Virus record (IMG/VR): IMGVR_UViG_3300004173_000066
Span: 1 to 60,689 of that record
Direction: 5' to 3' (one strand)
Length of the DNA stretch: 60,689 bases
Source: a virus
The translations under genes and the position numbers were made by a program. Positions 1-60,689 of this stretch are shown piece after piece; position 1 is the stretch's first letter, and each line of letters opens with the position of its first letter. The notes beneath the pieces were generated by a model. It was given only the letters and a program-made list of their open reading frames with translations, had not been told where the DNA came from and made no database searches.

Positions 1-336
1 CACCGCGTAGACCAGCTTGGTGCCCGCGAGGTCGATCACCTTCGGGCCGTCGATGATCTCGCGGGTGACGCGATGCATCGCCGCGAGCTGGTCGGTCGCC
101 CCGCGCGTTGCGTAGAGGATCTCCTTGCCGTTGAGCCGCAGGAAGGCGAAGGGCTGCGCGTGGGGGTTGAGCCCGAGGCCCTCGCACATCTGCGTGTAGA
201 ACGCGGCGCGCTCGGCCGGCCCCAGGCCCGAGAGGTCCCCGCGCAGCACGATGGAGTCGAGCGCACGGGCGCCCGTGCGGGCGTCGAGGTCGTAGGTGGC
301 GCGCTCAGCGCTGGAGGGCGTCGGAGGGGCGCTCAC
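1..336 (-). CDS. Phage recombination-associated protein, N-terminal 112 residues (gene runs off the left edge)
   Basis: The leftward frame is open from a GTG at 336 to the window edge. The visible part reads like a phage protein family found beside recombination genes: an MCEGLGLNPHAQPF segment followed by LRLNGKEILYATRGATDQLAA (split here as two adjacent motifs). From memory this pattern occurs in phage single-strand-annealing or recombination-associated proteins of about 200-300 residues; that assignment is recollection, not proof. The GTG overlaps the stop of the upstream gene by four bases (GTGA), so translation is probably coupled. It is the fourth gene of the leftward early operon controlled from 1.35-1.41 kb. 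The C-terminal half, needed to name the family, is outside the window. Confidence 0.6.
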   Translation of the reverse strand, partial: MSAPPTPSSAERATYDLDARTGARALDSIVLRGDLSGLGPAERAAFYTQMCEGLGLNPHAQPFAFLRLNGKEILYATRGATDQLAAMHRVTREIIDGPKVIDLAGTKLVYAV

Positions 337-635
337 GAGCAGGCTCCCGGCGCGGCGGCCATCTCGACGAGCGCGACGTCCTCATCGCCGTCGGTCTCCG
401 GTGCGTAGAGCGAGCGGTACCCGGCGAGGACGGCCTCGTCGTTCCGGGCGCCCCAGGCGCGCACCATCGCAACGGTGACTCGGTCGGCGCCGCGCCGGAG
501 CAGCTCCTGCTCGATGACTCCCGCGAGCTCGCGAAGGTTCGTGTCGACGATCGCGGCGGCGGCGAGGTGACCGTCCCGGCGAAGGTCGTCGGCGAGCTGC
601 GCGAGGGCCTCGCCCTCGGTCGTGGGGGCCTTCAC
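333..635 (-). CDS. Small hypothetical early protein (100 aa)
   Basis: GTG start at 635, overlapping the preceding stop by four bases; the stop overlaps the next GTG the same way. The product is mostly helical and acidic at its C terminus (ETDGDEDVALVE). No family was recognised. Its place inside a chain of three GTGA overlaps is the main evidence that it is translated. It probably belongs to the early recombination/replication block. Confidence 0.6.
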   Translation of the reverse strand: MKAPTTEGEALAQLADDLRRDGHLAAAAIVDTNLRELAGVIEQELLRRGADRVTVAMVRAWGARNDEAVLAGYRSLYAPETDGDEDVALVEMAAAPGACS

Positions 636-814
636 GACGCGGCTCCGATCTCGTCGGCGACGCGGGCGACCTCGGTGGACGGGACGCCGGCGGCGCGGCC
701 GAGGCGCTTCACCGTGCGCCGGAGCACCGGACGGCCGCCCTCGGCCGCCATCACGAAGAGGTTCTGCCAGTCGGCCCGGGCCTCCGCGGCGTAGAGCGTG
801 CGGCGGGGGCTCAC
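632..814 (-). CDS. Small hypothetical early protein (60 aa)
   Basis: GTG at 814 overlaps the TGA of the zinc-ribbon gene (811-813); the TGA at 632-634 overlaps the next GTG. The product begins VSPRRTLYAAEARADWQNL and ends in a basic helical stretch. No family was recognised. It is short, but both ends fit the four-base overlap rule of this operon, so I accept it. Confidence 0.55.
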   Translation of the reverse strand: MSPRRTLYAAEARADWQNLFVMAAEGGRPVLRRTVKRLGRAAGVPSTEVARVADEIGAAS

Positions 815-1341
815 GCGGCCCTCACAGCGGCGGGGGCCGCGGTGGTGCGGACGGTCGGGGCGTACACCGCGGCGAGCGCCGGGTGCGCGGCGAGGCAGTC
901 GGGGCAGACCCAGACGTCGTCCGAGCGAACGGCGCCGTCGGCGAGGGCCAGCGTCTCCCCGACGGGTCCGGGGAGCATGGTGATGGGCTCCGCGCAGCGC
1001 TCGCAGGTGGGCGCGTCCTGCCGGGCGGAGACGGCCGCGAGCCAGGCCTCGGGGGCCACGCCGTCGAGGGTGGCGAGGCGGGCGACCGCGCGGTCCGCGT
1101 CGGAGGCGGCCATCGCGTGGCAGGCGTCCATCGCGGCGAGGGTCGCGGGGTGCTCGTGCGGGGCGGCGAGGGGCAGGTAGAGGCGGAAGAGCTCGGCGGC
1201 GGTCAGCCAGGCGAGCGTCGCTTCGCGGAGCTGCGAGGCGGTCTCGGGCAGCGCGAAGGCCGCGAGGGTCAGGGCCAGGGAGAAGCGGACCAGGTCCGCG
1301 GCGTCGAAGAGCGGGGTGTTGTTGGGGGTGCGGTCGTCCAT
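811..1341 (-). CDS. Zinc-ribbon protein, first gene of leftward early operon (176 aa)
   Basis: ATG at 1341 with a good ribosome site (GGAGG seven bases upstream). Residues 1-115 are helical with no recognised domain. The C-terminal third has two CxxC knuckles (CERC and CPDC, about 27 residues apart) that could bind one zinc ion. As the first gene after an operator-controlled promoter it would be expressed when the lysogenic repressor is lifted. Function unknown; a DNA- or RNA-binding accessory role in early replication/recombination is only a guess. Confidence 0.65.
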   Translation of the reverse strand: MDDRTPNNTPLFDAADLVRFSLALTLAAFALPETASQLREATLAWLTAAELFRLYLPLAAPHEHPATLAAMDACHAMAASDADRAVARLATLDGVAPEAWLAAVSARQDAPTCERCAEPITMLPGPVGETLALADGAVRSDDVWVCPDCLAAHPALAAVYAPTVRTTAAPAAVRAA

Positions 1342-1351
1342 GAGTCCTCCG

Positions 1352-1409
1352 TAGTCGGCTAGTCACCGAGCCGACTAGCAGGATGGACGCGGCCAGTTGA
1401 CTAGTCAAC
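1352..1409 (-). promoter_or_regulatory. Leftward early promoter with repressor operators
   Basis: A perfect 14-bp palindrome GTTGACTAGTCAAC lies at 1396-1409. On the minus strand its TTGACT (1408-1403) can serve as a -35 box, followed after 17 nt by CATCCT (1385-1380). A second site, TCGGCTAGTCAC (1355-1366, 9/12 to TTGACTAGTCAA), and an 8-bp inverted repeat TAGTCGGC/GCCGACTA (1352-1359/1370-1377) sit between promoter and start codon. This fits repression of the 1341->1 operon by the adjacent repressor. Confidence 0.65.
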
Positions 1410-1476
1410 AGGGGCGAGTGTTTTTCTCGCCGGGGCCGATAGGACCGGACGTGCAGGGCTGCGATGTCCGCTGGGT

Positions 1477-2004
1477 CTACGCGGTCTTCTTGGCGACGCC
1501 GGACTCGACCTGCACGTCTCGCGATTCGTGCGGGGCGAGCTGCGCTGCGTCCGCGGCGAAGAGCCGGGCCAGGGTCTCTGAGGCGATCCGCGCGCCTGCC
1601 ATGTCACCTGCGCGGCTGAGTTCGCCCACGGCCTTCGAGAGGGAGTCGATCAGGTCCTGGCGAGCCGCGCTGATGCGCGGGGGCTGGATCGTCGGGGTTG
1701 TCGATGGCTTTGTTGATCGCGCGGGGGAGCCGCCGCTCCGAGGGTTCTCGGCCGCGGTCTGATCATCCGTGGGCGGAGGGGTCCACGGGTCGTCGATGGT
1801 CCCGATGCCTCGCTGTATCCAAAGGGCCGACACATTCGCGGCCTTCGCGATCTTCTCGATCGTGGACGCTTTCGGCTCTCCCTCGGGATGCCCGACGATC
1901 CAGTCGATGGCGCTGGGCGAGAGGCCGCACTTTCGAGCCGCCTCGCGCTGCTTCCAACCCATGCGGTCGAGCACCTCCTGAATCCTGCTGGCTACCGAGC
2001 CCAC
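1477..2004 (-). CDS. XRE-family lysogeny repressor (CI-like)
   Basis: The N terminus carries a helix-turn-helix of the XRE type (SRIQEVLDRMGWKQREAARK, then CGLSPSAIDWIVG), followed by a Pro/Thr/Ser-rich linker and a helical C-terminal segment (LIDSLSKAVGELSRAGDMA) likely used for oligomerisation. There is no S24/LexA peptidase domain, so induction is not by RecA-stimulated self-cleavage. I chose GTG at 2004 because helix 1 of the HTH must be included and no ATG precedes it closely; the frame is open up to 2058. It is flanked by TTGACTAGTCAA-type operators on both sides and is divergent from the Cro-like gene, the standard layout of an immunity region. Confidence 0.75.
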   Translation of the reverse strand: MGSVASRIQEVLDRMGWKQREAARKCGLSPSAIDWIVGHPEGEPKASTIEKIAKAANVSALWIQRGIGTIDDPWTPPPTDDQTAAENPRSGGSPARSTKPSTTPTIQPPRISAARQDLIDSLSKAVGELSRAGDMAGARIASETLARLFAADAAQLAPHESRDVQVESGVAKKTA

Positions 2005-2022
2005 GGCCGGAGGGTAACCGGG

Positions 2023-2089
2023 TTGACTAGCCGCATCGACGCTCAAACAGAACCCCACTCTTGACTAGTAAACTGGCCGCGTCCAATCT
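2023..2089 (+). promoter_or_regulatory. Rightward early promoter and operators of the first switch
   Basis: TTGACTAGTAAA (2061-2072, 11/12 to the palindrome) overlaps a -35 TTGACT (2061-2066). A CAATCT -10 follows after 17 nt (2084-2089), and the ATG at 2097 starts seven bases later, so the transcript is probably leaderless. TTGACTAGCCGC (2023-2034, 9/12) lies just before the repressor start and may be autoregulatory. Positions 2061-2089 are a near-copy, inverted, of 1380-1408. Confidence 0.65.
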
Positions 2090-2096
2090 GCTGGCC

Positions 2097-2447
2097 ATGC
2101 GCACCCCCGGCGAACGACTGAAGTGGGCCCTGTTCGAGGTTGGCGGCCTCTCGCTGCGGAGGTGCGACGCGCTCGTCGGCAAGACGCCCGGGCACCTCCA
2201 GGCGATCGCCTCCGGGACCATCCGGGAGCCGCGCGCGAGCACGCTCGCGAAGTACGCGACGCTCGGGAGCCTGAGCCTGGAGTGGGTGTTGACGGGTCGC
2301 GGGGACGCTCCGAGCGAGGAGCAGATCCGGCAGAGCATCGCCGGCGCCAAGGCCCCGAAGAAGCGAGGTGCGCGCAAGCCGCCCGTGCGAGGCCCCGGCG
2401 CACGCCGCGCCGCGCCCGCGACACCTGAGCAGCTCGCAACTGGTTGA
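2097..2447 (+). CDS. Cro-like/XRE DNA-binding protein, first rightward early gene (116 aa)
   Basis: ATG at 2097 directly follows the -10 box of the rightward promoter. Residues 1-70 fit a compact helix-turn-helix (LSLRRCDALVGKTPGHLQAI, then ASGTIREPRASTLAKYA). The tail is Arg/Lys/Pro-rich (APKKRGARKPP) and probably disordered and nucleic-acid binding. Divergence from the repressor and shared operators suggest a Cro or antirepressor role. No Shine-Dalgarno is visible. Confidence 0.6.
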   Translation: MRTPGERLKWALFEVGGLSLRRCDALVGKTPGHLQAIASGTIREPRASTLAKYATLGSLSLEWVLTGRGDAPSEEQIRQSIAGAKAPKKRGARKPPVRGPGARRAAPATPEQLATG

Positions 2448-2457
2448 GCGTCGACCT

Positions 2458-2571
2458 ATGGGGACCACGTCGCGCTTCTACCGCCCAGAGCTCCCTCCCG
2501 CGAGATTGGCGCAGCCCGCGCGGCGCGGGCTCGAGCCGAGCGCCCACCCTCCGGCGGAGGCGCGTCCATGA
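2458..2571 (+). CDS. Very small early protein (37 aa), likely coupled to the next gene
   Basis: ATG at 2458, stop TGA at 2569-2571 overlapping the ATG (2568) of the following gene. The product MGTTSRFYRPELPPARL... is Pro/Arg-rich, with no recognised family. Support rests on the ATGA overlap that recurs through this operon; it could instead be a leader peptide that sets translation of the next gene. Confidence 0.4.
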   Translation: MGTTSRFYRPELPPARLAQPARRGLEPSAHPPAEARP

Positions 2572-2804
2572 TCGACCCCTCGCTCGTCCAACTCGCCGAC
2601 GGCCCGCACCGCACCTACGCCCGCCGCACCGGGGAGGCTCGCGGCAGGGTCACTGTCGAGCTGTGCGGCGACCGAGAGCTGGTGTTCGACGCGACGACAG
2701 GGCGCCTGGTCACCCCGCGCGGCCACCGTCCGCCCTATCGGCTGGTGATCGGGGATCGCCTCGTCGAGACGGCCCCGGCGCCCGAGGAGCTCGCCGCGCC
2801 ATGA
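2568..2804 (+). CDS. Hypothetical early protein (78 aa)
   Basis: ATG at 2568 overlaps the preceding stop, and its own stop (2802-2804) overlaps the next ATG at 2801. Predicted beta-rich (RGRVTVELCGDRELVFDATT). No family recognised. Part of the rightward early operon leading to the replication initiator. Confidence 0.6.
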   Translation: MIDPSLVQLADGPHRTYARRTGEARGRVTVELCGDRELVFDATTGRLVTPRGHRPPYRLVIGDRLVETAPAPEELAAP

Positions 2805-3079
2805 GCTTCTTCACCCGCACCCTGCGCCCGCTCCGCGGCTCCGTGCGTGTTCGCCTCGAGGGCGCCGCCGCGCCGCCAGCACCCGTCGCCGCCCCACCGC
2901 CCGCGTCCCGCTCCGGCATCACCCGCACGCCGCACCGCCGCGTCGCCTTGGACGCCGCGGCGCAGATCCGCGCCACCGATGCGCCCGACCCACGGCCGCG
3001 CTGCGCCGAGAAGTGGTGCCGCCAACACGTCGCGGGCGTCGGCCAGCGCTGCGAGGCCCACCAGGACGATGTGCCATGA
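2801..3079 (+). CDS. Hypothetical early protein with Cys/His C terminus (92 aa)
   Basis: ATG at 2801 (ATGA overlap) to TGA 3077-3079, which overlaps the next ATG. The first half is Pro/Ala/Arg-rich. The end, RCAEKWCRQHVAGVGQRCEAH, has three Cys and two His that could hold a zinc ion. No named family. Confidence 0.55.
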   Translation: MSFFTRTLRPLRGSVRVRLEGAAAPPAPVAAPPPASRSGITRTPHRRVALDAAAQIRATDAPDPRPRCAEKWCRQHVAGVGQRCEAHQDDVP

Positions 3080-3345
3080 GCGCAGCGCGCCAGCTCCCGC
3101 TGCTCGACGTGGACGTTCCGGCCCCGGCCCCGGTCGAGCTCGACGACGACGCGCCGCGGATCACGGCGGAGGAGCTCGCCACCTTCGAGGCCTGGCGCCG
3201 CGCCCACCCGCCCGCGCCCTCGATGGCGCACACCGAGCACGCCGAGTGGATGGCCTTCCAGGCCGCGCGCCTGCTCACCGCGCTGCGCGCAGCCCCTGCT
3301 ACCGGGGGTGCTCCCCCCGCGACTTCGACGGAGCGTGACCCGTGA
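3076..3345 (+). CDS. Hypothetical early protein (89 aa)
   Basis: ATG at 3076 overlaps the previous stop; stop at 3343-3345 overlaps the GTG of the initiator gene. The product is acidic at the N terminus (VELDDDAPRITAEELATFEA) and otherwise helical. It may be an accessory to the initiator by position; nothing in its sequence proves that. Confidence 0.55.
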   Translation: MSAARQLPLLDVDVPAPAPVELDDDAPRITAEELATFEAWRRAHPPAPSMAHTEHAEWMAFQAARLLTALRAAPATGGAPPATSTERDP

Positions 3346-4529
3346 ACTTCCACCCTCCCGTACGCCTCGCGCGCAGCGCAGAGTTCCTCGCCCTGGACTG
3401 TATGCAGCGCCACATCTTCCGGCCGCTCTGGGTGCGCGGGGAGGAGCGGCGCTGGCCGACGGACCGCACCGCCACGGCCGACGACCGGCTCTTCTGGGAG
3501 CTCGAGGCGATTGGCGTCCTCGTAGGCCCCGGCGCGCGCGCGGTCTTCGAACTCGCGCTCGGGGCCTTCCTCCGGTCGGGCGCGATGCAGCGCGACGTGG
3601 AGGACCTGGTGCTCCCCATCCTCTCCGGGGACACCGCGAAGGAGCAGCCCGCGGCGGCCACCCTCCGCAAGCGCCGCCAGCGCGAGCGGGAGCGGGCGAA
3701 GGGCGGGGGCGGATCGAGCGGAGGGGGAGGGGGGGAGGGGGACGAGGTGGCGCGTGACATGGGGCGTGACATCCATCCGATGTCACGCGGCGAGGTCACG
3801 CCCCTCGACCGGGACCTGGGGCGTGACCGTCCTGTGGACTCGGGGCGTGACGTCACGCCGCCGCCCGCATCTCCGGAGAGAAGAGAGGAGAGAACCTTCT
3901 CCTCTTCTCTTTCCGAGAATCCGAGCGTCTCGGACGAATCTCAGGTGACAGACACCGCGCGCGTGCCCGAGGGCGCACCGACGGCGCCGGTCACGCGTCC
4001 TGTCACGCCCCAGGTCACGCTCTCGACGCTCACCGAGGAGGAGGTGTTCGGGGTCCTCGAGCGCGACGCCGGCGGCCGCATCGGGTTGCACCCGCGGTCG
4101 CTCCGGCCCCGGCTGCTCGCGCGCCTCGCCGAGGAGGGGGTCACGCGCGAGCAGCTCGCGGTGATGGCGCGCCTCGCCCGCGAGCGCACGCTCTACCTCC
4201 AGGACAAGCACGCGGTGATCGACCTGGCGCTCCTGGTCGGCACGCGCGACGGCGAGGCGAAGGTCCTGGGCTCGTGGATCAACGCCACGCACCGGGCCAT
4301 CGCCCGAGCGCGGGAGGACACCGAGCGCGAGGCCCAGCGGCGGCGAGACCTCGCGCCGAGGTCTGTCGACTTACCGTGGCCTGTAAAGATCCAGGGGCCA
4401 CCGCCGCTCGCCCAGGCGGCGCAGGGCGGCGCCGGGCCGCGGGTGCCGTACCTCGCGCAACGGCGCCCCGCCGTACCCGGCGGCAGCGAGCTGCAGGTGG
4501 TGCCGTTGGGCGAGCCCGAGGGGACCTAA
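3342..4529 (+). CDS. Putative phage replication initiator (O-like), 395 aa, containing iterons
   Basis: GTG start at 3342 overlapping the upstream stop. Three parts can be seen: residues 1-110, a compact domain that could be a winged-helix DNA-binding unit; residues 115-210, low complexity (poly-Gly, RERERAK, Ser-rich) encoded by the iteron-bearing DNA; residues 215-330, a helical domain (TEEEVFGVLERDAGGR...GSWINATHRAIARARED) that could contact a helicase or loader. I did not find a clear domain match. The function is inferred from its position at the end of the early operon and from the array of GCGTGAC repeats inside the gene, as in lambda O. No helicase or polymerase gene is in the window, so replication probably uses host enzymes. 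Confidence 0.55.
   Translation: MNFHPPVRLARSAEFLALDCMQRHIFRPLWVRGEERRWPTDRTATADDRLFWELEAIGVLVGPGARAVFELALGAFLRSGAMQRDVEDLVLPILSGDTAKEQPAAATLRKRRQRERERAKGGGGSSGGGGGEGDEVARDMGRDIHPMSRGEVTPLDRDLGRDRPVDSGRDVTPPPASPERREERTFSSSLSENPSVSDESQVTDTARVPEGAPTAPVTRPVTPQVTLSTLTEEEVFGVLERDAGGRIGLHPRSLRPRLLARLAEEGVTREQLAVMARLARERTLYLQDKHAVIDLALLVGTRDGEAKVLGSWINATHRAIARAREDTEREAQRRRDLAPRSVDLPWPVKIQGPPPLAQAAQGGAGPRVPYLAQRRPAVPGGSELQVVPLGEPEGT
3752..4020 (+). repeat. Iteron array, putative phage replication origin
   Basis: The 7-bp core GCGTGAC or its complement GTCACGC occurs at 3752-3758, 3764-3770, 3782-3788, 3795-3801, 3821-3827, 3845-3851, 3852-3858, 3990-3996, 4002-4008 and 4014-4020. Several copies extend to GGGGCGTGAC. 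Two copies back to back make the 16-bp palindrome at 3844-3859. A purine-rich stretch followed by a pyrimidine-rich one (about 3875-3915), locally lower in GC, lies between the two clusters and could be the unwinding element. This is the arrangement known from lambdoid origins. Confidence 0.6.
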
Positions 4530-4555
4530 TGAACGCCAATCGGTCACTTCCGGTT

Positions 4556-4583
4556 TTGCCAACAGCCGCGAGGTGGGTATACG
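4556..4583 (+). promoter_or_regulatory. Promoter of the ImmA/IrrE cassette
   Basis: TTGCCA (4556-4561), 16-nt spacer, TATACG (4578-4583). It lies just after the initiator stop and about 47 nt before the ATG at 4631, which has its own GGAGAA ribosome site. This would let the two following genes be expressed independently of the early operon, including in the lysogen. Confidence 0.5.
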
Positions 4584-4630
4584 GTCCGCTTCCAGTCGCT
4601 GCGCCTGGTCGCGCGCGCTGGAGAATCCCA

Positions 4631-5428
4631 ATGAACGAAGGTATTTTCGACGACAAGCCTTCTCCCGTCCCGCCGTCCGAGCCGCCCCGCTCCGAAGGGC
4701 CTGGGTGGCCTCTCTGCGTCGAGCGGCAGGTGGCCGTTCGGGACAACGGACCGGCGTTGGCCGCGCTCGGCCTCGATGAGGCGGAGATCCACGACTGGGT
4801 ACGCCGCGGTGAGCTGCGCCGGGACACCAGCTCGCCGCACTACCCGCGGTGGCACCGGTTCCAGTTAGCGCCGGCCGAGACGATCAGGTGCATGCGCGAC
4901 ACGCTGGTCGGTCGGGGCTGGACCTCATGTGACCTCTACTCGGTCGCGGCGGTTGTCGCACCCGCAGGTGCCTTTGCGCTCTTGGTGTGTACGGGCGACA
5001 AGAACACTGGCAACCCCGGCCTGTTCGGGCGCAACCGATACAAGCGGGGCGAGGATTCGCGCGCGGCCTTCGAGTTGCGCCAACTGCAACTCCCGATGGA
5101 CCTGGACCCGGACGAGGAAGTCGACGGCGGGGAAGCTTTCGACACGATTCCCACGCTCCCGGAGGACGAGCCGCTCAAGGACTTCTGGGTCCTGCTGCGC
5201 CGCCGGGAGGGTCGGACTGTGCATCTGGACCTGATCAAGGTGCAGGCCGGCGACCTCAGCGGCTCCGGATACATCGAGAAGTCGCGCATGCGCATCCTGC
5301 TCCGCTCCGTCGACCTCGACGTGGCGCTGCTCGAGCCCGTCGCGACCCCCGACGCCATCGACGTGCCCGTCGAGCCGCATCAGCCGCCGGGGCCGCTCGC
5401 GGGCGACGTCGCCGACGAGGAGAAGTAG
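4631..5428 (+). CDS. Unknown partner protein of the ImmA/IrrE cassette (265 aa)
   Basis: I chose ATG 4631 (GGAGAA six bases upstream) over the in-frame ATG at 4529, which lies upstream of the promoter. No domain recognised. Residues 35-65 look like a helical motif (LAALGLDEAEIHDWVRRGEL). The centre has a hydrophobic beta-strand run (YSVAAVVAPAGAFALLVCTG), then a basic segment and an acidic loop (DLDPDEEVDGGEAFD). It ends 11 bases before the metalloprotease gene, on the same transcript. By context it could be a target, inhibitor or effector of that protease. Confidence 0.6.
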   Translation: MNEGIFDDKPSPVPPSEPPRSEGPGWPLCVERQVAVRDNGPALAALGLDEAEIHDWVRRGELRRDTSSPHYPRWHRFQLAPAETIRCMRDTLVGRGWTSCDLYSVAAVVAPAGAFALLVCTGDKNTGNPGLFGRNRYKRGEDSRAAFELRQLQLPMDLDPDEEVDGGEAFDTIPTLPEDEPLKDFWVLLRRREGRTVHLDLIKVQAGDLSGSGYIEKSRMRILLRSVDLDVALLEPVATPDAIDVPVEPHQPPGPLAGDVADEEK

Positions 5429-5439
5429 AGCGAACAGCC

Positions 5440-6594
5440 ATGGAAGGGTTCACGCCGACACGCCTTGTCCTCGCGCGCATGCGCCGCGGGCTCCGTCAGC
5501 AGGAGCTCGCGGAGCGTTGCGGCGTCGACCCGCGCTCGGTCCGGGCGTGGGAGAAAGGTGAGTGGGAGCCCGACGAGGAGTCGCTCCGGGCCCTCGCGCG
5601 GGTCTTACGCTTCCCTCTCTCCTTCTTCAGCGCGCCCTCGCTCGAACCCCTCGACCTGGAGACTGCGAGCTTCCGGTCCCTCACGACTATGCGCGCGGCC
5701 CAGCGCGACGCGGTGCATGCCGCGGGGACGTTCACGATCCCGTTGAACGACTGGATCGAGTCGAGGTTCCGACTGCCTGCCGTCGACGTGCCGCACCTGC
5801 GCGACCACTTGCCGGAGCTCGCGGCGACGGCGCTGCGCGGACTGTGGAATCTGGGTCAGGGCCCCGCGCCCAACATGGTGCACCTGCTCGAGCTCCACGG
5901 GGTGCGCGTCTTCTCGGCGGTCGAGCAGGCCCGGGAGTTCGACGCGTTCTCCTTCTGGCACGATGGCAAGCCGTTTGTAATGCTCAACACCACCAAGAGC
6001 GGCGAGCGAGGCCGCTTCGATGCGGCGCACGAGCTGGGGCACCTGGTACTGCACCGCGACGGTGGCGTGCGCAGCCCCGAGTCGGAGCAGCAGGCCGACC
6101 GCTTCGCCTCGGCATTCCTCATGCCTCAAGAGGGCCTGCTCGCGAAGAAGCCGCGCGCATTCACGACGCCCACCATCCTCGCGCTCAAGGTGCAGTGGCA
6201 GGTCTCGGCAATCGCGATGGCCTACCGCCTCGCTCACCTCGGCGCTGTCACCGACTGGCACTACCGCGAGCTGATGATCGACTTTCAGCGCCGCGGCTGG
6301 CGGTCGCTGGAGCCGCATCCGATGCGGCGCGAGACCTCGCAGATCCTGGGCAAGGTCTTCGGCCCGCTTCAGAAGACCGGCGACAGCCCGAGCGCTGCCG
6401 CGCGCTCGCTGCACCTTCCTCCCGATGAGGTTCAGCGAATGATTTTCGGCCTCGTGCTGGCGGATCCCGTCCCAGACACGGCAGGCGTACCGCGTGCCCC
6501 GAGTGCGCCCGTGCTGAAGCGCCCGAAGCTGCAACTGGTCGGCGGGACGTCGGTCCTGACGTCGGCGAAGGACCGCGGCGGCAAGGCCATGTAG
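5440..6594 (+). CDS. XRE regulator fused to ImmA/IrrE-family metallopeptidase (384 aa)
   Basis: Residues 8-60 form an XRE helix-turn-helix (LRQQELAERCGVDPRSVRAW). Residues about 150-235 hold a zincin of the ImmA/IrrE type: HELGH at 197-201 with a downstream Glu in SEQQADRFASAFLMP (about 216). Family members cleave repressors (ImmA of ICEBs1, IrrE/PprI) or act in toxin-antitoxin-like pairs. The HTH suggests it also binds DNA, perhaps its own promoter at 4.56 kb. It sits in a promoter-to-hairpin cassette with an unknown 265-aa protein. It might cleave a phage repressor on damage or defend the lysogen; the sequence does not decide. Confidence 0.8.
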   Translation: MEGFTPTRLVLARMRRGLRQQELAERCGVDPRSVRAWEKGEWEPDEESLRALARVLRFPLSFFSAPSLEPLDLETASFRSLTTMRAAQRDAVHAAGTFTIPLNDWIESRFRLPAVDVPHLRDHLPELAATALRGLWNLGQGPAPNMVHLLELHGVRVFSAVEQAREFDAFSFWHDGKPFVMLNTTKSGERGRFDAAHELGHLVLHRDGGVRSPESEQQADRFASAFLMPQEGLLAKKPRAFTTPTILALKVQWQVSAIAMAYRLAHLGAVTDWHYRELMIDFQRRGWRSLEPHPMRRETSQILGKVFGPLQKTGDSPSAAARSLHLPPDEVQRMIFGLVLADPVPDTAGVPRAPSAPVLKRPKLQLVGGTSVLTSAKDRGGKAM

Positions 6595-6603
6595 AACGCT
6601 GCG

Positions 6604-6786
6604 ATGACCCCGCCGCGGCGACGCACGGCGTCCCTTCGACAGGCGCCGCTCTCCCTCGTCACGCTCGCCATTCAACTCGCCCTGGACGAACTTCACGCGG
6701 AGCGCGACGTGCGGCCGCACCCGGGGCCTGTGCGATGCGACGTCGACCGGCGCCGACGCCTCCATCGCCTCGCGGGTACTGGGTGA
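6604..6786 (+). CDS. Possible small protein after the metalloprotease gene (60 aa)
   Basis: ATG at 6604, ten bases after the previous stop, with no obvious ribosome site. The middle (LSLVTLAIQLALDELHAERD) reads as an amphipathic helix; the ends are Arg-rich. The stop codon falls within the hairpin at 6785-6806. Doubtful, kept because of its spacing in the cassette. Confidence 0.3.
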   Translation: MTPPRRRTASLRQAPLSLVTLAIQLALDELHAERDVRPHPGPVRCDVDRRRRLHRLAGTG

Positions 6787-6806
6787 GCGATCTCCTCGGA
6801 TCGCTC
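6785..6806 (+). terminator. Hairpin closing the ImmA/IrrE cassette
   Basis: Perfect 8-bp stem GAGCGATC/GATCGCTC with a 6-nt loop. There is no long T run (only TCTCG follows), so it may need Rho or act as an attenuator. A 10-bp direct repeat TCGCGCAACG follows on both sides of the next 60 bases. The rest of 6807-6928 holds no gene. Confidence 0.4.
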
Positions 6807-6928
6807 TCGCGCAACGGGTCGCTCGCCGTCGGGCTCGTTGCGGCGGCGTGGCGTCGGCTCGCGCAACGCCAGGGCGTAGCCTGACCGACCCGCGTCAGCG
6901 CCCCTGTCGCACGGGACGTTGACGCGCG

Positions 6929-6934
6929 TACAAT
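6929..6934 (+). promoter_or_regulatory. Likely -10 box of the following gene
   Basis: TACAAT lies eight bases before the ATG at 6943, and no Shine-Dalgarno is present. The -35 region (about 6905-6910, TGTCGC) is poor. The geometry matches the leaderless promoters elsewhere in the window. Confidence 0.35.
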
Positions 6935-6942
6935 CGCGCCCC

Positions 6943-7581
6943 ATGGCGGACGACTTGTTACCCAGCACGGTAAGCACCGGCGGCGTGGACCCCGCGGAGA
7001 GCGCGCGCGCCGGGCGCCTCACAGACGCCTCGCTCGGGCGCCTCGCCGCCGCGCTGGCGCCGCTCGCCGCGATGAACACCGCCGCGGGCGCGCGCTCGCT
7101 CTTCCGCGATCCGCGCGAGCTCGTCACGCACGGCGCACCGCCCGAGGAGACGCCGCTCGAGCGCGGGTGCGACTCGGGGGTGATCCGCGAGGCGCGGCGT
7201 GTCTGGCAGCGCTGGCTCGTGCTCCCGGCGGAGATCCGCGCGACGCTCCTGTGGGTGGCCGAGCGGTCCGGCGCCGTCGTGCAGGTGGGGGCCTGGTCGC
7301 TCGCGATCGGCGAGGCGCTGGGGCCCGCCGACGCCCGCGAGCTGGCCGTCACCTCGGCCGAGCGCGCCGAGGTCGCCGAGCGCCTGAAGGGGCGGCTCCA
7401 GAAGGACGCCCGGGGCGGCCTCACGCGCGAGCAGGCGCAGGAGCTCGACCGCGTCACGCAGCGCGAGGCCAGGGCGCGCGCGGCGCACAAGCTCGCCGCG
7501 GGGCGCCTCCGGGCGTGGGGCGAGGGCGCGCTCGAGGCGGCCGTTGTCGCCTGGAACGACAATCGCTACGACGCGGCTTGA
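6943..7581 (+). CDS. Hypothetical phage protein (212 aa)
   Basis: Start placed at ATG 6943 (MADDLLPST), directly after a TACAAT box. The product is Ala/Arg-rich and helical; residues 130-200 are strongly charged and coiled-coil-like (AERLKGRLQKDARGGLTREQ). No domain was recognised. It opens the block of middle genes that leads to the RecU-like resolvase. Confidence 0.6.
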   Translation: MADDLLPSTVSTGGVDPAESARAGRLTDASLGRLAAALAPLAAMNTAAGARSLFRDPRELVTHGAPPEETPLERGCDSGVIREARRVWQRWLVLPAEIRATLLWVAERSGAVVQVGAWSLAIGEALGPADARELAVTSAERAEVAERLKGRLQKDARGGLTREQAQELDRVTQREARARAAHKLAAGRLRAWGEGALEAAVVAWNDNRYDAA

Positions 7582-7655
7582 CCCCGAACCATTTTCTCAA
7601 TCAGGGTCATTTCCGTCGGCAGAGGTGCGCCCGGAGCGCCGTCGACGGGGGTCCG

Positions 7656-7874
7656 ATGGCGCACGAACGACTCGACGCGAAGGCGTACGCGGCTCGCACG
7701 GGCCGCAGCCTCGCGTCCACCTACCGCGACTTCGAGCGGCTGCTCGCCCAGCAGTCCAACCCGCGCGTGCTGCGCATCGTCCGCGAGGCCGTGGCGATCG
7801 GGAGCAACGCCGTCCGCGAGCGCCTGGTGGTGCTCTGGCCGGTGGGCCCCGAGACCGCCAACGACGACCGCTAG
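7656..7874 (+). CDS. Hypothetical small phage protein (72 aa)
   Basis: ATG at 7656 with a GGGGG ribosome site. A helix-turn-helix-like segment (LDAKAYAARTGRSLASTYRD) may make it a small DNA-binding protein. It ends 11 bases before the next gene. Confidence 0.5.
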   Translation: MAHERLDAKAYAARTGRSLASTYRDFERLLAQQSNPRVLRIVREAVAIGSNAVRERLVVLWPVGPETANDDR

Positions 7875-7885
7875 AGAGGTCTCTC

Positions 7886-8191
7886 ATGGACATCAAGAAG
7901 GTCATTGCGAAGCTCCCCACGGGCTACGCCGAAGACGCGGCCGGGATGAGCGGCGACCAGCTCCGCGCGGAGGTGATGCGCGCCGAGACCTCGCTCCGGT
8001 GGATCGGCCAGGAAATGAAGGCCGACGAGAAGCTCACGAGCGCCCGCGAGCTGGTGAAGGACCTCTCGGCCAGCTACCTCGAGGCCAAGAAGGCCCAGCG
8101 CGCCAAGATCGACTACGCGCTGCACGTGCTCGAGGAGCGCGGCGAGCTCGGCGTGGGCGCCCACGCGCCCGACGACCCCGCCTCTCCCTGA
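7886..8191 (+). CDS. Hypothetical coiled-coil phage protein (101 aa)
   Basis: ATG at 7886 with AGAGG upstream. Almost wholly helical and charged, e.g. AEVMRAETSLRWIGQEMKAD and YLEAKKAQRAKIDYALHVLE. Similar small proteins of unknown role occur in other phages' early regions, from memory. Followed by the structured segment at 8205-8317. Confidence 0.6.
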   Translation: MDIKKVIAKLPTGYAEDAAGMSGDQLRAEVMRAETSLRWIGQEMKADEKLTSARELVKDLSASYLEAKKAQRAKIDYALHVLEERGELGVGAHAPDDPASP

Positions 8192-8204
8192 CCCGCTCCC
8201 CCTT

Positions 8205-8317
8205 CGACCGATCAGACCTCCGCACGACCCCCGGTGACCCTGCTGCTCCTGCGGTTTCGCGGGGCCGGCGGCAGGAACCGCGGCGCCCTCGTGCACGTGC
8301 TGAGGTCTGGTCGGTCG
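8205..8317 (+). ncRNA. Candidate structured RNA or cis-element between two genes
   Basis: Positions 8205-8225 pair with 8297-8317 as a 21-bp stem with one mismatch (8221/8301) and one G-U wobble (8212/8310). Inside the 71-nt loop a second helix GCGGTT/AACCGC can form, with CCTGC/GCAGG nearby. The segment fills nearly all of the 145-bp gap before the resolvase gene. It could be a leader regulating that gene, a processed small RNA, or a DNA cruciform that the resolvase binds. Confidence 0.4.
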
Positions 8318-8336
8318 GGGCCCCCGAGGACCCATC

Positions 8337-8996
8337 ATGGCGCGCAGACGTACGGCCGAGCAGCTCACCCTCCCCGGCGCCACGCCGGGCTGCCCTCCGG
8401 ACCCTAGTCTCGACGCCGTGCTCGGGGGCTCCGTCCGTACCGCAACAGGAACTCTCCCAGCGCCCGGTGACCCGGGCGTGCGGGAGCGGGCGGGACGCGC
8501 GGCGAAGCGCCACGGCGACGCCCTGGAGGCCTGGATGCGCGCGCAGCTCGCCGCGGCGGTGCTCGCCCTGCGCTTGGTGTGGTGGACGAAGATCGAGGCG
8601 CCCGTGGCCCACAAGCGCGTCCGCGAGGGCGACGGCTGGGGGTGGAAGCTGGTCTGGGGCGCGAAGGCCTCGGCCGACTTCGTCGGGTGCGCGGTCGACG
8701 GCCGGTGCCTCGCCATCGAGTGCAAGAGCACCGAGGACGGTCGCCTCCCGCGCGCCGACATCCAGCCCCAGCAGGCGGCGCAGCTCGACGCCGTCGCCGA
8801 CGCCGGCGGCGTGTCGTTGCTCGCGGTGGAGTTCCGGCATCCCGGCCGCGACGCCTGGGGCGCGCGGCAGTACCTGATCCCCTGGCGGCGCGTCCCCTGG
8901 ACCATCGCCCGCTCGGCGATGGGCCTCGACGAGGCGGACGCCGCCCCGTGGCGGGTGGCCGGCGGCGCGCTCTTCGACCGGCTGCGGGAGCGGTGA
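8337..8996 (+). CDS. RecU-like Holliday junction resolvase / PD-(D/E)XK nuclease (219 aa)
   Basis: Residues 110-170 show the pattern of RecU-type resolvases: ASADFVGC (Asp114), LAIECKST (Glu128-Cys-Lys130), a Gln-rich IQPQQAAQL, then a beta strand ending LLAVEF. These supply the PD-(D/E)XK metal-binding acid, Glu and Lys. It would resolve branched DNA made by replication/recombination before packaging. The first 50 residues are disordered and Pro-rich. It may act with the recombination gene at the left edge. Confidence 0.7.
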   Translation: MARRRTAEQLTLPGATPGCPPDPSLDAVLGGSVRTATGTLPAPGDPGVRERAGRAAKRHGDALEAWMRAQLAAAVLALRLVWWTKIEAPVAHKRVREGDGWGWKLVWGAKASADFVGCAVDGRCLAIECKSTEDGRLPRADIQPQQAAQLDAVADAGGVSLLAVEFRHPGRDAWGARQYLIPWRRVPWTIARSAMGLDEADAAPWRVAGGALFDRLRER

Positions 8997-9183
8997 CCTC
9001 GACCCCGACGATTGCTGGGTTGTCATCACAAGCTGATGGGGCAATTCGGACAACGTATTGTGGCGTCACGCAACGGCGCCGCGACTCGCCTTCACCCACT
9101 GAGTTTCTCGGGGTCGTCTGGCGTCACGACGAGGGCTCGTCCTGTGACTCCACGGCGCCCGATGGTCGACGCACGCTGAGGTC

Positions 9184-9549
9184 ATGGTCATGGGAGTTGT
9201 CCGCTCGATCACCAACGCCCCGGTCGTGCACTTGTCGCGCATCGGGGAGATCCATACCTTCGAGGTCATGGAGAACGAGCTCGACACGCTCGACCGCATC
9301 GTCAGCGAGGAGAACCAGGCGCTGGCCTTCGCGAGCGGCGCCGGGACGACGTTCGTTTCGCTGTTGGCGACGGTGTTGACCCTGAGCGCCTTGTCCCCGA
9401 TCCGCGCGGCCGTGATGGCGGCGCTCCTCGCCGTCTCCGGTCTCGCGACGCTAGTCTTCGGCGTGCAGTGGCTCCGGGTGCGCCGTGAGCGGCCGAAGCT
9501 GCTGGCGCGCATCCGGACGCGCGGCCTTCGGCCCGAACCGCAGGCATAG
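9184..9549 (+). CDS. Small two-helix membrane protein (121 aa)
   Basis: ATG at 9184 (GAGG close upstream; ATG 9190 is an alternative). A charged N-terminal 50 residues (EIHTFEVMENELDTLDRIVS) is followed by two hydrophobic spans (about 57-75 and 80-98) and a basic tail RVRRERPKLLARIRTRG, suggesting a cytoplasmic C terminus. The 187 bp upstream contain no gene and lower GC (about 9005-9065), probably a promoter. Might be a superinfection-exclusion or holin-type moron; no family known. Confidence 0.6.
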   Translation: MVMGVVRSITNAPVVHLSRIGEIHTFEVMENELDTLDRIVSEENQALAFASGAGTTFVSLLATVLTLSALSPIRAAVMAALLAVSGLATLVFGVQWLRVRRERPKLLARIRTRGLRPEPQA

Positions 9550-9595
9550 CGAGCGCACCGCGCCGCCGCGCTGACTCATCCCCGCGCGCTGGCGC

Positions 9596-9638
9596 GGGAC
9601 GTCTCTGGACGTCTCTGGACGTCTCCGGACGTCCGATC
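9596..9638 (+). repeat. GACGTC array, site A (four hexamers, 10-bp phased)
   Basis: GACGTC at 9598, 9608, 9618 and 9628, each exactly 10 bp from the next, with decamer units like CTGGACGTCT. Lies in an intergenic stretch. It is one of six such sites (A-F) in the window; two others are inside the parA and parB-like genes, so a partition-protein binding site is the favoured reading. Confidence 0.6.
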
Positions 9639-9749
9639 GAGGGAAGTTGAGGTGCGCCATGAAGCGCTGACCTTCGTGCTGCGTGTCCCCGCGATGAGGC
9701 GCACTGCCCTCCGCTCCCCACCCTCATCCCCATCGCCCCGCCGCTCGGA

Positions 9750-9860
9750 GCGCACCCCTCGGTGCGCGCGAACCCCAGCGGCGGGGTCTCAGCTCCCCGA
9801 GCTCCGCGAGCTGCACACCCACCGCGTGCCTCCAGCGCGGCGTCTTGGGTGCGCAGCTCG
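9750..9860 (+). other. Intergenic segment with two hairpins
   Basis: The 340-bp gap 9550-9890 has no convincing gene. Beyond array A it holds a 7-bp tetraloop hairpin GCGCACC/GGTGCGC (9750-9756/9761-9767) and a 15-bp inverted repeat with one mismatch (9807-9821/9846-9860, 24-nt loop). It precedes the terminase operon and could be a transcription attenuator, a small RNA, or part of a packaging or partition site. Confidence 0.4.
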
Positions 9861-9890
9861 GGGCGCTCACGCCCTCACGCCGGAGACCAC

Positions 9891-10019
9891 GTGCTGAACT
9901 ACTGCCTCGCTCACCCCGAGCTCTGGCTCCCCCTCGTCGTGATCGCCCTCGCGGGAGCCGGCATCGTCCAGCTCGGTCGCTGGGCGCGCGCCGCGGCGGA
10001 CGAAGCTCTCGTCGGCTGA
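9891..10019 (+). CDS. Single-span membrane microprotein (42 aa)
   Basis: GTG at 9891 with GGAG six bases upstream. Sequence VLNYCLAHPELWLPLVVIAL then AGAGIVQLGRWARAAADEAL: one clear transmembrane helix and a basic/amphipathic tail. Could be a holin-like or regulatory membrane peptide. It is followed by GACGTC array B and the terminase genes. Confidence 0.5.
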   Translation: MLNYCLAHPELWLPLVVIALAGAGIVQLGRWARAAADEALVG

Positions 10020-10024
10020 GGCCG

Positions 10025-10040
10025 GACGTCTCGGGACGTC
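10025..10040 (+). repeat. GACGTC array, site B (two hexamers, 10-bp phased)
   Basis: GACGTC at 10025 and 10035 within CCGGACGTCT CGGGACGTCC, between the microprotein stop and the GGAGG ribosome site of the small terminase gene. Same 10-bp phase as sites A and C-F. Confidence 0.5.
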
Positions 10041-10053
10041 CCGGAGGTTCTCG

Positions 10054-10641
10054 ATGCCCCGCGGCAAGCCGCTCCACCCGAAGCAGCTCGCCGAACTCGC
10101 CGAGCTCTACGCCGAGAGCGGCAACGCCTCGGCGGTCGCGCGGGCGCTGCACGTCGAGCCCTCGACGGTCACCCGCGCGCTCGACCGCCTGGGGGAGCAA
10201 AAAAGAGCAAAGCTCCAAGCAGACGCTCTCGCCTCGGGACTGCGGGCGGGCCGGGAGGACCTCGACGAGGCCCGCGCCGAGATCGCCAAGCTGCTGCTCT
10301 CCGAGCTGCGGGCGGGCAAGGTCGAGCCCGAGCACGTGCAGAAGCTGGGCATGACGCTCGCGCGGATGGTGTCGGGCATGGTGCAGCTCGACCAGCTCGA
10401 GCTCCGGCGTCGACAGTCCCGCCTCACCCGCAAGCGGACGCGCGGGGAGATCGCCCTGCTCGCCAAGAAGCTCACCGAGTCCAGCGGTCCGGGCGGAGGC
10501 GACCCCATCGACGCGAACGACCCGCGGTGGAAGGCGCTCCAGGAGCAGGTCTACGGCGCCGCGCGCCAGGGCGTGAGCGCGAACGATGGACCAGAGCCCG
10601 CCCGACCCGACGGAGATCCTGACGCGGTGGCTCCGGGGTAA
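10054..10641 (+). CDS. terS: Terminase small subunit (195 aa)
   Basis: GGAGG seven bases before ATG 10054. The N terminus has a helix-turn-helix (YAESGNASAVARALHVEPST) for recognising the packaging site, followed by a long helical oligomerisation region and a basic segment RRRQSRLTRKRTRGEIALLA. It overlaps the large subunit gene by 56 bp, typical of terminase pairs. Identified by position and HTH rather than a strong family motif. Confidence 0.75.
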   Translation: MPRGKPLHPKQLAELAELYAESGNASAVARALHVEPSTVTRALDRLGEQKRAKLQADALASGLRAGREDLDEARAEIAKLLLSELRAGKVEPEHVQKLGMTLARMVSGMVQLDQLELRRRQSRLTRKRTRGEIALLAKKLTESSGPGGGDPIDANDPRWKALQEQVYGAARQGVSANDGPEPARPDGDPDAVAPG

Positions 10642-11893
10642 CTTCCTCGGCTACCAGCTCCGCTGGGCGCTCGACCGCGAGGACTTCGCCCTCGCCCTGA
10701 AGGGGCGCCAGCTCGGCTTCACGGACGCGAGCGCGGCCGGCTGCATCCTCGGCGGGTTCCGCGACCGACGCCCGCAGATCGTCCTCTCGGCGGCGCAGGA
10801 CAACGCCAACGCGCTGCTGGATGCGGTCCGCGCGCACTGCCGCTTCCTCGCCGCGATCGGCTTGCCCGCCGCGGCTGACTTCGAGGTCGACAACGCCGAG
10901 GAGATCCGCTGGCGCTCGGGCGGCAGCGTCATCGCCCTCGCGGCCAACCCGCGCACCGCGCGCAGCTTCCACGGCGACCTCTGGCTCGACGAGTTCGCCT
11001 ACCACCAGGACCCCGAGGCGATGTGGGCCGCCGCCTCGCCCATGGCGACGCGCGGTGACTGGCGCATCCGGGTCATCTCGACGCCCAACGGGGCGCAGGG
11101 GCTCTTCTACGAGTGGTGCACGACGCCCCCCCTCGGGTGGCGGATGCACACGGTGTCGCTCACCGACGCCGAGCGCGACGGGCTCAAGGTCGACCGCGCC
11201 CGGCTCCTGTCGCTCGTCGGCGGCGACCCGCGCGTCTTCGCCGAGGCCTACCTCTGCAGCTTCCTCGACGCAGACCTGCAGTACTTCCCTGGCGTCCTCG
11301 CGGACCGGGCGCGCGACTGGAAGGGCGAGCGCCCTTCGATGGCGGGCGCGGAGGTCTTCGCGGGCCTGGACGTTGGCCGACACCACGACCTCACCGTGTT
11401 GACGGTGATCGGCGTCGTGGACGGCGTCGCGTGGGTGATCGGCGTGTTCACCGCGAAGCGCACGAAGTTCAAGCTCCAGCGACGCATGATCGAGCGCGCC
11501 CGCGCGGTCTTCGGCTGGACGAAGCTCTGCGTCGACAAGACCGGCATGGGCGAGCAGCTCACCGAGGAGCTGGTCGAGCAGTGGGGTGAGGCCGAGGTCA
11601 TCCCCGTCGCGTTCACCAACGAGGTGAAGGCCCAGATCGCGACCGGGGCCTTCCGCTGGCTGCGAGACGGGCGCTTCCGGTTCTCGCGCGACGCGCACGG
11701 CAGGCAGCTCCACGCCGACACCTGCGCGGTGCGCCGCCAGGTGACGCCCTCGGGCAACATCGTCTTCGTCTCGCCCCGCACCAAGGCGGGCCACGGCGAC
11801 CACTTCTGGAGCGCGGGACTCGCGCTTCTGGCCGCCTCGGGCCCCGTCACGCCGCGCGGCATGGGCGCCGACCCGGTCTTCCCTGCGGGCTGA
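10586..11893 (+). CDS. terL: Terminase large subunit, Mu gp28-like (435 aa)
   Basis: ATPase: a degenerate Walker A KGRQLGFT (39-46), Walker B DLWLDEF (131-137) and coupling motif STPNG (166-170). RNase H-like nuclease: LDVGRHHDLTV (Asp262, Asp268), CVDKTGMG (Asp317) and GHGDHFW (Asp405). The DVGRxxDLTV pattern is that of Mu-like gp28 terminases. It pumps DNA into the prohead and cuts the concatemer. Length is normal for the type. The start inside terS gives a 56-bp overlap. Confidence 0.9.
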   Translation: MDQSPPDPTEILTRWLRGNFLGYQLRWALDREDFALALKGRQLGFTDASAAGCILGGFRDRRPQIVLSAAQDNANALLDAVRAHCRFLAAIGLPAAADFEVDNAEEIRWRSGGSVIALAANPRTARSFHGDLWLDEFAYHQDPEAMWAAASPMATRGDWRIRVISTPNGAQGLFYEWCTTPPLGWRMHTVSLTDAERDGLKVDRARLLSLVGGDPRVFAEAYLCSFLDADLQYFPGVLADRARDWKGERPSMAGAEVFAGLDVGRHHDLTVLTVIGVVDGVAWVIGVFTAKRTKFKLQRRMIERARAVFGWTKLCVDKTGMGEQLTEELVEQWGEAEVIPVAFTNEVKAQIATGAFRWLRDGRFRFSRDAHGRQLHADTCAVRRQVTPSGNIVFVSPRTKAGHGDHFWSAGLALLAASGPVTPRGMGADPVFPAG

Positions 11894-11896
11894 ACC

Positions 11897-12139
11897 ATGA
11901 GGGCTGGGACCATTCCTGAGAGGTTCGCCAACGTCATCGGCTTCGTCGCGGGCTCGCCCGCTCGGCCATCGGACTGCGCGCGTGCCGACACCGCTCTCGA
12001 GCGGCTCGCCGCCTCGCCGTGGCTCCGCAGCGACCCCGCCGCCGTCGAGGCGCTCGCCGCGCTGCTCGCGACCGGCAACCGCCGCGCGCTGCTGACCTTC
12101 ATGCGCGCCGCCGCGCCCATCCCCCCGGTGACGCCGTGA
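11897..12139 (+). CDS. Hypothetical protein between terminase and portal (80 aa)
   Basis: ATG at 11897, four bases after the terminase stop; its stop overlaps the portal GTG. Helical, ending in a short Pro-rich tail (AAAPIPPVTP). No family recognised; it may be a head-assembly accessory. Confidence 0.6.
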   Translation: MRAGTIPERFANVIGFVAGSPARPSDCARADTALERLAASPWLRSDPAAVEALAALLATGNRRALLTFMRAAAPIPPVTP

Positions 12140-13626
12140 AGTACTCCCTCCTCAACCGCTGCCACGCGGACCTCGCGCCCGTCGCGCTCCAGCGGTACCA
12201 GGACCTCTTCGTCGGCGGCGAGGCGTTCCGCGCGCGCATCGACCGCTACCTGGTGCGCAACGACCTCGAGCCGACGCGGGTCTACGCGATGCGGTGTGAG
12301 CGCGCGCACTACCTGAACTACGTCGCCAGGATCATCCGGTACTTCGCGGCGGCGCTCTTTCAGCGCCCGCTCACCTTCCGCGCGGAGCCCGCCGCGGACG
12401 ACTGGTACCTCGGCGAGTTCAAGGAGGACGCCGACGGCGCCGGCACCGACCTCGACGTGGTGCTGAAGGACGCCTTCGTGCGCGCCCTCGTCGGGGGCCG
12501 CGCGTACGTCCGCCTCGAGGCCCCGACGGTCGAAGGTCCCGCCCCCGACTCGCTCGCCGAGGCCGAGCGCTCTGGCGCGCGCCGCATGACGCTCGCGAAG
12601 GTGCCGACCGAGAACATTCTCAACTGGAAGCGAGCCGAGGACGGCAGCTTCGCGTGGGTGATGGAGCGCGCCTGCCAGAGCGAGCTCCTCGACCCGGGCG
12701 ACGAGGACCTCACCGTCACCGAGACCTGGACCGCCTGGTACGCGGACGGGACCGTGCGCCGCTGGCAGCTCGTGCGCCGCGCGAAGGACAAGGTCCGCGC
12801 CGACACCGACGTGCCGGAGGTCGACGCCCCACGGAGCCCCTGCGGCACCATCCCGATCGTCGAGCTCTGTCTCCCGCCCGAGCTGCACCTGTTGGCGCAC
12901 ATCGCCGACCCGGCGCTCGAGGCCTTCCGCAAGGCCAACGCCCTCTCCTGGGCGATCGACCGCACCTGCTACGCGATGCCGGTCTTCCACCTGAAGGAGG
13001 CGAAGAACCCGCCCGTGATGGGCGCCGGCTACTACCTGATGATCGGCGTCGACGAGAAGGTCGAGTGGCCCTCGCCGCCCTCCGCGCCCTTCGAGGTCGT
13101 CAAGGGCCTCGTGCAGTCCCTCGTGCAGGAGATCCACCGCGTCGTCGAGCAGATGGCCCTGGCCGTCGACAACAACGCGACGGCGGCCGTCGGGCGCTCG
13201 GGCGAGTCCAAGAACGCGGACGGCGCCGCCACGCAGACCGTGCTCCCGAGCTTCGGCGAGCACGTGCGCGACTTCGCCGAGCGGATCTTCGACCTCGTCT
13301 CGGCCGCGCGCGGCGACCGGCTCACCTGGTCCGTGCAGGGCATGGACCGCTTCGACCTCGTGGGGCTCCTCGAGCTCATCGAGGCCGCGCTCACCAGCGA
13401 CCCCCTCCAGATCCCGTCGCCCACGCACCGGCGCGAGGTCCTGAAGAGCGTGTCGCGCGCGCTCCTGCCGAGCGTGCCCGAGGATGTCCGCGCGACGATC
13501 GACCGCGAGATCGAGCGGGGCGTGAACGCCGAGGACACGGACGAGGGCATGGAGAAGGGGCGGGGCAAGGTCCCGACTCCGCCGGGCTCCGACCCCGACC
13601 CTGACGACCCCGACGACGAGCCCTGA
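12136..13626 (+). CDS. Portal protein (496 aa)
   Basis: GTG 12136 with GTGA overlap. The protein has the size, position and composition of a portal: mixed alpha/beta N-terminal wing, conserved helical stem (LVQSLVQEIHRVVEQMALAV) and an acidic disordered C-terminal tail (DPDPDDPDDEP). An aromatic-rich stretch AWYADGTVRRWQL resembles portals of the DUF4055 type. It forms the dodecameric ring through which DNA enters and to which neck proteins bind. Confidence 0.8.
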   Translation: MKYSLLNRCHADLAPVALQRYQDLFVGGEAFRARIDRYLVRNDLEPTRVYAMRCERAHYLNYVARIIRYFAAALFQRPLTFRAEPAADDWYLGEFKEDADGAGTDLDVVLKDAFVRALVGGRAYVRLEAPTVEGPAPDSLAEAERSGARRMTLAKVPTENILNWKRAEDGSFAWVMERACQSELLDPGDEDLTVTETWTAWYADGTVRRWQLVRRAKDKVRADTDVPEVDAPRSPCGTIPIVELCLPPELHLLAHIADPALEAFRKANALSWAIDRTCYAMPVFHLKEAKNPPVMGAGYYLMIGVDEKVEWPSPPSAPFEVVKGLVQSLVQEIHRVVEQMALAVDNNATAAVGRSGESKNADGAATQTVLPSFGEHVRDFAERIFDLVSAARGDRLTWSVQGMDRFDLVGLLELIEAALTSDPLQIPSPTHRREVLKSVSRALLPSVPEDVRATIDREIERGVNAEDTDEGMEKGRGKVPTPPGSDPDPDDPDDEP

Positions 13627-13629
13627 CCC

Positions 13630-15705
13630 ATGTTCGAGCAGGGGCCCATCGATGCGCAGGGCCCCGCGCCCGAGCCCTTCCCCCGGCCGCGCCTCACGCA
13701 CGTCGACGTGGCGCGCGTCGAGCGCGAGCTCGCGGCGACCTCGGCCGAGGTGGCGGGCCTCGCGCGCCCCGCCCTCGACGCGCTCGGGCCCGTGCTGGCG
13801 CAGGCCCAGGCCGAGACCGCGCGCGACCTGCGCGCCTGGCTCGACCGGGTGCCGGACGGCGACGCCCGCTACACCGCGCAGGTGCACCGCACGGTGCTCG
13901 CGCACCTCGACGGGGCGCTCCACACGATCGAGCGCCTCGACCCCGTGATGGCCGCGGCGCTCGGCGTCGCAGGCGGTCGCGCGGGGCGCCTCGCCGGGAG
14001 CCACCTCGTGACGGAGCTCGCCCGCTACTCGGGGCGCTTCGAGCAGTTCCCCGCGCACGTCCCGCTCAACGTCGCCCGCATCCTGGCGACCGGCGAGCGG
14101 GAGTTCATCCCGCGCTTCCGCGCCTCGGCCGCCCGGTACGCCGGGCAGGTCGGCACTGACCTCCGCCGCGAGCTCGCCGTCGGCATCGTGCGGCGCGAGT
14201 CCGTCTCGCAGCTCACCGACCGCCTGCAGCGCCTCGGCGGCCCGCGCGGCGACGTTGCCCTGCGGGGCGTCGCGGGCGAGCCCGGCGCCCGCGTCGAGCA
14301 CATCGCCGAGGGCCTCTTCCGCCGCTACCGCTCCTGGGGCGAGCGCATCGTCCGCACGGAGACCCAGCGCGCCTACAACGTCCAGCTCGACGAGGGGCTG
14401 CGCCAGGCGCAGCGCCACCTCCCGGACCTCGTGCGTCGGTGGGACGCGAGCCTCGACCTGCGGATCTGCCCGACCTGCCAGGGCCTGCACGGCGCCGTCG
14501 CCGAGATCGGCGGCGCCTTCCCAGGCGGCTACACCGAGGCCCCCGCCCACCCCAACTGCCGGTGCCGCGTCGGGGCTTGGCGCCGCGCGTGGAGCGAGAT
14601 CCTCGCCGAGGCCGAGGGGAGGGTGCCCCCTGTGCCCGAGGTCCTCCCGCCGACCGCACCCCCGGCCCCGCGCCCGACCCCCCGGCCCGCCCCGCGGGTG
14701 GCTCTGCCGGTGCCGCCCCCGGTGCCCGCGCCGCTCCCCGTCCCGGCACCCCCGGTGGTGCGCCCGCGGGCGCTGACCTTGCCGCCGCCTCCGATGCCGC
14801 CGCCCCCGGCGCCGCCCGCTCCGGTCCACCGTCCGACGCGGCCCCCGCCGCCCCGGCGTCGGCCCACGCTCCCGCCTCCGCCGCCGGTCACCTTGCGGCC
14901 CACGCTCCCGCCGCCCGCTCCGGCGGGACCCCCGGCGATCGCGCCGCCCCCGGTGTTCAAGAAGGTGCCCGAGGCCGAGCGCTGGCTGCGTGCGACCTGG
15001 CCCCACGTCACCTGGGATCTGAAGGGCCTGCATCTCGAGGCCGTGAACGAGCTCCTGCCGGAGCTTCACCGCCTCGGGACCGAGTGGCCCCGGGTGCTCG
15101 GCCGGCTGAAGTACGTCGGCACCTACCGCACGGTGAAGCACCCGAGCTGGCGCTTCCGCTGGCCGCGCGGCTGCTACGCCCACGCGAGCCGCGACGGCGC
15201 GCGCATCGCCCTGAACCCCGCGCACTTCGGCCACCCCGAGGCGATGCGCGCCTCGCTCGCGCACGACGTGGCCAACGGCTTCCACCCGCCGGGCACCGGG
15301 CACCTCGCCTCGGTGTTCACGCACGAGTGGGGACACCAGGTCGACAACTGGCTCCAGACCCTCACCGGGAAGTCCTTCCTCGCGGCCTCGCCGGACCCGA
15401 GGCTCTCCAACAGCGCGGCGATGCTCTCGGCCTGGCGCACGAAGAACCGGGCCACCGCGGCGCTCTCCCGCTACGCCCTCACCAGCACCGAGGAGGGCTT
15501 CGCCGAGGCCTTCGCCTCGCTGCGCTACACGCCGCTCAGCCAGCAGACGGAGTTCACCCAGCAGCTCGGGCGGCTCCTGGCCATGGCGTGCACCTCGCTC
15601 TACGATGTGGCCGCGATGCCGTCGTGGTCGACGCTGACGCGGACCGAGCAGTCGAGCGCCCTCGCGCGCTTCGCGGAGATCCTCCGTTCGCTGGGGCTGC
15701 CATGA
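13630..15705 (+). CDS. MuF-type head morphogenesis protein fused to a C-terminal zincin domain (691 aa)
   Basis: Residues 1-325 are a Phage_Mu_F-like minor head protein: RTETQRAYN (242-250), RICPTCQGLHG (278-288) and APAHPNCRC (304-312) are the usual Cys/His landmarks. Residues 333-442 are an extreme Pro-rich linker. Residues 445-691 are a separate domain with a zinc-protease motif HEWGH (565-569) and a third-ligand motif STEEGFAEAFA (619-629), as in other zincins. Ordinary MuF proteins lack this. MuF proteins can be packaged with DNA, so the zincin may be an ejected effector. The next gene overlaps by four bases. Confidence 0.8.
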   Translation: MFEQGPIDAQGPAPEPFPRPRLTHVDVARVERELAATSAEVAGLARPALDALGPVLAQAQAETARDLRAWLDRVPDGDARYTAQVHRTVLAHLDGALHTIERLDPVMAAALGVAGGRAGRLAGSHLVTELARYSGRFEQFPAHVPLNVARILATGEREFIPRFRASAARYAGQVGTDLRRELAVGIVRRESVSQLTDRLQRLGGPRGDVALRGVAGEPGARVEHIAEGLFRRYRSWGERIVRTETQRAYNVQLDEGLRQAQRHLPDLVRRWDASLDLRICPTCQGLHGAVAEIGGAFPGGYTEAPAHPNCRCRVGAWRRAWSEILAEAEGRVPPVPEVLPPTAPPAPRPTPRPAPRVALPVPPPVPAPLPVPAPPVVRPRALTLPPPPMPPPPAPPAPVHRPTRPPPPRRRPTLPPPPPVTLRPTLPPPAPAGPPAIAPPPVFKKVPEAERWLRATWPHVTWDLKGLHLEAVNELLPELHRLGTEWPRVLGRLKYVGTYRTVKHPSWRFRWPRGCYAHASRDGARIALNPAHFGHPEAMRASLAHDVANGFHPPGTGHLASVFTHEWGHQVDNWLQTLTGKSFLAASPDPRLSNSAAMLSAWRTKNRATAALSRYALTSTEEGFAEAFASLRYTPLSQQTEFTQQLGRLLAMACTSLYDVAAMPSWSTLTRTEQSSALARFAEILRSLGLP

Positions 15706-15905
15706 CGACCTACGCCGCGCCCGAGTGCATGGAGTGTCGGCACCTGCACCGCGATCCGAACGCGACGACGAACACCTGCGACGCCTTCCCCGGGGGCATC
15801 CCCGAGCCGCTGATCCTCGGCCAGCGCCTGCACCGCAAGCCCTACCCGGGCGACCACGGCGTGCGCTTCGAGCCCGCCGCCCCGGCCCCGTCGTCCCGTC
15901 CCTGA
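15702..15905 (+). CDS. Small Cys-containing virion-region protein (67 aa)
   Basis: ATGA overlap with the MuF fusion. ECMECRHLHRD, a further CDAFPGGIPE and YPGDHGVRFEP match a small phage protein family usually placed beside MuF/portal genes (recollection). Three Cys plus His could bind zinc. Probable minor head or assembly protein. Confidence 0.65.
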   Translation: MTTYAAPECMECRHLHRDPNATTNTCDAFPGGIPEPLILGQRLHRKPYPGDHGVRFEPAAPAPSSRP

Positions 15906-16022
15906 CGCACCGCCTTCCGCGGTGACGCACGCTCCCTCGGCGCGCCCCCACGGCGCACGCGCCGAGGGGAAGCGCGACCTCGTATGCGCCGCACGCGCTC
16001 TCTGCGCCCGGAGATCCCCGCA

Positions 16023-16757
16023 ATGCCCACCGAAGAAGAGAAGAGGGCCGCCGAAGAGGCCGCCGCGGCCGAGCTCGAGGCGAAGATCGCGTCCGTGATC
16101 GACGCGAAGCTCAACCCCGCGATCACCGGCCACATGAAGCGCCTGGGCGCGCAGCTCGAGAAGACCCTCGGCGAGCAGGTCGCCAAGCTCGCACCCAAGG
16201 CCGCCGAGCCGCCCGCGGACCCCGCCTCGGGCGCCAGGCCCGTCGACCCGGAGCTGAAGCTCCTGCGCGAGAAGTTCGAGGCGCTGGAGAAGCAGAACGC
16301 CGAGAGCACCGCGCGCGCCAAGACCGTCGAGGAGAAGGCCCGGCGCGACTCGGCGCGCGCCACGGTGCGCGAGCAGCTCGACGCGGCCGGGATCAAGGGC
16401 GCCCGGGCGGCGGCCCTGATCGCGCACTTCGAGGCCTCCGGCCAGCTCCGCTTCGACGACGAGGGCCAGCCCGTGTTCGCGGTGAAGCGCGCCCGGCAGA
16501 AGGGCGCCGCCGCCGAGGAGCTCACCTACGCGCTCGACGACATCGGGCGCGCGATGGACGACTGGAAGAAGACCCCCGACGCGGCCGAGTTCCTCCCGCC
16601 CCCGGCGCCCATCACCCCGGCCAAGCGCCCCGGCGCCCTCCCGGCGCGCGCCCCGTCCGGCGCCGTGAGCGGCGACCGCGCCCCCTCCGAAGGGGAGCTG
16701 CTCGACCGCTTCGTCGACGACATGGCCCGGCGCGGCGTCTCGCTCGGCGGCGACTGA
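16023..16757 (+). CDS. Capsid scaffolding protein (244 aa)
   Basis: ATG at 16023. Long charged helices (EEEKRAAEEAAAAELEAKIA; LKLLREKFEALEKQNAESTA) and a coiled coil about residues 75-105, then a Pro/Ala-rich flexible part and a short C-terminal helix (ELLDRFVDDMARRGVSL) suited to contacting capsid subunits. No protease motif, so prohead cleavage, if any, is done elsewhere. Immediately upstream of the capsid gene, the usual place. Confidence 0.75.
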   Translation: MPTEEEKRAAEEAAAAELEAKIASVIDAKLNPAITGHMKRLGAQLEKTLGEQVAKLAPKAAEPPADPASGARPVDPELKLLREKFEALEKQNAESTARAKTVEEKARRDSARATVREQLDAAGIKGARAAALIAHFEASGQLRFDDEGQPVFAVKRARQKGAAAEELTYALDDIGRAMDDWKKTPDAAEFLPPPAPITPAKRPGALPARAPSGAVSGDRAPSEGELLDRFVDDMARRGVSLGGD

Positions 16758-16801
16758 GCGCCTCCCAAAGCTCCCTCCACGAGCCCCCTGCGGCTCGCAC
16801 G

Positions 16802-16833
16802 TCCCTCCGGCGGCACAGCGCCCGCCGGAGGGA
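16802..16833 (+). other. Perfect 12-bp hairpin before the capsid gene
   Basis: TCCCTCCGGCGG (16802-16813) pairs with 16822-16833 around an 8-nt loop; no T tract follows. It sits 75 bases upstream of the capsid start in the 151-bp gap. Likely an mRNA processing or stability element boosting capsid mRNA, or a partial terminator. Confidence 0.45.
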
Positions 16834-16908
16834 GGCCGTCCCAGCGCGCTGCACGCTCCCTCGCGTCACCGGGGAACCACCTCCGCTCCCATCGAGGCTT
16901 GAACCATC

Positions 16909-17925
16909 ATGGCTGATTCTCCGCAGCTTCTCGCGTCCGTCGCGGCCGCGCTCCCGCAGTACTTCAGCGGCCCCGTCCGCAAGCAGATCAACCGCCGCTC
17001 GGTGCTCCTGCGCGTCATCCGCGCGGTGCGCGGCTCGGGCAAGAACGTCGGCTTCGACATCGAGGCCGACGGCGCGGTGGCCGAGAACTTCGGCGACGGC
17101 GACGACGTCTCGAACTTCGGCAGCGACGCCCTGACCCCGGCCACCCTCGGCTGGGGCCAGGTGCGCTCGAACTTCCGCGTCGGCAACGTCGCGCTGCGCG
17201 CCGCGCAGAGCTCGAAGGACGGGATGCGCCTGCTCGCGCGCAACTTCATGAGCTCCGCGGGCAAGCTCGCGTCGCTCGTGAACACGCAGTGCTTCACCGG
17301 CACCGGCGCCGCCAACTCCATCGTCGGGCTCACCACGGCGATCCACGACGCCAACATCTACGCGGGCATCAACCGCGCGACGCCCGGCAACGAGTACTGG
17401 CGCTCGATGGTGGCGGACTCGGCCGCGGCGCCGCTCTCCCTCGCCATGATCCGGCAGGACATCGGCTCGACGATCTACGACGCCTCGGGCATGGAGCCCG
17501 ACCTCGCCTTCGTCGGCTCGGCGGCCTACCTGAAGATCGGCGCGCTCTTCCAGGAGACCCGGCGCGACGTGATCCCGGCGACGGAGATCACGACCTCGCG
17601 CGGGCGCGTCACGCTCGACGGCGGCATCGGCGCGATCCGCGTCGACAACACCGTGTTCGTGAAGGACAAGGACTGCCCCGCCGGGCAGATCCTCTACATC
17701 AACAGCGACGCGATGGAGCTCGAGTACCTCCCGAGCGAGGACGAGGAGGGGGAGGCGGGCACGATGGAGCTCGACGTGGACGACGGCCTCGGGCCGATCC
17801 CGCTCGGGCTGAAGTGCTACCCGCTCGCCCGCGTGGGCGCCTCGCGCCGCTTCACGATCGAGGGCGTGCTGCAGCTCAAGCTCACCCAGCCCAACGCCTT
17901 CGGCCGGCGCATCAACTTCACCTGA
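16909..17925 (+). CDS. Major capsid protein, HK97 fold (338 aa)
   Basis: ATG 16909 with GAGG upstream. Size, position after the scaffold, and pattern (N-arm; LLRVIRAVRGSGKNVGFDIE; FVGSAAYLKIGALFQETRRD; C-terminal P-domain strands) fit a HK97-type capsid protein without a long cleaved delta domain. Builds the icosahedral head. Flanked by strong hairpins at 16802-16833 and 17934-17985, consistent with a separately stabilised abundant mRNA. Confidence 0.85.
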   Translation: MADSPQLLASVAAALPQYFSGPVRKQINRRSVLLRVIRAVRGSGKNVGFDIEADGAVAENFGDGDDVSNFGSDALTPATLGWGQVRSNFRVGNVALRAAQSSKDGMRLLARNFMSSAGKLASLVNTQCFTGTGAANSIVGLTTAIHDANIYAGINRATPGNEYWRSMVADSAAAPLSLAMIRQDIGSTIYDASGMEPDLAFVGSAAYLKIGALFQETRRDVIPATEITTSRGRVTLDGGIGAIRVDNTVFVKDKDCPAGQILYINSDAMELEYLPSEDEEGEAGTMELDVDDGLGPIPLGLKCYPLARVGASRRFTIEGVLQLKLTQPNAFGRRINFT

Positions 17926-17933
17926 TCGCCGCG

Positions 17934-17985
17934 CCCCGGAGGGGGGGGGCCTCTGTCTCCGGACACGGGCGCCCCCCTCCCGGGG
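17934..17985 (+). terminator. GC-rich hairpin after the capsid gene
   Basis: 17934-17946 pairs with 17972-17985 (13 bp, one-base bulge) just downstream of the capsid stop. No U tract, so it may be a 3'-end stabiliser or attenuator reducing read-through into the next gene. Confidence 0.4.
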
Positions 17986-18048
17986 GCTCCTCCCCTCGTC
18001 GCCTTCCCTTCTCACCCCTCGTTCATCCCCCCGCACGGAGCATCCGTC

Positions 18049-19254
18049 ATGGCCAGCGTCCGCCATCGCAGTCACTTCCTCGTGGCCCTCATCGCCTCCT
18101 TCATCGACAGCGTGAAGCGCGAGGTCTTCACCGACTACGGCGGAGGCGCGGTCACCGGCGCGAGCGCCGCCGAGGGGACGGGCGCCACGGGGCCCGCCAC
18201 GGCCACCGTCACGGCCCTGCGCATGGTCGGGCACGCCCACTACGAGAACCCGATCGCGGCCGACCTCGTGACCAACGTCGCGACGCTCGACCCCGTGGTG
18301 AACGGCGCGCTGGTGATCGCCGCGCAGCCCGACTTCGCCCGCAGGCTCCAGATCCGCATCATCGACGGGGACGCCTCCATCAGCGCGGGCATCCTGACGC
18401 TCGTCGCGATCGGCGCGCGCGGGCAGGCGGTCAATCAGGTGGTCCCGCTCACGGGCGGGACGCAGACCGTGGTCACCACCGAGGCCATCGCGCACATCAC
18501 CAGCGCCACGGTGTCGGCCCTCGCGGGCGCGGTGGCGGGCGACAGCATCAGCATCGGCCCCAGCGACGCCCTGGGCCTGCCCGCGGTCCAGATCCCCACC
18601 CCCTCGGGGTTCACCGTGTTCAAGGCCGACCTCGCCTTCGCCGACGAGGCCGTGGGCACCGTGGACGCCGACGCGGGGACGATCATCCCGACCACGGCAC
18701 CGAACGGCGCGCGCAAGTTCGACTTCTTCTACACCTACGAGATCACCCCCGTGCAGGCGGCCCACACGCACACCGGGCCGAGCCACACCCACGGCGCGGG
18801 CACCTTCGCCGCGGGTCCGGTGACGGCGCCGATCCACTTCGACCGGGCGGAGTACGCGGTCACCGCCGCCGCTGCCTCCAGCCTGGAGACCTCGCGGGCG
18901 CTGCTGCGGGCCGTCACGATCGCCTACCACACGCACATCAACGACGCGCTCGCGCACCTGGCCGTGGATGCGACCAACATGCTGCCCGAGTCGCTGACGC
19001 AGGTGCTCAGCGACATCGACGCGGGCGCACTGAGCGTCCTCGAGACCTACGCCAACGGCCTCAAGGGCTTCTACAACACGCACCGCGCGCAGGCCGGGGT
19101 GCACGCGACGGCCGACGCCGGCCACGCGATCACGAGCGCTGACGCGACCGACCAGGGCTCGCTCAACACGCTCCTGAACGAGCTGAAGACCGACCTCAAC
19201 GCGCACCTGGGCGACGGCCTCGCGACGCCCTCCTGGCGCGTGGTCGACGTCTGA
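18049..19254 (+). CDS. Virion structural protein, possibly capsid decoration or head fibre (401 aa)
   Basis: ATG 18049 (GGAG nine bases upstream). No named domain. Low-complexity Ala/Thr/Gly/Val composition with beta-strand periodicity, a His/Thr-rich patch AAHTHTGPSHTHGAG (about 242-256) and a helical C terminus with more His (AYHTHINDALAHLAVDAT). The place directly after the capsid gene is where head-decoration proteins lie. The His-rich patch could hold metal ions as in trimeric fibre proteins. Confidence 0.5.
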   Translation: MASVRHRSHFLVALIASFIDSVKREVFTDYGGGAVTGASAAEGTGATGPATATVTALRMVGHAHYENPIAADLVTNVATLDPVVNGALVIAAQPDFARRLQIRIIDGDASISAGILTLVAIGARGQAVNQVVPLTGGTQTVVTTEAIAHITSATVSALAGAVAGDSISIGPSDALGLPAVQIPTPSGFTVFKADLAFADEAVGTVDADAGTIIPTTAPNGARKFDFFYTYEITPVQAAHTHTGPSHTHGAGTFAAGPVTAPIHFDRAEYAVTAAAASSLETSRALLRAVTIAYHTHINDALAHLAVDATNMLPESLTQVLSDIDAGALSVLETYANGLKGFYNTHRAQAGVHATADAGHAITSADATDQGSLNTLLNELKTDLNAHLGDGLATPSWRVVDV

Positions 19255-19272
19255 TCGGAGACCTGAACCCCA

Positions 19273-19671
19273 ATGCCCCGCTATCACAGCACCGCCACCT
19301 GGCCGATCGCGTTCGAGCTCCTCGAGCGCCGCTTCTCCCTTGAGCCGGGCGCCGAGCTCGACTTCCCCGCCGAGCACGCCTGGCTCCTGCGCGCCCGGCA
19401 GCTCCCGCTCGCCGAGGGGCCGAGCCCGCTCGGCGCGTCCGCCCCGAAGGCTCGCATCGAGCGCGCCGCGGCGCCGGCGCCCCGCCCCCGACCGCCCGTC
19501 GAGCACGACCAGGCCGACACCGACGAGGAGCCCGATGAGGCGGACGAGGCGCCGTGCTCGGTGCCCGACGACGAGGAGGCGGCGCTCGAGGCGTCGCTGG
19601 CGCAGGCCGAGAAGGACCTCGCCGGAGGCGGCGCGCGCAAGCCCGGCTCCCGGCGCCCGGGCCGGGGCTAA
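19273..19671 (+). CDS. Hypothetical protein of the head-tail region (132 aa)
   Basis: ATG 19273. An N-terminal folded part of about 55 residues (MPRYHSTATWPIAFELLERR) is followed by a Pro-rich and very acidic disordered tail (DTDEEPDEADEAP) ending in basic residues. Unknown; probably a minor head or connector-associated protein. Confidence 0.55.
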   Translation: MPRYHSTATWPIAFELLERRFSLEPGAELDFPAEHAWLLRARQLPLAEGPSPLGASAPKARIERAAAPAPRPRPPVEHDQADTDEEPDEADEAPCSVPDDEEAALEASLAQAEKDLAGGGARKPGSRRPGRG

Positions 19672-19677
19672 ACCGCC

Positions 19678-20055
19678 GTGGCCCTCACCGAGGCCCAGAA
19701 GGCCGACTGCCGCCTCTACCTCGGGTACGCGCGCGGCCGGGACCTGCACCCGGGGCTCGAGCACCGGCTCGATGCGGGCGTCCTCTCGGCCGAGGAGGAG
19801 ACGCGGGTCGGGGCGACGCTCACGCTGCTCGGGCAGATCGACGCGAAGCTCCAGTCCGCCGCCCTCGACAACCTGGACCTCGCGCGCGCCGAGGACGTGA
19901 CCTTCCTCGGGCCTGAGCAGCTCGCCGAGCTGCGGCGCCACGGGCGCTCTCTCGTCGGGCGCCTCGCGATCCTCCTCGAGGTCGACGCCGCGCGCGACTA
20001 CTTCGACACGAGCGGCGCCGGCAGCGGCATGGGCGGCCTGATCCCGCTGGGGTGA
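19678..20055 (+). CDS. Head-tail connector protein, gp6-like (125 aa)
   Basis: GTG 19678. All-helical, with EAQKADCRLYLGYARGRDLH at the N terminus and a C-terminal helix before a Gly-rich end, in the position and size of adaptor proteins that attach under the portal. Identified by context. The next connector gene (21304) is displaced by the inserted DUF4062 gene. Confidence 0.6.
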   Translation: MALTEAQKADCRLYLGYARGRDLHPGLEHRLDAGVLSAEEETRVGATLTLLGQIDAKLQSAALDNLDLARAEDVTFLGPEQLAELRRHGRSLVGRLAILLEVDAARDYFDTSGAGSGMGGLIPLG

Positions 20056-20222
20056 TGCAGTGAGCGTCGGCGACGAGGGACAGAACCGACGAACGTTGGT
20101 GACTGGCACACCACGTACGACGCGTTCGGTGCGTTTCTCCGGTCCAGCTCGCCGCCTCAAATGTAGCGGCGCCCCACGAGGCGAAGTGCGTCGCCGCCCG
20201 CACGAAGCAGGCGGCCGGTAAC

Positions 20223-21254
20223 TCACTGTCTCGCGTGTCGAAGAAAGAGACTGCGCCCTTCTGGAGTGAGAGTTACTGGTCTCTGGCCATAGCGCAATAG
20301 GTCGATACCTAGGCCGATTGCACTCTCGCTGGACAGCTCGGGATTATGAATCCATCCGAAGAGGGTGAATTCCCTCAGTGCCGCTTGGGCGACGTCTTCT
20401 GGTACTAGTGGTTGCAAGTCATTGCGGTGCCTGCTGATTTCGAGGCTCCTGAAGTATTTTTGTGTGATGGATATGAACTCATCGACCGTCACCTTTGAAC
20501 CGAGGCGTTTGCCGCAGAAGAGGAACCAGTCAAAGTAGTTCGTTTCGCACGAAACAACTTCGCCGCTCCCGTCAATGCAAGGGATGGAGAGGCTCCTTGT
20601 GGCAAGCGGGGGGATGAAGGGCGACGTACCCGCCCCGGCGGCTCGCGCAGACTCAAGTTGGGCGCGGAGCGTCTTCGTCTCCTCAGTCAAGGCCATGATC
20701 TGGTTGAGCGCTGTCGTCGCATTGACGGCGTCCGTTCTGCGCACCCAGCCCACGAGCGACTCGTCCCTTTCTACCGTCCTCAGCGCGCGCCCGACCTTCC
20801 CTGTCAGCGAGTCGGTAGAGCTGAAGAAGTCCGCCATCTTCTTGTTGTTGAGCACGCGGGCGCGGAAGGCGCCCAGTTGCTCGCCGTACTTTCGCTCGAT
20901 GAGGTCGGGATGGTCCTTCTCGCGCGCCGCGATGGTCTCGTCGGTCATCACCATCGACAGGACGGGCTTTCCGAGTGAGAGGGCGTGCTCGTATTCGAGT
21001 TCCGTGTAGCTCTTCCGCGACTCCGATTCGAGGGAGCCATAGCGGCCCGCGAGGAGCAGAATGAACACGTCCGACTCCTCGATCCACTCGCGGATCACCT
21101 CCATCTGTTCGGCGTTGTCGGCCCCGAAAAGCTCCATGCCCGCCGGGATGTGCCCCGCGTCGAGAATGGCAGCGACAGCCGCCTGTCGTTCCTGGCGCAG
21201 ATCCGTGAAGGTCGACGAGACGAATACCTGAAGACGGCGGTTGGGGACTCTCAT
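20223..21254 (-). CDS. DUF4062 (TIR-like) protein, reversed cargo gene (343 aa)
   Basis: I chose ATG 21254 because it has AAAGGA upstream and begins MRVPNRRLQVFVSSTFTDLR, the characteristic DUF4062 start. Residues 6-110 follow that family (QERQAAVAAI; DNAEQMEVIREWIEESDVFI; LLLAGRYGSL; SYTELEYEHAL). DUF4062 is regarded as related to TIR-like domains and occurs in conflict and defence proteins. Residues 150-343 have no recognised domain. The gene is opposite to all neighbours, clearly lower in GC, and lies between two connector genes, so it is recent cargo. 20056-20222 downstream holds no gene. Confidence 0.75.
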   Translation of the reverse strand: MRVPNRRLQVFVSSTFTDLRQERQAAVAAILDAGHIPAGMELFGADNAEQMEVIREWIEESDVFILLLAGRYGSLESESRKSYTELEYEHALSLGKPVLSMVMTDETIAAREKDHPDLIERKYGEQLGAFRARVLNNKKMADFFSSTDSLTGKVGRALRTVERDESLVGWVRRTDAVNATTALNQIMALTEETKTLRAQLESARAAGAGTSPFIPPLATRSLSIPCIDGSGEVVSCETNYFDWFLFCGKRLGSKVTVDEFISITQKYFRSLEISRHRNDLQPLVPEDVAQAALREFTLFGWIHNPELSSESAIGLGIDLLRYGQRPVTLTPEGRSLFLRHARQ

Positions 21255-21303
21255 CGGTTCCTTTGACTGAGCACGTAGGGTGTGAATCGGACGGAGGTCG
21301 TGG

Positions 21304-21750
21304 ATGGCACAAGTACGCGACTCGGTGCTCAAGCCCATCGACAAGGCGCGCGCCATCGTCGCAAACCTTGGGCTGCGACGCTACACGGTGACGATCCGCC
21401 GCCGCGCCTGGTCGGGCGGCGCGCCGGGCGCCGGCGTCGCCACGCACAGCGACCTGCTGCTCTCCCCGACGCCGCGCGTCCGGGCGCTCGCCCCGCGCGA
21501 GGTGGCGAGTTCGGGCGGCACCTACGAGGAGGGCGACTACCGCGTCGACAAGATCACCCCTGCCTTCCTCGGGCCCCCGCCTGGGGGCTACACCCCGGCC
21601 GAGCTCAACCCCGAGCCCGGGGCGGCCGAGGACGTCGTGGTCGTGCTCACGGGCGACGACGGCACCAAGGTCTGCACGATCGTCGGCGCCCCGGCCGACC
21701 GGGCCTTCGGCTACGAGCTGATCGTGCGCCCGCGGCGCGAGACTCCCTGA
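21304..21750 (+). CDS. Head completion / neck protein (148 aa)
   Basis: GGAGG six bases before ATG 21304. Helical N terminus, then beta-rich (TVTIRRRAWSGG; EDVVVVLTGDDGTKVCTIVG). Place and size match the stopper or head-completion protein between adaptor and tail-terminator genes. Followed directly by the tail-completion gene. Confidence 0.55.
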   Translation: MAQVRDSVLKPIDKARAIVANLGLRRYTVTIRRRAWSGGAPGAGVATHSDLLLSPTPRVRALAPREVASSGGTYEEGDYRVDKITPAFLGPPPGGYTPAELNPEPGAAEDVVVVLTGDDGTKVCTIVGAPADRAFGYELIVRPRRETP

Positions 21751-21751
21751 G

Positions 21752-22306
21752 ATGAGCACCCTCACGGTCGACCCGAAGCGCTTCGGAGCCGTCTTCCTCG
21801 CGAACGAGCGCGCACGCCTGGCGCGCGTGGCGAGCGCCGGGTACGAGGCGGCGCAGCTCGGCGCCGAGGTCGTGGCGAAGGCCGCGCCCGTGGACGTCGG
21901 GACGCTCAAATCGAGCCTCCACGCCCGGGAGACCGGCCCCCGCTCGGCCGAGCTCGTCGCCGACGCCCCGCACGCGGGGATCGTCGAGGTCGGCTCGCGG
22001 CCGCACACGCCGCCGCTTCAACCGCTCATCGACTGGGTCCGCCGACACCGCGCCTCCTTCGGCCTCAAGCGTTCGGCGAGGATCAGCTGGCGTCCTGCGC
22101 GCACAGCCGCGGCCCAGCGCCGGCGCGACGCGACGATCGCCCGGAACGCCGATCAGGACGCCGAGCTCGAGCGCATCGCCCGGCGCATCCAATGGAAGAT
22201 CGCCCACCACGGCACAAAGCCCCGGTGGTTCATGCGGGACTCGCTCCCGAAGCTCCGGAAGATCCTGGGGCTCCTCATCAAGCGCCGCCTGCGGGACCCG
22301 AAGTAG
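21752..22306 (+). CDS. HK97 gp10-like tail completion protein (184 aa)
   Basis: The pattern AAPVDVGTLKSSLHARET followed by ADAPHAGIVEVGSRPHTPP is the hallmark of the HK97-gp10 family (APVDTGxLRxSi ... YAxxvExGT). These proteins help complete or join the tail to the head. The C terminus is basic and helical (GLLIKRRLRDPK). Confidence 0.8.
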   Translation: MSTLTVDPKRFGAVFLANERARLARVASAGYEAAQLGAEVVAKAAPVDVGTLKSSLHARETGPRSAELVADAPHAGIVEVGSRPHTPPLQPLIDWVRRHRASFGLKRSARISWRPARTAAAQRRRDATIARNADQDAELERIARRIQWKIAHHGTKPRWFMRDSLPKLRKILGLLIKRRLRDPK

Positions 22307-22924
22307 ATGGACCTCACCTCCGTCTTGCGCGAGGCGCTCGCTGCGCACCTCCGGGCGGCGCTCGCCGCGCCCGTGCCGGGCCTCGTCGTCGAGGGCGCCT
22401 GGCCCACGCCCGGCCGGAAGCTCCCGCCGCGCCTCGTGACCGTGCTCGCCGCGGGTGAGCCCGAGACGCGCTTTCACCCGCCGCGCATCTACCGCACGAT
22501 CCCGGGCGTCGCCCCGATGGGCACGGTCCGCTACGCCTACGGGCGGGCGACGCTCCCCTTGCAGCTCGACGCCTGGGCGACCTCGGCCCCGGCGCGTGAC
22601 GCGCTCGCCTCGGCCCTCGCCGCGGCGCTGCACCGCCACCCGGCGGCGACCCTCGGGGGCGGGGGCACGCTCCCGCGCCTCTCGGCCCGCGGGCACCTGG
22701 TGTTGGCGCCCGCGGCGCTCCTCGGCGCCCCGTGCGAGTTCCGCTTCGAGGCGCAGTCGCTGCCCACCGAGGCGAGTGACGCCGCGCAGTCGGGCGAGTG
22801 GCGCGCGTCGTGGGCGGGCTCGGCCGAGACCTTCGTGGTCACCGAGGAGCAGCTCGCCCTCATGCAGTCGATCACCGTCCTCGGCCCCGTCGGCGGGGTC
22901 GCCACCTCCATCCCCATCCCCTGA
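22307..22924 (+). CDS. Tail terminator protein (205 aa)
   Basis: ATG right after the gp10-like stop. N-terminal helix LTSVLREALAAHLRAALAAP, then beta strands around TLPLQLDAWATSAPARDALA, a common shape of terminators that cap the tail tube (gpU/Gp17 fold). Located just before the sheath gene as expected. Assignment by context and shape. Confidence 0.6.
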   Translation: MDLTSVLREALAAHLRAALAAPVPGLVVEGAWPTPGRKLPPRLVTVLAAGEPETRFHPPRIYRTIPGVAPMGTVRYAYGRATLPLQLDAWATSAPARDALASALAAALHRHPAATLGGGGTLPRLSARGHLVLAPAALLGAPCEFRFEAQSLPTEASDAAQSGEWRASWAGSAETFVVTEEQLALMQSITVLGPVGGVATSIPIP

Positions 22925-22939
22925 CCGGAGCCATCATCC

Positions 22940-24436
22940 ATGGGTCTCTTCATCACCTCCGCCGCCGAGGCGCAGGAGCCGGGCGTCTTCGCGCTCGAGA
23001 TCGCCCCGCCGCGCTTCATCGCCGGGGTCTCCACGGGCTTCATCGGCCTCGTCGCGCAGTTCGCCTGGGGACCCGACGAGGTCGTGGTGACGCCGGAGTC
23101 CCCGCAGCAGTTCCTGGACCTCTTCGAGCCCGCGGGCTCCCCGCGCACCTCCACGGGCTACCGGGCGACGATCGGCAGGAAGAAGGCCCCCTGGAAGATC
23201 GTCCGCGCGCTCGCCTCGGACGCCACGGCCGCGGTGCTCTCCACGGCGGGCACCGGCGGCAACGTCGTCTCGACGGCGAAGTACAAGGGCGCGCTCGGCA
23301 ACAGCATCACCGTCCAGCAGGCGGACGCGGCCTCGGGCCTCGTGGGCGCCAAGGACTTCACGGTCACGCTCACGGACCCGACGACGGGCACCACGCGCGA
23401 GGTCTACGAGGACGTCCTGCTCCCCGCCGGAGGCGTGGCCGTCACCGTGGACGTGACCGACTCCAAGCTCCTCGCGAGCCTCGTCGTCGAGGGGGCGCTC
23501 ACGGTGTTCCCGGCCAACGGCACGGCGGCGCTCACGGGCGGATCCAACTCGGCCGCGCTCGGCATCGTGGCGGCCGACTACACGGGCACGCTCGACAGCA
23601 ACAACCGGGGCGTCGCGCTCTTCGAGTCGCACGACGACGTGCGCGTCGTCTGCCACGACGACTGCGGCAACACGCTGCGCGCGGCCATCAACGCGGCCTT
23701 CGCGCTCCACGTGGCCTCGCTCGGCGACCGGATGGCGCTGCTCGACGGCAACCTCGACGCGGCGAGCTGGGCCGCGGTGAAGGCGCTCGTCGCCGGCAGC
23801 CTCATCAGCGACCGGGTGCGCTTCTACGGCGCCTGGGTGCAGGTCTACGACGACGCCGGGACGCTCCAGAGCACCCCGATGTCGACCTTCGCGGCGACGG
23901 TGATCGTCAACACCACCCCGCAGCTCTCGGACGCGCGCTGGGCCGACGAGTGCACCGACTACTACCAGGCCATCCAGGGCATCACGGCGGCCTTCTCCAC
24001 GGGCTCCAAGACCGTCCGTCGGGAGGCCACGGCGCTCGGCGTCGCGCTGCCGATCAAGCTCGCCTCGGGGCGGTACGCGGTGCTGCACGACCGCACCACC
24101 AGCCAGACGTCCGGAAGGAAGTTCGCGATCCGTCGGCGCATCACCGACTTCCTCGCGCTCAGCCTCGTCGCGGCGCTGCCCGAGTACATCAACTCGCCCA
24201 ACGTCCAGGAGCGCTTCGGCCAGATCAAGGTCATCGTCGACGCCTTCCTCGGGCAGCTCGTGAAGGACGGGGTGATCGTGTCGTTCTCGACCGACATCCG
24301 CACGCCCAACACCCCGGCGACCGCAGCGGCGGGCGAGTTCTACCTCGGCATCGACGCCCGGACCCCGGCGCCCATGGAGAAGATCCTGCTCCTGGTGAAC
24401 GCCGGCGAGGCCGTCACCGTCCGCGAGGCCGCGTAG
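22940..24436 (+). CDS. Contractile tail sheath protein (498 aa)
   Basis: ATG 22940 with GGAG. Length and the C-terminal domain are typical of sheath subunits: RRRITDFLALSLVAALPEYI, then RFGQIKVIVDAFLGQLVKDG and the final beta-rich hook region. The start PPRFIAGVSTGFIGLVAQFA matches the sheath N terminus that inserts in neighbouring subunits. Defines the phage as a myovirus. Confidence 0.9.
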   Translation: MGLFITSAAEAQEPGVFALEIAPPRFIAGVSTGFIGLVAQFAWGPDEVVVTPESPQQFLDLFEPAGSPRTSTGYRATIGRKKAPWKIVRALASDATAAVLSTAGTGGNVVSTAKYKGALGNSITVQQADAASGLVGAKDFTVTLTDPTTGTTREVYEDVLLPAGGVAVTVDVTDSKLLASLVVEGALTVFPANGTAALTGGSNSAALGIVAADYTGTLDSNNRGVALFESHDDVRVVCHDDCGNTLRAAINAAFALHVASLGDRMALLDGNLDAASWAAVKALVAGSLISDRVRFYGAWVQVYDDAGTLQSTPMSTFAATVIVNTTPQLSDARWADECTDYYQAIQGITAAFSTGSKTVRREATALGVALPIKLASGRYAVLHDRTTSQTSGRKFAIRRRITDFLALSLVAALPEYINSPNVQERFGQIKVIVDAFLGQLVKDGVIVSFSTDIRTPNTPATAAAGEFYLGIDARTPAPMEKILLLVNAGEAVTVREAA

Positions 24437-24486
24437 GCCGCGCCCCGCCCGCTCCCCTCCCGCCACCCCCCACCAGGTAGGACGCC

Positions 24487-24924
24487 ATGGCCGATCTGAA
24501 GCTCCCGATGCGCGGCGACAACGTCTCCGTCGTCGCCATCATCAACAACCGCCCCTTCGACCAGGCCGACAACTCCAAGTCGGTCAGCGTCGAGCCCAAG
24601 CACACCGTCCACGAGGACAAGCTCCTCGGGCGCAACCGGGACCGGCTCGACCAGCAGCTCCGCGGCTGGAAGGCCGAGTTCGAGTTCGAGCACACCGACA
24701 ACCTGCTCTTCAAGGCGTGGCTGGAGGTGCAGCGCGCGCGAGAGGAGCGTCGGCCGATCCCCGAGGTGATCTTCGCCATCACCTACGAGATGCGCGACGG
24801 CACCTCGGAGACCTGGGCCCTGCAGAAGTGCGTGGCGACGCCGAAGAAGAACGCCTCGGGCTCCGAGGACGCCTCGATGATGAACTGGACCGTCGTCGCC
24901 GAAGAGTACGTCCAGACCCTCTAA
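24487..24924 (+). CDS. Tail tube protein (145 aa)
   Basis: ATG 24487 with GGTAGGA upstream. Small beta-barrel composition (VSVVAIINNRPFDQADNSKS; AEFEFEHTDNLLFKAWLEVQ; MMNWTVVAEEYVQTL). Immediately after the sheath, as usual. Forms the inner tube through which DNA passes. Confidence 0.85.
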   Translation: MADLKLPMRGDNVSVVAIINNRPFDQADNSKSVSVEPKHTVHEDKLLGRNRDRLDQQLRGWKAEFEFEHTDNLLFKAWLEVQRAREERRPIPEVIFAITYEMRDGTSETWALQKCVATPKKNASGSEDASMMNWTVVAEEYVQTL

Positions 24925-24974
24925 GCCCCCCCGCCCATGGCGCCCGCGGGCGCCGAGCAAGGACCCCCTCCACC

Positions 24975-25511
24975 ATGGCCAAGACTCTCTTCCGCGCGCT
25001 CCTGCCGAGCGGCCGCGGCGTCCGCTTCCGCCGCCTCAGCACGCGCGACTACCTCTCCATCACCCAGCGCATCGCCACCAAGGTCGGCGACAAGAAGGAC
25101 CCCGGCGGCGGCCTCGCCCGCACGATGGCCCCCATCGAGATCGTCGCGACGGTCCTCGAGTCGATCACCCTGGAGCCCCTGCGCTGGACCTTCCGCGAGC
25201 CTCCCGGGGCCGAGGCCGTGGCCGACGAGACGGGCTCCGTCCTCGACGCCCACGCCGCGCGCGTCGCGTCGGCGGCGCCCCCGGAGGTCGACGTCGACGC
25301 GATGCTCGACCAGGCCGACGCGGAGAAGCGCTGGACGCCGGTGACCTATGCCGAGGTGATGAAGCGTGACGGCGCGCTCTCCTTCGATGAGCTCTTCGGC
25401 GAGCTCGCGGACTTCGAGGCCATGGTGGTGTTCGCGTCGGGCATGGGGCGCGAGGACCCCTCCCGGGGGCAGAACCTCCTGGGAAAAGTGCAGGCGGTCT
25501 CCGTCGGCTGA
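24975..25511 (+). CDS. Tail assembly chaperone, short form (178 aa)
   Basis: ATG 24975. Helical protein between tube and tape-measure genes, where tail chaperones lie; contains FRRLSTRDYLSITQRIATKV and an acidic C-terminal half. Ends at 25511 in the zero frame. A slippery GGGAAAA near its end allows a -1 shift to a longer form. Confidence 0.8.
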   Translation: MAKTLFRALLPSGRGVRFRRLSTRDYLSITQRIATKVGDKKDPGGGLARTMAPIEIVATVLESITLEPLRWTFREPPGAEAVADETGSVLDAHAARVASAAPPEVDVDAMLDQADAEKRWTPVTYAEVMKRDGALSFDELFGELADFEAMVVFASGMGREDPSRGQNLLGKVQAVSVG

Positions 25512-25654
25512 TCGCCGTCCTCTGCCGGTACGGGCACCAACGCTACGCCGACGTGCTCCGGATGCCGCTCGACGACGCCTTCGCGCTCGCCGAGGAGCTC
25601 ACCGACCTGATCCAGCTCGAGAACACCGCCGGGCGCCCGCCCAAGCACGACTGA
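24975..25654 (+). CDS. Tail assembly chaperone, -1 frameshift fusion form (about 226 aa)
   Basis: Joined product: zero frame 24975-25487, slip back one base, then 25487-25654. After the slip the frame reads SAGGLRRLIAVLCRYGHQRY, then ADVLRMPLDDAFALAEELTD up to TGA 25652-25654, with no other start suited to make this segment alone. This is the G/GT arrangement of lambda and most long-tailed phages; the fusion binds the tape-measure protein and recruits tube subunits. Confidence 0.8.
25481..25487 (+). other. Programmed -1 ribosomal frameshift site GGGAAAA
   Basis: The heptamer is read G GGA AAA in the zero frame, the X XXY YYZ pattern, and lies eight codons before the zero-frame stop. It is nearly identical to lambda's GGGAAAG. 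Confidence 0.85.
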
Positions 25655-25661
25655 GAGCGCC

Positions 25662-27749
25662 ATGGCCGACACGACCTACAACGTCCGCACGGTGTATTCG
25701 ACGAACACCGCCGGAGCCGTGTCGGCGCTCGACCGCCTGGGGTCGATGTTCGACCGACTGGGAGGCCTGCTCGGGGGCCTGAAGAGCCTGCTCTTCGGCC
25801 TGCCGACCCTGATCGCCGCCGCCTTCGCCACGGGCGCGGTCGCGGCCTTCATGCAGCGTGTCACGCAGGTCGGCGGGGCGGCGGAGGTCGCGCGTCTGTC
25901 GATGGCCGGGATGATCAACGCGCAGATGTTCGCGACGCCCACCAAGGCGGCCGGGGACTTCCAGAGCGCGCTCTTCGCCACGGACGCGCTCATCGCCCGG
26001 ATGCGCGAGCACGCCAACGCGCTCCCCGGCACCTTCGAGGACCTGCAGCACGTCGTGCAGGGCTCGCTCTCAGGCGGCATCCGCGCCGGGCGCTCGCTCG
26101 GCGAGATCGAGTCGCAGGCGGCCGACTTCATGGCCGTCACGCAGAGCCTCGGGATCGACGCGGCGCAGGCCGGCCGCGATATGCAACTGATGATGAGCGG
26201 CCGCGCGGGCGCGCAGGTCGCCTCGTTCTCGCGTCTGCAGAGCCTCATCGGCAAGACCGCCGAGGAGTTCAACCAGCTCACGCCCCTCGCGCGCTGGCAG
26301 GCCATCGGGCACGCGCTCGGCGGCTTCGGACCCATGATCGAGGCCTACAAGCGCTCGTGGGACGCCGTCTCGTCCACCGCCTCGGGGCACGCGCAGAACC
26401 TCTTCCGCCTCGGCACGGCGCCGTTCTTCTCCCGCGTCACCGCGTCGCTCGGCGCGATGAACAACTACTTCGAGCACCACGAGGACCGCCTCAACGCGAT
26501 CGCCGAGCTCGTTGGAGGGAAGCTCGCGGACGCCTGGGGCCGGGTCGAGCGGAGCGTCGCGGCCCTGCCGGGGCTGCTCACCCGCGTGGGCTCGAGCCCG
26601 GGCTTCGCGCGCCTCTGGGGTCTGGCCGAGCGGCTCCAGGCGCGCGCCGCGGGGGCGCTCTCCGGCCCGGGGCCCAGCCGCGACGCCGTCGGCGCTGGGG
26701 TCGGCCTCGCTGCGGGCCTGGGGGCCGGGATCCCGGGCCTCGGTCTCGCCGTCGGAGCCCTGCTCGCCTTCGCCACCCACACCGCCGAGGCCGATTCGGT
26801 CCTCGCGTCGCTCTCCACGAGCGGCGGCTCGCTCTTGGGCGCTCTCGGCACGCTCTGGAGCGTCGTGACCCTCGTCGAGGGCGAGCTCGGCCACCTCCTC
26901 GCCGCGGCGCTGCCCGGCGTGGGGCGCGGCGTGGCGCTGCTGGTCGGCGGCATCGACGACGCGCTCAAGATCGTCGCGCCGGCGCTCGGCGACCTGCTCG
27001 TGGCCTTCCGCCCCGTCGTAGGCATCCTCGGGGAGATCATCGGCGGCGTCGCGGGCTTCCTCGGGAGCGCGTTCAGCACCGCTCTCCAGAATGCCGCGAC
27101 GCAGATCGCCGCCTTCGCGCGCGCGACGGCCGGCGTCGTGCGGAGCATGGGCGGCTGGCTTGCCGAGCGCGGCATCACCATGGAGAGCGCGCGCGGGGCG
27201 GGCGACTGGGTCGGTCGCAACGTGAACGCGCCCCTCTTCGCCGGGATCGCCACGGCGTTCGAGCGGACCAACCAGGAGCTCGGCGCGGCGCTCACGCAGG
27301 TGGGCAACGCCAGCGCCTGGGCGGTCTCGGGCGGCTACCTCGGCGACTCCCACTTCGGCTCGCGCCAGGTCGAGTCGATGGGGGCCATCTACAGCCGCTA
27401 CCGCGGGAACTTCATGGGCCTCACGGCCGCGTCGGCGCCGCAGGCCCCCGGGGCGTCTGGCCCTACCGCGGCCGACCCGATGGCCCGGCTCAACGCGTGG
27501 ATCGCGGGGTTCGGGACGGCGACGACGCAGTCCACCGCCAACACCGAGGCGCAGCTCGCCGCGCTGAACGGCCGCCTCACCCGGGGCGGCACGCCCACCC
27601 ACACCACCAACGTCACCAACCACGTCCAGGTCCACCAGACCATCGAGCAGGCCGACGATCCGGACCGGGTGCTCATCGCGACGCGCGACGCGGTGCTCGA
27701 CGCCATGCTCCACCCCGTCGAAAGCCACAGCGTGACGGTGACCCGATGA
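25662..27749 (+). CDS. Tail tape-measure protein (695 aa)
   Basis: Long, Ala/Gly-rich helical protein after the chaperones. N-terminal helices (GAVSALDRLGSMFDRLGGLL), a central hydrophobic region with membrane-like spans (AGVGLAAGLGAGIPGLGLAV; HLLAAALPGVGRGVALLVGG) and a Gly-rich C-terminal part. At the usual rule of about 0.15 nm per residue the tail would be near 100 nm. No lysozyme or peptidase domain seen. Confidence 0.85.
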   Translation: MADTTYNVRTVYSTNTAGAVSALDRLGSMFDRLGGLLGGLKSLLFGLPTLIAAAFATGAVAAFMQRVTQVGGAAEVARLSMAGMINAQMFATPTKAAGDFQSALFATDALIARMREHANALPGTFEDLQHVVQGSLSGGIRAGRSLGEIESQAADFMAVTQSLGIDAAQAGRDMQLMMSGRAGAQVASFSRLQSLIGKTAEEFNQLTPLARWQAIGHALGGFGPMIEAYKRSWDAVSSTASGHAQNLFRLGTAPFFSRVTASLGAMNNYFEHHEDRLNAIAELVGGKLADAWGRVERSVAALPGLLTRVGSSPGFARLWGLAERLQARAAGALSGPGPSRDAVGAGVGLAAGLGAGIPGLGLAVGALLAFATHTAEADSVLASLSTSGGSLLGALGTLWSVVTLVEGELGHLLAAALPGVGRGVALLVGGIDDALKIVAPALGDLLVAFRPVVGILGEIIGGVAGFLGSAFSTALQNAATQIAAFARATAGVVRSMGGWLAERGITMESARGAGDWVGRNVNAPLFAGIATAFERTNQELGAALTQVGNASAWAVSGGYLGDSHFGSRQVESMGAIYSRYRGNFMGLTAASAPQAPGASGPTAADPMARLNAWIAGFGTATTQSTANTEAQLAALNGRLTRGGTPTHTTNVTNHVQVHQTIEQADDPDRVLIATRDAVLDAMLHPVESHSVTVTR

Positions 27750-29059
27750 GTGCCCCGGCCGTCCTCTACCCCCGCGCGCTCGTGCAGCTCCACGTGCGCG
27801 TGCTCGGCGAGGACGTGGTGACGCCCATCGTCCCGGCGCGGCTCACCATCGCCCGCCGCGCGCACAGCCAGGCCGGGACCTGTGAACTCGAGGTGCACGG
27901 CTCGGCGCTCCCCTTCGAGCCGCGGCAGATCGAGGACCTCTACGTCGCGGCCTTCTTCGGCGCGGCGAGCTCGATGGACGCGCGCATCGACACCGACGCG
28001 CACCTGCGCTTCCTCGGCTACGCCGACAAGGTCGAGCCCACCCGGAGCGACAAGGCCCCCGTGGTGAAGATCGCCTGCCGGGACCTCTCCTCGCTCCTGC
28101 GCGACAGGAAGCATCTCCCCCCGTCGGCCTTCCCCCGCCACAGCCAGACCCTCGGCGAGGCCATCGACGGGATCGTCCGCGCGGCGGTGGGGCCGATCGA
28201 GCTGCGCACAGGCTCCGGCGCCCGGACGAGCCTCCTCTCGGTCCGCCCGAGCGAGGACGCGGCGCGCCCCCTCGGGGGAGGGGCCTCGGCGCGCGCGCTC
28301 GCGCACCCGATCGCGTTCAAGTCCGACGCGACGGCCTGGGAGATGATCGAGCACTGCGCGGGCCTCGTGGCCTGCCAGGTGGCCGTGGACGTCGACCAGA
28401 TCGTGGTGCGCCGCGGCCGCGCGGCGGGCGCCGGTCTCACGGACCCGGCCGCGGTCTTCGAGTTCAAGGGCACAGGCGCCAACCTCGCGAGCGTCACGCT
28501 CTCGAAGAAGTTCCAGCGCAACCGGAAGGGTGTGCGCGTGGTCTCCTACGACCCGGAGACGCGCAGCCTGGTCGAAGCGGTCTATCCCCCCGAAGGGGAG
28601 CTGCCCCACCGGCAGCGCACCCGCGGCCGACGGCACGCCGCCCCGAAGCCCGCCGAGCGGGACGTCTTCAACCTCCCCACGGGCCTCGCCTCGCCGGAGG
28701 CGCTGGTCGCGATCGCTGAGCAGATCTACGCGGAGCGCTCGCGCCAGGAGCTCGAGCTCTCGGTCGAGACGCCGCTCCTGGACGAGGCCTTCCTCTCGCT
28801 CACCAACGGCGACCGCGTGGTGATCCGCGTCGAGCCCGACGTCGCGACCGAGGTGCACGCGCGGGACGAATCTGGCGCCGCGCGCTTCCTCGAGCGGCGC
28901 CTGGGGGTCGCGCACGACGTTGCGGTGATCCTCGTGCGGGCGGCGAATGCGGCCGAGATCGACCGCTTCTACGTCCGCGCGGTCACCCTCGACTGGAACG
29001 CCGGCGGGAGGTCTTCCGTGAAGGTCGACGCGATCAACCTGGTCGAGGCCCTCTCGTGA
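27746..29059 (+). CDS. Baseplate hub protein, gpD/gp44-like (437 aa)
   Basis: ATGA overlap with the tape-measure gene. Beta-rich start (LVQLHVRVLGEDVVTPIVPA), then the FLGYADKVEPT and VVKIACRDLSSLLRD segments known from hub proteins of the gpD type, and a C-terminal domain with FYVRAVTLDWNAGGRSSVKV. Forms the trimeric hub at the tail tip. Confidence 0.75.
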   Translation: MSAPAVLYPRALVQLHVRVLGEDVVTPIVPARLTIARRAHSQAGTCELEVHGSALPFEPRQIEDLYVAAFFGAASSMDARIDTDAHLRFLGYADKVEPTRSDKAPVVKIACRDLSSLLRDRKHLPPSAFPRHSQTLGEAIDGIVRAAVGPIELRTGSGARTSLLSVRPSEDAARPLGGGASARALAHPIAFKSDATAWEMIEHCAGLVACQVAVDVDQIVVRRGRAAGAGLTDPAAVFEFKGTGANLASVTLSKKFQRNRKGVRVVSYDPETRSLVEAVYPPEGELPHRQRTRGRRHAAPKPAERDVFNLPTGLASPEALVAIAEQIYAERSRQELELSVETPLLDEAFLSLTNGDRVVIRVEPDVATEVHARDESGAARFLERRLGVAHDVAVILVRAANAAEIDRFYVRAVTLDWNAGGRSSVKVDAINLVEALS

Positions 29060-29727
29060 GCGCGCGCGATGCCCTGCGCGAGGTGCTCACCGGCGCGGCG
29101 ATCCGCGCGATCGCCGGGATTCGCGACGCGGGGGAGGCCTTCCTCGCGCGCGTCGCCGCGCCCGACGGCGGCGACCCGGTGGACGTCGACACGTCCGATG
29201 CGGCGCCCGACGGCCGGGACGTCTGGGTGCGGGTCGAGGACGAGCTCACCGGCGCCCCCTCGACCGGGCGGCTGCACGTCCCGGGCAACATCCTCTTCGC
29301 GCTCCCCGAGTCGGGCGAGACGGTGATGGTCGTGCGGGGCCGAGACACCGGCGGCCCGGGCGCGGGGTACGTCTTCCTCGGCGACGCCGGGCGCGCGCTC
29401 CCGCCGTGGCTCCGGAGCGCCGTGGGGCTCTTCACGGCGAAGCTCTTGCGCCTGGAGTCGAGCGCGAGCCGCGTGGAGCTCGTCGCCCAGGACGGCGCGG
29501 CGGACGTGGTGCTCAACAAGGGCACCCTGCGCGTGGCGCGCGTCACCGACCGGGTCGTGGTCGGCACCCTCTCGGGCGTGGCCGGGCCCTACCCGGTGAA
29601 CTTCATCTTCACCCCGCAGCAGGCCGACGGCACCCCGGGCGCCCCGACCGCGCTCGGCACGACGGTCACCCTCGGCGCCTTCGTGGCCGACCTCCCGGGC
29701 AACGGCGCCCCCCACGTGAAGGGATAG
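29056..29727 (+). CDS. Baseplate spike / assembly protein V-like (223 aa)
   Basis: GTG 29056 with four-base overlap. An OB-like region (VWVRVEDELTGAPSTGRLHV; ILFALPESGETVMVVRGRDT) and a C-terminal beta-helix-like part (RLESSASRVELVAQDGAADV). Location after the hub matches gpV or Mu gp45. Pierces the outer membrane on contraction. Confidence 0.65.
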   Translation: MSARDALREVLTGAAIRAIAGIRDAGEAFLARVAAPDGGDPVDVDTSDAAPDGRDVWVRVEDELTGAPSTGRLHVPGNILFALPESGETVMVVRGRDTGGPGAGYVFLGDAGRALPPWLRSAVGLFTAKLLRLESSASRVELVAQDGAADVVLNKGTLRVARVTDRVVVGTLSGVAGPYPVNFIFTPQQADGTPGAPTALGTTVTLGAFVADLPGNGAPHVKG

Positions 29728-29733
29728 CGAGCG

Positions 29734-30024
29734 ATGTCCCTCCAGGCAGGCAACGCGGACTGCACCACCGGGCTCGCGAAGCGCCTCTTTGATGCGCGCG
29801 TGGCGGGGATCACACTGCCGCCGCTGGGCGCGATGCGCGACGCCTGCGTGGCGTCCCTCAAGGCGGACTGCTTCGCGATCGCGGGCGCCGTCGTCGACGA
29901 GATCGCGGCCAACGCCCACGTCCAGACGATCGTGAACGTCGGCAGCCTCCAGACGAGCACCGCGCTCGGCGACCCGACCGACGCCCCCCCGTCGGCGGTC
30001 GCGCTCAGCGGCACCGTGAGCTGA
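29734..30024 (+). CDS. Small baseplate-region protein (96 aa)
   Basis: ATG 29734. A helical start with three Cys residues (AGNADCTTGLAKRLFDARVA...DACVASLKADCFAIAG) and a beta-strand end (QTIVNVGSLQTSTALG). Commonly found beside spike genes, from memory; function unknown. Confidence 0.6.
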   Translation: MSLQAGNADCTTGLAKRLFDARVAGITLPPLGAMRDACVASLKADCFAIAGAVVDEIAANAHVQTIVNVGSLQTSTALGDPTDAPPSAVALSGTVS

Positions 30025-30027
30025 ACC

Positions 30028-31044
30028 GTGCCGAGCCCTGACGAGATCCGCATCACCGAGCAGGACATGCCGGACGCGCTCGAGGTCGTGCTCGACGGCG
30101 ACGACCTGCCCTACGCCGAGGAGCGCGGCAGCGCCGCCTTCGAGTCGGGCGGCAAGCTGGTGAAGGAGCGCATCGACCTCCCCGGCCGCACGGCGCCCAT
30201 CTTCCACGTCCACGCCTCGCCCGAGCGGCCGATGGTGCTCAAGGGCGCCTTCCGCGACTGGCTCACGAGCGAGGGCCACGCTCGCCTCATGCGCGACCAG
30301 CTCCTCGCGATCTGGCGGCGCGCGAACCTCCTGCGCCTGGTCTGGAACGGCCAGGAGCGCGTGGTGCTCCTCGATGAGCCGAAGTTCGGCGAGGAGTCCG
30401 CGCACTCCATCACCTACGAGCTCACCTTCGAGGTCGCGACAGCGCCCGATGCACAGCTCTTCGAGGCCCCGGCCCCCGCCGCGCCCCTCAGCGACCTCGT
30501 CGATGTCCTGAAGACGCGCCTGGCCGCCCGCCGCGCCGCGATGGCCCGCGTGGGGCTCCAGCGGACCCTCCTCCAGAGCGTGCTCGCCGGGGTCGACGCC
30601 GCGCTCGGCGGCCTCGATGAGGTCCAGCGCGAGGTCGCAGGCCTCGACCGCACCCTCGGGAGCCTCGGCGCGCGCCTGCGGCGGGTGATGGCTGTTGCCG
30701 ACCGCGCGCAGCAGCTCGCGGCGGCGCCCCAGCGCCTGCTGCGGCAGCTCGACGTGCAGCGAGGCCTCGTCGTCGCCCGCGCGAGCGACATCGCCGAGGG
30801 GTGGAAGGCGCAGCTCGAGCTCGTGCTCACCCTCGAGGACGTCCTCGACGGGATGCGCGCCGTGCGCGCCGAGGCCCGGCGACGGCTCGCCCGGACCGAT
30901 CGGCTCTACCGCGTGCGCCCCGGCGACACGCTCGAATCCATCGCCGCGGCGCTCCTCGGGAGCGCGGCGCGCGGCGGGGAGCTCGGCGTGCGCGCCGACC
31001 AGCTCACCCCCGGCCGCCTCCTCCGCCTGCCCGGGAGCTCGTAG
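30028..31044 (+). CDS. Baseplate/tail protein with C-terminal LysM (338 aa)
   Basis: GTG 30028. Residues 1-140 are a mixed domain (FHVHASPERPMVLKGAFRDW...YELTFEVAT) like DNA-circularisation/gpL-type tail proteins; the middle is coiled coil; residues 295-338 form a LysM (LYRVRPGDTLESIAAALLGS) for holding peptidoglycan or the hub, as in T4 gp53. Likely links hub and wedges. Confidence 0.7.
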   Translation: MPSPDEIRITEQDMPDALEVVLDGDDLPYAEERGSAAFESGGKLVKERIDLPGRTAPIFHVHASPERPMVLKGAFRDWLTSEGHARLMRDQLLAIWRRANLLRLVWNGQERVVLLDEPKFGEESAHSITYELTFEVATAPDAQLFEAPAPAAPLSDLVDVLKTRLAARRAAMARVGLQRTLLQSVLAGVDAALGGLDEVQREVAGLDRTLGSLGARLRRVMAVADRAQQLAAAPQRLLRQLDVQRGLVVARASDIAEGWKAQLELVLTLEDVLDGMRAVRAEARRRLARTDRLYRVRPGDTLESIAAALLGSAARGGELGVRADQLTPGRLLRLPGSS

Positions 31045-31725
31045 ATGCCCGCCATCGTCCAGGTCGACCCCCGCTCGCCCTACCGGCTGCGCGTGGTCTG
31101 GGACACCCCCGCCGCAGGGCAGGACGTGGCCGCCTCCTACGCGCTCGAGCGCGCCGACGGCGCGGGCCCGGGTCCGGCCGTCGCCGCGGCCTGGGGCGTC
31201 GATGCGGGCGCCGTCGAGCTCGCGCTCGCCACGCCGCTCGCTCCCGGCCTCGCGCTCGTGCTCACGCACACGGGGGGCGACCGGGTGCCCTTCGCCTGGT
31301 CGCCGTCGCCCACGCGCGCGGACGGTCCCGAGGCGGGCGCGGCGGACGACCCGGAGGCCGAGCTCTTCGGCGTCGACCTCGACTGGCTCTCCCCCGAGCT
31401 CGCGCCGGGGGGCGATGTGCCCGAAGTGCGCGGGATGGCGGCCTTGCGGGCGGACCTCGCGCATCTCGCCGTCACCGCCCCGGGGGAGCTCTTTCACCGC
31501 CCGACGGCGGGCGCCGCGCTCCCGCTCCGGGTGAACGGCGCTGGGGTCCCGGCCGAGCTCGGGCGCCTGTCGGCCGCCGTGCGCCGGGCGTGGGTGGCCG
31601 ACGACCGCGTGCGCCAGGCCTCGGTCTCGGTCGCGGGGCGCGCGGACGGGGGCGTGACGGCCACGGGCACGGTCGAGACGGTGTCGCTCCCGGGCGAGCC
31701 CGTGGACGTGGCGGTGAGGCGGTAA
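31045..31725 (+). CDS. Baseplate wedge protein, gp25/Mu gp46-like (226 aa)
   Basis: ATG right after the LysM gene's stop. The C-terminal half fits the gp25-like fold: APGGDVPEVRGMAALRADLA, LAVTAPGELFHRPTAG, then VRRAWVADDRVRQASVSVAG. The first 110 residues are an extra beta-rich domain (YRLRVVWDTPAAGQDVAASY), perhaps Ig-like. Its stop overlaps the gpJ start by one base (TAATG). Confidence 0.7.
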   Translation: MPAIVQVDPRSPYRLRVVWDTPAAGQDVAASYALERADGAGPGPAVAAAWGVDAGAVELALATPLAPGLALVLTHTGGDRVPFAWSPSPTRADGPEAGAADDPEAELFGVDLDWLSPELAPGGDVPEVRGMAALRADLAHLAVTAPGELFHRPTAGAALPLRVNGAGVPAELGRLSAAVRRAWVADDRVRQASVSVAGRADGGVTATGTVETVSLPGEPVDVAVRR

Positions 31726-32900
31726 TGGCAGATCTTCCGACCCCTGATGACCTCGCCCGCGCGGCGCAAGGATCGCTCCGCGTCTCGCTCGACCCGAGCG
31801 GGCGCGGCCTCGTGGACCTGCGCGCCGGGAGCCGCCTCGATGCCTTCGTGGGCGTGGGGGCGGCGCTCGGCACCCGCGTCTCGGCCTACGCCGCCGACCG
31901 CGCCGCGGCCGGGCGCCTCGCCACGGCGACGGGCGAGGACCTGGAGCAGTTCGCGCGCGACTTCTTCGACGAGGGCCGCAAGGTCGCCGTCGCCGCGACC
32001 GGGAGCCGGCGCTTCACCCGGACGGGCGGCACCGGGGCGACGTCCATCCCCCGCGGGTCGCGCGTCGGCGTCCCGGCGACGGCCACGCAGCCCGCGGTGG
32101 TGTTCGAGGCGATCGAGACCGTGGCCGTGGGCGCCGGGGTCACCACCGTCGACGTCGCGCTCCGGTGCACCGAGACGGGCCCCGCCGGGAACCTCACGGA
32201 CCCGGGCGCCGTCACGGCCCTGCTCGACCCGCTCCCCACGACCTCGCCCGCCTCGGCCTGGACCCTCGCGGCGACGCCGGGGGCGGTCTTCGGCGGCGGT
32301 GCGGCGGTCGAGACCGACGATGAGCTCCGGTACCGCCTGGGGCAGTACGACCCCATCACCGCCCGCATCCGGGGCACGCGCGACGCGATCCTCGCGGGGA
32401 CCCTGCGGGTGCCCGGCGTCCGCTGGGTCACCGCGATCGAGCCCGGCGACGGGACCGTGGTGGCGTTCGCGGGCGACGCGGGCTTCGCGCTCCCCGCGGC
32501 GCTCCGGAGCGCGATCGACACGGAGCTGCTCGGTTGGCGCTGCTTCGGGGTGCCCGTGCTGGTGCGTGGCTTCACGGTCACCCCCGTCCCCGTCACGGGC
32601 ACGATCTACATGGCGCGCCGCCTCGCCGAGTACGACGAGACGGCGCTGCGCGCCGCGGCCGTCGCCCGGGTGAAGGCCTACTTCGACGCCCGGCCCTACC
32701 CCGACGAGTACTTCGTCAACGCCCTCGAAGCCGCGCTCTTCCGCGCGGACGACGAGGTGCAGCAGGTGGTGCTCTCGTCGCCAATGGTCGATGTGCGCCG
32801 CCCCTCCGACGGGGGCTACGGCGCGCTGGGGACAGCCGTCCGCTACGTCGTCACGGACGCCTCGCTCCAGCTCACCTTCGCCGAACGCCTCTCGATCTGA
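31725..32900 (+). CDS. Baseplate J-like protein (391 aa)
   Basis: ATG 31725. Pattern of the Baseplate_J family: TGEDLEQFARDFFDEGRKVA, FTRTGGTGATSIPRGSRVGV, CTETGPAGNLTDPGAV, then ETDDELRYRLGQY. Wedge protein that links the central hub to fibres. Length is typical. Confidence 0.9.
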   Translation: MADLPTPDDLARAAQGSLRVSLDPSGRGLVDLRAGSRLDAFVGVGAALGTRVSAYAADRAAAGRLATATGEDLEQFARDFFDEGRKVAVAATGSRRFTRTGGTGATSIPRGSRVGVPATATQPAVVFEAIETVAVGAGVTTVDVALRCTETGPAGNLTDPGAVTALLDPLPTTSPASAWTLAATPGAVFGGGAAVETDDELRYRLGQYDPITARIRGTRDAILAGTLRVPGVRWVTAIEPGDGTVVAFAGDAGFALPAALRSAIDTELLGWRCFGVPVLVRGFTVTPVPVTGTIYMARRLAEYDETALRAAAVARVKAYFDARPYPDEYFVNALEAALFRADDEVQQVVLSSPMVDVRRPSDGGYGALGTAVRYVVTDASLQLTFAERLSI

Positions 32901-32913
32901 CGGAGCCCGCCCG

Positions 32914-33432
32914 ATGGCCATGTACCCCGACACGCAGCTCCGCGACGACCTGCCCGACGACGACTTCGGCGGTCGACCCGCGGTGGAGTTCGGCGGCCTC
33001 GCCTGGGCCTGGGCCAGCGCCGTGCTGACCTTCCTCGGCCGCGCGTACCTCGCCTACTGCCGCGTCCCATGGAGCACCGTGGTCGCGGTCTCGCAGAACG
33101 CCGCCGCGGCGGGCCAGGTCGCGGTCTTCGCGCCCGCCGTCGCCGTCACGGGCCGCGGCTACGTCGTGACGCCCTACGCGGCGAGCCTCACCGAGGCGCG
33201 CGTGCTGGGCGTGTATCTCGAGTCGTGCAGCGCCGGAGCGCGGGTGCGCATCGCGACGGCCGGGGTCCTGCCGCCGTCGGTCACCGGCCTCGGCTCGCGC
33301 GCGGCGCCCGCCGACGCCGGGCTCGACGCCGCGACGGGGCGGGTCCGGGTCGCGGTGGGCGGCGACCTGGTGCTCGGCCGGCTCGACGTCGCGGGCAACC
33401 TGCTCTTCACCGGCTACGGCGCCGGGGTCTGA
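32914..33432 (+). CDS. Hypothetical baseplate protein (172 aa)
   Basis: ATG 32914 with GGAG. A short acidic start (LRDDLPDDDFGG), a hydrophobic helix (AWAWASAVLTFLGRAYLAYC), then beta strands. Situated between gpJ-like and gpI-like genes; no family known. Confidence 0.6.
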   Translation: MAMYPDTQLRDDLPDDDFGGRPAVEFGGLAWAWASAVLTFLGRAYLAYCRVPWSTVVAVSQNAAAAGQVAVFAPAVAVTGRGYVVTPYAASLTEARVLGVYLESCSAGARVRIATAGVLPPSVTGLGSRAAPADAGLDAATGRVRVAVGGDLVLGRLDVAGNLLFTGYGAGV

Positions 33433-33433
33433 G

Positions 33434-34240
33434 ATGCGGCTCCCCGCGGACAACAGCCTCGCGCTCGCGCCAGCCAACGACCAGCTCGTGCTCGACCGGA
33501 GCGACCGTCCCGCGCCCACGCGGGAGGCCGTGCTCGCGCTGGCTCCGTCCTGGGTGCGCGAGGCCGAGAGCCCCGTGCGCGCCGCCGTGCTCGATGGGCT
33601 CTCGTCCCAGATGAACCTCACCTGGGCGCGCTCGGGCCAGGCGCTCGCCGCGATCGCCTCGCCCCGCAACGCCCCGGACCTCTGGCTCGACGCCTGGGGC
33701 GAGCTCCTGCACCGCCCGCGCGTGGCCGGAGAGGGGGACGGGCCCTACCGGGCGCGCCTCCTCGCACGGCCCGACGTGGTCACACCCAGCGCCATCCGCA
33801 GCGCCGTGGAGCGCATCGCGGCGGAGGCCACCTCGGTCCCGCCGGTCGCGATAGAGCCCGCCGTCGATGCCGTCTTCGCCGCGCCCGTCGTGAGCGCCTG
33901 GAGCTGCTTCGCGCAGCCCGCGACCGCGCGGCTCTGGTCCGAGGATCCGAGTCGGCCGGGCGAGCGCTGGGGCGCCTGGGCGACGCCCGTGGCGCGCGCC
34001 CTCTTCTGGGTCGTGCTCCCGACCGAGGCCGCCGAGGGGGAGCCGATCGCGTTCGCGGAGCGCCTCCCGGGCGATGCGGCGAGCGACAGCTTCGCGGCCG
34101 CGGCGGGCGGGGCATGGGCCTTCGCGCTTGCCAGCGCGAGCAGCCTCTTCGACCGCGTGATCGCCGAGGTCGAGCCCCGCCGAGGCGGCGGCGTGGCCTG
34201 GCTGATGTTCAACGACCCGCTGCTCTTCGCGGCGGTGTGA
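33434..34240 (+). CDS. Tail protein I / gp48-like baseplate component (268 aa)
   Basis: ATG 33434. Contains APDLWLDAWGELLHRPRVAG and GPYRARLLARPDVVTPSAIR, which match the DUF2313/gpI segment LDxWGxxxGxPR...R..I. Connects wedges to the tail fibre encoded next. Confidence 0.65.
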   Translation: MRLPADNSLALAPANDQLVLDRSDRPAPTREAVLALAPSWVREAESPVRAAVLDGLSSQMNLTWARSGQALAAIASPRNAPDLWLDAWGELLHRPRVAGEGDGPYRARLLARPDVVTPSAIRSAVERIAAEATSVPPVAIEPAVDAVFAAPVVSAWSCFAQPATARLWSEDPSRPGERWGAWATPVARALFWVVLPTEAAEGEPIAFAERLPGDAASDSFAAAAGGAWAFALASASSLFDRVIAEVEPRRGGGVAWLMFNDPLLFAAV

Positions 34241-34247
34241 GGCAACC

Positions 34248-35375
34248 ATGAGTGGAACTCTCGCCAAGTGGACCGACGGCCAGGCCGTCACGACCCCGGA
34301 CCTTCAGCGCGGGGCCAACGCGGCCGCCGCGGCCGACGACCTCGTGTATGAGGCCCTGCTGCCCGTGACGACGTTCGTGGGCAGCCACCGGCGTGTCCTG
34401 CCGCTCGTGCCGGAGGACGAGGGCGGCGCCGTGCAGAATCACGTCTCCGGCGTCGGAGCGGGACTCCTCTACGTGCAGCCCGCGCTCTACGAGGCGGCCG
34501 AGGAGATCCCCTCGGGGAGCGACGTGCTGCAGGTGGTCCTCGCGGGCCGCCTGCGCGACGGCTTCCAGTCGACCGCGGCCCTCTCGGCCAATCCCACGGG
34601 CTCGCCCCGCACGGACCTGCTCTACGCGGTTCTCACGCGCGCGACGACGCTCTCCGAGACCCGGCGCGTGAAGGACCTCGACGGGCACGTCGCGAGCACC
34701 GCGCTCGCCGTCGAGAACAAGCCCACGGTCGCCTTCCTGATCGCCGAGGGCACGACCTCAGCGCCCGCCGAGGGGGTTGGGGCCTACCACTTCCCGCTCG
34801 CGCAGATCACGCTCCCGGCCCTGTACACCGAGGGCACCGCCATCACGCAGGACATGATCCGGCAGGTGTGGCAGCGGGCCTTCGTGCCTACGACGGCCCT
34901 GCGCGCGGTCGTGGGCGACGAGTTCGGCGCGGGCGTCGCGGGCGTGCTCGAGCCCGTCAGCACGCCGCCGGACTGGAGCCGCTTCGGGGCCGAGCACCGC
35001 TTCGCGCTCGTGTTCAAGCACCTCGGCGAGAGCGCGACCACGTGGAACTTCGGCGACCGCGCCTCCCGGCTCGACTGGCGCAACCGGCTCGTGCGCTTCT
35101 CGCTCGTGCGCGCCGCCTCCCACGCGGGCGCCTACCCGTCGGCCCACCAGGTCACCGCGCCTGGCGCGAGCCTGAGCGAGACCTCGGGCTGGCTCTTCAC
35201 CGGCACCACCGCCGGGACGATCTGGACGAGCGCCCGCGGCTTCGTGCTCGGGATCGGGATCGGGCTCGGGATCGGGCTCCTCCAGCTCTCCAAGCCCGCG
35301 GGCTCCCCGCCGGACGACGGCACCCTGGGGGACAACTGGCTCCTCGTCGTCGAGACGATGGACCGCTTCCTCTAA
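34248..35375 (+). CDS. Tail fibre or appendage protein (375 aa)
   Basis: ATG 34248. Start SGTLAKWTDGQAVTTPDLQR is typical of fibre/appendage attachment domains; the rest is beta-rich with a Gly-Ile repeat FVLGIGIGLGIGLLQL near the end. Follows the gpI-like gene. Its stop overlaps by four bases the stop of the convergent lipoprotein gene. Confidence 0.65.
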   Translation: MSGTLAKWTDGQAVTTPDLQRGANAAAAADDLVYEALLPVTTFVGSHRRVLPLVPEDEGGAVQNHVSGVGAGLLYVQPALYEAAEEIPSGSDVLQVVLAGRLRDGFQSTAALSANPTGSPRTDLLYAVLTRATTLSETRRVKDLDGHVASTALAVENKPTVAFLIAEGTTSAPAEGVGAYHFPLAQITLPALYTEGTAITQDMIRQVWQRAFVPTTALRAVVGDEFGAGVAGVLEPVSTPPDWSRFGAEHRFALVFKHLGESATTWNFGDRASRLDWRNRLVRFSLVRAASHAGAYPSAHQVTAPGASLSETSGWLFTGTTAGTIWTSARGFVLGIGIGLGIGLLQLSKPAGSPPDDGTLGDNWLLVVETMDRFL

Positions 35376-36046
35376 CGGCAGGGGATCTCGCCGCTGGCGC
35401 GCCAGCAGGCGTTGCTCGTGGGGCTGGCGCCCGCGAAGCAGCGCGCCTCGCGCGAGAGATACGCCGACGCGTTCGGCGCGAGCTGCGACGACAGGCACCG
35501 TCGCAGCCCACCGAACGTCGCGACGCGCGCCGCGAGCTCCGGGAATCGCGCGAGCTGCGCCTCGCACCAGCGGGTGAGGGGGTGGATGGAGGGCCCGCCG
35601 CCCGGCCCGAACACCTGCGCCGGGTCGTCGTCCGCGTGGCCGTCGCAGTCCTCGTCGACGCCATCGCAGACCTCCATCGCGCTCGGGTGCGCGGCGGGGT
35701 TCCGATCGTCGCAGTCGCCGTTCATCGGCGCGAACCCGGGCGTCACCGCGTCGCAGGCCGCCATGCGCGACGCGCCGGTCCCGTAGCCGTCGCCGTCCTG
35801 GTCGGGCCACACGGGCCGCAGGCAGGGTCCGTCGCCCGCGGGGGCGTCCGCGCCCACCTCCGTCGACGCGTCGTCCGCTCCCGCCGCGTCGGCGAGCTCG
35901 CCGCCGTCTGCCGCCACGCACTGCCCGCCCTCGCACGCTGTCCCCGGTCCGCACGCGCCGCCGCAGGGGCCGGCGTCGGGGAAGAGAGGCAGCTCGGCCG
36001 AGCAGGCCGCGAGGGCGAGGGCGAGGAGCAGGATGAGGGAGCGCAT
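35372..36046 (-). CDS. Lipoprotein with MopE-like metal-binding repeats (224 aa), reversed moron
   Basis: ATG 36046; signal MRSLILLLALALAACSAELP with lipobox LAAC. An acidic Ala/Asp spacer, then DQDGDGYG, GDCDDRNPAAHPSAMEVC and DGVDEDCDGHADDD: the putative metal-binding motif common in Myxococcota surface proteins. About 12 Cys suggest disulfides. On the minus strand between two fibre genes, it is not a structural gene; probably made in the lysogen and exposed on the cell surface, perhaps excluding other phages. It is the best clue to the host phylum. Confidence 0.75.
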   Translation of the reverse strand: MRSLILLLALALAACSAELPLFPDAGPCGGACGPGTACEGGQCVAADGGELADAAGADDASTEVGADAPAGDGPCLRPVWPDQDGDGYGTGASRMAACDAVTPGFAPMNGDCDDRNPAAHPSAMEVCDGVDEDCDGHADDDPAQVFGPGGGPSIHPLTRWCEAQLARFPELAARVATFGGLRRCLSSQLAPNASAYLSREARCFAGASPTSNACWRASGEIPCR

Positions 36047-36199
36047 CGTCAGGGAGGGTGCTCCCGGCCGCGCGGGCCCTGCAACCCCCTGGTCCCGGCG
36101 CGGGCTCCCTGATCGGCAACACGTTGCTGGTGCTCGACACGCGCCTGCTGTCCGCCCCCCGGACACTCGTCCCCTCTCACCCGCCAGGACACCCACACC

Positions 36200-37150
36200 A
36201 TGAAAGAGATCGCACGCCCGGGCGGCGGCCGCGCCCTCCTGATCGAGGCCCTGCGCATCCTCGGCGCCACGATCGGGCAGACGCTCGTGCACAACGGCAC
36301 GGAGTTCGTGCCCGGCGTGCCCGCCCCGAGTGCGCCCGCGGCGCACGCCGCTTCGCACGCGACGGGGGGTAGCGATCCGATCACGGCGGACAACATCGGT
36401 GCGCTCGCGGTCACCGAGCTCAACAAGCCCGTGCACGGGCTCAACATGGATGGCGAGGTCATCTCGGGACTCGGCGAGCCCGCCGCGGACGACCACGCCA
36501 CGACGAAGCTCTACGTCGACACGGCCATCGCGGCGTCGGGAGCAGCGACCACGGCCTACGACTTCAGCGCGGCCACCGGCTTCACCGCCGACGGCGGCGT
36601 GGGCGGCACGGCCGCCGTCACCGCGGGCGTCGCGCGCCTCTCCAACCCGGCCGGGACCGCGTACCGCACGGCTGCGGTCGCCTACCAGGGCCCGTCGATC
36701 CGTCGCGCGCTCCCGTCGCCCTCCTACGTCGACGTGGCGGTGCGCCTCGCGGCGGGGCCCTCCGTCGTTGGCACGCAGGTCACGCTGGAACTCAGCGACG
36801 CGGCCACGGCCGGCACGCGCGTCTGCGTGCTCGTGCAGCAGACCCGGGACGTGTCGATCTACCGCCAGGACACGAACGCGATCCTGGCCACGGCGGGCGG
36901 CGCCTTCGCGAGCTTCACGGGGCAGGAGTGGGTGAGGATCCGCGCCGTACCCGGCTTCATCCTCGCCTACTACGGCGTGGGCGTCGGCGGGGCCATGCCG
37001 ACCGCGTGGACCCAAGTCGGCAGCGCGCTCGCGCTCTCGGCTTTCTGGTCCCACGTCACGCTCGGGCTCGTCGTGGTGTCCACCGGCGCGGACTCCACCG
37101 TCGACCTCGACGACCTCACCGTCCTCTCGGTGCCGACGCCCTCGCTCTGA
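36200..37150 (+). CDS. Tail fibre protein (316 aa)
   Basis: ATG 36200 with AGGA upstream. Fibre landmarks: AAHAASHATGGSDPITADNI and EPAADDHATTKLYVDTAIAA, both seen in receptor-binding fibres. C-terminal half is beta-rich (WVRIRAVPGFILAYYGVGVG), possibly a jelly-roll/lectin-like tip. Likely second receptor-binding component after the 34.2-kb fibre. Confidence 0.75.
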   Translation: MKEIARPGGGRALLIEALRILGATIGQTLVHNGTEFVPGVPAPSAPAAHAASHATGGSDPITADNIGALAVTELNKPVHGLNMDGEVISGLGEPAADDHATTKLYVDTAIAASGAATTAYDFSAATGFTADGGVGGTAAVTAGVARLSNPAGTAYRTAAVAYQGPSIRRALPSPSYVDVAVRLAAGPSVVGTQVTLELSDAATAGTRVCVLVQQTRDVSIYRQDTNAILATAGGAFASFTGQEWVRIRAVPGFILAYYGVGVGGAMPTAWTQVGSALALSAFWSHVTLGLVVVSTGADSTVDLDDLTVLSVPTPSL

Positions 37151-37207
37151 CGCTCCCGCCCCTCCGCCCCACCCACCGCGGCTCACGGCCGCAGACGGAC
37201 CCTGCCC

Positions 37208-37486
37208 GTGCACGACCACCACCCCAACGCCCTCATGGGCGCGCTCGCGTTCCTGTCCGCTGGCGCTGGCGCCGTTCTTGGCGAGCGGCTCATCTCCGCC
37301 CTCGTCGGCCTCGGGATGAGCCTCCTCGGCTCGCTGCTCTACCAGCTCGCCCAGCGTGCGATCCGCGTCGGGGGTGACGCGCTCGAGCAGCGCGCCCGCC
37401 GCCGCCTCGGCGTCGCCCTCGCGCCCTCGTCGACGGACGCCCCGGGGCGTCCCGAGACGTCCCAGGACGTCCCGCCCGCCGCCTGA
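37208..37486 (+). CDS. Small membrane protein, holin-like (92 aa)
   Basis: GTG 37208. Hydrophobic, small-residue-rich spans NALMGALAFLSAGAGAVLGE and LISALVGLGMSLLGSLLYQL with a basic tail. The size and tail-end location are compatible with a holin. Its last codons are the GACGTC array C (APGRPETSQDVPPAA). Confidence 0.5.
   Translation: MHDHHPNALMGALAFLSAGAGAVLGERLISALVGLGMSLLGSLLYQLAQRAIRVGGDALEQRARRRLGVALAPSSTDAPGRPETSQDVPPAA
37446..37471 (+). repeat. GACGTC array, site C (three decamers)
   Basis: GGCGTC at 37446, GACGTC at 37456 and 37466, 10-bp phased, inside the 3' end of the membrane-protein gene. From 37466 a 21-bp stretch through the TGA is identical to 38585-38605 at site D. Confidence 0.55.
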
Positions 37487-37546
37487 TCCCATGGCGCGGC
37501 CCCGCGAGACGGGACATCCCGGGAGCGCCGCAGGCCGCGGTCAATC

Positions 37547-37612
37547 TTACGCGTGTTCGTAAGCAGGGGCTTACGTCAAGGCCTTGCCTCGTCCCCCCCA
37601 CCTCCGTATCTT
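37547..37612 (+). promoter_or_regulatory. Regulated promoter of the DUF2335 moron
   Basis: TTGCCT (37584-37589), 17 nt, TATCTT (37607-37612), with ATG at 37621 only eight bases later (leaderless). Upstream lies an inverted repeat CTTACG-6 nt-CGTAAG (about 37547-37564) and a further CTTACG (about 37570-37575), likely operators for an unidentified regulator. Confidence 0.6.
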
Positions 37613-37620
37613 CCGCCCCG

Positions 37621-37881
37621 ATGCGTCGTCGTTTGATCACTCCCCAGCCCGGTGGACCCACGGTGGATGCCTCTGCGTTTCTCGCAGGTGTGGCAGCCCT
37701 CGGCGAGGGCATGGCCGGGCTTTGCCTGCACGCGAAGAGCTCCGCCTCGGTGATCTACTACCGGTCGCCGGGGCACGACCGGGAGGCGCTGCGGGCGGAC
37801 GTCCACCACGTCGCCCATGATCTGGGCGAGGCCTTCGTGGCCTATGAGCAGAACCGCAAGGCGCGCGGCCTGACGCCGTGA
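37621..37881 (+). CDS. Small moron protein (86 aa)
   Basis: ATG 37621 at the predicted transcription start, no ribosome site. Helical (AFLAGVAALGEGMAGLCLHA; ADVHHVAHDLGEAFVAYEQN). Overlaps the DUF2335 gene by four bases, so the pair works together. Function unknown. Confidence 0.6.
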   Translation: MRRRLITPQPGGPTVDASAFLAGVAALGEGMAGLCLHAKSSASVIYYRSPGHDREALRADVHHVAHDLGEAFVAYEQNRKARGLTP

Positions 37882-38417
37882 CGAAGAAGCAGACGGACCG
37901 ACCCTCGCCGATCGAGGAAGGGCGGACGTCCCTTCAGCCCGCCTCTCCGTCTTCGCCGGACAACCGCCGTGCGCGTCTGGCCAGCGCGCACCCCGACGGC
38001 ACCCAGCTCGCGGCCGACATCCCCTGGAACGATGGCCCGCTCCCTCCGGCGGCCGAACTGCAGGCGTACCAGGAAGTGGATCCGCAGCTCGTTCCGTGGC
38101 TCCTGGCGGCGGCTGATAAGGAGCAGAGCCACCGCCATGATGCGGACCGGGCCCAGTGGGCGGAGGTCAGCGCGGCCTCGGCGGTCAACGCCTATCGCAG
38201 CAAGGTCGGTCTCTGGTTGGGGTTCGTGATTGCGATCGTCGGGCTCCTCGTCGCGGGCGTCACGGCGTATGTTGGGCACCCGGTCACCGCCGGCGTCATC
38301 GGCGGCCTGGACCTGGTGTCCTTGCTCGCGGCTACGGGGCTGGCCCGGCGGGCGTCCAGTACCGGCGCTCTGCCCGCCGAGTCGCCTGCGGCAACGGCCC
38401 TGCCTCCGCCGCGCTGA
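37878..38417 (+). CDS. DUF2335 predicted membrane protein (179 aa)
   Basis: GTG 37878. The segment GPLPPAAELQAYQEVDPQLV, then LAAADKEQSHRHDADRAQWA and two spans (VGLWLGFVIAIVGLLVAGVT; VTAGVIGGLDLVSLLAATGL) is the DUF2335 layout: cytoplasmic helical domain plus hairpin in the inner membrane. DUF2335 proteins are frequent in prophages and islands; function unproven, exclusion of other phages is possible. Confidence 0.75.
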   Translation: MTKKQTDRPSPIEEGRTSLQPASPSSPDNRRARLASAHPDGTQLAADIPWNDGPLPPAAELQAYQEVDPQLVPWLLAAADKEQSHRHDADRAQWAEVSAASAVNAYRSKVGLWLGFVIAIVGLLVAGVTAYVGHPVTAGVIGGLDLVSLLAATGLARRASSTGALPAESPAATALPPPR

Positions 38418-38451
38418 ACGTTTCCGCGCCTCGCGTCCATGCGCACCCGTG

Positions 38452-38494
38452 ACGGCCCGCTCCCTCCCCGTGAGGGGCGCGGGCCGTAGCTTTT
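38452..38494 (+). terminator. Rho-independent terminator of the moron
   Basis: Stem ACGGCCCGC (38452-38460)/GCGGGCCGT (38479-38487) with an inner CCCC-GTGA-GGGG, followed by AGC and TTTT (38491-38494). Closes the unit begun at 37584. Confidence 0.75.
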
Positions 38495-38521
38495 CGGCCC
38501 ACGTCCTTCCCTAGCGCGCCG

Positions 38522-38605
38522 ATGGCGTCCCCTGGAGCGGGGGCGCCCGCAGCCCCGCCGCGCTCGTCGCACCGGACGTCCTCGGACGTCCCGCCCGCCG
38601 CCTGA
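38522..38605 (+). CDS. Possible 27-aa reading frame carrying GACGTC site D
   Basis: ATG 38522 to TGA 38603-38605, ending RTSSDVPPAA like the membrane protein at 37208-37486. Probably a relic of a duplication of that gene's 3' end rather than a working gene. Confidence 0.2.
   Translation: MASPGAGAPAAPPRSSHRTSSDVPPAA
38575..38590 (+). repeat. GACGTC array, site D (two hexamers)
   Basis: GACGTC at 38575 and 38585, 10-bp phased, in the gap between the moron terminator and the holin candidate. Shares 21 identical bases with site C. Confidence 0.5.
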
Positions 38606-38708
38606 CCCTGCGGCCCCTCGGCTGCCGGGGTCTGCCGCCTTCTGCAACACGCCCATCGCCGTCCACCCACCCGCTACGCGCCGCCCCTCGGCGCGGAAAG
38701 GCCGCCCC

Positions 38709-39308
38709 GTGTCCCAGCTCCTCCCGTACCTCTACGCCGCCCTCGCGCTCCTGATCCTCTTCGCCGCGGTCCCGGCCTCGCTCTACGGCCTCGCGTGGCT
38801 GCGAGCGAAGCGCGTCGCCCAGGACTCGCTCGCCGCGAAGATCGCCTTCGAAGCGATCGAAGGCCTCGCCGCCACCATCGTCGCCGCCGCGGCCACCGAG
38901 GTCGCCGACCTGAAGGACCCGACGAAGCCCGGCCGGTGGGACGCCGCCGCGGCCGCGCGGATCTTCCAGCGCGCCGTCTACGACCTCGCGCGCGTCGGCG
39001 GGAAGCTCGTGGCGGACATCCGCGCGCTGCAGCGCCTGACGCCCCAGGCAGTCGAAGCGCTCATCGAGGCCGCGGTCGAAGCCCAGGTCGGGAAGCTGCG
39101 CGCGCTCCAGGGCGCGGGCGCGGCGCGCATCCTCGAGCCGAGCGAGCTCGCGCGCGTCGAGGGCCTGCACGACCTCGCCGCCACCCCGGCCTCCCTCGGC
39201 GGACCCCTGCGCGGCGCCACGCGCCCGATGGGCTTCCCCGTCGCCTCGGCGCCCCACGGGAGCTCTGCCGGCGAGCCCCCGCGCGATCCGTCTTCCCCCA
39301 CCCGCTGA
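38709..39308 (+). CDS. Putative holin / lysis-region membrane protein (199 aa)
   Basis: GTG 38709. One strong N-terminal span (LYAALALLILFAAVPASLYG) then a cytoplasmic helical domain (AKIAFEAIEGLAATIVAAAA; QAVEALIEAAVEAQVGKLRA) and a disordered Pro/Ser tail. The N-anchored topology and downstream lysis genes resemble LLH-type holins, but it is longer than usual. Confidence 0.5.
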   Translation: MSQLLPYLYAALALLILFAAVPASLYGLAWLRAKRVAQDSLAAKIAFEAIEGLAATIVAAAATEVADLKDPTKPGRWDAAAAARIFQRAVYDLARVGGKLVADIRALQRLTPQAVEALIEAAVEAQVGKLRALQGAGAARILEPSELARVEGLHDLAATPASLGGPLRGATRPMGFPVASAPHGSSAGEPPRDPSSPTR

Positions 39309-39386
39309 GCCCCCCGCCCGGGCCGCCCGCGCGCCCGGCGACGCCTTCCGTCCTCGCTCCCCACCCCAACCCATCGAGGTTCACCC

Positions 39387-39992
39387 GTGAAGCACTTGCG
39401 CGCCTTCGTCCTCTTCCTCGCCTGCCTGATCGCCACCACCCCCGCGTGCCTGCCCCCGCAGCCCATCCCCCCCTCCGACGGGGGCGTCCCGGCCGTCACC
39501 CCCTCGGGCTGGACCCGCACCGCGCACCTCGCCGCGACCGTGGGGCACGGCCTGATCGCCGTGGCCCGGCCCATCGTCGCTGCGGTCGCCGTGGACCCGG
39601 GGGCCACCCGTGCGGCGCGGGCCTTCGATGCGGCCGACGATGCGCTCGGAGGCCTGGACCGCGCCGTCACGGCCTACGAGGCTCGCGGGGGCGACGCCTG
39701 CGCTGCCTACGCGGCGGCGGGCGCGTCGGCAGTGGCGCTGCGCGAGCTGGTGGACGTCCTCGCCGACAACGGCTTCGCGATCGGGGTGCCGCTCGGCCGC
39801 GTGGTCGACCTGGTGGCGTCCGTGGTCGACGGGCTCATCCCCGCCTGCCAGCGCGACGCCGGCTGGTCGAGCGCCGGCGCCTCCGCCAACACCCACCAGC
39901 GCGACGTCGAGCAGCGCGCGCGCCTGCGGGGCGTGATCCTGCGCCGGGACCTCGACCGGATCACCCCGGCCCTCGACGGGGGCGCGCGATGA
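39387..39992 (+). CDS. Secreted or lipid-anchored lysis-region protein (201 aa)
   Basis: GTG 39387 with GAGG. Signal MKHLRAFVLFLACLIATTPA then CLPPQP, a likely lipobox. The rest is helical and ends in a charged segment (RDVEQRARLRGVILRRDLDR). By place it could be a spanin-like outer-membrane partner, although longer than Rz1. Confidence 0.5.
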   Translation: MKHLRAFVLFLACLIATTPACLPPQPIPPSDGGVPAVTPSGWTRTAHLAATVGHGLIAVARPIVAAVAVDPGATRAARAFDAADDALGGLDRAVTAYEARGGDACAAYAAAGASAVALRELVDVLADNGFAIGVPLGRVVDLVASVVDGLIPACQRDAGWSSAGASANTHQRDVEQRARLRGVILRRDLDRITPALDGGAR

Positions 39993-40201
39993 AGGCGCCG
40001 ACCCTCCAGGAGGCTCGCGCCTCGGTCGACGTCGACCACGACGTCCTCAGCTACGGCAGCGACGGCGCCGGGGGCGTGCACCTCTGCCTCGGCGAGGGGC
40101 GGATCCACCTCTCGGCCGACGCGGTCCGCGCTCTCGCGGCGGGCCTCGAGGCGGAGGCTGCGCGTCCGGCCTCGCCCGCGCCGTCGGAGCCCGGTCGATG
40201 A
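39989..40201 (+). CDS. Small hypothetical lysis-region protein (70 aa)
   Basis: ATGA overlaps at both ends (39989 and 40198). Acidic start (SVDVDHDVLSYGSDGAGGVH), amphipathic helix (LSADAVRALAAGLEAEAARP) and Pro-rich end. No family. Confidence 0.55.
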   Translation: MKAPTLQEARASVDVDHDVLSYGSDGAGGVHLCLGEGRIHLSADAVRALAAGLEAEAARPASPAPSEPGR

Positions 40202-41088
40202 ACGCCCACAACGCACGGGGCTGGGTGCCGCCCGAGTCCCGCGGCCGCGCGCCCCACACCGGCACCCGCCTCGGCGGGAGGGGCACCTTCGCCGGGCTGC
40301 GGCCCGAGGTGCTGCTCGAAGGCCTCCCGCCCGTCTACGACCAGGGCCAGGTGGGGAGCTGCACCGCGCACGCCCTCGCCGGGGCCGTGGAGGTCCTCCT
40401 TGCCCGCGGGGGCTACGTGCCCGAGACGCTCGACCGCGCCGCCCTCTACCGCCGCGAGCGCGACCTGATCGGGACGCCGGGGGAGGACTCGGGCGCGATC
40501 CTCGCCGACGGCGTCCGCATCCTCGGCACCGGGTGGGAGCCCGAGGCGCTCCCGCCGCCCGGCACCTGGGGCACCGTCTGGGCGCGCCCCGCGCCGCAGC
40601 TCGCGCCCGACGCGCCGCGCCTCGTGAACAGCGAGCCGCTCGACTTCGACCCGTCGACGATCGCGACGGAGATCGATGCGGGGCACGTGGTGCTCGCCGG
40701 AATCCACGTCACCGCGCAGTGGTCCGAGGCCTTCGGCGCCGAGTCGCTCCCTGAGCCGAGCGGTCGCGTCGTCGGGGGCCATGCCGTGGCGCTCGTCGGG
40801 TACTCGCTCCCGCGCCGGTGCTGGGTGGTGCGCAACTCCTGGGGCCCCGCGTGGGGCCGCGGGGGGTGCGCTCTCCTGCCGTGGCGCTGGACCGAGCTCC
40901 CCTGGTGCGGCGAGGTGCACGCCCTACGCGCCGTGCGCCGGGCGCCGCCCCCACCCGTGCGCGTGACCCCGGCCGACAAGATCGAGGCCCTCGAGGACTT
41001 CCTCCGCCCCATCGCGACGCTCCCCGCGCGCGAGCTCGCCGAGCTCGGGATCGAGCGCGCCTACACCCTCCCGCGAAAGGCCTCGTGA
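40198..41088 (+). CDS. Papain-like (C1A) cysteine protease in the lysis region (296 aa)
   Basis: Catalytic set in order: Gln/Cys in YDQGQVGSCTAH (Cys55), His in VVGGHAVALVGY (His195), Asn in VVRNSWGPAWG (Asn213). No signal peptide or propeptide is apparent, so export would rely on the holin. C-terminal 60 residues are helical and may bind the wall or partner. It is translated between an unknown small protein and the endolysin with overlapping stops. A C1 protease here is uncommon; it could cut peptide cross-links or envelope proteins at lysis. Confidence 0.8.
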   Translation: MNAHNARGWVPPESRGRAPHTGTRLGGRGTFAGLRPEVLLEGLPPVYDQGQVGSCTAHALAGAVEVLLARGGYVPETLDRAALYRRERDLIGTPGEDSGAILADGVRILGTGWEPEALPPPGTWGTVWARPAPQLAPDAPRLVNSEPLDFDPSTIATEIDAGHVVLAGIHVTAQWSEAFGAESLPEPSGRVVGGHAVALVGYSLPRRCWVVRNSWGPAWGRGGCALLPWRWTELPWCGEVHALRAVRRAPPPPVRVTPADKIEALEDFLRPIATLPARELAELGIERAYTLPRKAS

Positions 41089-41996
41089 TGAGCAACGACT
41101 GCAACCCGCCGCCTGCGGCCGTCGGTCTCATGGCCCGGGGGCTCTACGTCTGGCTCTGGCCGCTCCCGAAGGATCCGGCGCGCGTGGCCGCGGACCTGCG
41201 CGCGCTCGGCGTGCGCGGGGTGATCCCGCAGCAGTCGGACGATGCGCCCGCCTGGTGCCGCCGCCACGGCCGGGCGTTCGTCGACGCGGGCCTCGAGGTG
41301 ATCGTCGGCCTCGGGAAGAACAACCCCGCCTCCATCCACGATGCGCTCACGGTGCCGGGCGCCGCGGGCGTGATGCTGGACTGGGAGGGCTGGTGGGACG
41401 GCCAGCGCGCCCTCGCCGACCGGACCGCCACCGCGGTGCTCGCCGACCACCCCGACGCGGCTGAGCGCATCGTCGACTGCCCCTGGTGGGCGCCGCTCTT
41501 CTACCTGCGCCGCTCGGGCGCGAAGGTCGCTCGCGCGGCGACGCACCCCTCGGCGCCGACGAGGGAGTTCGGGCGCATCGTCCACCGGCGCTTCGTGCAG
41601 GCCTACGGCGCCAACGTCGGGCCCGAGGATGGCCACTCGGCGCGCCTGCTCGCCTGGTCGCGCGACCCGTCGCAGTACGCCTCGATGGGCGCCTGGGACA
41701 TCCGCCCGGCGCTGCAGATGTACCGCCGCTCCGTGCGCGACCACGTGGAGCTGCTCCTCGCCGAGCTCGACTCGGGGGCCGTCGCGCTCTGGGACTGGGG
41801 CGAGGCGGACGCCGCGTGCGTCGTCGCGCTACGCGCCGTGGAGGCGCTGAGGGCGAGGGGGTTCGCTGGCCCGGGCGCCGTCGCCCGGTTCCAGTCGCAG
41901 GCCGGGCTCGCGGCGGACGGCGTCGTGGGCCCACGCACGTGCGCCGCGCTCGGGGTCGCCGTGCCCGCGGCGGGCGTTCCCTGGAGCCGCCGGTGA
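41088..41996 (+). CDS. Endolysin: glycosidase-like domain plus peptidoglycan-binding domain (302 aa)
   Basis: ATG shares one base with the protease stop. Residues 15-230 look like a TIM-barrel hydrolase (GLYVWLWPLPKD; GVRGVIPQQ; VIVGLGKNNP; VMLDWEGWWDG with Asp98/Glu100 as candidate acids; ALWDWGEADA). The C terminus AVARFQSQAGLAADGVVGPR is a PG-binding_1 repeat. No signal peptide, so holin-dependent. Family of the catalytic domain not certain. Confidence 0.7.
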   Translation: MSNDCNPPPAAVGLMARGLYVWLWPLPKDPARVAADLRALGVRGVIPQQSDDAPAWCRRHGRAFVDAGLEVIVGLGKNNPASIHDALTVPGAAGVMLDWEGWWDGQRALADRTATAVLADHPDAAERIVDCPWWAPLFYLRRSGAKVARAATHPSAPTREFGRIVHRRFVQAYGANVGPEDGHSARLLAWSRDPSQYASMGAWDIRPALQMYRRSVRDHVELLLAELDSGAVALWDWGEADAACVVALRAVEALRARGFAGPGAVARFQSQAGLAADGVVGPRTCAALGVAVPAAGVPWSRR

Positions 41997-42325
41997 GCCG
42001 CGACTGCGCGGACCCGGCGCCGTGCACCTGTACGCGCTGCAGCGGCGACCCTGACGCCCTGCGCTACACCCCAGCGCCCGCGGGGGAGGGCGAGTGCCAG
42101 GTCACCCTCGAGGGCGGCCTGGTGATCCTCCGGCCCTGCCCCTGCGCTCGTCCGGGCAGCGGGCGCTCGGGTCCCGCGGTGGTGTTCGTGGCCGAGCTCG
42201 ACGTGCGCCTCGCGCCCATCGAGGGCGAGCCCGGCGCCTGGTGGGTGATGGACCTCGACGGCGTGCGGCCGCCGGGGCGTCTCACCGGGGTGCCGGAGCC
42301 CGCGCCCTGGGAGATCGCGTCGTGA
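41993..42325 (+). CDS. Cys-rich hypothetical protein (110 aa)
   Basis: GTGA overlap with the endolysin. Seven Cys in the first 52 residues (RDCADPAPCTCTRCSGDP; RPCPCARPG) then a beta-rich part (VVFVAELDVRLAPIEGEPGA). Possibly metal-binding. Same transcript as the endolysin. Confidence 0.55.
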   Translation: MSRDCADPAPCTCTRCSGDPDALRYTPAPAGEGECQVTLEGGLVILRPCPCARPGSGRSGPAVVFVAELDVRLAPIEGEPGAWWVMDLDGVRPPGRLTGVPEPAPWEIAS

Positions 42326-42414
42326 CGGCCCTCGGGTGGATCGCCCTCGGCGTGGCCCTCACGCTCGCCGCGCAGGCCCTCGGCCGCTGGCTCCTGCGCG
42401 GCTGGTGGCCGTAG
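42322..42414 (+). CDS. Membrane microprotein (30 aa)
   Basis: GTG 42322 overlapping the previous TGA by four bases, stop TAG 42412-42414. Sequence VTALGWIALGVALTLAAQAL then GRWLLRGWWP: one membrane span with an aromatic/basic end. Last gene of the lysis operon; may tune holin action. Confidence 0.5.
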   Translation: MTALGWIALGVALTLAAQALGRWLLRGWWP

Positions 42415-42718
42415 CCGCCACGCTCCCGGCTCCCGCCCCCCCCCGCAGCCCCCGCGTCCTGCGGGCTCCCGCTGCCCCCGCTGCCGATTCCTTCGGTGGC
42501 GTCCCTTCCCCGTGATACCCACCGCCTCGCCGGGGCAGACCCGCGCAGCCTGTCCTCCCCCCCCGGAGGTCGCGCAGTGGTCCGCCCCGGCATTCTTCTT
42601 GGGTGACCCGTCGCTCAGAGGGGAGGGAACTCTCCCGGAGCTACCCGGCTCCCTCCCGTCGAGCTGTCGCGCGTCGTCGCCCCCGGGCCCGGAAGGTGAC
42701 GGCGTGACGCCCCCCGCC

Positions 42719-42758
42719 GCTCCACGCGACGCGGATCGCGAACCGCGTCGCGTGGAGC
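42719..42758. terminator. Perfect 16-bp hairpin between convergent operons
   Basis: 42719-42734 pairs exactly with 42743-42758 around an 8-nt loop (core CACGCGACGCGG). It lies between the lysis operon and the 3' end of the leftward lipoprotein gene, and would serve as a two-way terminator although T runs are missing. The remainder of 42415-42781 is C-rich with no gene. Confidence 0.5.
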
Positions 42759-42781
42759 GCACTGGCCGACCGGTCGTGTCC

Positions 42782-44734
42782 TCAGTCGCGGAACTCGAGC
42801 TTGATCACGTAGTCCGCCGCGTTGGCGAAGTTGTTCTTGATGCGGACGAACCACATGGGGCTATTCCAACCCCACGACACCAGGATCGAGGGGGTGCCCG
42901 TCACGTCGAAGTTCGCCGTGCCGGAGGTCTTCTCCATGGCGAGCGTGCCCCCGGAGGTGTGCATGAAGGCCGCAGTGCCGGCGCTCTGTGTGGCCGAGGT
43001 CGTGTCGTAGGCCTGGACCGTCACGGTGCCGATCCGGCCGTTGAAGATGGCGGGCCCCCACAGGTCCACCGTCGCGCCCGCTGCGAGGGTCCCGCTGAAG
43101 CGGTTCACGTAGGTGTCCCGCTCCCGCCACATCAGGTCCATCGCGCTGGAGGGGGACACCGTGTAGTACGCCGAGTGCGGCGGCATGGGAGTCGCGAAGT
43201 TCTGCTCCGACCGCATGCGTGACATCGCCCCAGTGGAGATCGTGGCCCACTGGGAGAAGACGCAGTTTCGCCAGATGACTGAGTTGCAGGTCTCGTAGAC
43301 GTCGATCACGGGGTCGTCGGCAGCCGCGTTGGTGTCCGCGCTGAGGAAGCGGCAGTTGTCGAGGGTCGCGTTGACGACGTTTCGCAGGTAGATCCCGCGG
43401 TTCTTGTGGTGGGCGGCGCCGGTCGCGGCGTAGCCGCAGTGCACGTTGTCGATCGTGAGGGCGTACAGCACCGTCGTCACGATGTGGATCGCGTGCCCGC
43501 CCGTCGTGCCCGCCGGCTCAATGTGGCCCTCTGTCTTGACGTTCCGGATCGTGACGTTGTTGCTCGCCGGGGTCGTGCCGGTCGTGTCGTGCCAGTAGAT
43601 CCCATAGCGGCCGCCGGCGATGTTCACGTTGTCGAGCCAGAAATTCCCCAGGGTGACACCCGAGGCGACGAGGATCGCCGCCGCGTTCGCGTCGGTCCCC
43701 TCGCACCCGAGCGTCAGGTTCTGCAGGCGGAAGCTGTCCATGTCCTCGCTCGCGCTGGCGGAATTGCTGTTCGCCTGGATCGAGATCGGTAGGTCCGCGT
43801 AGATGGACACGTCCCGGATGCTCGTGAGCTCCCGCCCCCGGGTCACGAGGCCCGTGGAGACGTTGGCGGTGGAGTGCCACGCCTTCACCACGACGTTCTC
43901 CAGGACGAAGCTGCTCACGTCCATGAGCTCGATGGCCGTCTTGGCCTGGGAGGTGTCCAGGGAGCTGATCGTCAGGCTCTTGAGCGAGCAGTAGTAGAGC
44001 ACGTTCGCGCCCTTTGTGAACTTCAGCGCCGACTTCGGGCCTGAAGTCGGCGCGAAGCGGATCGTCGTGGCGAACGGCCCGTCCCCCTCCAGGTGGGTGC
44101 GGTCGTACGCGATGGTGAGGGTGTCGGAGATGACGTACGTGCCGCGCGGGAAATACACGCGGGTCCACCCCTTGTCCCCGAGCGACGCCGCCGCGGTGCT
44201 GTACTGGCCCAGGCCCGCCGAGTCGATGGCCTTCTGGACGGCGGTGGTGTCGTCCGTCGTGTTGTTGCCCTTCGCGCCGAACCATCGGACGTCGATGGGC
44301 CCGGAGAACAACCTCATCCAGTATCCCGTCGTGGCGGCCGTGGACGTCAGGATGATGCCGTCGTCGTTGGCGAGCCCCGTCGGCAACGCCCCCGCCGTCC
44401 ACCAGAAGAGGCCGCCGCCGCCGTCGCCGCGGCTGCCGTGCCCGAGGAGGAGGGCGAAGCTGAACGCCGAACCGGCGTTGTCGAAGGCTCGGAGGGCGGT
44501 GACGGAGTCGAACCACTCGAGGCTCGCTGCGTTCACGCCCTGCACCAGCGAGTGCAGCTCGTTCGGCCCGGCGCCTTCCGCGTCCGGCTGACAGGCGGCG
44601 AGCGCCGCGCCTCCCCCCAGCAGTGCGAGCACGCCGCCGAACCATCGGCGGCCGGTGTCCACGCTGGGGCCGGGCGGCGCGAGGACGGAAAGGTCGGACG
44701 CGGCGGGCGGTACGGGCACGGTGGCTTCGGTCAT
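42782..44734 (-). CDS. Secreted beta-helix (pectate-lyase-like) lipoprotein (650 aa)
   Basis: I chose ATG 44734 for its GGAG; an in-frame ATG lies at 44755. Near residue 30 there is a twin-arginine stretch GRRWFGGVLALLGGGAALAA followed by Cys, a Tat-type signal with lipobox. The body has the pectate_lyase_3 entry IDVRWFGAKGNNTTDDTTAV then a right-handed beta-helix (VTIRNVKTEGHI; LTIDNVHCGYA; ATLDNCRFLSAD). Virion tailspikes lack signal peptides, so this is more likely anchored at the lysogen's surface, perhaps altering polysaccharide or masking receptors. Confidence 0.75.
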   Translation of the reverse strand: MTEATVPVPPAASDLSVLAPPGPSVDTGRRWFGGVLALLGGGAALAACQPDAEGAGPNELHSLVQGVNAASLEWFDSVTALRAFDNAGSAFSFALLLGHGSRGDGGGGLFWWTAGALPTGLANDDGIILTSTAATTGYWMRLFSGPIDVRWFGAKGNNTTDDTTAVQKAIDSAGLGQYSTAAASLGDKGWTRVYFPRGTYVISDTLTIAYDRTHLEGDGPFATTIRFAPTSGPKSALKFTKGANVLYYCSLKSLTISSLDTSQAKTAIELMDVSSFVLENVVVKAWHSTANVSTGLVTRGRELTSIRDVSIYADLPISIQANSNSASASEDMDSFRLQNLTLGCEGTDANAAAILVASGVTLGNFWLDNVNIAGGRYGIYWHDTTGTTPASNNVTIRNVKTEGHIEPAGTTGGHAIHIVTTVLYALTIDNVHCGYAATGAAHHKNRGIYLRNVVNATLDNCRFLSADTNAAADDPVIDVYETCNSVIWRNCVFSQWATISTGAMSRMRSEQNFATPMPPHSAYYTVSPSSAMDLMWRERDTYVNRFSGTLAAGATVDLWGPAIFNGRIGTVTVQAYDTTSATQSAGTAAFMHTSGGTLAMEKTSGTANFDVTGTPSILVSWGWNSPMWFVRIKNNFANAADYVIKLEFRD

Positions 44735-44895
44735 GGTTGATCGCTCCTTCGGCATGCACCGGGGAGTGGCCCAACGCCGCCCCCTCTGGTGCGAGCCCGG
44801 CGATCTGCAATGGTCCAGCCGTCGGGCCCGAGCGGCGTCACGGGGCTGCGTTTACGGCGCAGCGTTCACGGCATGCCGCCCACGGACCGCCCGTC

Positions 44896-44943
44896 GGTTT
44901 CCTGACCGCCGTTGGTTTCCTGACCGCCGTTGGTTTCCTGACC
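44896..44943 (+). repeat. 18-bp tandem repeat
   Basis: GGTTTCCTGACC at 44896, 44914 and 44932; the full unit GGTTTCCTGACCGCCGTT is repeated nearly three times. It lies in the 353-bp gap (44735-45087) upstream of the beta-helix gene, where I see no gene. A preceding pair GCGTTTACGG/GCGTTCACGG (about 44847-44869) adds to the repeats. Could bind a regulator of that gene. Confidence 0.6.
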
Positions 44944-45087
44944 AGTTCTCCGGCGAGCCCAGTGAATGCTTCTCGTGCCGTCGCGTGCCGCCGCACGTTG
45001 CGCGGGAAGGCGTCGCGCGTCGCCGCCGTTGTCACGGCCGGCCCGCGGCTGTAGCCGGAGAGCAGCTCCGTCCCCTCCCAGATCCCG

Positions 45088-45264
45088 TCACCCATGCTCC
45101 CCTCCCTCGGCCCCGCGCGGGGCGTGTGCGAGCGCTGCGTCGAGCTGCTCTCGGATCGCGACGAGTTCGTCCACCGCGTCGCCCCCGTTGATGTCCTCGT
45201 CTCGCACCGTCGCCGCGACGAGGGGCCGCGCGCGCAGGGCGCGCAGCACCTCCCACGGGTCCAT
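45088..45264 (-). CDS. Small hypothetical protein (58 aa)
   Basis: ATG 45264 overlapping the upstream stop by one base. MDPWEVLRALRARPLVAATV, then an acidic helix (VDELVAIREQLDAALAHAP). No family. Third gene of the leftward operon of the second switch. Confidence 0.5.
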   Translation of the reverse strand: MDPWEVLRALRARPLVAATVRDEDINGGDAVDELVAIREQLDAALAHAPRGAEGGEHG

Positions 45265-45569
45265 CACGCCGCCGCCTTCCGGGCGCGGGCCGCGACGCGC
45301 GCCCGGATGAGCTCGCGCGCTGCCTCGACGCGGAGGCCGTCGTCGACGAGGTGCGCGACGGTGAGGGCCTCCGCGTAGCCCTCCCACTCGGCGAAGTCCG
45401 CGCGGTGCTTGGCCCAGCTATTAGCCGCGTGGACCGGGTGCGAGGTCGCCCGCAGGTGCCCCGCCCATCCTTCGAGCATCCACCGCGCATCGAGCGCGAG
45501 GATCGGGAGGAAGGCCGCGAGCACGGCGTCGAGGTGCAGGACGGTGGCGTTGTCGTTGGCAGTCTTCAT
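45264..45569 (-). CDS. Small hypothetical helical protein (101 aa)
   Basis: ATG 45569 with AGGAG upstream. Helical, Trp-rich centre (LALDARWMLEGWAGHLRATS) and basic C terminus (LIRARVAARARKAA). Unknown; in the second-switch operon. Confidence 0.55.
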   Translation of the reverse strand: MKTANDNATVLHLDAVLAAFLPILALDARWMLEGWAGHLRATSHPVHAANSWAKHRADFAEWEGYAEALTVAHLVDDGLRVEAARELIRARVAARARKAAA

Positions 45570-45586
45570 GGTGGTTCTCCTCTCGC

Positions 45587-45853
45587 TCAGCAGTCGTCGT
45601 CGTAGCCGCCCGTGTACGGGTTGAAACACTCGTCGGAGTCGATGTCGCCGGGCTCGTCGTCGAAGTCGTCGGGGTCCTCGTCGCAGTCCTCGGCCTCCGC
45701 CCGTTCGGCGGCCGTGCGCGCCTCGCCGGAGCCGAGGCAGTCGCGGCACCGCGAGCCCTCGTAGAGCCCCTCGCCGGAGCCGTTGCAGGTAGAGCAGAGT
45801 CGGTTGTGGTGGTCGTCGTCGAAGCCGATGAACACAAAGTCGGTGTCGATCAT
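45587..45853 (-). CDS. DnaJ-type zinc-finger-like small protein (88 aa)
   Basis: ATG 45853, six bases after a TATCTT -10 box. Two CxxCxGxG motifs (CSTCNGSG and CRDCLGSG) as in DnaJ central domains, then a very acidic tail (EDCDEDPDDFDDEPGDIDSD). First gene under the leftward promoter of the second switch. Role unknown, perhaps a chaperone-mimic or small regulator. Confidence 0.6.
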   Translation of the reverse strand: MIDTDFVFIGFDDDHHNRLCSTCNGSGEGLYEGSRCRDCLGSGEARTAAERAEAEDCDEDPDDFDDEPGDIDSDECFNPYTGGYDDDC

Positions 45854-45859
45854 GCCTGA

Positions 45860-45911
45860 AAGATAAGGCGCGAAGCCTATCTGTCAAGTGCGCTAAACAG
45901 ACTTAGCGCGA
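45860..45911 (-). promoter_or_regulatory. Leftward promoter and operators of the second switch
   Basis: On the minus strand TTGACA (45887-45882), 16 nt, TATCTT (45865-45860). The operator-like GTCAAGTGCGCTAAAC (45883-45898, 13/16 to the palindrome at 46278) covers the -35; a further half-site TTAGCGCG overlaps the repressor's stop codon (about 45903-45910). Confidence 0.65.
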
Positions 45912-46199
45912 TGATTCGCGAGCGGACATGAGCGCGTCGGGGTACGGCTCCATCGGGTCGAGACCCCAGGCGAGCCACGAGGGATGCACGCCCAGCTCCC
46001 GGGCGAGCGCGAGCACGCTCGAGAGCTTCACGTCGCTCCCGGGGTGGTGCTCGATGTAGTGCACGGCCGCGGGCGAAAGGCCTGCAACACCTGACAGTTC
46101 GCGCGTTCCGAGCCCCCGCAGCGTCCGGGCGTGCAGCAGGCGCGCGGCGAACGTGTCGAGGGCGGGGGCGGACGCGGGCGGTTTCTTCCGTGGGCTCAT
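45903..46199 (-). CDS. XRE-family repressor of a second switch (98 aa)
   Basis: ATG 46199. Helix-turn-helix FAARLLHARTLRGLGTRELS, then GVAGLSPAAVHYIEHHPGSD, followed by LALARELGVHPSWLAWGL, a common XRE C-terminal cap. Flanked on both sides by GTTTAGCGCGCTAAAC-type operators, exactly as the 1.5-kb repressor is flanked by its own. A TTGACG/CACCCT pair (46236->46214) could be its own promoter, again with little or no leader. Confidence 0.7.
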   Translation of the reverse strand: MSPRKKPPASAPALDTFAARLLHARTLRGLGTRELSGVAGLSPAAVHYIEHHPGSDVKLSSVLALARELGVHPSWLAWGLDPMEPYPDALMSARESSR

Positions 46200-46231
46200 G
46201 GAGTGCGAGGGTGCAGACGGCGGGAGGAATC

Positions 46232-46294
46232 GTCAAGCGCACTAAACTATGTCCGCACTGTGGCCTTGACCGTTGCTGTTTAGCGCGCTAAACA
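46232..46294 (+). promoter_or_regulatory. Rightward promoter and operators of the second switch
   Basis: Perfect 16-bp palindrome GTTTAGCGCGCTAAAC (46278-46293) overlaps the -10 TAAACA (46289-46294); TTGACC -35 at 46266-46271, 17-nt spacer. A second copy with 13/16 identity lies at 46232-46247 near the repressor start. Confidence 0.7.
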
Positions 46295-46344
46295 TCATGG
46301 GTCGGAGGCGCTGGACCCGCCCCCGGCAGAAAGCGACTCGCCCC

Positions 46345-46860
46345 ATGACCACCTACGCCGCCACCGCCCGCGCCTTCCGCAGCCTCGAAGCCTGCCTCCC
46401 CGTCGACCCGCTTCTGGTCGCCTGCACCCACTGCGGCGAGCCGGTGGACGGCGTCGACGGCCGCGGGCGCTGCGACGACTGCGGCTCGGACCGCCTTCTC
46501 GCGCTCCTCGACGAGGTGTCGACGGCCGACCTCGCCGTCGCCGCGACGATCGGCCACCTCAGCTTCGCCCGCCGAGAGACGGCCGCCCGCGAGGCTGAGC
46601 TCGCGGCCGACGAAGGCTTCACCGCCTGGCTCGCCGACCGTCGCGATGCCGCCAACGAGCTCCGGGCCTCGGAGGTCGACGCCCGCGCCAACGCCCTCCG
46701 GGCGCGCGCCGTGGCCGCCGAGGTCGCCACGTGGGGCGCGCACGACGCGGGTAACGACGACGCGGTGACGCACCACGGCCACCGCGCCGAGCGGCTCTGG
46801 GCGGCGCGCGAGGCCGCGGTGGTGATCGCCCGCACCCTCCGCGGCCGGGAGGTCGCGTGA
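46345..46860 (+). CDS. Zinc-ribbon protein of the second switch (171 aa)
   Basis: ATG 46345; the in-frame ATG 46297 precedes the predicted transcription start. Residues 27-50 have CTHCGEP and CDDCGSD, a zinc ribbon; the rest is helical and charged. It is the rightward first gene, as the zinc-ribbon gene at 811-1341 is first in the leftward operon of switch one. Function unknown. Confidence 0.6.
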   Translation: MTTYAATARAFRSLEACLPVDPLLVACTHCGEPVDGVDGRGRCDDCGSDRLLALLDEVSTADLAVAATIGHLSFARRETAAREAELAADEGFTAWLADRRDAANELRASEVDARANALRARAVAAEVATWGAHDAGNDDAVTHHGHRAERLWAAREAAVVIARTLRGREVA

Positions 46861-47087
46861 GCGCCCTGGGGTGCTCCTGCGGGCGGCTGCGCTGCCCGCT
46901 CTGCCACACGGAGCGACCCGCGCCGGGGGAGAGCGCGGCGCGCGCCGAGGTGCGGCGCCTCGCCGCGGCGTACCGCGAGCGGCGCGACGACATCATCCGT
47001 CGGGGCTACCCCAAGGGCGAGAGCTGGGACGATGCGTGGGTGCCGCTCGCTCGGGCGATCGTCGCCGCGGGCGGCCCCTGGGGCTGA
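46857..47087 (+). CDS. Small Cys-cluster protein (76 aa)
   Basis: GTGA overlap at 46857. CSCGRLRCPLCHTER near the start could bind zinc; helical remainder. Co-transcribed with 46345. 47088-47237 after it holds no convincing gene. Confidence 0.55.
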   Translation: MSALGCSCGRLRCPLCHTERPAPGESAARAEVRRLAAAYRERRDDIIRRGYPKGESWDDAWVPLARAIVAAGGPWG

Positions 47088-47237
47088 GGGCGGGCGCGCC
47101 GCAGGCTTACGCGACCCGGTATGCTCGCGACGCCCCCTCGGCGCCGCCCCGTGGTATCGGTCGACTGCGGCGCCGGGACGGGGTCCGGTCGGCGGAGTGG
47201 TCGGACGGTCGGTCCCGGTCCACCCCGGCGCCGCACC

Positions 47238-47450
47238 CTACGCGCTCGCAGCCGCGACGATGGCCAGCACGGCGCCCCGCTCCGTCATCCACGTCCACCA
47301 GGAGCGCGCCCCGAGGCCCGTGAGGTGCAACTCGAGGGCGGCGCCACCGGGGCCGTGGGGCGGCAACTCGAGGACGTAGCGGGTGATGCCGTCGAGGCCC
47401 GCGAGCTGCCACCAGATGGCGCCGCCGGGGAGGGGTTCGGGAGGGTTCAT
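47238..47450 (-). CDS. Hypothetical small protein (70 aa)
   Basis: ATG 47450. Trp-rich beta sequence (GGAIWWQLAGLDGITRYVLE; ELHLTGLGARSWWTWMTERG). Composition suggests a folded protein. No family and no clear ribosome site. Confidence 0.5.
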   Translation of the reverse strand: MNPPEPLPGGAIWWQLAGLDGITRYVLELPPHGPGGAALELHLTGLGARSWWTWMTERGAVLAIVAAASA

Positions 47451-47595
47451 GCGCGGGTTGTCGGCGCGCGCTCGAGCACAGGTTGCGCATCGAGGCCTCC
47501 AGGGCTCCGCGTGGGCCCATCCATTATCGGCTTAGGAAGCCGCGGCTCTATGGCTGCACGGGAAGCGCTCGCCCCCGAGCCGTCGTTGTCCGCGC

Positions 47596-47919
47596 ATGGC
47601 CCCACGTCGGAGCCGCTGCCGATGTCCGCGCCGGCGCCGCTGCCGGGGGATCGACGTCTCGACGTGCGCGCCCCTCCAGTGGGGCACCCTCGACTGCCCG
47701 GTGCGCTGCCTCGCGCTCGAGCGGCTGGACCAGGAGCGGGCGCGGGCGGCCGTGGGGTACGACCCGGACGAGGCTTGGGGCGAGCGGGCCGAGCGGCTCC
47801 GGGCGGCGGACGGCTTCGCGCTCGAGCTCCGGGCGGCGCGCGAGCGGCGGGAGCCGAGCTGCCGCGAAGGAGTGGGGCGCTGGCTCGCGACGGGCGTGAT
47901 GTGCGCCCGCGCCGGGTGA
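47596..47919 (+). CDS. Hypothetical Cys-rich small protein (107 aa)
   Basis: Likely coding because the frame continues as CAPLQWGTLDCPVRCLALER then a regular charged helix. The N-terminal 16 residues are Arg/Cys-rich and the true start may be later. No family known. Confidence 0.45.
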   Translation: MAPRRSRCRCPRRRRCRGIDVSTCAPLQWGTLDCPVRCLALERLDQERARAAVGYDPDEAWGERAERLRAADGFALELRAARERREPSCREGVGRWLATGVMCARAG

Positions 47920-47925
47920 ACGGGG

Positions 47926-48207
47926 CTACGAGTGCCCGCTCGGCGCTCGCGCAGCCGCGGGCGCGACCACGTCCCGCGCGTCGAGTCGCGCGATCGCCTC
48001 ATCGAGGCCGCTCCAGTCCAGCGCATCGGGGCCGGGGCCCGGTGTCCCCGGACCCTCCGCCCCCGCGCAGCGCAGGTAGTCCGGCAACCGTCCGTCGCGA
48101 CGCAGGCACTCCATCACGACGACCCGCCCGGGCACGTCGGCCCCGGCGGCGATCGGCTCCTCGAGCCCGCGTACGAACAACGGCACTTCGGTCCAGCTCC
48201 AGCCCAT
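47926..48207 (-). CDS. Hypothetical small protein (93 aa)
   Basis: ATG 48207 (MGWSWTEVPLFVRGLEEPIA). Folded N-terminal part (VPGRVVVMECLRRDGRLPDY), Pro/Gly linker and helix. Converges with the gene at 47596. No family. Confidence 0.5.
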   Translation of the reverse strand: MGWSWTEVPLFVRGLEEPIAAGADVPGRVVVMECLRRDGRLPDYLRCAGAEGPGTPGPGPDALDWSGLDEAIARLDARDVVAPAAARAPSGHS

Positions 48208-48519
48208 ACCCGTCTCCCTGAGCACGTTGGGGCAGCCCCCGCGGCCGTCTCCCCACGGCCCGAGGATGCCTTGGCACAGTGCCGTGCGACCAGGGGGTCT
48301 GGGGGCAATTGCTCCATGATGGGGAGCGCGGGCCGCACCGGCGGGCCCCTCGATGCGCACGTGCTGCGGCTACGGACGAGCTGCTCGCAATTTCTGCGCA
48401 CGGACCCCGAGCGCCCGGCCGGAGAGCCCGCCCGCGTGCTGGCGCGAGACTCGTCAGGATCCCGACACCAGGGAACCAGGCGCGCCGCGAGCAGGCGCGC
48501 CGCGGTGACTTCATGGCGC

Positions 48520-48700
48520 GAGCGATTGCCGTGTTTCCACACAAACGGACCATCGCCACTGTCCGTTATGATTACAGTTCTGTGCACATTTCGCACAGCC
48601 GGAATCATGAAAGTGACGCCTTGGCGGCAGTCGGATTTATGACAAGTCCGTAATGGCGATATCGGATTACTGACCATGGATTCAGGGCGAATCCTGGCAT
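48520..48700 (+). promoter_or_regulatory. Lower-GC control region upstream of the sigma factor
   Basis: The gap 48208-48795 has no gene. Its second half is strikingly less GC-rich and holds an inverted repeat CTGTGC-7 nt-GCACAG (48580-48598) and two near-copies of GTCCGTTATG (48561-48570) and GTCCGTAATG (48646-48655), each followed by ATTAC. Probably a complex promoter/operator for the sigma gene. Confidence 0.5.
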
Positions 48701-48795
48701 TGAACTTCCATAGGTACGGACGAGCTGCCAGCAGCAGAGGGTGCTGCGGAGCCTCGGCGCCAGCCGACAGACCTTCGTCGCGCCTCACGGAATGG

Positions 48796-49509
48796 ATGGA
48801 TCTCATGCTCACCCAGGCGACCTCCCCGACCTCTCCGGCTCCCCACGCTGGCGCCCGCATGACCGACGAGCTGGCGCGCCACTACCTCGCGCGAGTGCTC
48901 GTGCACGCCCGGCGGCTTGCCCGTCGGCTACCCCCGCACATCGCCCTCAACGACCTCGTCAGCGCGGGCCTGCTCGGCGCGGTCGAGGCCTTCCTCCACT
49001 TCGACCCCGAGCGCGCTGGGTCCCTCGACGCCTTCCTCGATCACCGCATCCGGGGCGCCCTGCTCGACGAGCTCCGCCGGGCCGACCCGCTCACTCGCAC
49101 GCAGCGCCGCTTCACCCAGCAGCTCCGCCGCGTCACGCGGGCCGCCAACGACTCCGACTGCGCGCGTGACGCGTCGATCGCGAAGGCCCTGGGGCTGAGC
49201 CTCGAGGAGTTCCGAGCGCGCGTCTCCGAGATCCATGCCGCGGCGACGGTCCAGGGCACCGACTGCGATGCGTGCGCTTCCACCGAGACGGTCATGCCCG
49301 AGGACGCGGTGGCCGAGAAGCAGGAGCGCAGGCGCGTCGCCACGGCGACCGCGCGCCTCCCGCCGCGCGAGCGCGAGCTGCTGCGGCTGCACTACGAGGA
49401 GGGCAAGATGTTCCGCGAGATTGGCGACCGCTTGGGCGTCTCCGAGTCGCGCGTCTCCCAGCTCCACACCCAGGCCATCCAGAACCTCCGCACGATGCTC
49501 TCGGGCTGA
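48796..49509 (+). CDS. Sigma-70 family factor, FliA/WhiG-like (237 aa)
   Basis: Start at ATG 48796 (alternatives 48805, 48859). Region 2 (HIALNDLVSAGLLGAVEAFL; SLDAFLDHRIRGALLDELRR), region 3 (LTRTQRRFTQQLRRV), region 4 (LPPRERELLRLHYEEGKMFR, then EIGDRLGVSESRVSQLHTQA). Region 1.1 absent. Directs RNA polymerase to alternative promoters. In a phage it could turn on late genes or lysogen genes. Not related in strand or spacing to any flagellar gene here. Confidence 0.85.
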   Translation: MDLMLTQATSPTSPAPHAGARMTDELARHYLARVLVHARRLARRLPPHIALNDLVSAGLLGAVEAFLHFDPERAGSLDAFLDHRIRGALLDELRRADPLTRTQRRFTQQLRRVTRAANDSDCARDASIAKALGLSLEEFRARVSEIHAAATVQGTDCDACASTETVMPEDAVAEKQERRRVATATARLPPRERELLRLHYEEGKMFREIGDRLGVSESRVSQLHTQAIQNLRTMLSG

Positions 49510-49547
49510 GCGTCGGGCGTTGGGCGCGAGCGCGGGAGGCGCTGCCC

Positions 49548-49790
49548 CTACGGCGCGGGATCGGTCCCCGAGGGCCTGCTCGAACGCGCCCCGCTCTCGC
49601 CCGCTGCCACGGCGCTCCAGGCGGCGACGGTGACGGTGACCGCGTTGTCACGGTCGAACTTCAACAGCACCGCGATCGCCTCGGTCGGCGTGCAGCCGAC
49701 CTCGAGCGCGAGCTCCTCGATCGTGAGCGCGCGCCGAGCGACCGCGCGGGCCATCGCCTCGAAGAGCTTGCGTCCTCTCGCCCGGTTCAT
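49548..49790 (-). CDS. Small winged-helix-like protein (80 aa)
   Basis: ATG 49790. KLFEAMARAVARRALTIEEL, then ALEVGCTPTEAIAVLLKFDR: a plausible helix-turn-helix, followed by a strand (NAVTVTVAAW) and a Ser-rich tail. 62 bases downstream of the SRAP gene on the same strand. Confidence 0.5.
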   Translation of the reverse strand: MNRARGRKLFEAMARAVARRALTIEELALEVGCTPTEAIAVLLKFDRDNAVTVTVAAWSAVAAGESGARSSRPSGTDPAP

Positions 49791-49852
49791 CGCGCCCGAT
49801 CCTCGCACCGCGGCGTGCTGGCACAAAGCGATCGCGACGGGCTCCGGCTCCC

Positions 49853-50557
49853 TCAGTCGAAGAGCATCCTGGTCAACGCCACCGGCCGGATGAGCTCCGG
49901 CCCGTCTCCGACGACCGGCCCCACGGGGTACGCATCCAGGCGCCCCTCGGGGGCGGCCGCGAGTAGCCCGAGCACCTCGTCGAGGGAGCTCTCCGGGTCG
50001 AGCCAGCGGCGGACCCCCGCACGGTCGAGCGTCACCGGCTCGCGACCGTGGATGCGGCCCGTGAACAGCCCCGCCTCGCAGGTGACGATCGCGTGCGTGC
50101 GCAGCTCGCCCGAGGCCGTGGGCGCCGCCTCCCAGAGGCCTGCGGCGAAGAGCTGGCGCCGGTCGCGCGCCGAGAAGTAGGTCGGCTGCTTCACCCCGTG
50201 GCGCTCGGGCCACTCGTACCAGCCGGTGAGGGGCACGACGCAGCGCTGCGCCTGCAGGAGCGGCCCCCAGAGGCGCGAGGCGGTGAGGGCCTCGGCGCGC
50301 GCGTTGAAGGTCTTGTACCGCCGCACGAACCCGCCGGGGTCGTCCGCCGCCGAGCGGGGCACGAGGCCCCAGCGGTGCAGCCGCAGTGCGTGCTCGTCGC
50401 CCTCGCGCAGGAGCACGGGCGCGAGCTCGGTCGGCGCGAGGTTGAAGTGCGGCGACCAGGCGAAGGCAAACCGAGGCGGGATGCGGATGTCCTGCACCTC
50501 CTCGAGGATTCTGCCGAGGTCGTTGTAGCCGACGTCCAGCACCATGCGCCCACACAC
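49853..50557 (-). CDS. SRAP-domain protein (YedK/HMCES-like), 234 aa
   Basis: The start must be GTG 50557, which puts the catalytic Cys at position 2 (M-C-G-R). Other landmarks: FAFAWSPHFNLAPTELAPVL, LHRWGLVPRSA, YKTFNARAEAL, RCVVPLTGWYEWP, then THAIVTCEA and IHGREPVTL. SRAP proteins form a covalent link with abasic sites in single-stranded DNA and protect them. In a phage this could guard replicating DNA from base-excision attack. Confidence 0.85.
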   Translation of the reverse strand: MCGRMVLDVGYNDLGRILEEVQDIRIPPRFAFAWSPHFNLAPTELAPVLLREGDEHALRLHRWGLVPRSAADDPGGFVRRYKTFNARAEALTASRLWGPLLQAQRCVVPLTGWYEWPERHGVKQPTYFSARDRRQLFAAGLWEAAPTASGELRTHAIVTCEAGLFTGRIHGREPVTLDRAGVRRWLDPESSLDEVLGLLAAAPEGRLDAYPVGPVVGDGPELIRPVALTRMLFD

Positions 50558-50589
50558 CCCAAGAGGGTCTCGCGCTAAAGACGAGCTGG

Positions 50590-50802
50590 CTAGTCGACGG
50601 GGGCGTTTCTGGGGCATAGCGGGAGTCTCGCGACGGCACGGTCGGGGCAGAGCGGCACGACCGTGCCGTCGTGGGGGAACTCGCCGAGGTCGCGGGGTGC
50701 ACGCTCGCCGAGGGGGTGCACGGGGAGGTGCGCGGCGCCAGCGTGGTTCTGGGCGCGTGGGACGAGGGGTAAGGAGCCGCCGCGGTTCGTCCGAGTCGCC
50801 AC
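50590..50802 (-). CDS. Possible small protein divergent from padR (70 aa)
   Basis: ATG 50802. Contains HLPVHPLGERAPRDLGEFPH and VVPLCPDRAVARLPLCPRNA. Could be real by composition. It faces away from the PadR promoter, so would share the control region 50803-50842. Confidence 0.35.
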   Translation of the reverse strand: MATRTNRGGSLPLVPRAQNHAGAAHLPVHPLGERAPRDLGEFPHDGTVVPLCPDRAVARLPLCPRNAPVD

Positions 50803-50808
50803 CTCCCC

Positions 50809-50836
50809 TTGCCAACCTCAAAGTTTGATTTATGGT
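50809..50836 (+). promoter_or_regulatory. Promoter of the padR-like gene, leaderless geometry
   Basis: TTGCCA (50809-50814), 16 nt, TATGGT (50831-50836), then six bases to ATG 50843. An AT-rich near-palindrome TCAAAGTTTGA (about 50818-50828) lies in the spacer and could be the PadR operator. Confidence 0.55.
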
Positions 50837-50842
50837 TCGGCC

Positions 50843-51154
50843 ATGGACGCCCCTGTCACCGCCCGCGCGGCTCTCCTCCAGGTCCTCATCCGGGGGCCGG
50901 GGTACGGCCTCTCCCTCATCGACCGCGTGAAGGACCACACGAAAGGACGACTCTCCCTGAACCAGGGCTCCGTCTACCCCGCGCTGCGCGACATGGAGCG
51001 CGAGGGCCTGGTGGCCAGCTACGAGGGGGAGACCACGCCCGAGCGCGGTGGCCGTCCGCGCATCTACTACCGCATCACGGCCGAGGGGCTCCGCGCCGCC
51101 CGCGAGCAGTCCGAGACGGTGCTGGCGCTCTTCGCGCTGGCGGAGGCGAAGTAG
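50843..51154 (+). CDS. PadR-family transcriptional regulator (103 aa)
   Basis: ATG 50843, no ribosome site. LLQVLIRGPGYGLSLIDRVK, SLNQGSVYPALRDMEREGLV and the wing ERGGRPRIYYRITAEG are diagnostic PadR elements. Short C-terminal dimerisation helix. Two bases before the next gene, so it probably autoregulates a two-gene unit with the membrane protein. Confidence 0.85.
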   Translation: MDAPVTARAALLQVLIRGPGYGLSLIDRVKDHTKGRLSLNQGSVYPALRDMEREGLVASYEGETTPERGGRPRIYYRITAEGLRAAREQSETVLALFALAEAK

Positions 51155-51156
51155 CC

Positions 51157-51771
51157 ATGAGCCGAGCAGGTCGCGGTCGGGAGCGTGGACCCTGGGTGTC
51201 GAAGATCGTGCCTGTCGAAGGCTCCGCTGACACGGTGGACGTCAGCGTGGTCAGGCCGGACGGCACGGTCATGGTGATCGAGACGAAGTACTCAGCTGTC
51301 CCCACTTTCGACGCCATGCTCCTCTCCGTCACGAGCGGGGCCGAGTACAAAGCCAGGATGGATCGCTTGGCCGATGATCTGATGGCGGTAGGTTCCGCCC
51401 ATATCATTTGCGACGGTGCGGACCCATCCGCCGTGCCCGATGGCGATTCGCCCCACGAGGACATCGTGTACGACCACGATTCCGACGCGGACGAGATCGT
51501 CCCTTCGGCGCCCAGCGCTCCACCCTCACGCGCGATGCAGCGCGCGATGCGTCGAGCAGCTGGGGCCTTGAGCCTGATGGAGCTGATCCTGCCTACGCGG
51601 CTTTGTCAGGAAGACCTGGGCGACGCGCTCGAGAAGCTGTCGCGCCCGCAAGTCCAGCAGGGGCCCGCGTGGCGGGTGTATCTGGTCGCCATCGCCTCGA
51701 TGTTCTGGCTCGCCATCAGTGGGGTGCGCGAGGTCGCGTCGAGCGTCCTCGGGAAGAAGGCCGGCTCGTAA
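51157..51771 (+). CDS. C-terminally anchored membrane protein of the PadR unit (204 aa)
   Basis: ATG 51157. N-terminal beta-rich part (DTVDVSVVRPDGTVMVIETK), acidic middle (HEDIVYDHDSDADEIVPSAP), then one span near the end (AWRVYLVAIASMFWLAISGV). Lower GC than neighbours. Unknown; a PadR-controlled exclusion or stress protein is possible. After it 51772-51920 has no gene. Confidence 0.6.
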   Translation: MSRAGRGRERGPWVSKIVPVEGSADTVDVSVVRPDGTVMVIETKYSAVPTFDAMLLSVTSGAEYKARMDRLADDLMAVGSAHIICDGADPSAVPDGDSPHEDIVYDHDSDADEIVPSAPSAPPSRAMQRAMRRAAGALSLMELILPTRLCQEDLGDALEKLSRPQVQQGPAWRVYLVAIASMFWLAISGVREVASSVLGKKAGS

Positions 51772-51920
51772 CCTGCCCTCCGGAGCCTGGGGCAGCCCGC
51801 GCTCCTACGCAGTATCCATCCTCGAAGGGCCCTGGTAGCGTCGACGCGGGCCGTGACAGGCCTCCGCAGAGCACGTCGCTCGGCGGTCCGCCGCGCTGTG
51901 CGCGCGGCCTGGAGAACGCG

Positions 51921-52547
51921 ATGACGACAAAGAGGGTGATCGTGTTGGGGGTCGACCCGCCTGCGCGGCGGGTCAAGTTGCTCGGGATGCCCGATGCTCT
52001 GCCTACGCCGAAGGCGACCCTGTTCGGGCCCGCCACCGCGCCGGCGGCCCGCCCACTCTCCGCCGTGGTGCGCGAGGTAATGGGCGAGCCGGCGGTTCCG
52101 ACGCGCGACGAGGTGACCGCGCTCGTTCGGGCGCTCGACGCCGAGGTGGCCGAACTCGGCCGTCAGACCGGGCTCACCGCCAGGCTCGACCTGGTGGCTC
52201 GCCACGACCCGAACCCCCGCGACGGGATCGGCCTCCAGCTCGCCGTGGCCCTCGCTGACGTGGCGCGTGTGGTGTGGGCAGGCGAGAGTTGGGTCTCGAT
52301 CGAGGCGCACCGCGGCGTGTGGGGCCTCTACTTCACCCGGGTGCCCCCGCACGAGAGCCACGAGGCCACGACGACCGTGCCGCTGGTCGCCGCGAAGTAT
52401 GAGGTGCGGGAGTGGTTCGTCGGCAATTGCCGGACCTTCGTCGCCGCGTACCTCGCGCGGTGCGAGGCCGAGGTCTTCGGGCCGCGCCGCGCGGCCGCCC
52501 GCGAGGGCGAGAAAGTCCTCGGCATGCTCACCGCACGGCGGCGGTAA
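51921..52547 (+). CDS. Hypothetical protein (208 aa)
   Basis: ATG 51921 with GGAG. Helical segment TRDEVTALVRALDAEVAELG and a conserved-looking core (WAGESWVSIEAHRGVWGLYF; EVREWFVGNCRTFVAAYLAR). Not recognised. Ends 85 bases before the convergent HEPN gene stop. Confidence 0.55.
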   Translation: MTTKRVIVLGVDPPARRVKLLGMPDALPTPKATLFGPATAPAARPLSAVVREVMGEPAVPTRDEVTALVRALDAEVAELGRQTGLTARLDLVARHDPNPRDGIGLQLAVALADVARVVWAGESWVSIEAHRGVWGLYFTRVPPHESHEATTTVPLVAAKYEVREWFVGNCRTFVAAYLARCEAEVFGPRRAAAREGEKVLGMLTARRR

Positions 52548-52632
52548 CGCTCGAGATTCCCCCTCACTACCAACCGCCGCGCTTCGAGCCAAGCACGCGG
52601 TGGTGGCGGTGGGGATGAGGTGAGGAGACGGG

Positions 52633-53367
52633 CTACCGTCGACGGTAGCCTTCCTCACGGAGCAGTTTTGCCAATTCGAGCATGATAGATCGCATCGCTG
52701 CCAGGGCGGCCGATTCCATCCCTTCGTACTGGAGGTCAGAAAGCTCTGTCGTCCGCTCGCCGTGGGCGACTGCGTGACGTCGTTTGACGAGTTGCGCCAG
52801 CGCCCCTCTGGCTGCCGAGAGCATTTCCGGGTCGCATCCGCAGCGATACAGCAGCCGCTTGAGCAGGATCGGCTCCAGATTGGACTTCGTGTCGAGCGTC
52901 TCGAGCGGCACCTTCAACACGGCGTCGTCGAAGCCCTTCAGCTGGCTCACGAAGGCCGTCTGACGTCCAAGGGTGTGGAGTTCGACGTCGTCGGGCAAGA
53001 GATCCTTGAAGAGGTCAATCTTCCCGTCGGAACGCAAATTCTCAAACTCGGCCGACAGGGAGGCGGCCGCTAGAACGTGCTTCACGTCACCGCGGCGGTG
53101 GCGTCTTTCGTTGATGGCCTGCAGGTAGGTCACGAATGTGTTCTTGCAGAAGCCTTCGAAATGGGCATAGAGCATCACAACCTGCACGCGTCGAAGACTG
53201 TTCAGGCCCGTGAGGTAGGCAGGGTGGCCGGGATGATCGGGGTGAGCGGGACCGTCAGGATCAGTTGGGTCCGCAAGGGCCGCGCGCTGGTTGCCCAGAA
53301 GTCGGATCTCCGCCTCTCGCCAGAGCAGGTCGAGTTCAGCCTGGGCGCGAAACTCCTCCTCGGTCAC
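52633..53367 (-). CDS. HEPN-family RNase toxin candidate, MAE_28990/MAE_18760-like (244 aa)
   Basis: GTG 53367 overlapping the DUF262 stop (GTGA). VVMLYAHFEGFCKNTFVTYL is the family's N-terminal helix; the HEPN active motif Rx4H is seen in KRRHAVAHGE (Arg197, His202). Such HEPN proteins cut RNA and act as toxins or abortive-infection effectors. Residues 33-51 are an Asp/Pro/His-rich loop (DPDGPAHPDHPGHP). Lower GC than the phage core. Last gene of the methyltransferase/DUF262/HEPN set. Confidence 0.75.
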   Translation of the reverse strand: MTEEEFRAQAELDLLWREAEIRLLGNQRAALADPTDPDGPAHPDHPGHPAYLTGLNSLRRVQVVMLYAHFEGFCKNTFVTYLQAINERRHRRGDVKHVLAAASLSAEFENLRSDGKIDLFKDLLPDDVELHTLGRQTAFVSQLKGFDDAVLKVPLETLDTKSNLEPILLKRLLYRCGCDPEMLSAARGALAQLVKRRHAVAHGERTTELSDLQYEGMESAALAAMRSIMLELAKLLREEGYRRR

Positions 53368-54638
53368 GAGACAGTCGCCACCCGCTTTGCGACTAGTTCA
53401 AGCCGACGCCTCAGAGGACCAGCATAGTTGAGGCCCCCGCCCACCGTCTCCTTCCTGAACGCTGGCTCCTGCCGCAGGTTGCGCAGCGCCTCCCCGAGCG
53501 CCTGCATTTGCGCAACGTTTGAAGCATCGAGTCGACCGAGGTCCCCCTGAATGCCGACCGTAAAGGCCTCGAAAACCAATACGGAGAAATTCGTATAGAC
53601 CTTGTTCGACTTGTCGACCGCTGCAAACGGCGCATCTCCGAGGGCGGTCGTCAGGATGTCGAAGGTCTTCTCGAAAACCTTCCGCTCTTCCGCTCGGTCG
53701 AAATGCAAAGCGTCCTCGGTGGTGCGGGAGACGCCTTCCATGTACTCGGTGAGAAATTCGCTGAGATCGTGCTTGAAGACGCGTCCCCAGTTCTTGAACG
53801 CGAAAAATCTCAGGACGCACTCTTGGTCGTAACGTCGGCTGATCTTCTCCTTTGATAGGTGCGCGATGCTCTTTCGGTAAGGCGGGTACTCACTCAGGCT
53901 GATGAGGAAGTTGTTGAACTGATCGCTGAGCAGTCGGATGGTGCAATTGCGTACTTCCTGCTCGCTCAGGGTCTCGCCCCCCGTGTTCAGACGTTTGAAC
54001 ATGTGGTACCGGAGTTTCGGGTCGCTGGACTTTCGGATCAATTCGACCCGAACCGACGCGCGTTTCAGCGCGAATCTCACGGGGCTCGGTAGCGTCTCGT
54101 AGGTGTGCCCATTGAGTTCGGGAACGATGTCGCATTCAATAAGCGTGAGCAGAGGCCCTGAGCCGGCCGGCGGGATCTGGAACTCAGCCTCAGCTGTTCC
54201 GACGGTCGGCACGGGAGTGCCGACCTCGACCTCCTCAGAAGTGTCGATCTCCACGGTGGCCTCGGCATCACCCTTGGCGGCGTCGGCCCCACCAGGGGGC
54301 AACCCTACGAACTCTTCGGCCAATGCACCGCGGAAGTGAAAGTAGGAGGAGAGGCGTTGGAGGCCGTCGATCAATTCGAAAACGCCCGTGCTCCGCTCGA
54401 TGGCATAGATCGGCGGGATCGGCATCTCGAGTATCAACGACTCGATGAATCGCGACTGCTTCTCGACGGGCCAGCGGAACAGGCGCTGGAAGTCGGGCGT
54501 GATGACGAGCTCCTTGTTCTCGTACATGTCGAGGAGCTCGTTGAAGGAGAGGTCGAGGGTGCGCGTCTTAACGGTCTTCGACAGCTCGTCGATCAGGGGG
54601 ATCAGGGTCGAGCCGGGTGTGGTGGGGGGCTTTGCCAT
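53364..54638 (-). CDS. DUF262 (ParB/GmrS-like) protein (424 aa)
   Basis: ATG 54638. SFNELLDMYENKELVITPDF then QRLFRWPVEKQSRFIESLIL and FELIDGLQRLSSY (DGLQR 91-95) define DUF262. The DGxxR element is the nucleotide-handling motif of this ParB-like fold. Residues 100-165 are an acidic insert. Later FKRLNTGGETLSEQEVRNCT is also typical. There is no C-terminal HNH (DUF1524/GmrD) domain, so the nuclease partner may be the HEPN protein. Overlaps the methyltransferase by 71 bp. Confidence 0.8.
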   Translation of the reverse strand: MAKPPTTPGSTLIPLIDELSKTVKTRTLDLSFNELLDMYENKELVITPDFQRLFRWPVEKQSRFIESLILEMPIPPIYAIERSTGVFELIDGLQRLSSYFHFRGALAEEFVGLPPGGADAAKGDAEATVEIDTSEEVEVGTPVPTVGTAEAEFQIPPAGSGPLLTLIECDIVPELNGHTYETLPSPVRFALKRASVRVELIRKSSDPKLRYHMFKRLNTGGETLSEQEVRNCTIRLLSDQFNNFLISLSEYPPYRKSIAHLSKEKISRRYDQECVLRFFAFKNWGRVFKHDLSEFLTEYMEGVSRTTEDALHFDRAEERKVFEKTFDILTTALGDAPFAAVDKSNKVYTNFSVLVFEAFTVGIQGDLGRLDASNVAQMQALGEALRNLRQEPAFRKETVGGGLNYAGPLRRRLELVAKRVATVS

Positions 54639-56076
54639 GGTGTTTCCGGAGAAATATCACAGTCTCCCGGGGAAGCATCTTCGTCCGGTAGCGTGCGATG
54701 CCGGGGTGGATGTCGCTCATGGCGTGGGAGGCGTCGAAATGCCGCTCGTGCCAGGGGACCCAGCCCATGTGCTCGGCCATCTCGATCAGGATCCCGCGGA
54801 GGTCGACGTGGACGTCCTTGTAGTACGAGTCCTGCACGACGAGGACCGCGACGCCGCCGTCGATGAGCACGCGGTCGAGTTCCTTCAGAGACTTGGCCAT
54901 GCGGTCGAAGTAGGCCCACTGCACCTTGTGGTAGTAGACCTTCGAGTCCTTCGACGGGTGGGCTCCGATCCGGCGCAACGTGTCGATGCATGTGGCGCCC
55001 CACTCCGGCAGCGGGTCGGAAACCTTCCCACTGACCGTGGGCGTGCCGATCATCGAGTCGCGGAGCTGGCGCACCTCGCTCTCATCGAACCCCAGCAGCG
55101 CGAGTTCGGGCAAGGTCGCGATCGCGTAGTCGATCCGTGTGCAGTAGGGCGGGGACGTCACGATTGCGTCGACACTGCGATCTTCCAAGGGAAGCGACAC
55201 CGACGAGGCCACGCGCAGGTCTGTCGCCGGGGGCGCGTCGCTCGTCGCGTGGGCCTCAGCCGCCGCGAGCAGGTCCGTCGCACACGCCTCGAAGAGCGCG
55301 AGTGCGTGGCCGGCACGGGCGCCCACACGCCTTGTCGGCGGGTCGAGCCGGAACCAGGTGGGGTTCGTCGTCCGGGCCTCGCGCAGTAGCGCACGCAACG
55401 CGTGGAAGAGCGCGACATAGAGCAGCGCATTGGCCGCCGGCATGTCGGCGCACCGCTCGGCCGGCAGCGCCGAACGGCCCTGGACGTCGGCGAGGGTTCG
55501 CTCGATGCGTCGGATCTCCGACGCGGTCTTCGGGCCGAACCAACGACACAGCAGGTCGCCGGCGCGGACCCGCGGTCGGTCGGCCCCCACGAGCTCGAGC
55601 GCACGCCTCATCGTCCGCTTCGCGGCCGCGACATCCGCCGCCGTGGCGAGGCGCGCCCGCGCGATGACCACGGCGGCGGGGTTGATGTCGATGCCAACGG
55701 AGTCGAACCCGTGCCGCGCTGCACCATCCGTCGTGGTCCCGCCCCCGTTCCAGGGGTCGAGAATGGTGGCGCCCTCCTTCAGTCGAAGGCTCGCCAGGAC
55801 GTCGCCGACGAAGCCGCTCGAGAAGCCGGCGTAGTAGCGATAGATCGCGGCGGCGCCCGACTCGTTCGGCTTCGGGTTTCTGATGGACTGCGACTCGATC
55901 GGACCTACGGTACTCACCGCGCCGTCGATCCGCTGCGCGGCGGACTCGTCGGCGGTACGCCGCGTGTCCAGGTCGCTCCGTGTGGGGCTCACGTCGTCGG
56001 GCTGCGGAAGGCTCACGTCTCGCCTATACGACGGTCCGTCGGCCAGCGTCGTCAACCTTCCGTCGCGGAGCTTCAC
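54568..56076 (-). CDS. DNA methyltransferase (N4/N6 class, TSPPY motif), 502 aa
   Basis: Start taken at GTG 56076 (AGGAAGG upstream); GTG 56151, which overlaps the parB-like stop by GTGA, is equally possible. SAM-binding motif ATILDPWNGGGTTTDGAARH, catalytic DAIVTSPPYCTRIDYAIATL, then VLIDGGVAVLVVQDSYYK. An SPPY motif fits methylation of the amino group of A or C. A long helical insert between the motifs may recognise the target. No endonuclease gene adjoins; DUF262 and HEPN follow, suggesting that methylation is the self-mark. Confidence 0.85.
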   Translation of the reverse strand: MKLRDGRLTTLADGPSYRRDVSLPQPDDVSPTRSDLDTRRTADESAAQRIDGAVSTVGPIESQSIRNPKPNESGAAAIYRYYAGFSSGFVGDVLASLRLKEGATILDPWNGGGTTTDGAARHGFDSVGIDINPAAVVIARARLATAADVAAAKRTMRRALELVGADRPRVRAGDLLCRWFGPKTASEIRRIERTLADVQGRSALPAERCADMPAANALLYVALFHALRALLREARTTNPTWFRLDPPTRRVGARAGHALALFEACATDLLAAAEAHATSDAPPATDLRVASSVSLPLEDRSVDAIVTSPPYCTRIDYAIATLPELALLGFDESEVRQLRDSMIGTPTVSGKVSDPLPEWGATCIDTLRRIGAHPSKDSKVYYHKVQWAYFDRMAKSLKELDRVLIDGGVAVLVVQDSYYKDVHVDLRGILIEMAEHMGWVPWHERHFDASHAMSDIHPGIARYRTKMLPRETVIFLRKHHGKAPHHTRLDPDPPDRRAVEDR

Positions 56077-56147
56077 GGCAGCTCGGCCTTCCTGGGACCG
56101 TTCGCCCTGAAGCGCTGCCGCTGCCGCCACTTCACGACTGCGGCGCC

Positions 56148-56492
56148 TCACCGCTCGAACCAAGCCAATAGCGCAGCCTCGACCACGTTCGACTGCTCGC
56201 GCCCTTCGTTCCGGCAGAGGCGTGTGAGCGCCTCGGCCGTGTCCTCGCTGAGGTAGACCGTCATCCGTCGTCGCACCGCGCCGCTCTTCCTCGCCACGAG
56301 CACCTTCGACCCTTGCGGCGCGCGCGGAGCCGATGTTGGGACGTCCCGAGACGTCCCCGGACGTCCGGGCGTCGCGCGCGTACGCCCCTCCTGGATGAAC
56401 CCCTCCACCACCCCCGGGTCGACGGGCGGCGCCGCGGCGAACTGCGACGGGGCGCGCACGGTCGCGGCGGGGCGCTTCGAGCGCGCGCTCAT
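56148..56492 (-). CDS. ParB-like centromere-binding RHH protein (114 aa)
   Basis: ATG 56492 overlaps the ParA stop (ATGA). A disordered N-terminal 70 residues ends in a ribbon-helix-helix RRRMTVYLSEDTAEALTRLC, then RNEGREQSNVVEAALLAWF. Small RHH partners of ParA (ParG, omega type) have this layout: a flexible arm that stimulates the ATPase and an RHH dimer that binds short phased repeats. The GACGTC array E is inside this gene, so it could autoregulate. Confidence 0.75.
   Translation of the reverse strand: MSARSKRPAATVRAPSQFAAAPPVDPGVVEGFIQEGRTRATPGRPGTSRDVPTSAPRAPQGSKVLVARKSGAVRRRMTVYLSEDTAEALTRLCRNEGREQSNVVEAALLAWFER
56340..56373 (+). repeat. GACGTC array, site E (three hexamers plus GGCGTC)
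   Basis: GACGTC at 56340, 56350 and 56360 on an exact 10-bp phase; GGCGTC at 56368. It codes for GRPGTSRDVPTS in the disordered arm of the RHH protein, where sequence is free to carry a binding site. Confidence 0.6.
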
Positions 56493-57193
56493 CGCAGCGC
56501 CTCGAGCTCGTCGACGAGCGCCCGCACCTCGTCGGCCGCCGCGCTCTCCGGTGCGTAGGTCGTGGGCCCCAGGCCCGCGGCGGGCGCCTCCTGGTACGTC
56601 ACCCGGAACGCGAGCTCGGCGGAGAGCACCGCGAGGCCGCTCTGGGCGAGGACGTCGCGCACGGCGCGCCCGACGATCGTCCCGGGTTGCTTGCGGGTGA
56701 TGAGCACGCGCGCCAGCAGCTCGGGCCGGAGCGCCTGGGCCTTCCTCACGAGCTCGAGCGAGTCGGCGATCGCCCAGGTGTCGAGGGTCGAGGGGCCGCA
56801 GGGGATCACCACCAGGTGCGCCACCATCAGCACTGCCCGCTGCACATCGTCGAGGCGCGGCGGGCAGTCGATCACGGTCACGTCGTACTGCGCGGCGAGC
56901 GCCGGGAGCTGCCCCGGGCGATGCAGCCCCGCGCCCATCGCGACCACGGTGGGGATCTCCGTCCCGAGCTCCCCGGCGACGTCGGCCCAGGTGCGCGCCG
57001 AGCCCTGCGGGTCCGTGTCGACGAGCAGCACCCGGCGGCCGCGGGCCTGCCACTCGCACGCCGTCGCGATGGCGGAGGTCGTCTTGCCCGCGCCGCCCTT
57101 CTGCCCGGCGAAGGCGAGGATGCGGGGGGAGGGGGGCGGGGCGTTCGCAGACGTCCTGGGACGCCTCCGGGCGTCCGGGCGGGGGGCACTCAT
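56489..57193 (-). CDS. parA: ParA-family partition ATPase (234 aa)
   Basis: ATG 57193 with ATGA overlap. Deviant Walker A QKGGAGKTT (31-39), DTDPQGSARTWA (59-70), VTVIDCPPRLDDVQ, and LITRKQPGT near the C terminus. No N-terminal HTH, so it is the small (type Ib) ParA, which normally pairs with an RHH ParB-like protein, as here. Moves or anchors extrachromosomal copies on the nucleoid. First of five chained leftward genes ending in the HEPN protein. Confidence 0.9.
   Translation of the reverse strand: MSAPRPDARRRPRTSANAPPPSPRILAFAGQKGGAGKTTSAIATACEWQARGRRVLLVDTDPQGSARTWADVAGELGTEIPTVVAMGAGLHRPGQLPALAAQYDVTVIDCPPRLDDVQRAVLMVAHLVVIPCGPSTLDTWAIADSLELVRKAQALRPELLARVLITRKQPGTIVGRAVRDVLAQSGLAVLSAELAFRVTYQEAPAAGLGPTTYAPESAAADEVRALVDELEALR
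57150..57175 (+). repeat. GACGTC-type array, site F
   Basis: GACGTC at 57150, GACGCC at 57160, GGCGTC at 57170: same 10-bp phase, weaker matches. Codes for the disordered N-terminal 20 residues of ParA, about 20-40 bp after its start, a natural operator position. Confidence 0.5.
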
Positions 57194-57489
57194 CGGCGCC
57201 TCGCGCGGTTGGCGAGCTGCCGCTGCTCGCTGCGGTTGCGGCCCCCAGCGCCGCCCAGCCGGAAGGCCGCGGCACGCGCGGTCATCGTCCCGAGCACGAC
57301 GGCGCGGGCGGTCGCCTGCGCGTCGTCCAGCGCCCTCCGGAGGCGCCCGTCGAGCGCCGTCGCCTCTTCGTCCGTCCAGCTCCGGCCCTCGCCCTGGTGA
57401 GGCCCGGCGTGGCCTCGCCGGAGCGCGCACGCGAGGTCGTGGGGGTGCGCGGCGATCCCGGCACCGCACTCGTTGTTCCAGCCGTCCAT
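57190..57489 (-). CDS. Small Cys/His protein upstream of parA (99 aa)
   Basis: ATG 57489; stop overlaps parA's ATG. WNNECGAGIAAHPHDLACAL, then RRGHAGPHQG: a CxnC...HxGPH pattern that can bind zinc. Helical second half. Same operon as parA; role unknown. Confidence 0.6.
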   Translation of the reverse strand: MDGWNNECGAGIAAHPHDLACALRRGHAGPHQGEGRSWTDEEATALDGRLRRALDDAQATARAVVLGTMTARAAAFRLGGAGGRNRSEQRQLANRARRR

Positions 57490-57576
57490 TCATTCCCTCC
57501 ATCGCGGCCCGAGCGGCCGCAGCAGCCAACCGAACACCACCGCGAGGATCGCGGGCACGGCCAGCAAGCCCGTCAC
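57490..57576 (-). CDS. Membrane microprotein (28 aa)
   Basis: GTG 57576 overlapping the upstream stop by four bases; TGA 57490-57492 directly before the next ATG. VTGLLAVPAILAVVFGWLLR then PLGPRWRE: a single membrane span with basic end. Confidence 0.5.
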   Translation of the reverse strand: MTGLLAVPAILAVVFGWLLRPLGPRWRE

Positions 57577-57818
57577 GTCCACACCTCGACGATCGTCGGG
57601 TCGTCACCCGCCATCCGGCCGAGCGACACCACCCACGGCGGGAGGAGCGCGCGGGCCTCGTCGAGCGATGCCGCGCCGTGGCTCTCGCAGGGCGTGGAGG
57701 CCATGGGGCCGATCTCCCAGCGGCGCACGAAGTAGAGGGTGTCGACGTCGCGTGCCCCGCGGTAGATCACCCACTGCGAGAGCGCGCCGGGCGCGGTGGA
57801 CTGCCAGGAGGGCGTCAC
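57573..57818 (-). CDS. Hypothetical protein (81 aa)
   Basis: GTG 57818 with GTGA overlap. Beta/alpha mix (LSQWVIYRGARDVDTLYFVR; SLDEARALLPPWVVSLGRMA). No family. Part of the leftward operon that leads into parA. Confidence 0.55.
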   Translation of the reverse strand: MTPSWQSTAPGALSQWVIYRGARDVDTLYFVRRWEIGPMASTPCESHGAASLDEARALLPPWVVSLGRMAGDDPTIVEVWT

Positions 57819-58159
57819 TTCGGCTCCCCCTTGCGGGCGCGCCGCTCGTTCAGGTCCACGACCTTGGCGACGCCCGGCACCCCGGGGGCGACCCCGCGTC
57901 GGCGTAGGAGCTCGAGCAGCTCGCCGGCGAGGTCGAGGTCGTCCCCGGCGAGGGCGGCTAGGACCGCGGCCCGGACGGCCGCCTCGGGGGCCCCGACGGC
58001 GACGTCTGGATTGGCACCAGGATTGGTACCAGCCTGCTCCCGGCCGGGCGCGGGCGGCTGCGGGGGTGGTACCGGGAGGGATTCTTCTGGCCGCTCAGGC
58101 GGCGTTTCGGTACCTGTCGTTACGTCTCGATACGTACTGATTGGGTTCGAATCCCTCAC
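57815..58159 (-). CDS. Protein whose 5' end lies in the attachment core (114 aa)
   Basis: Frame open from within the integrase gene. GTG 58159 gives VRDSNPISTYRDV..., with its first codons inside the tRNA-like core; an ATG at 58285 is also in frame. A Pro-rich stretch, then a well-formed helix pair (VRAAVLAALAGDDLDLAGEL; LELLRRRG) and VVDLNERRARKG. First gene of the operon running to parA. After integration its start region would be replaced by the matching host core and flank, so expression may differ between free and integrated forms. Confidence 0.5.
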   Translation of the reverse strand: MRDSNPISTYRDVTTGTETPPERPEESLPVPPPQPPAPGREQAGTNPGANPDVAVGAPEAAVRAAVLAALAGDDLDLAGELLELLRRRGVAPGVPGVAKVVDLNERRARKGEPK

Positions 58160-59495
58160 CCCGAACCACGATTTCAGCGGAAATCGAGGGCCTTTTCGCG
58201 AGGCCCGTTTTGCTCTGGGACCGACTCTGGGACCGGCGGTGAGGGTCTTCTGAGGGATTTGCTGCGACGGACGACGCCGCGCCACCCTCGATGAGGACCG
58301 TCGGCAGCGGCGGGAACACCTGCCCGAATCCGACGCGGAGATTCTCGGCCTCGCGGACGTACATCATCGTCGTCGTGAGGTGCTTGTGCCCCGCCCGGTG
58401 CATGATGCGCAGGGGCTGGTCTCCGCGGATGGCCGCCCAGGTTGCGCCGGTGGCGCGGAGGTCGTGGTAGGTGAGGTTCCGGCGGGTGGCGTCGGAGGCG
58501 AAGAGGGCGGTGCGCGCGACGCCTGCCACCTGCAGGTTGGCGCGGAGTTCGTCGGCGCGGTCCTTGTCGAGGGGCCACGGCTCGAAGACGCGCGTCGCCT
58601 TCGGCCGCTCGGCCCGCATCGCCCTCAGCATCGGCAGCAGCTCGGGCTCGATCTCGAACTCCCGCGGCGCCTTGCCCTTCGGGGCGCGCACCTCCCGCGT
58701 GTTGTGGTCGACCGCGCAGTGCAGTGAGATCACGCGGTGCTCGAGGTCGACGGACTCCCACTGGAGCACCTCGAGCTCGCCGGCGCGCGGGTACAGGTAG
58801 ATCGCGAGCGCGTAGGCGCGGCGCACCGCGAGGGGGATTCCCTCGCAGGTCACCAGCTGCAGGAACTCGCTGGGATACAGGTACGGCTTGCTCTTGACCG
58901 TGCCCCGATCGGGCGGCTCGACGTCGAGGCACGGGTTGCTGTCACGGCAACGGAGCGAGAGGTTCTTCGACTTGAAGGCGTCGCGCATCGCGCGAGACAC
59001 GAGGCCCCAAGCGTTCTGCGCGGTCTTCCAGGCGAGCTCCTCAGCCTGCACCTGGGCGTCGATCCACTCGACCCACCGCTCTATGTCGACCTTGGTGATC
59101 TCCACCATGGCCAGCTTGCCGAGGCGCGGCGTGATCCACTTCTTGAAGCGCCCGATGTCGGCCCGGCCGCCGCGGAGCCCACGCGCCTTGCGCGCTTCGA
59201 ACCAACGGACCGACCACTCCTGCAGCGTCTCGCCCTTCTTCACCTCGCCGTTGGAGCGACCCGCGCTGCCCTTCCGCTTCAAGAGCGAGGTGATCTTCCC
59301 GGTGCGCGCCCGCTCGGCGAGTCCGAGGGCAGCTTTCGTGGCCTTCTCGCGATCGTCGTGGCCGAGGGTCGCCGGGAGGCGCATCCACACACGCTTGCCG
59401 TCGATGCGAACGCGGCAGCGCCAGTAGCCCTCGTCCTTCGAGTCGTCCCGGCTGCCGACCCACTCGAGCGACCCGGTGGTGTTCGCGAGGCTCAT
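58095..59495 (-). CDS. int: Tyrosine integrase (466 aa)
   Basis: ATG 59495. N-terminal arm-binding strand region (YWRCRVRIDGKRVWMRLPAT), a core-binding helical domain (residues 90-185), catalytic domain with Arg237 (YLYPRAGELEVLQWESVD), HDLRATGATW (His344, Arg347), RAGHKHLTTTMMYV (His370 and Tyr379 nucleophile). The last 30 residues (EIVVRGEGFEPNQY...) are encoded by the antisense of the tRNA-like core, a known feature of integrases whose gene ends at attP. Confidence 0.92.
   Translation of the reverse strand: MSLANTTGSLEWVGSRDDSKDEGYWRCRVRIDGKRVWMRLPATLGHDDREKATKAALGLAERARTGKITSLLKRKGSAGRSNGEVKKGETLQEWSVRWFEARKARGLRGGRADIGRFKKWITPRLGKLAMVEITKVDIERWVEWIDAQVQAEELAWKTAQNAWGLVSRAMRDAFKSKNLSLRCRDSNPCLDVEPPDRGTVKSKPYLYPSEFLQLVTCEGIPLAVRRAYALAIYLYPRAGELEVLQWESVDLEHRVISLHCAVDHNTREVRAPKGKAPREFEIEPELLPMLRAMRAERPKATRVFEPWPLDKDRADELRANLQVAGVARTALFASDATRRNLTYHDLRATGATWAAIRGDQPLRIMHRAGHKHLTTTMMYVREAENLRVGFGQVFPPLPTVLIEGGAASSVAANPSEDPHRRSQSRSQSKTGLAKRPSISAEIVVRGEGFEPNQYVSRRNDRYRNAA
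58145..58168 (+). other. attP-like core: 3' end of a tRNA gene
   Basis: T-loop TTCGAAT (58146-58152), T-stem 3' strand CCCTC, acceptor 3' strand ACCCCGA, discriminator A and CCA (58166-58168) in exact register. The 5' halves of the T-stem and acceptor (expected GAGGG and TCGGGGT) are missing or mismatched, so this is only the 3' part, as in an attP or far-side att site. Lies inside the integrase gene's 3' end. Confidence 0.75.
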
Positions 59496-59506
59496 GTCGC
59501 AGATCC

Positions 59507-59890
59507 TTACCGCGCCTTCCCGGCGCTCGTGTAGCCGTTGGCCGCGAGAATCTCGTCGATCGGGTCAACGGGGGCGGTCGTCGGTTCGGGCGCGCGGCTC
59601 TCCGACTCCACCCACGCCAACACGGCGTCCCGGGGCGCGAGCCACTGTCGGCGCCAGAGGCGCGCCCCGGCCACTGCGCCCGACCGACACGCCTCGATGT
59701 ACGTGTCGGGCTGGATCCAGCTGGGAAGCGTCTTCTGCGAGACGAGACCCCAGCTGTCGTCGCGCTCGGCACGGCGAGCGCGCAGCAGTCGCTCGAGAGC
59801 AGCCGCGACGCGATCGGCGAAGGCGTTGACCAGCGCATCGAGCACGCGCGCGAGCAATGTCGGATCGTTCCGGCGGTCGAGCTCAGTCAC
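59507..59890 (-). CDS. Excisionase-like HTH_17 protein (127 aa)
   Basis: GTG 59890 (8-bp overlap with the upstream gene). The second half has LPSWIQPDTYIEACRSGAVA then GARLWRRQWLAPRDAVLAWV, the MerR-like HTH_17/Xis pattern (position marker, R-x-G, W-l, AV-AW). An N-terminal helical region may oligomerise. Just upstream of int on the same strand, the expected position of a recombination directionality factor. Confidence 0.7.
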   Translation of the reverse strand: MTELDRRNDPTLLARVLDALVNAFADRVAAALERLLRARRAERDDSWGLVSQKTLPSWIQPDTYIEACRSGAVAGARLWRRQWLAPRDAVLAWVESESRAPEPTTAPVDPIDEILAANGYTSAGKAR

Positions 59891-60689
59891 GATCGCCTCC
59901 GATCGCGGCCGCGAGGAGGTCCGCAGAGGGTGGCGCTGGACCGTCGTCACCGTCGCCCGGGCCCGACGGCTCCTGATGAGCGGCGGACTGTTGGCGGTGG
60001 CCGCGCGGGCGCGGGCGCGGGCGCCCGGTGGTCGTTGCCGTCGGGGGTGCCTTCGGCGCGGGTTTCGCTTTTCGCGTGGCCGCGCCGACGCGCGCAGGCC
60101 GCCCCCAGGGGTTGGCCTTGCCCGCCGGCTCCGCGTAGCGCTGGGTCACGCTCGACGCGACGACGGTGAACTGTGCGGCCGAGGCGAAGCCGAGCCCGCT
60201 GAACTCCCGCGCGTACTTCTGGAGCAGGGCTTCGACACCCGCCTGGGCCTGCTCCCGGGCGGCGAGGCCTCGGACCAGAGACTCACGCAGCACCTTCACC
60301 GTCGAGACCTTCGCGCCCGTCGCCGTAGAGAGGCGTCGACGCACGTCCTCGAGGCGGTCGATGATCTCTTCCGAGAGGGCGAGCGGCGAGACCTGGACGA
60401 AGGTGTCGTCGCGCACCCGCGCGTCGCTCGACGAAGCAGCCTCCTCTCGACGACGGGCGCCGCGCGGAGGGTCGACGGCCTCCCAGAGCACCTGCTGACC
60501 GGACCGCAGCAGGACGTCGAGCGAGACGAGGCCCCTGTCGATGAGCTCGCGCGCCGCGGCCGCCAGGCTGACGTGCGGCATCATGGGCGACGCCATCGAG
60601 CGGGCCGTCGCTTCGAGGGCCTGGGCGATCGCATGGGGGAGGAGGAAAGGCTGGACCTTGCGGAGGGTGGTCCGTGCGGGGGGCGACAT
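59883..60689 (-). CDS. Tandem ribbon-helix-helix-like DNA-binding protein (268 aa visible)
   Basis: Two similar modules: residues 9-54 (RKVQPFLLPHAIAQALEATA...VSLAAAARELIDRGLVS) and residues 97-145 (VQVSPLALSEEIIDRLEDVR...VSTVKVLRESLVRGLAA). Each reads strand, helix, helix ending in RGL. Then a helix (AGVEALLQKYAREFSGLGFA) and a long basic Pro/Lys/Arg tail ending in acidic residues. The ATG coincides with the window edge, so the true start may be further right. Possible regulator of int/xis. Confidence 0.5.
   Translation of the reverse strand: MSPPARTTLRKVQPFLLPHAIAQALEATARSMASPMMPHVSLAAAARELIDRGLVSLDVLLRSGQQVLWEAVDPPRGARRREEAASSSDARVRDDTFVQVSPLALSEEIIDRLEDVRRRLSTATGAKVSTVKVLRESLVRGLAAREQAQAGVEALLQKYAREFSGLGFASAAQFTVVASSVTQRYAEPAGKANPWGRPARVGAATRKAKPAPKAPPTATTTGRPRPRPRGHRQQSAAHQEPSGPGDGDDGPAPPSADLLAAAIGGDRD

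Follow-up and report, generated by a model that had tools for sequence, protein, structure and literature searches.

The window analysed here, a 60,689-base IMG/VR virus record, carries on its minus strand an ORF for a tyrosine integrase (58095..59495), assigned by its family matches (Phage_integrase PF00589, E 4.3e-7; phrog_1, E 3.7e-41). When viral contigs were searched with only the integrase as query no relative came up, and alignments were required to find any. Inside this ORF, downstream of the catalytic domain, lies a tRNA-like sequence that the first-pass annotation had placed at 58145-58168. That 24-mer occurs once in the window (0.00 copies expected in shuffles), and alignment with host loci carries the shared block on to 58143, giving a core of 26 bp (58143..58168, plus strand; GGGTTCGAATCCCTCACCCCGAACCA) that matches the 3' end of tRNA-Gln(TTG); the element recognised in the annotation is real and unique, with its left edge now at 58143. 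The same annotation had the core encode the end of the integrase. The ORF does cross the core, but runs on for 15 codons to a TGA at 58097-58095, so that its stop falls 48 bp past the left edge of the core, which lies near the end of the gene and not at it.

The core corresponds exactly to the 3' end of tRNA-Gln(TTG) at locus L003, in a genome recorded as Myxococcaceae bacterium GW715_bin.15, and the 24-mer was found with two or fewer mismatches in 9 of the 13 genomes of that family (host-type Myxococcota), mostly at tRNA-Gln(TTG) genes. Given that a tRNA scan of the window found no tRNA at the core, the site is to be read as attP rather than attL. These observations support a role for this sequence as the attachment core of a temperate phage that would use tRNA-Gln(TTG). 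Elsewhere in the window, ARAGORN calls a tRNA-Ala(cgc) at 47853-47946, of an unusual length (94 nt).

The core is flanked on both sides by pairs of TGGNACC repeats with a 12-base spacing. On one side are two TGGGACC repeats (58216..58234, plus strand), proposed as P' arm-type integrase sites, the motif having been picked after the repeats were seen; on the other, a repeat search gave TGGCACC and TGGTACC, also 12 bp apart (58012..58030, plus strand), as proposed P arm-type sites, and an extra copy of TGGTACC on the P side (58067..58073, plus strand). With the motif defined post hoc, 6 of the 15 copies of TGGNACC/GGTNCCA in the window (two of them overlapping) fall within 281 bases around the core, a clustering whose P value serves as no more than a guide, and the repeats look like arm-type integrase sites. 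A terminator-like hairpin with a T run (58188..58206, plus strand), of a kind found once in the window against 0.8 expected in shuffles, lies just past the core, where in a lysogen it would come directly after the reconstituted tRNA-Gln.

The P-side repeats lie inside a second ORF, of 114 aa (57815..58159, minus strand). The first-pass annotation had this ORF begin in the core in a frame other than that of the integrase; it does cross the core in the +1 frame relative to the integrase, whereas its start is less certain, since the frame is open upstream as far as a stop at 58366, so that the GTG at 58159, within the core, is a choice. No clear ribosome-binding site was seen at this GTG. Coding periodicity is strong in the C-terminal half of the ORF (57815-57979; GC1/2/3 of 0.91/0.49/0.93) and absent between the core and the arm sites (57980-58141; 0.78/0.65/0.63). 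In the AlphaFold2 model little is folded other than two helices, at residues 57-71 and 75-87, with a pLDDT of about 84-95; this predicted helical hairpin (residues 57-87; 57899..57991, minus strand) overlaps the stretch with gene-like periodicity.

Sequence profiles built from the C-terminal tails of related integrases, with the window left out, ranked the 114-aa ORF first among 754 ORFs, both with five tails (E 8.7e-5, the next at 0.29) and with ten (E 4.7e-6, the next at 0.036). Under leave-one-out at E < 0.01, five of the ten other tails were recovered along with that of the window (L035, L037, L058, L107 and L108), and those of L085, L056, L100, L109 and L110 were not; the tails are short, alanine-rich and divergent, and this partial recovery marks the family as a loose one, for which position carries part of the argument. 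On these grounds the 114-aa ORF is most likely the detached C-terminal tail of the phage's own integrase, lying beyond attP. That it is no gene at all, and merely attP arm DNA left open by chance in a G+C-rich genome, would agree with the missing periodicity between core and arm sites, with the GTG that has no clear ribosome-binding site, and with the fact that part of the peptide (GTNPGANP) is a translation of the TGGNACC repeats; we nevertheless hold this to be very unlikely in view of the periodicity of the C-terminal half, the profile similarity to other tails and the confidently predicted hairpin. Excisionase and repressor were also considered as identities for the 114-aa ORF and set aside, as it has no family match.

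Among the relatives on phage contigs there are nine (L056, L058, L100, L107, L108, L109, L110, L130 and L132) in which the integrase is open in frame through the tRNA-like core and into a C-terminal tail, a count to be read with the knowledge that tails were mostly found by reading along the integrase frame, which favours fused cases; in other relatives the integrase stops before or at the core, or no core was recognised. The fused arrangement of integrase, core and tail is common, then, and not universal. In the window and in all seven relatives tested, periodicity is clear in the integrase part and in the tail domain and weak between them. Consistent with this, the AlphaFold2 model of L108 shows the enzyme folded, residues 450-543 across the core disordered, and residues 546-580 as a hairpin of two helices with a pLDDT near 93. 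Open frames also continue past a tRNA-Leu core in L087, which has no clear tail, and in L084, where no similarity to the window tail was detected. The record of one related phage (L061, G386:C1:1) begins exactly at the core, as would be expected if the assembly had broken where the free and integrated forms diverge; at its opposite end this G386 record held no attR.

Downstream of the 114-aa ORF, on the same strand, are an 81-aa ORF that overlaps its end (57573..57818) and a 99-aa ORF (57190..57489), both without a family, followed by a ParA-type ATPase (56489..57193) and a ribbon-helix-helix (CopG-type) protein (56148..56492), both with family matches. Further real matches near this operon are to a methyltransferase, a GmrSD_N protein and a HEPN protein. 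The tail thus precedes the operon by position, and any membership of the operon is putative. The first-pass annotation had made the 114-aa ORF the gene that heads the parA operon, and had proposed that integration would swap the operon's upstream flank, so that partition and defence genes could be switched between the free and integrated states. One element of this holds: from the placement of the core, everything below 58143 must be parted from the integrase on integration and gain a chromosomal flank, so the upstream flank of the operon has to change. The operon also follows directly, in the same orientation and with overlapping ORFs, and its ParA and ribbon-helix-helix genes have genuine matches, as do those for the methyltransferase, GmrSD_N and HEPN proteins. 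The leader assignment itself is not supported by comparison with relatives: the ORF is homologous to integrase tails, the relatives of ParA in G010, G001 and G012 (3/3) have other genes upstream and lack the 114-aa ORF, and the GTG at 58159 lies within the core, where integration would keep it. We therefore regard as improbable an independent leader gene whose promoter region is exchanged on integration, and a switch acting through it.

Searches around the operon gave little further. No relative was returned by a ParA search of viral contigs; a DNA search of the 13 host-family genomes with the 5' region of the operon gave only short matches, under about 110 bases; and no promoter-like site was found in a scan that does not cover myxobacterial promoters. 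The GmrSD_N protein has strong matches to NsnA and PD-T4-2_A, and this GmrSD_N/NsnA-like protein adjoins a HEPN protein of MAE_28990 type (52633-54638); judged from these matches, the two are likely to form a phage-carried defence pair. Clusters of GRGACGTCY-type repeats, several at a period of about 10 bp, lie at 9596-9634, 10024-10042, 37434-37472, 38574-38591, 56338-56366 and 57138-57180 (18 exact matches in the window against 6.5 expected), and these clusters, two of which fall within the parA and ribbon-helix-helix genes, may be centromere or operator sites.

As a check, the first-pass annotation had pointed to attL and attR in an integrated relative, and attL and attR-like copies are indeed present in the host genomes. 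One attL copy is in G011, where an integrase 94% identical to that of the window abuts an intact tRNA-Gln(TTG) with its 3' end; next to the tRNA this 3' end has been replaced, so that the protein ends EGFEPP*, and the copy carries one internal stop (TAG). Other tRNA-Gln genes are flanked by short remnants resembling the 3' region of the window integrase. Cores without a tRNA that would fit attR were found for tRNA-Gln (G011:C112, G003:C36) and for tRNA-Leu (G011:C225, G012:C1121, G007:C35), and at L035, L037 and L085 such attR-like cores are followed by tail-type ORFs; within a single genome the attL and the attR-like end are on separate contigs, so that they may come from distinct elements. 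A phylum-wide pattern search for tRNA-less cores returned G003 only, and no lysogen of the window phage itself was found in the host genomes searched, so its integrated state is described here by analogy with these copies. Two tRNA-Leu(GAG) loci have layouts of their own. In G001:C132 (L004 and L090), about 62 kb lie between the tRNA (243918) and a core copy (305540), and an integrase stands next to the far core copy in the opposite layout; in G008:C34 (L070), two copies of the tRNA lie 234 bp apart, possibly from past insertions.

The window is the sole case found in which integrase and tail are in different frames, the integrase stopping at 58095 and the tail lying in the +1 frame; when 9,136 ORFs were scanned with the profile, no other out-of-frame tail emerged. 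At the G011 tRNA-Gln site (RGEGFE), and at tRNA-Leu in G011 (CEEGDLNP) and G012 (VRGGGLEP), the frame of the attL integrase is also the frame that is open at attR. At L003 and L049 the distance from arm to core is one base shorter than in the window and in L010, and the core is entered in the frame of the window's tail, which fits an exchange at attP between two lineages. The mismatch most likely arose either through such an exchange, the integrases of the two phages having differed in the frame in which they enter the core, or through an indel.

A one-base error or recent indel in the window would make the real phage the owner of an ordinary fused integrase with tail, of the Mx8 type. All nine relatives with an intact core and tail have them fused in frame (9/9), and both frames of the window are open for more than 200 bases, so that a single indel would join them. 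L010, from an independent genome, carries the same integrase frame through the core, which makes an error ahead of the core unlikely; one could still lie in the short stretch past the core, which no close relative spans. We consider this explanation possible, though on the unlikely side. Somewhat more doubtful is a split integrase, in which the tail would be made as a separate polypeptide from the GTG in the core, or by a +1 frameshift near the core, and would act in trans and, in contrast to the fused tail of Mx8-type phages, survive integration, the start codon being retained because it lies inside the core. Frameshifting at the integrase stop itself was set aside, there being no recognised slippery site. 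At the core edge there is a CCC-A, a candidate slip that would give the tail frame.

The window probably holds the attP of a temperate phage of myxobacterial type that integrates at tRNA-Gln(TTG), with an Mx8-like integrase whose tail is the 114-aa ORF. The region would then read, in order, as catalytic part, P' arm sites, core, P arm sites and, on the far side, a small helical-hairpin tail. On integration all sequence past the core would be exchanged; the prophage integrase would then end a few codons into the antisense strand of the tRNA, and the tail region would be left at the opposite end of the prophage. With the tail in the +1 frame, the integrase of the free form would also be made without a fused tail, unless the frame shifts during translation. 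Editing of the integrase by the recombination itself, as in Mx8, is suggested to be common among these phages and to come with a small, recognisable tail domain. A role for the tail thereby becomes testable: it may favour integration over excision, and its loss may help to hold the prophage in place. With its out-of-frame tail, the window provides a natural experiment on whether the enzyme needs the tail to be joined to it.

In mycobacteriophages of the BPs type, the gene that crosses attP is a repressor. The genes crossing attP in the window differ in being the integrase and its tail, neither with a family match to a repressor or HTH protein. The systems are alike in that, in the integration-dependent immunity of phages such as BPs, attP lies inside a coding gene and integration changes the protein (PMC4557955). 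With the archaeal integrases of SSV type the shared feature is an integrase gene that reaches across attP and that integration alters (PMC4383910). The core of the window lies downstream of the catalytic domain. SSV integration, in contrast, splits the integrase well inside the gene.

The nearest parallel is the myxophage Mx8, where attP forms part of the integrase coding sequence and integration produces a new 3' end and an altered specificity (PMC6070905); Islander likewise describes the integrases of Mx8 and SSV as extending across attP (PMC4383910). In the Mx8 record (NC_003085) the integrase ORF continues across a tRNA-like core that has repeats on its integrase side, and the window shares with it an attP inside the integrase and a core past the catalytic domain of a tyrosine recombinase. 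The target tRNA of Mx8 is not that of the window phage, and no sequence similarity between the two tails was detected. A single ORF in Mx8 encodes both catalytic part and tail, whereas the tail of the window is in another frame. Read from its sequence, the window belongs with Mx8 as a variant that lacks one defining feature, the in-frame fusion.
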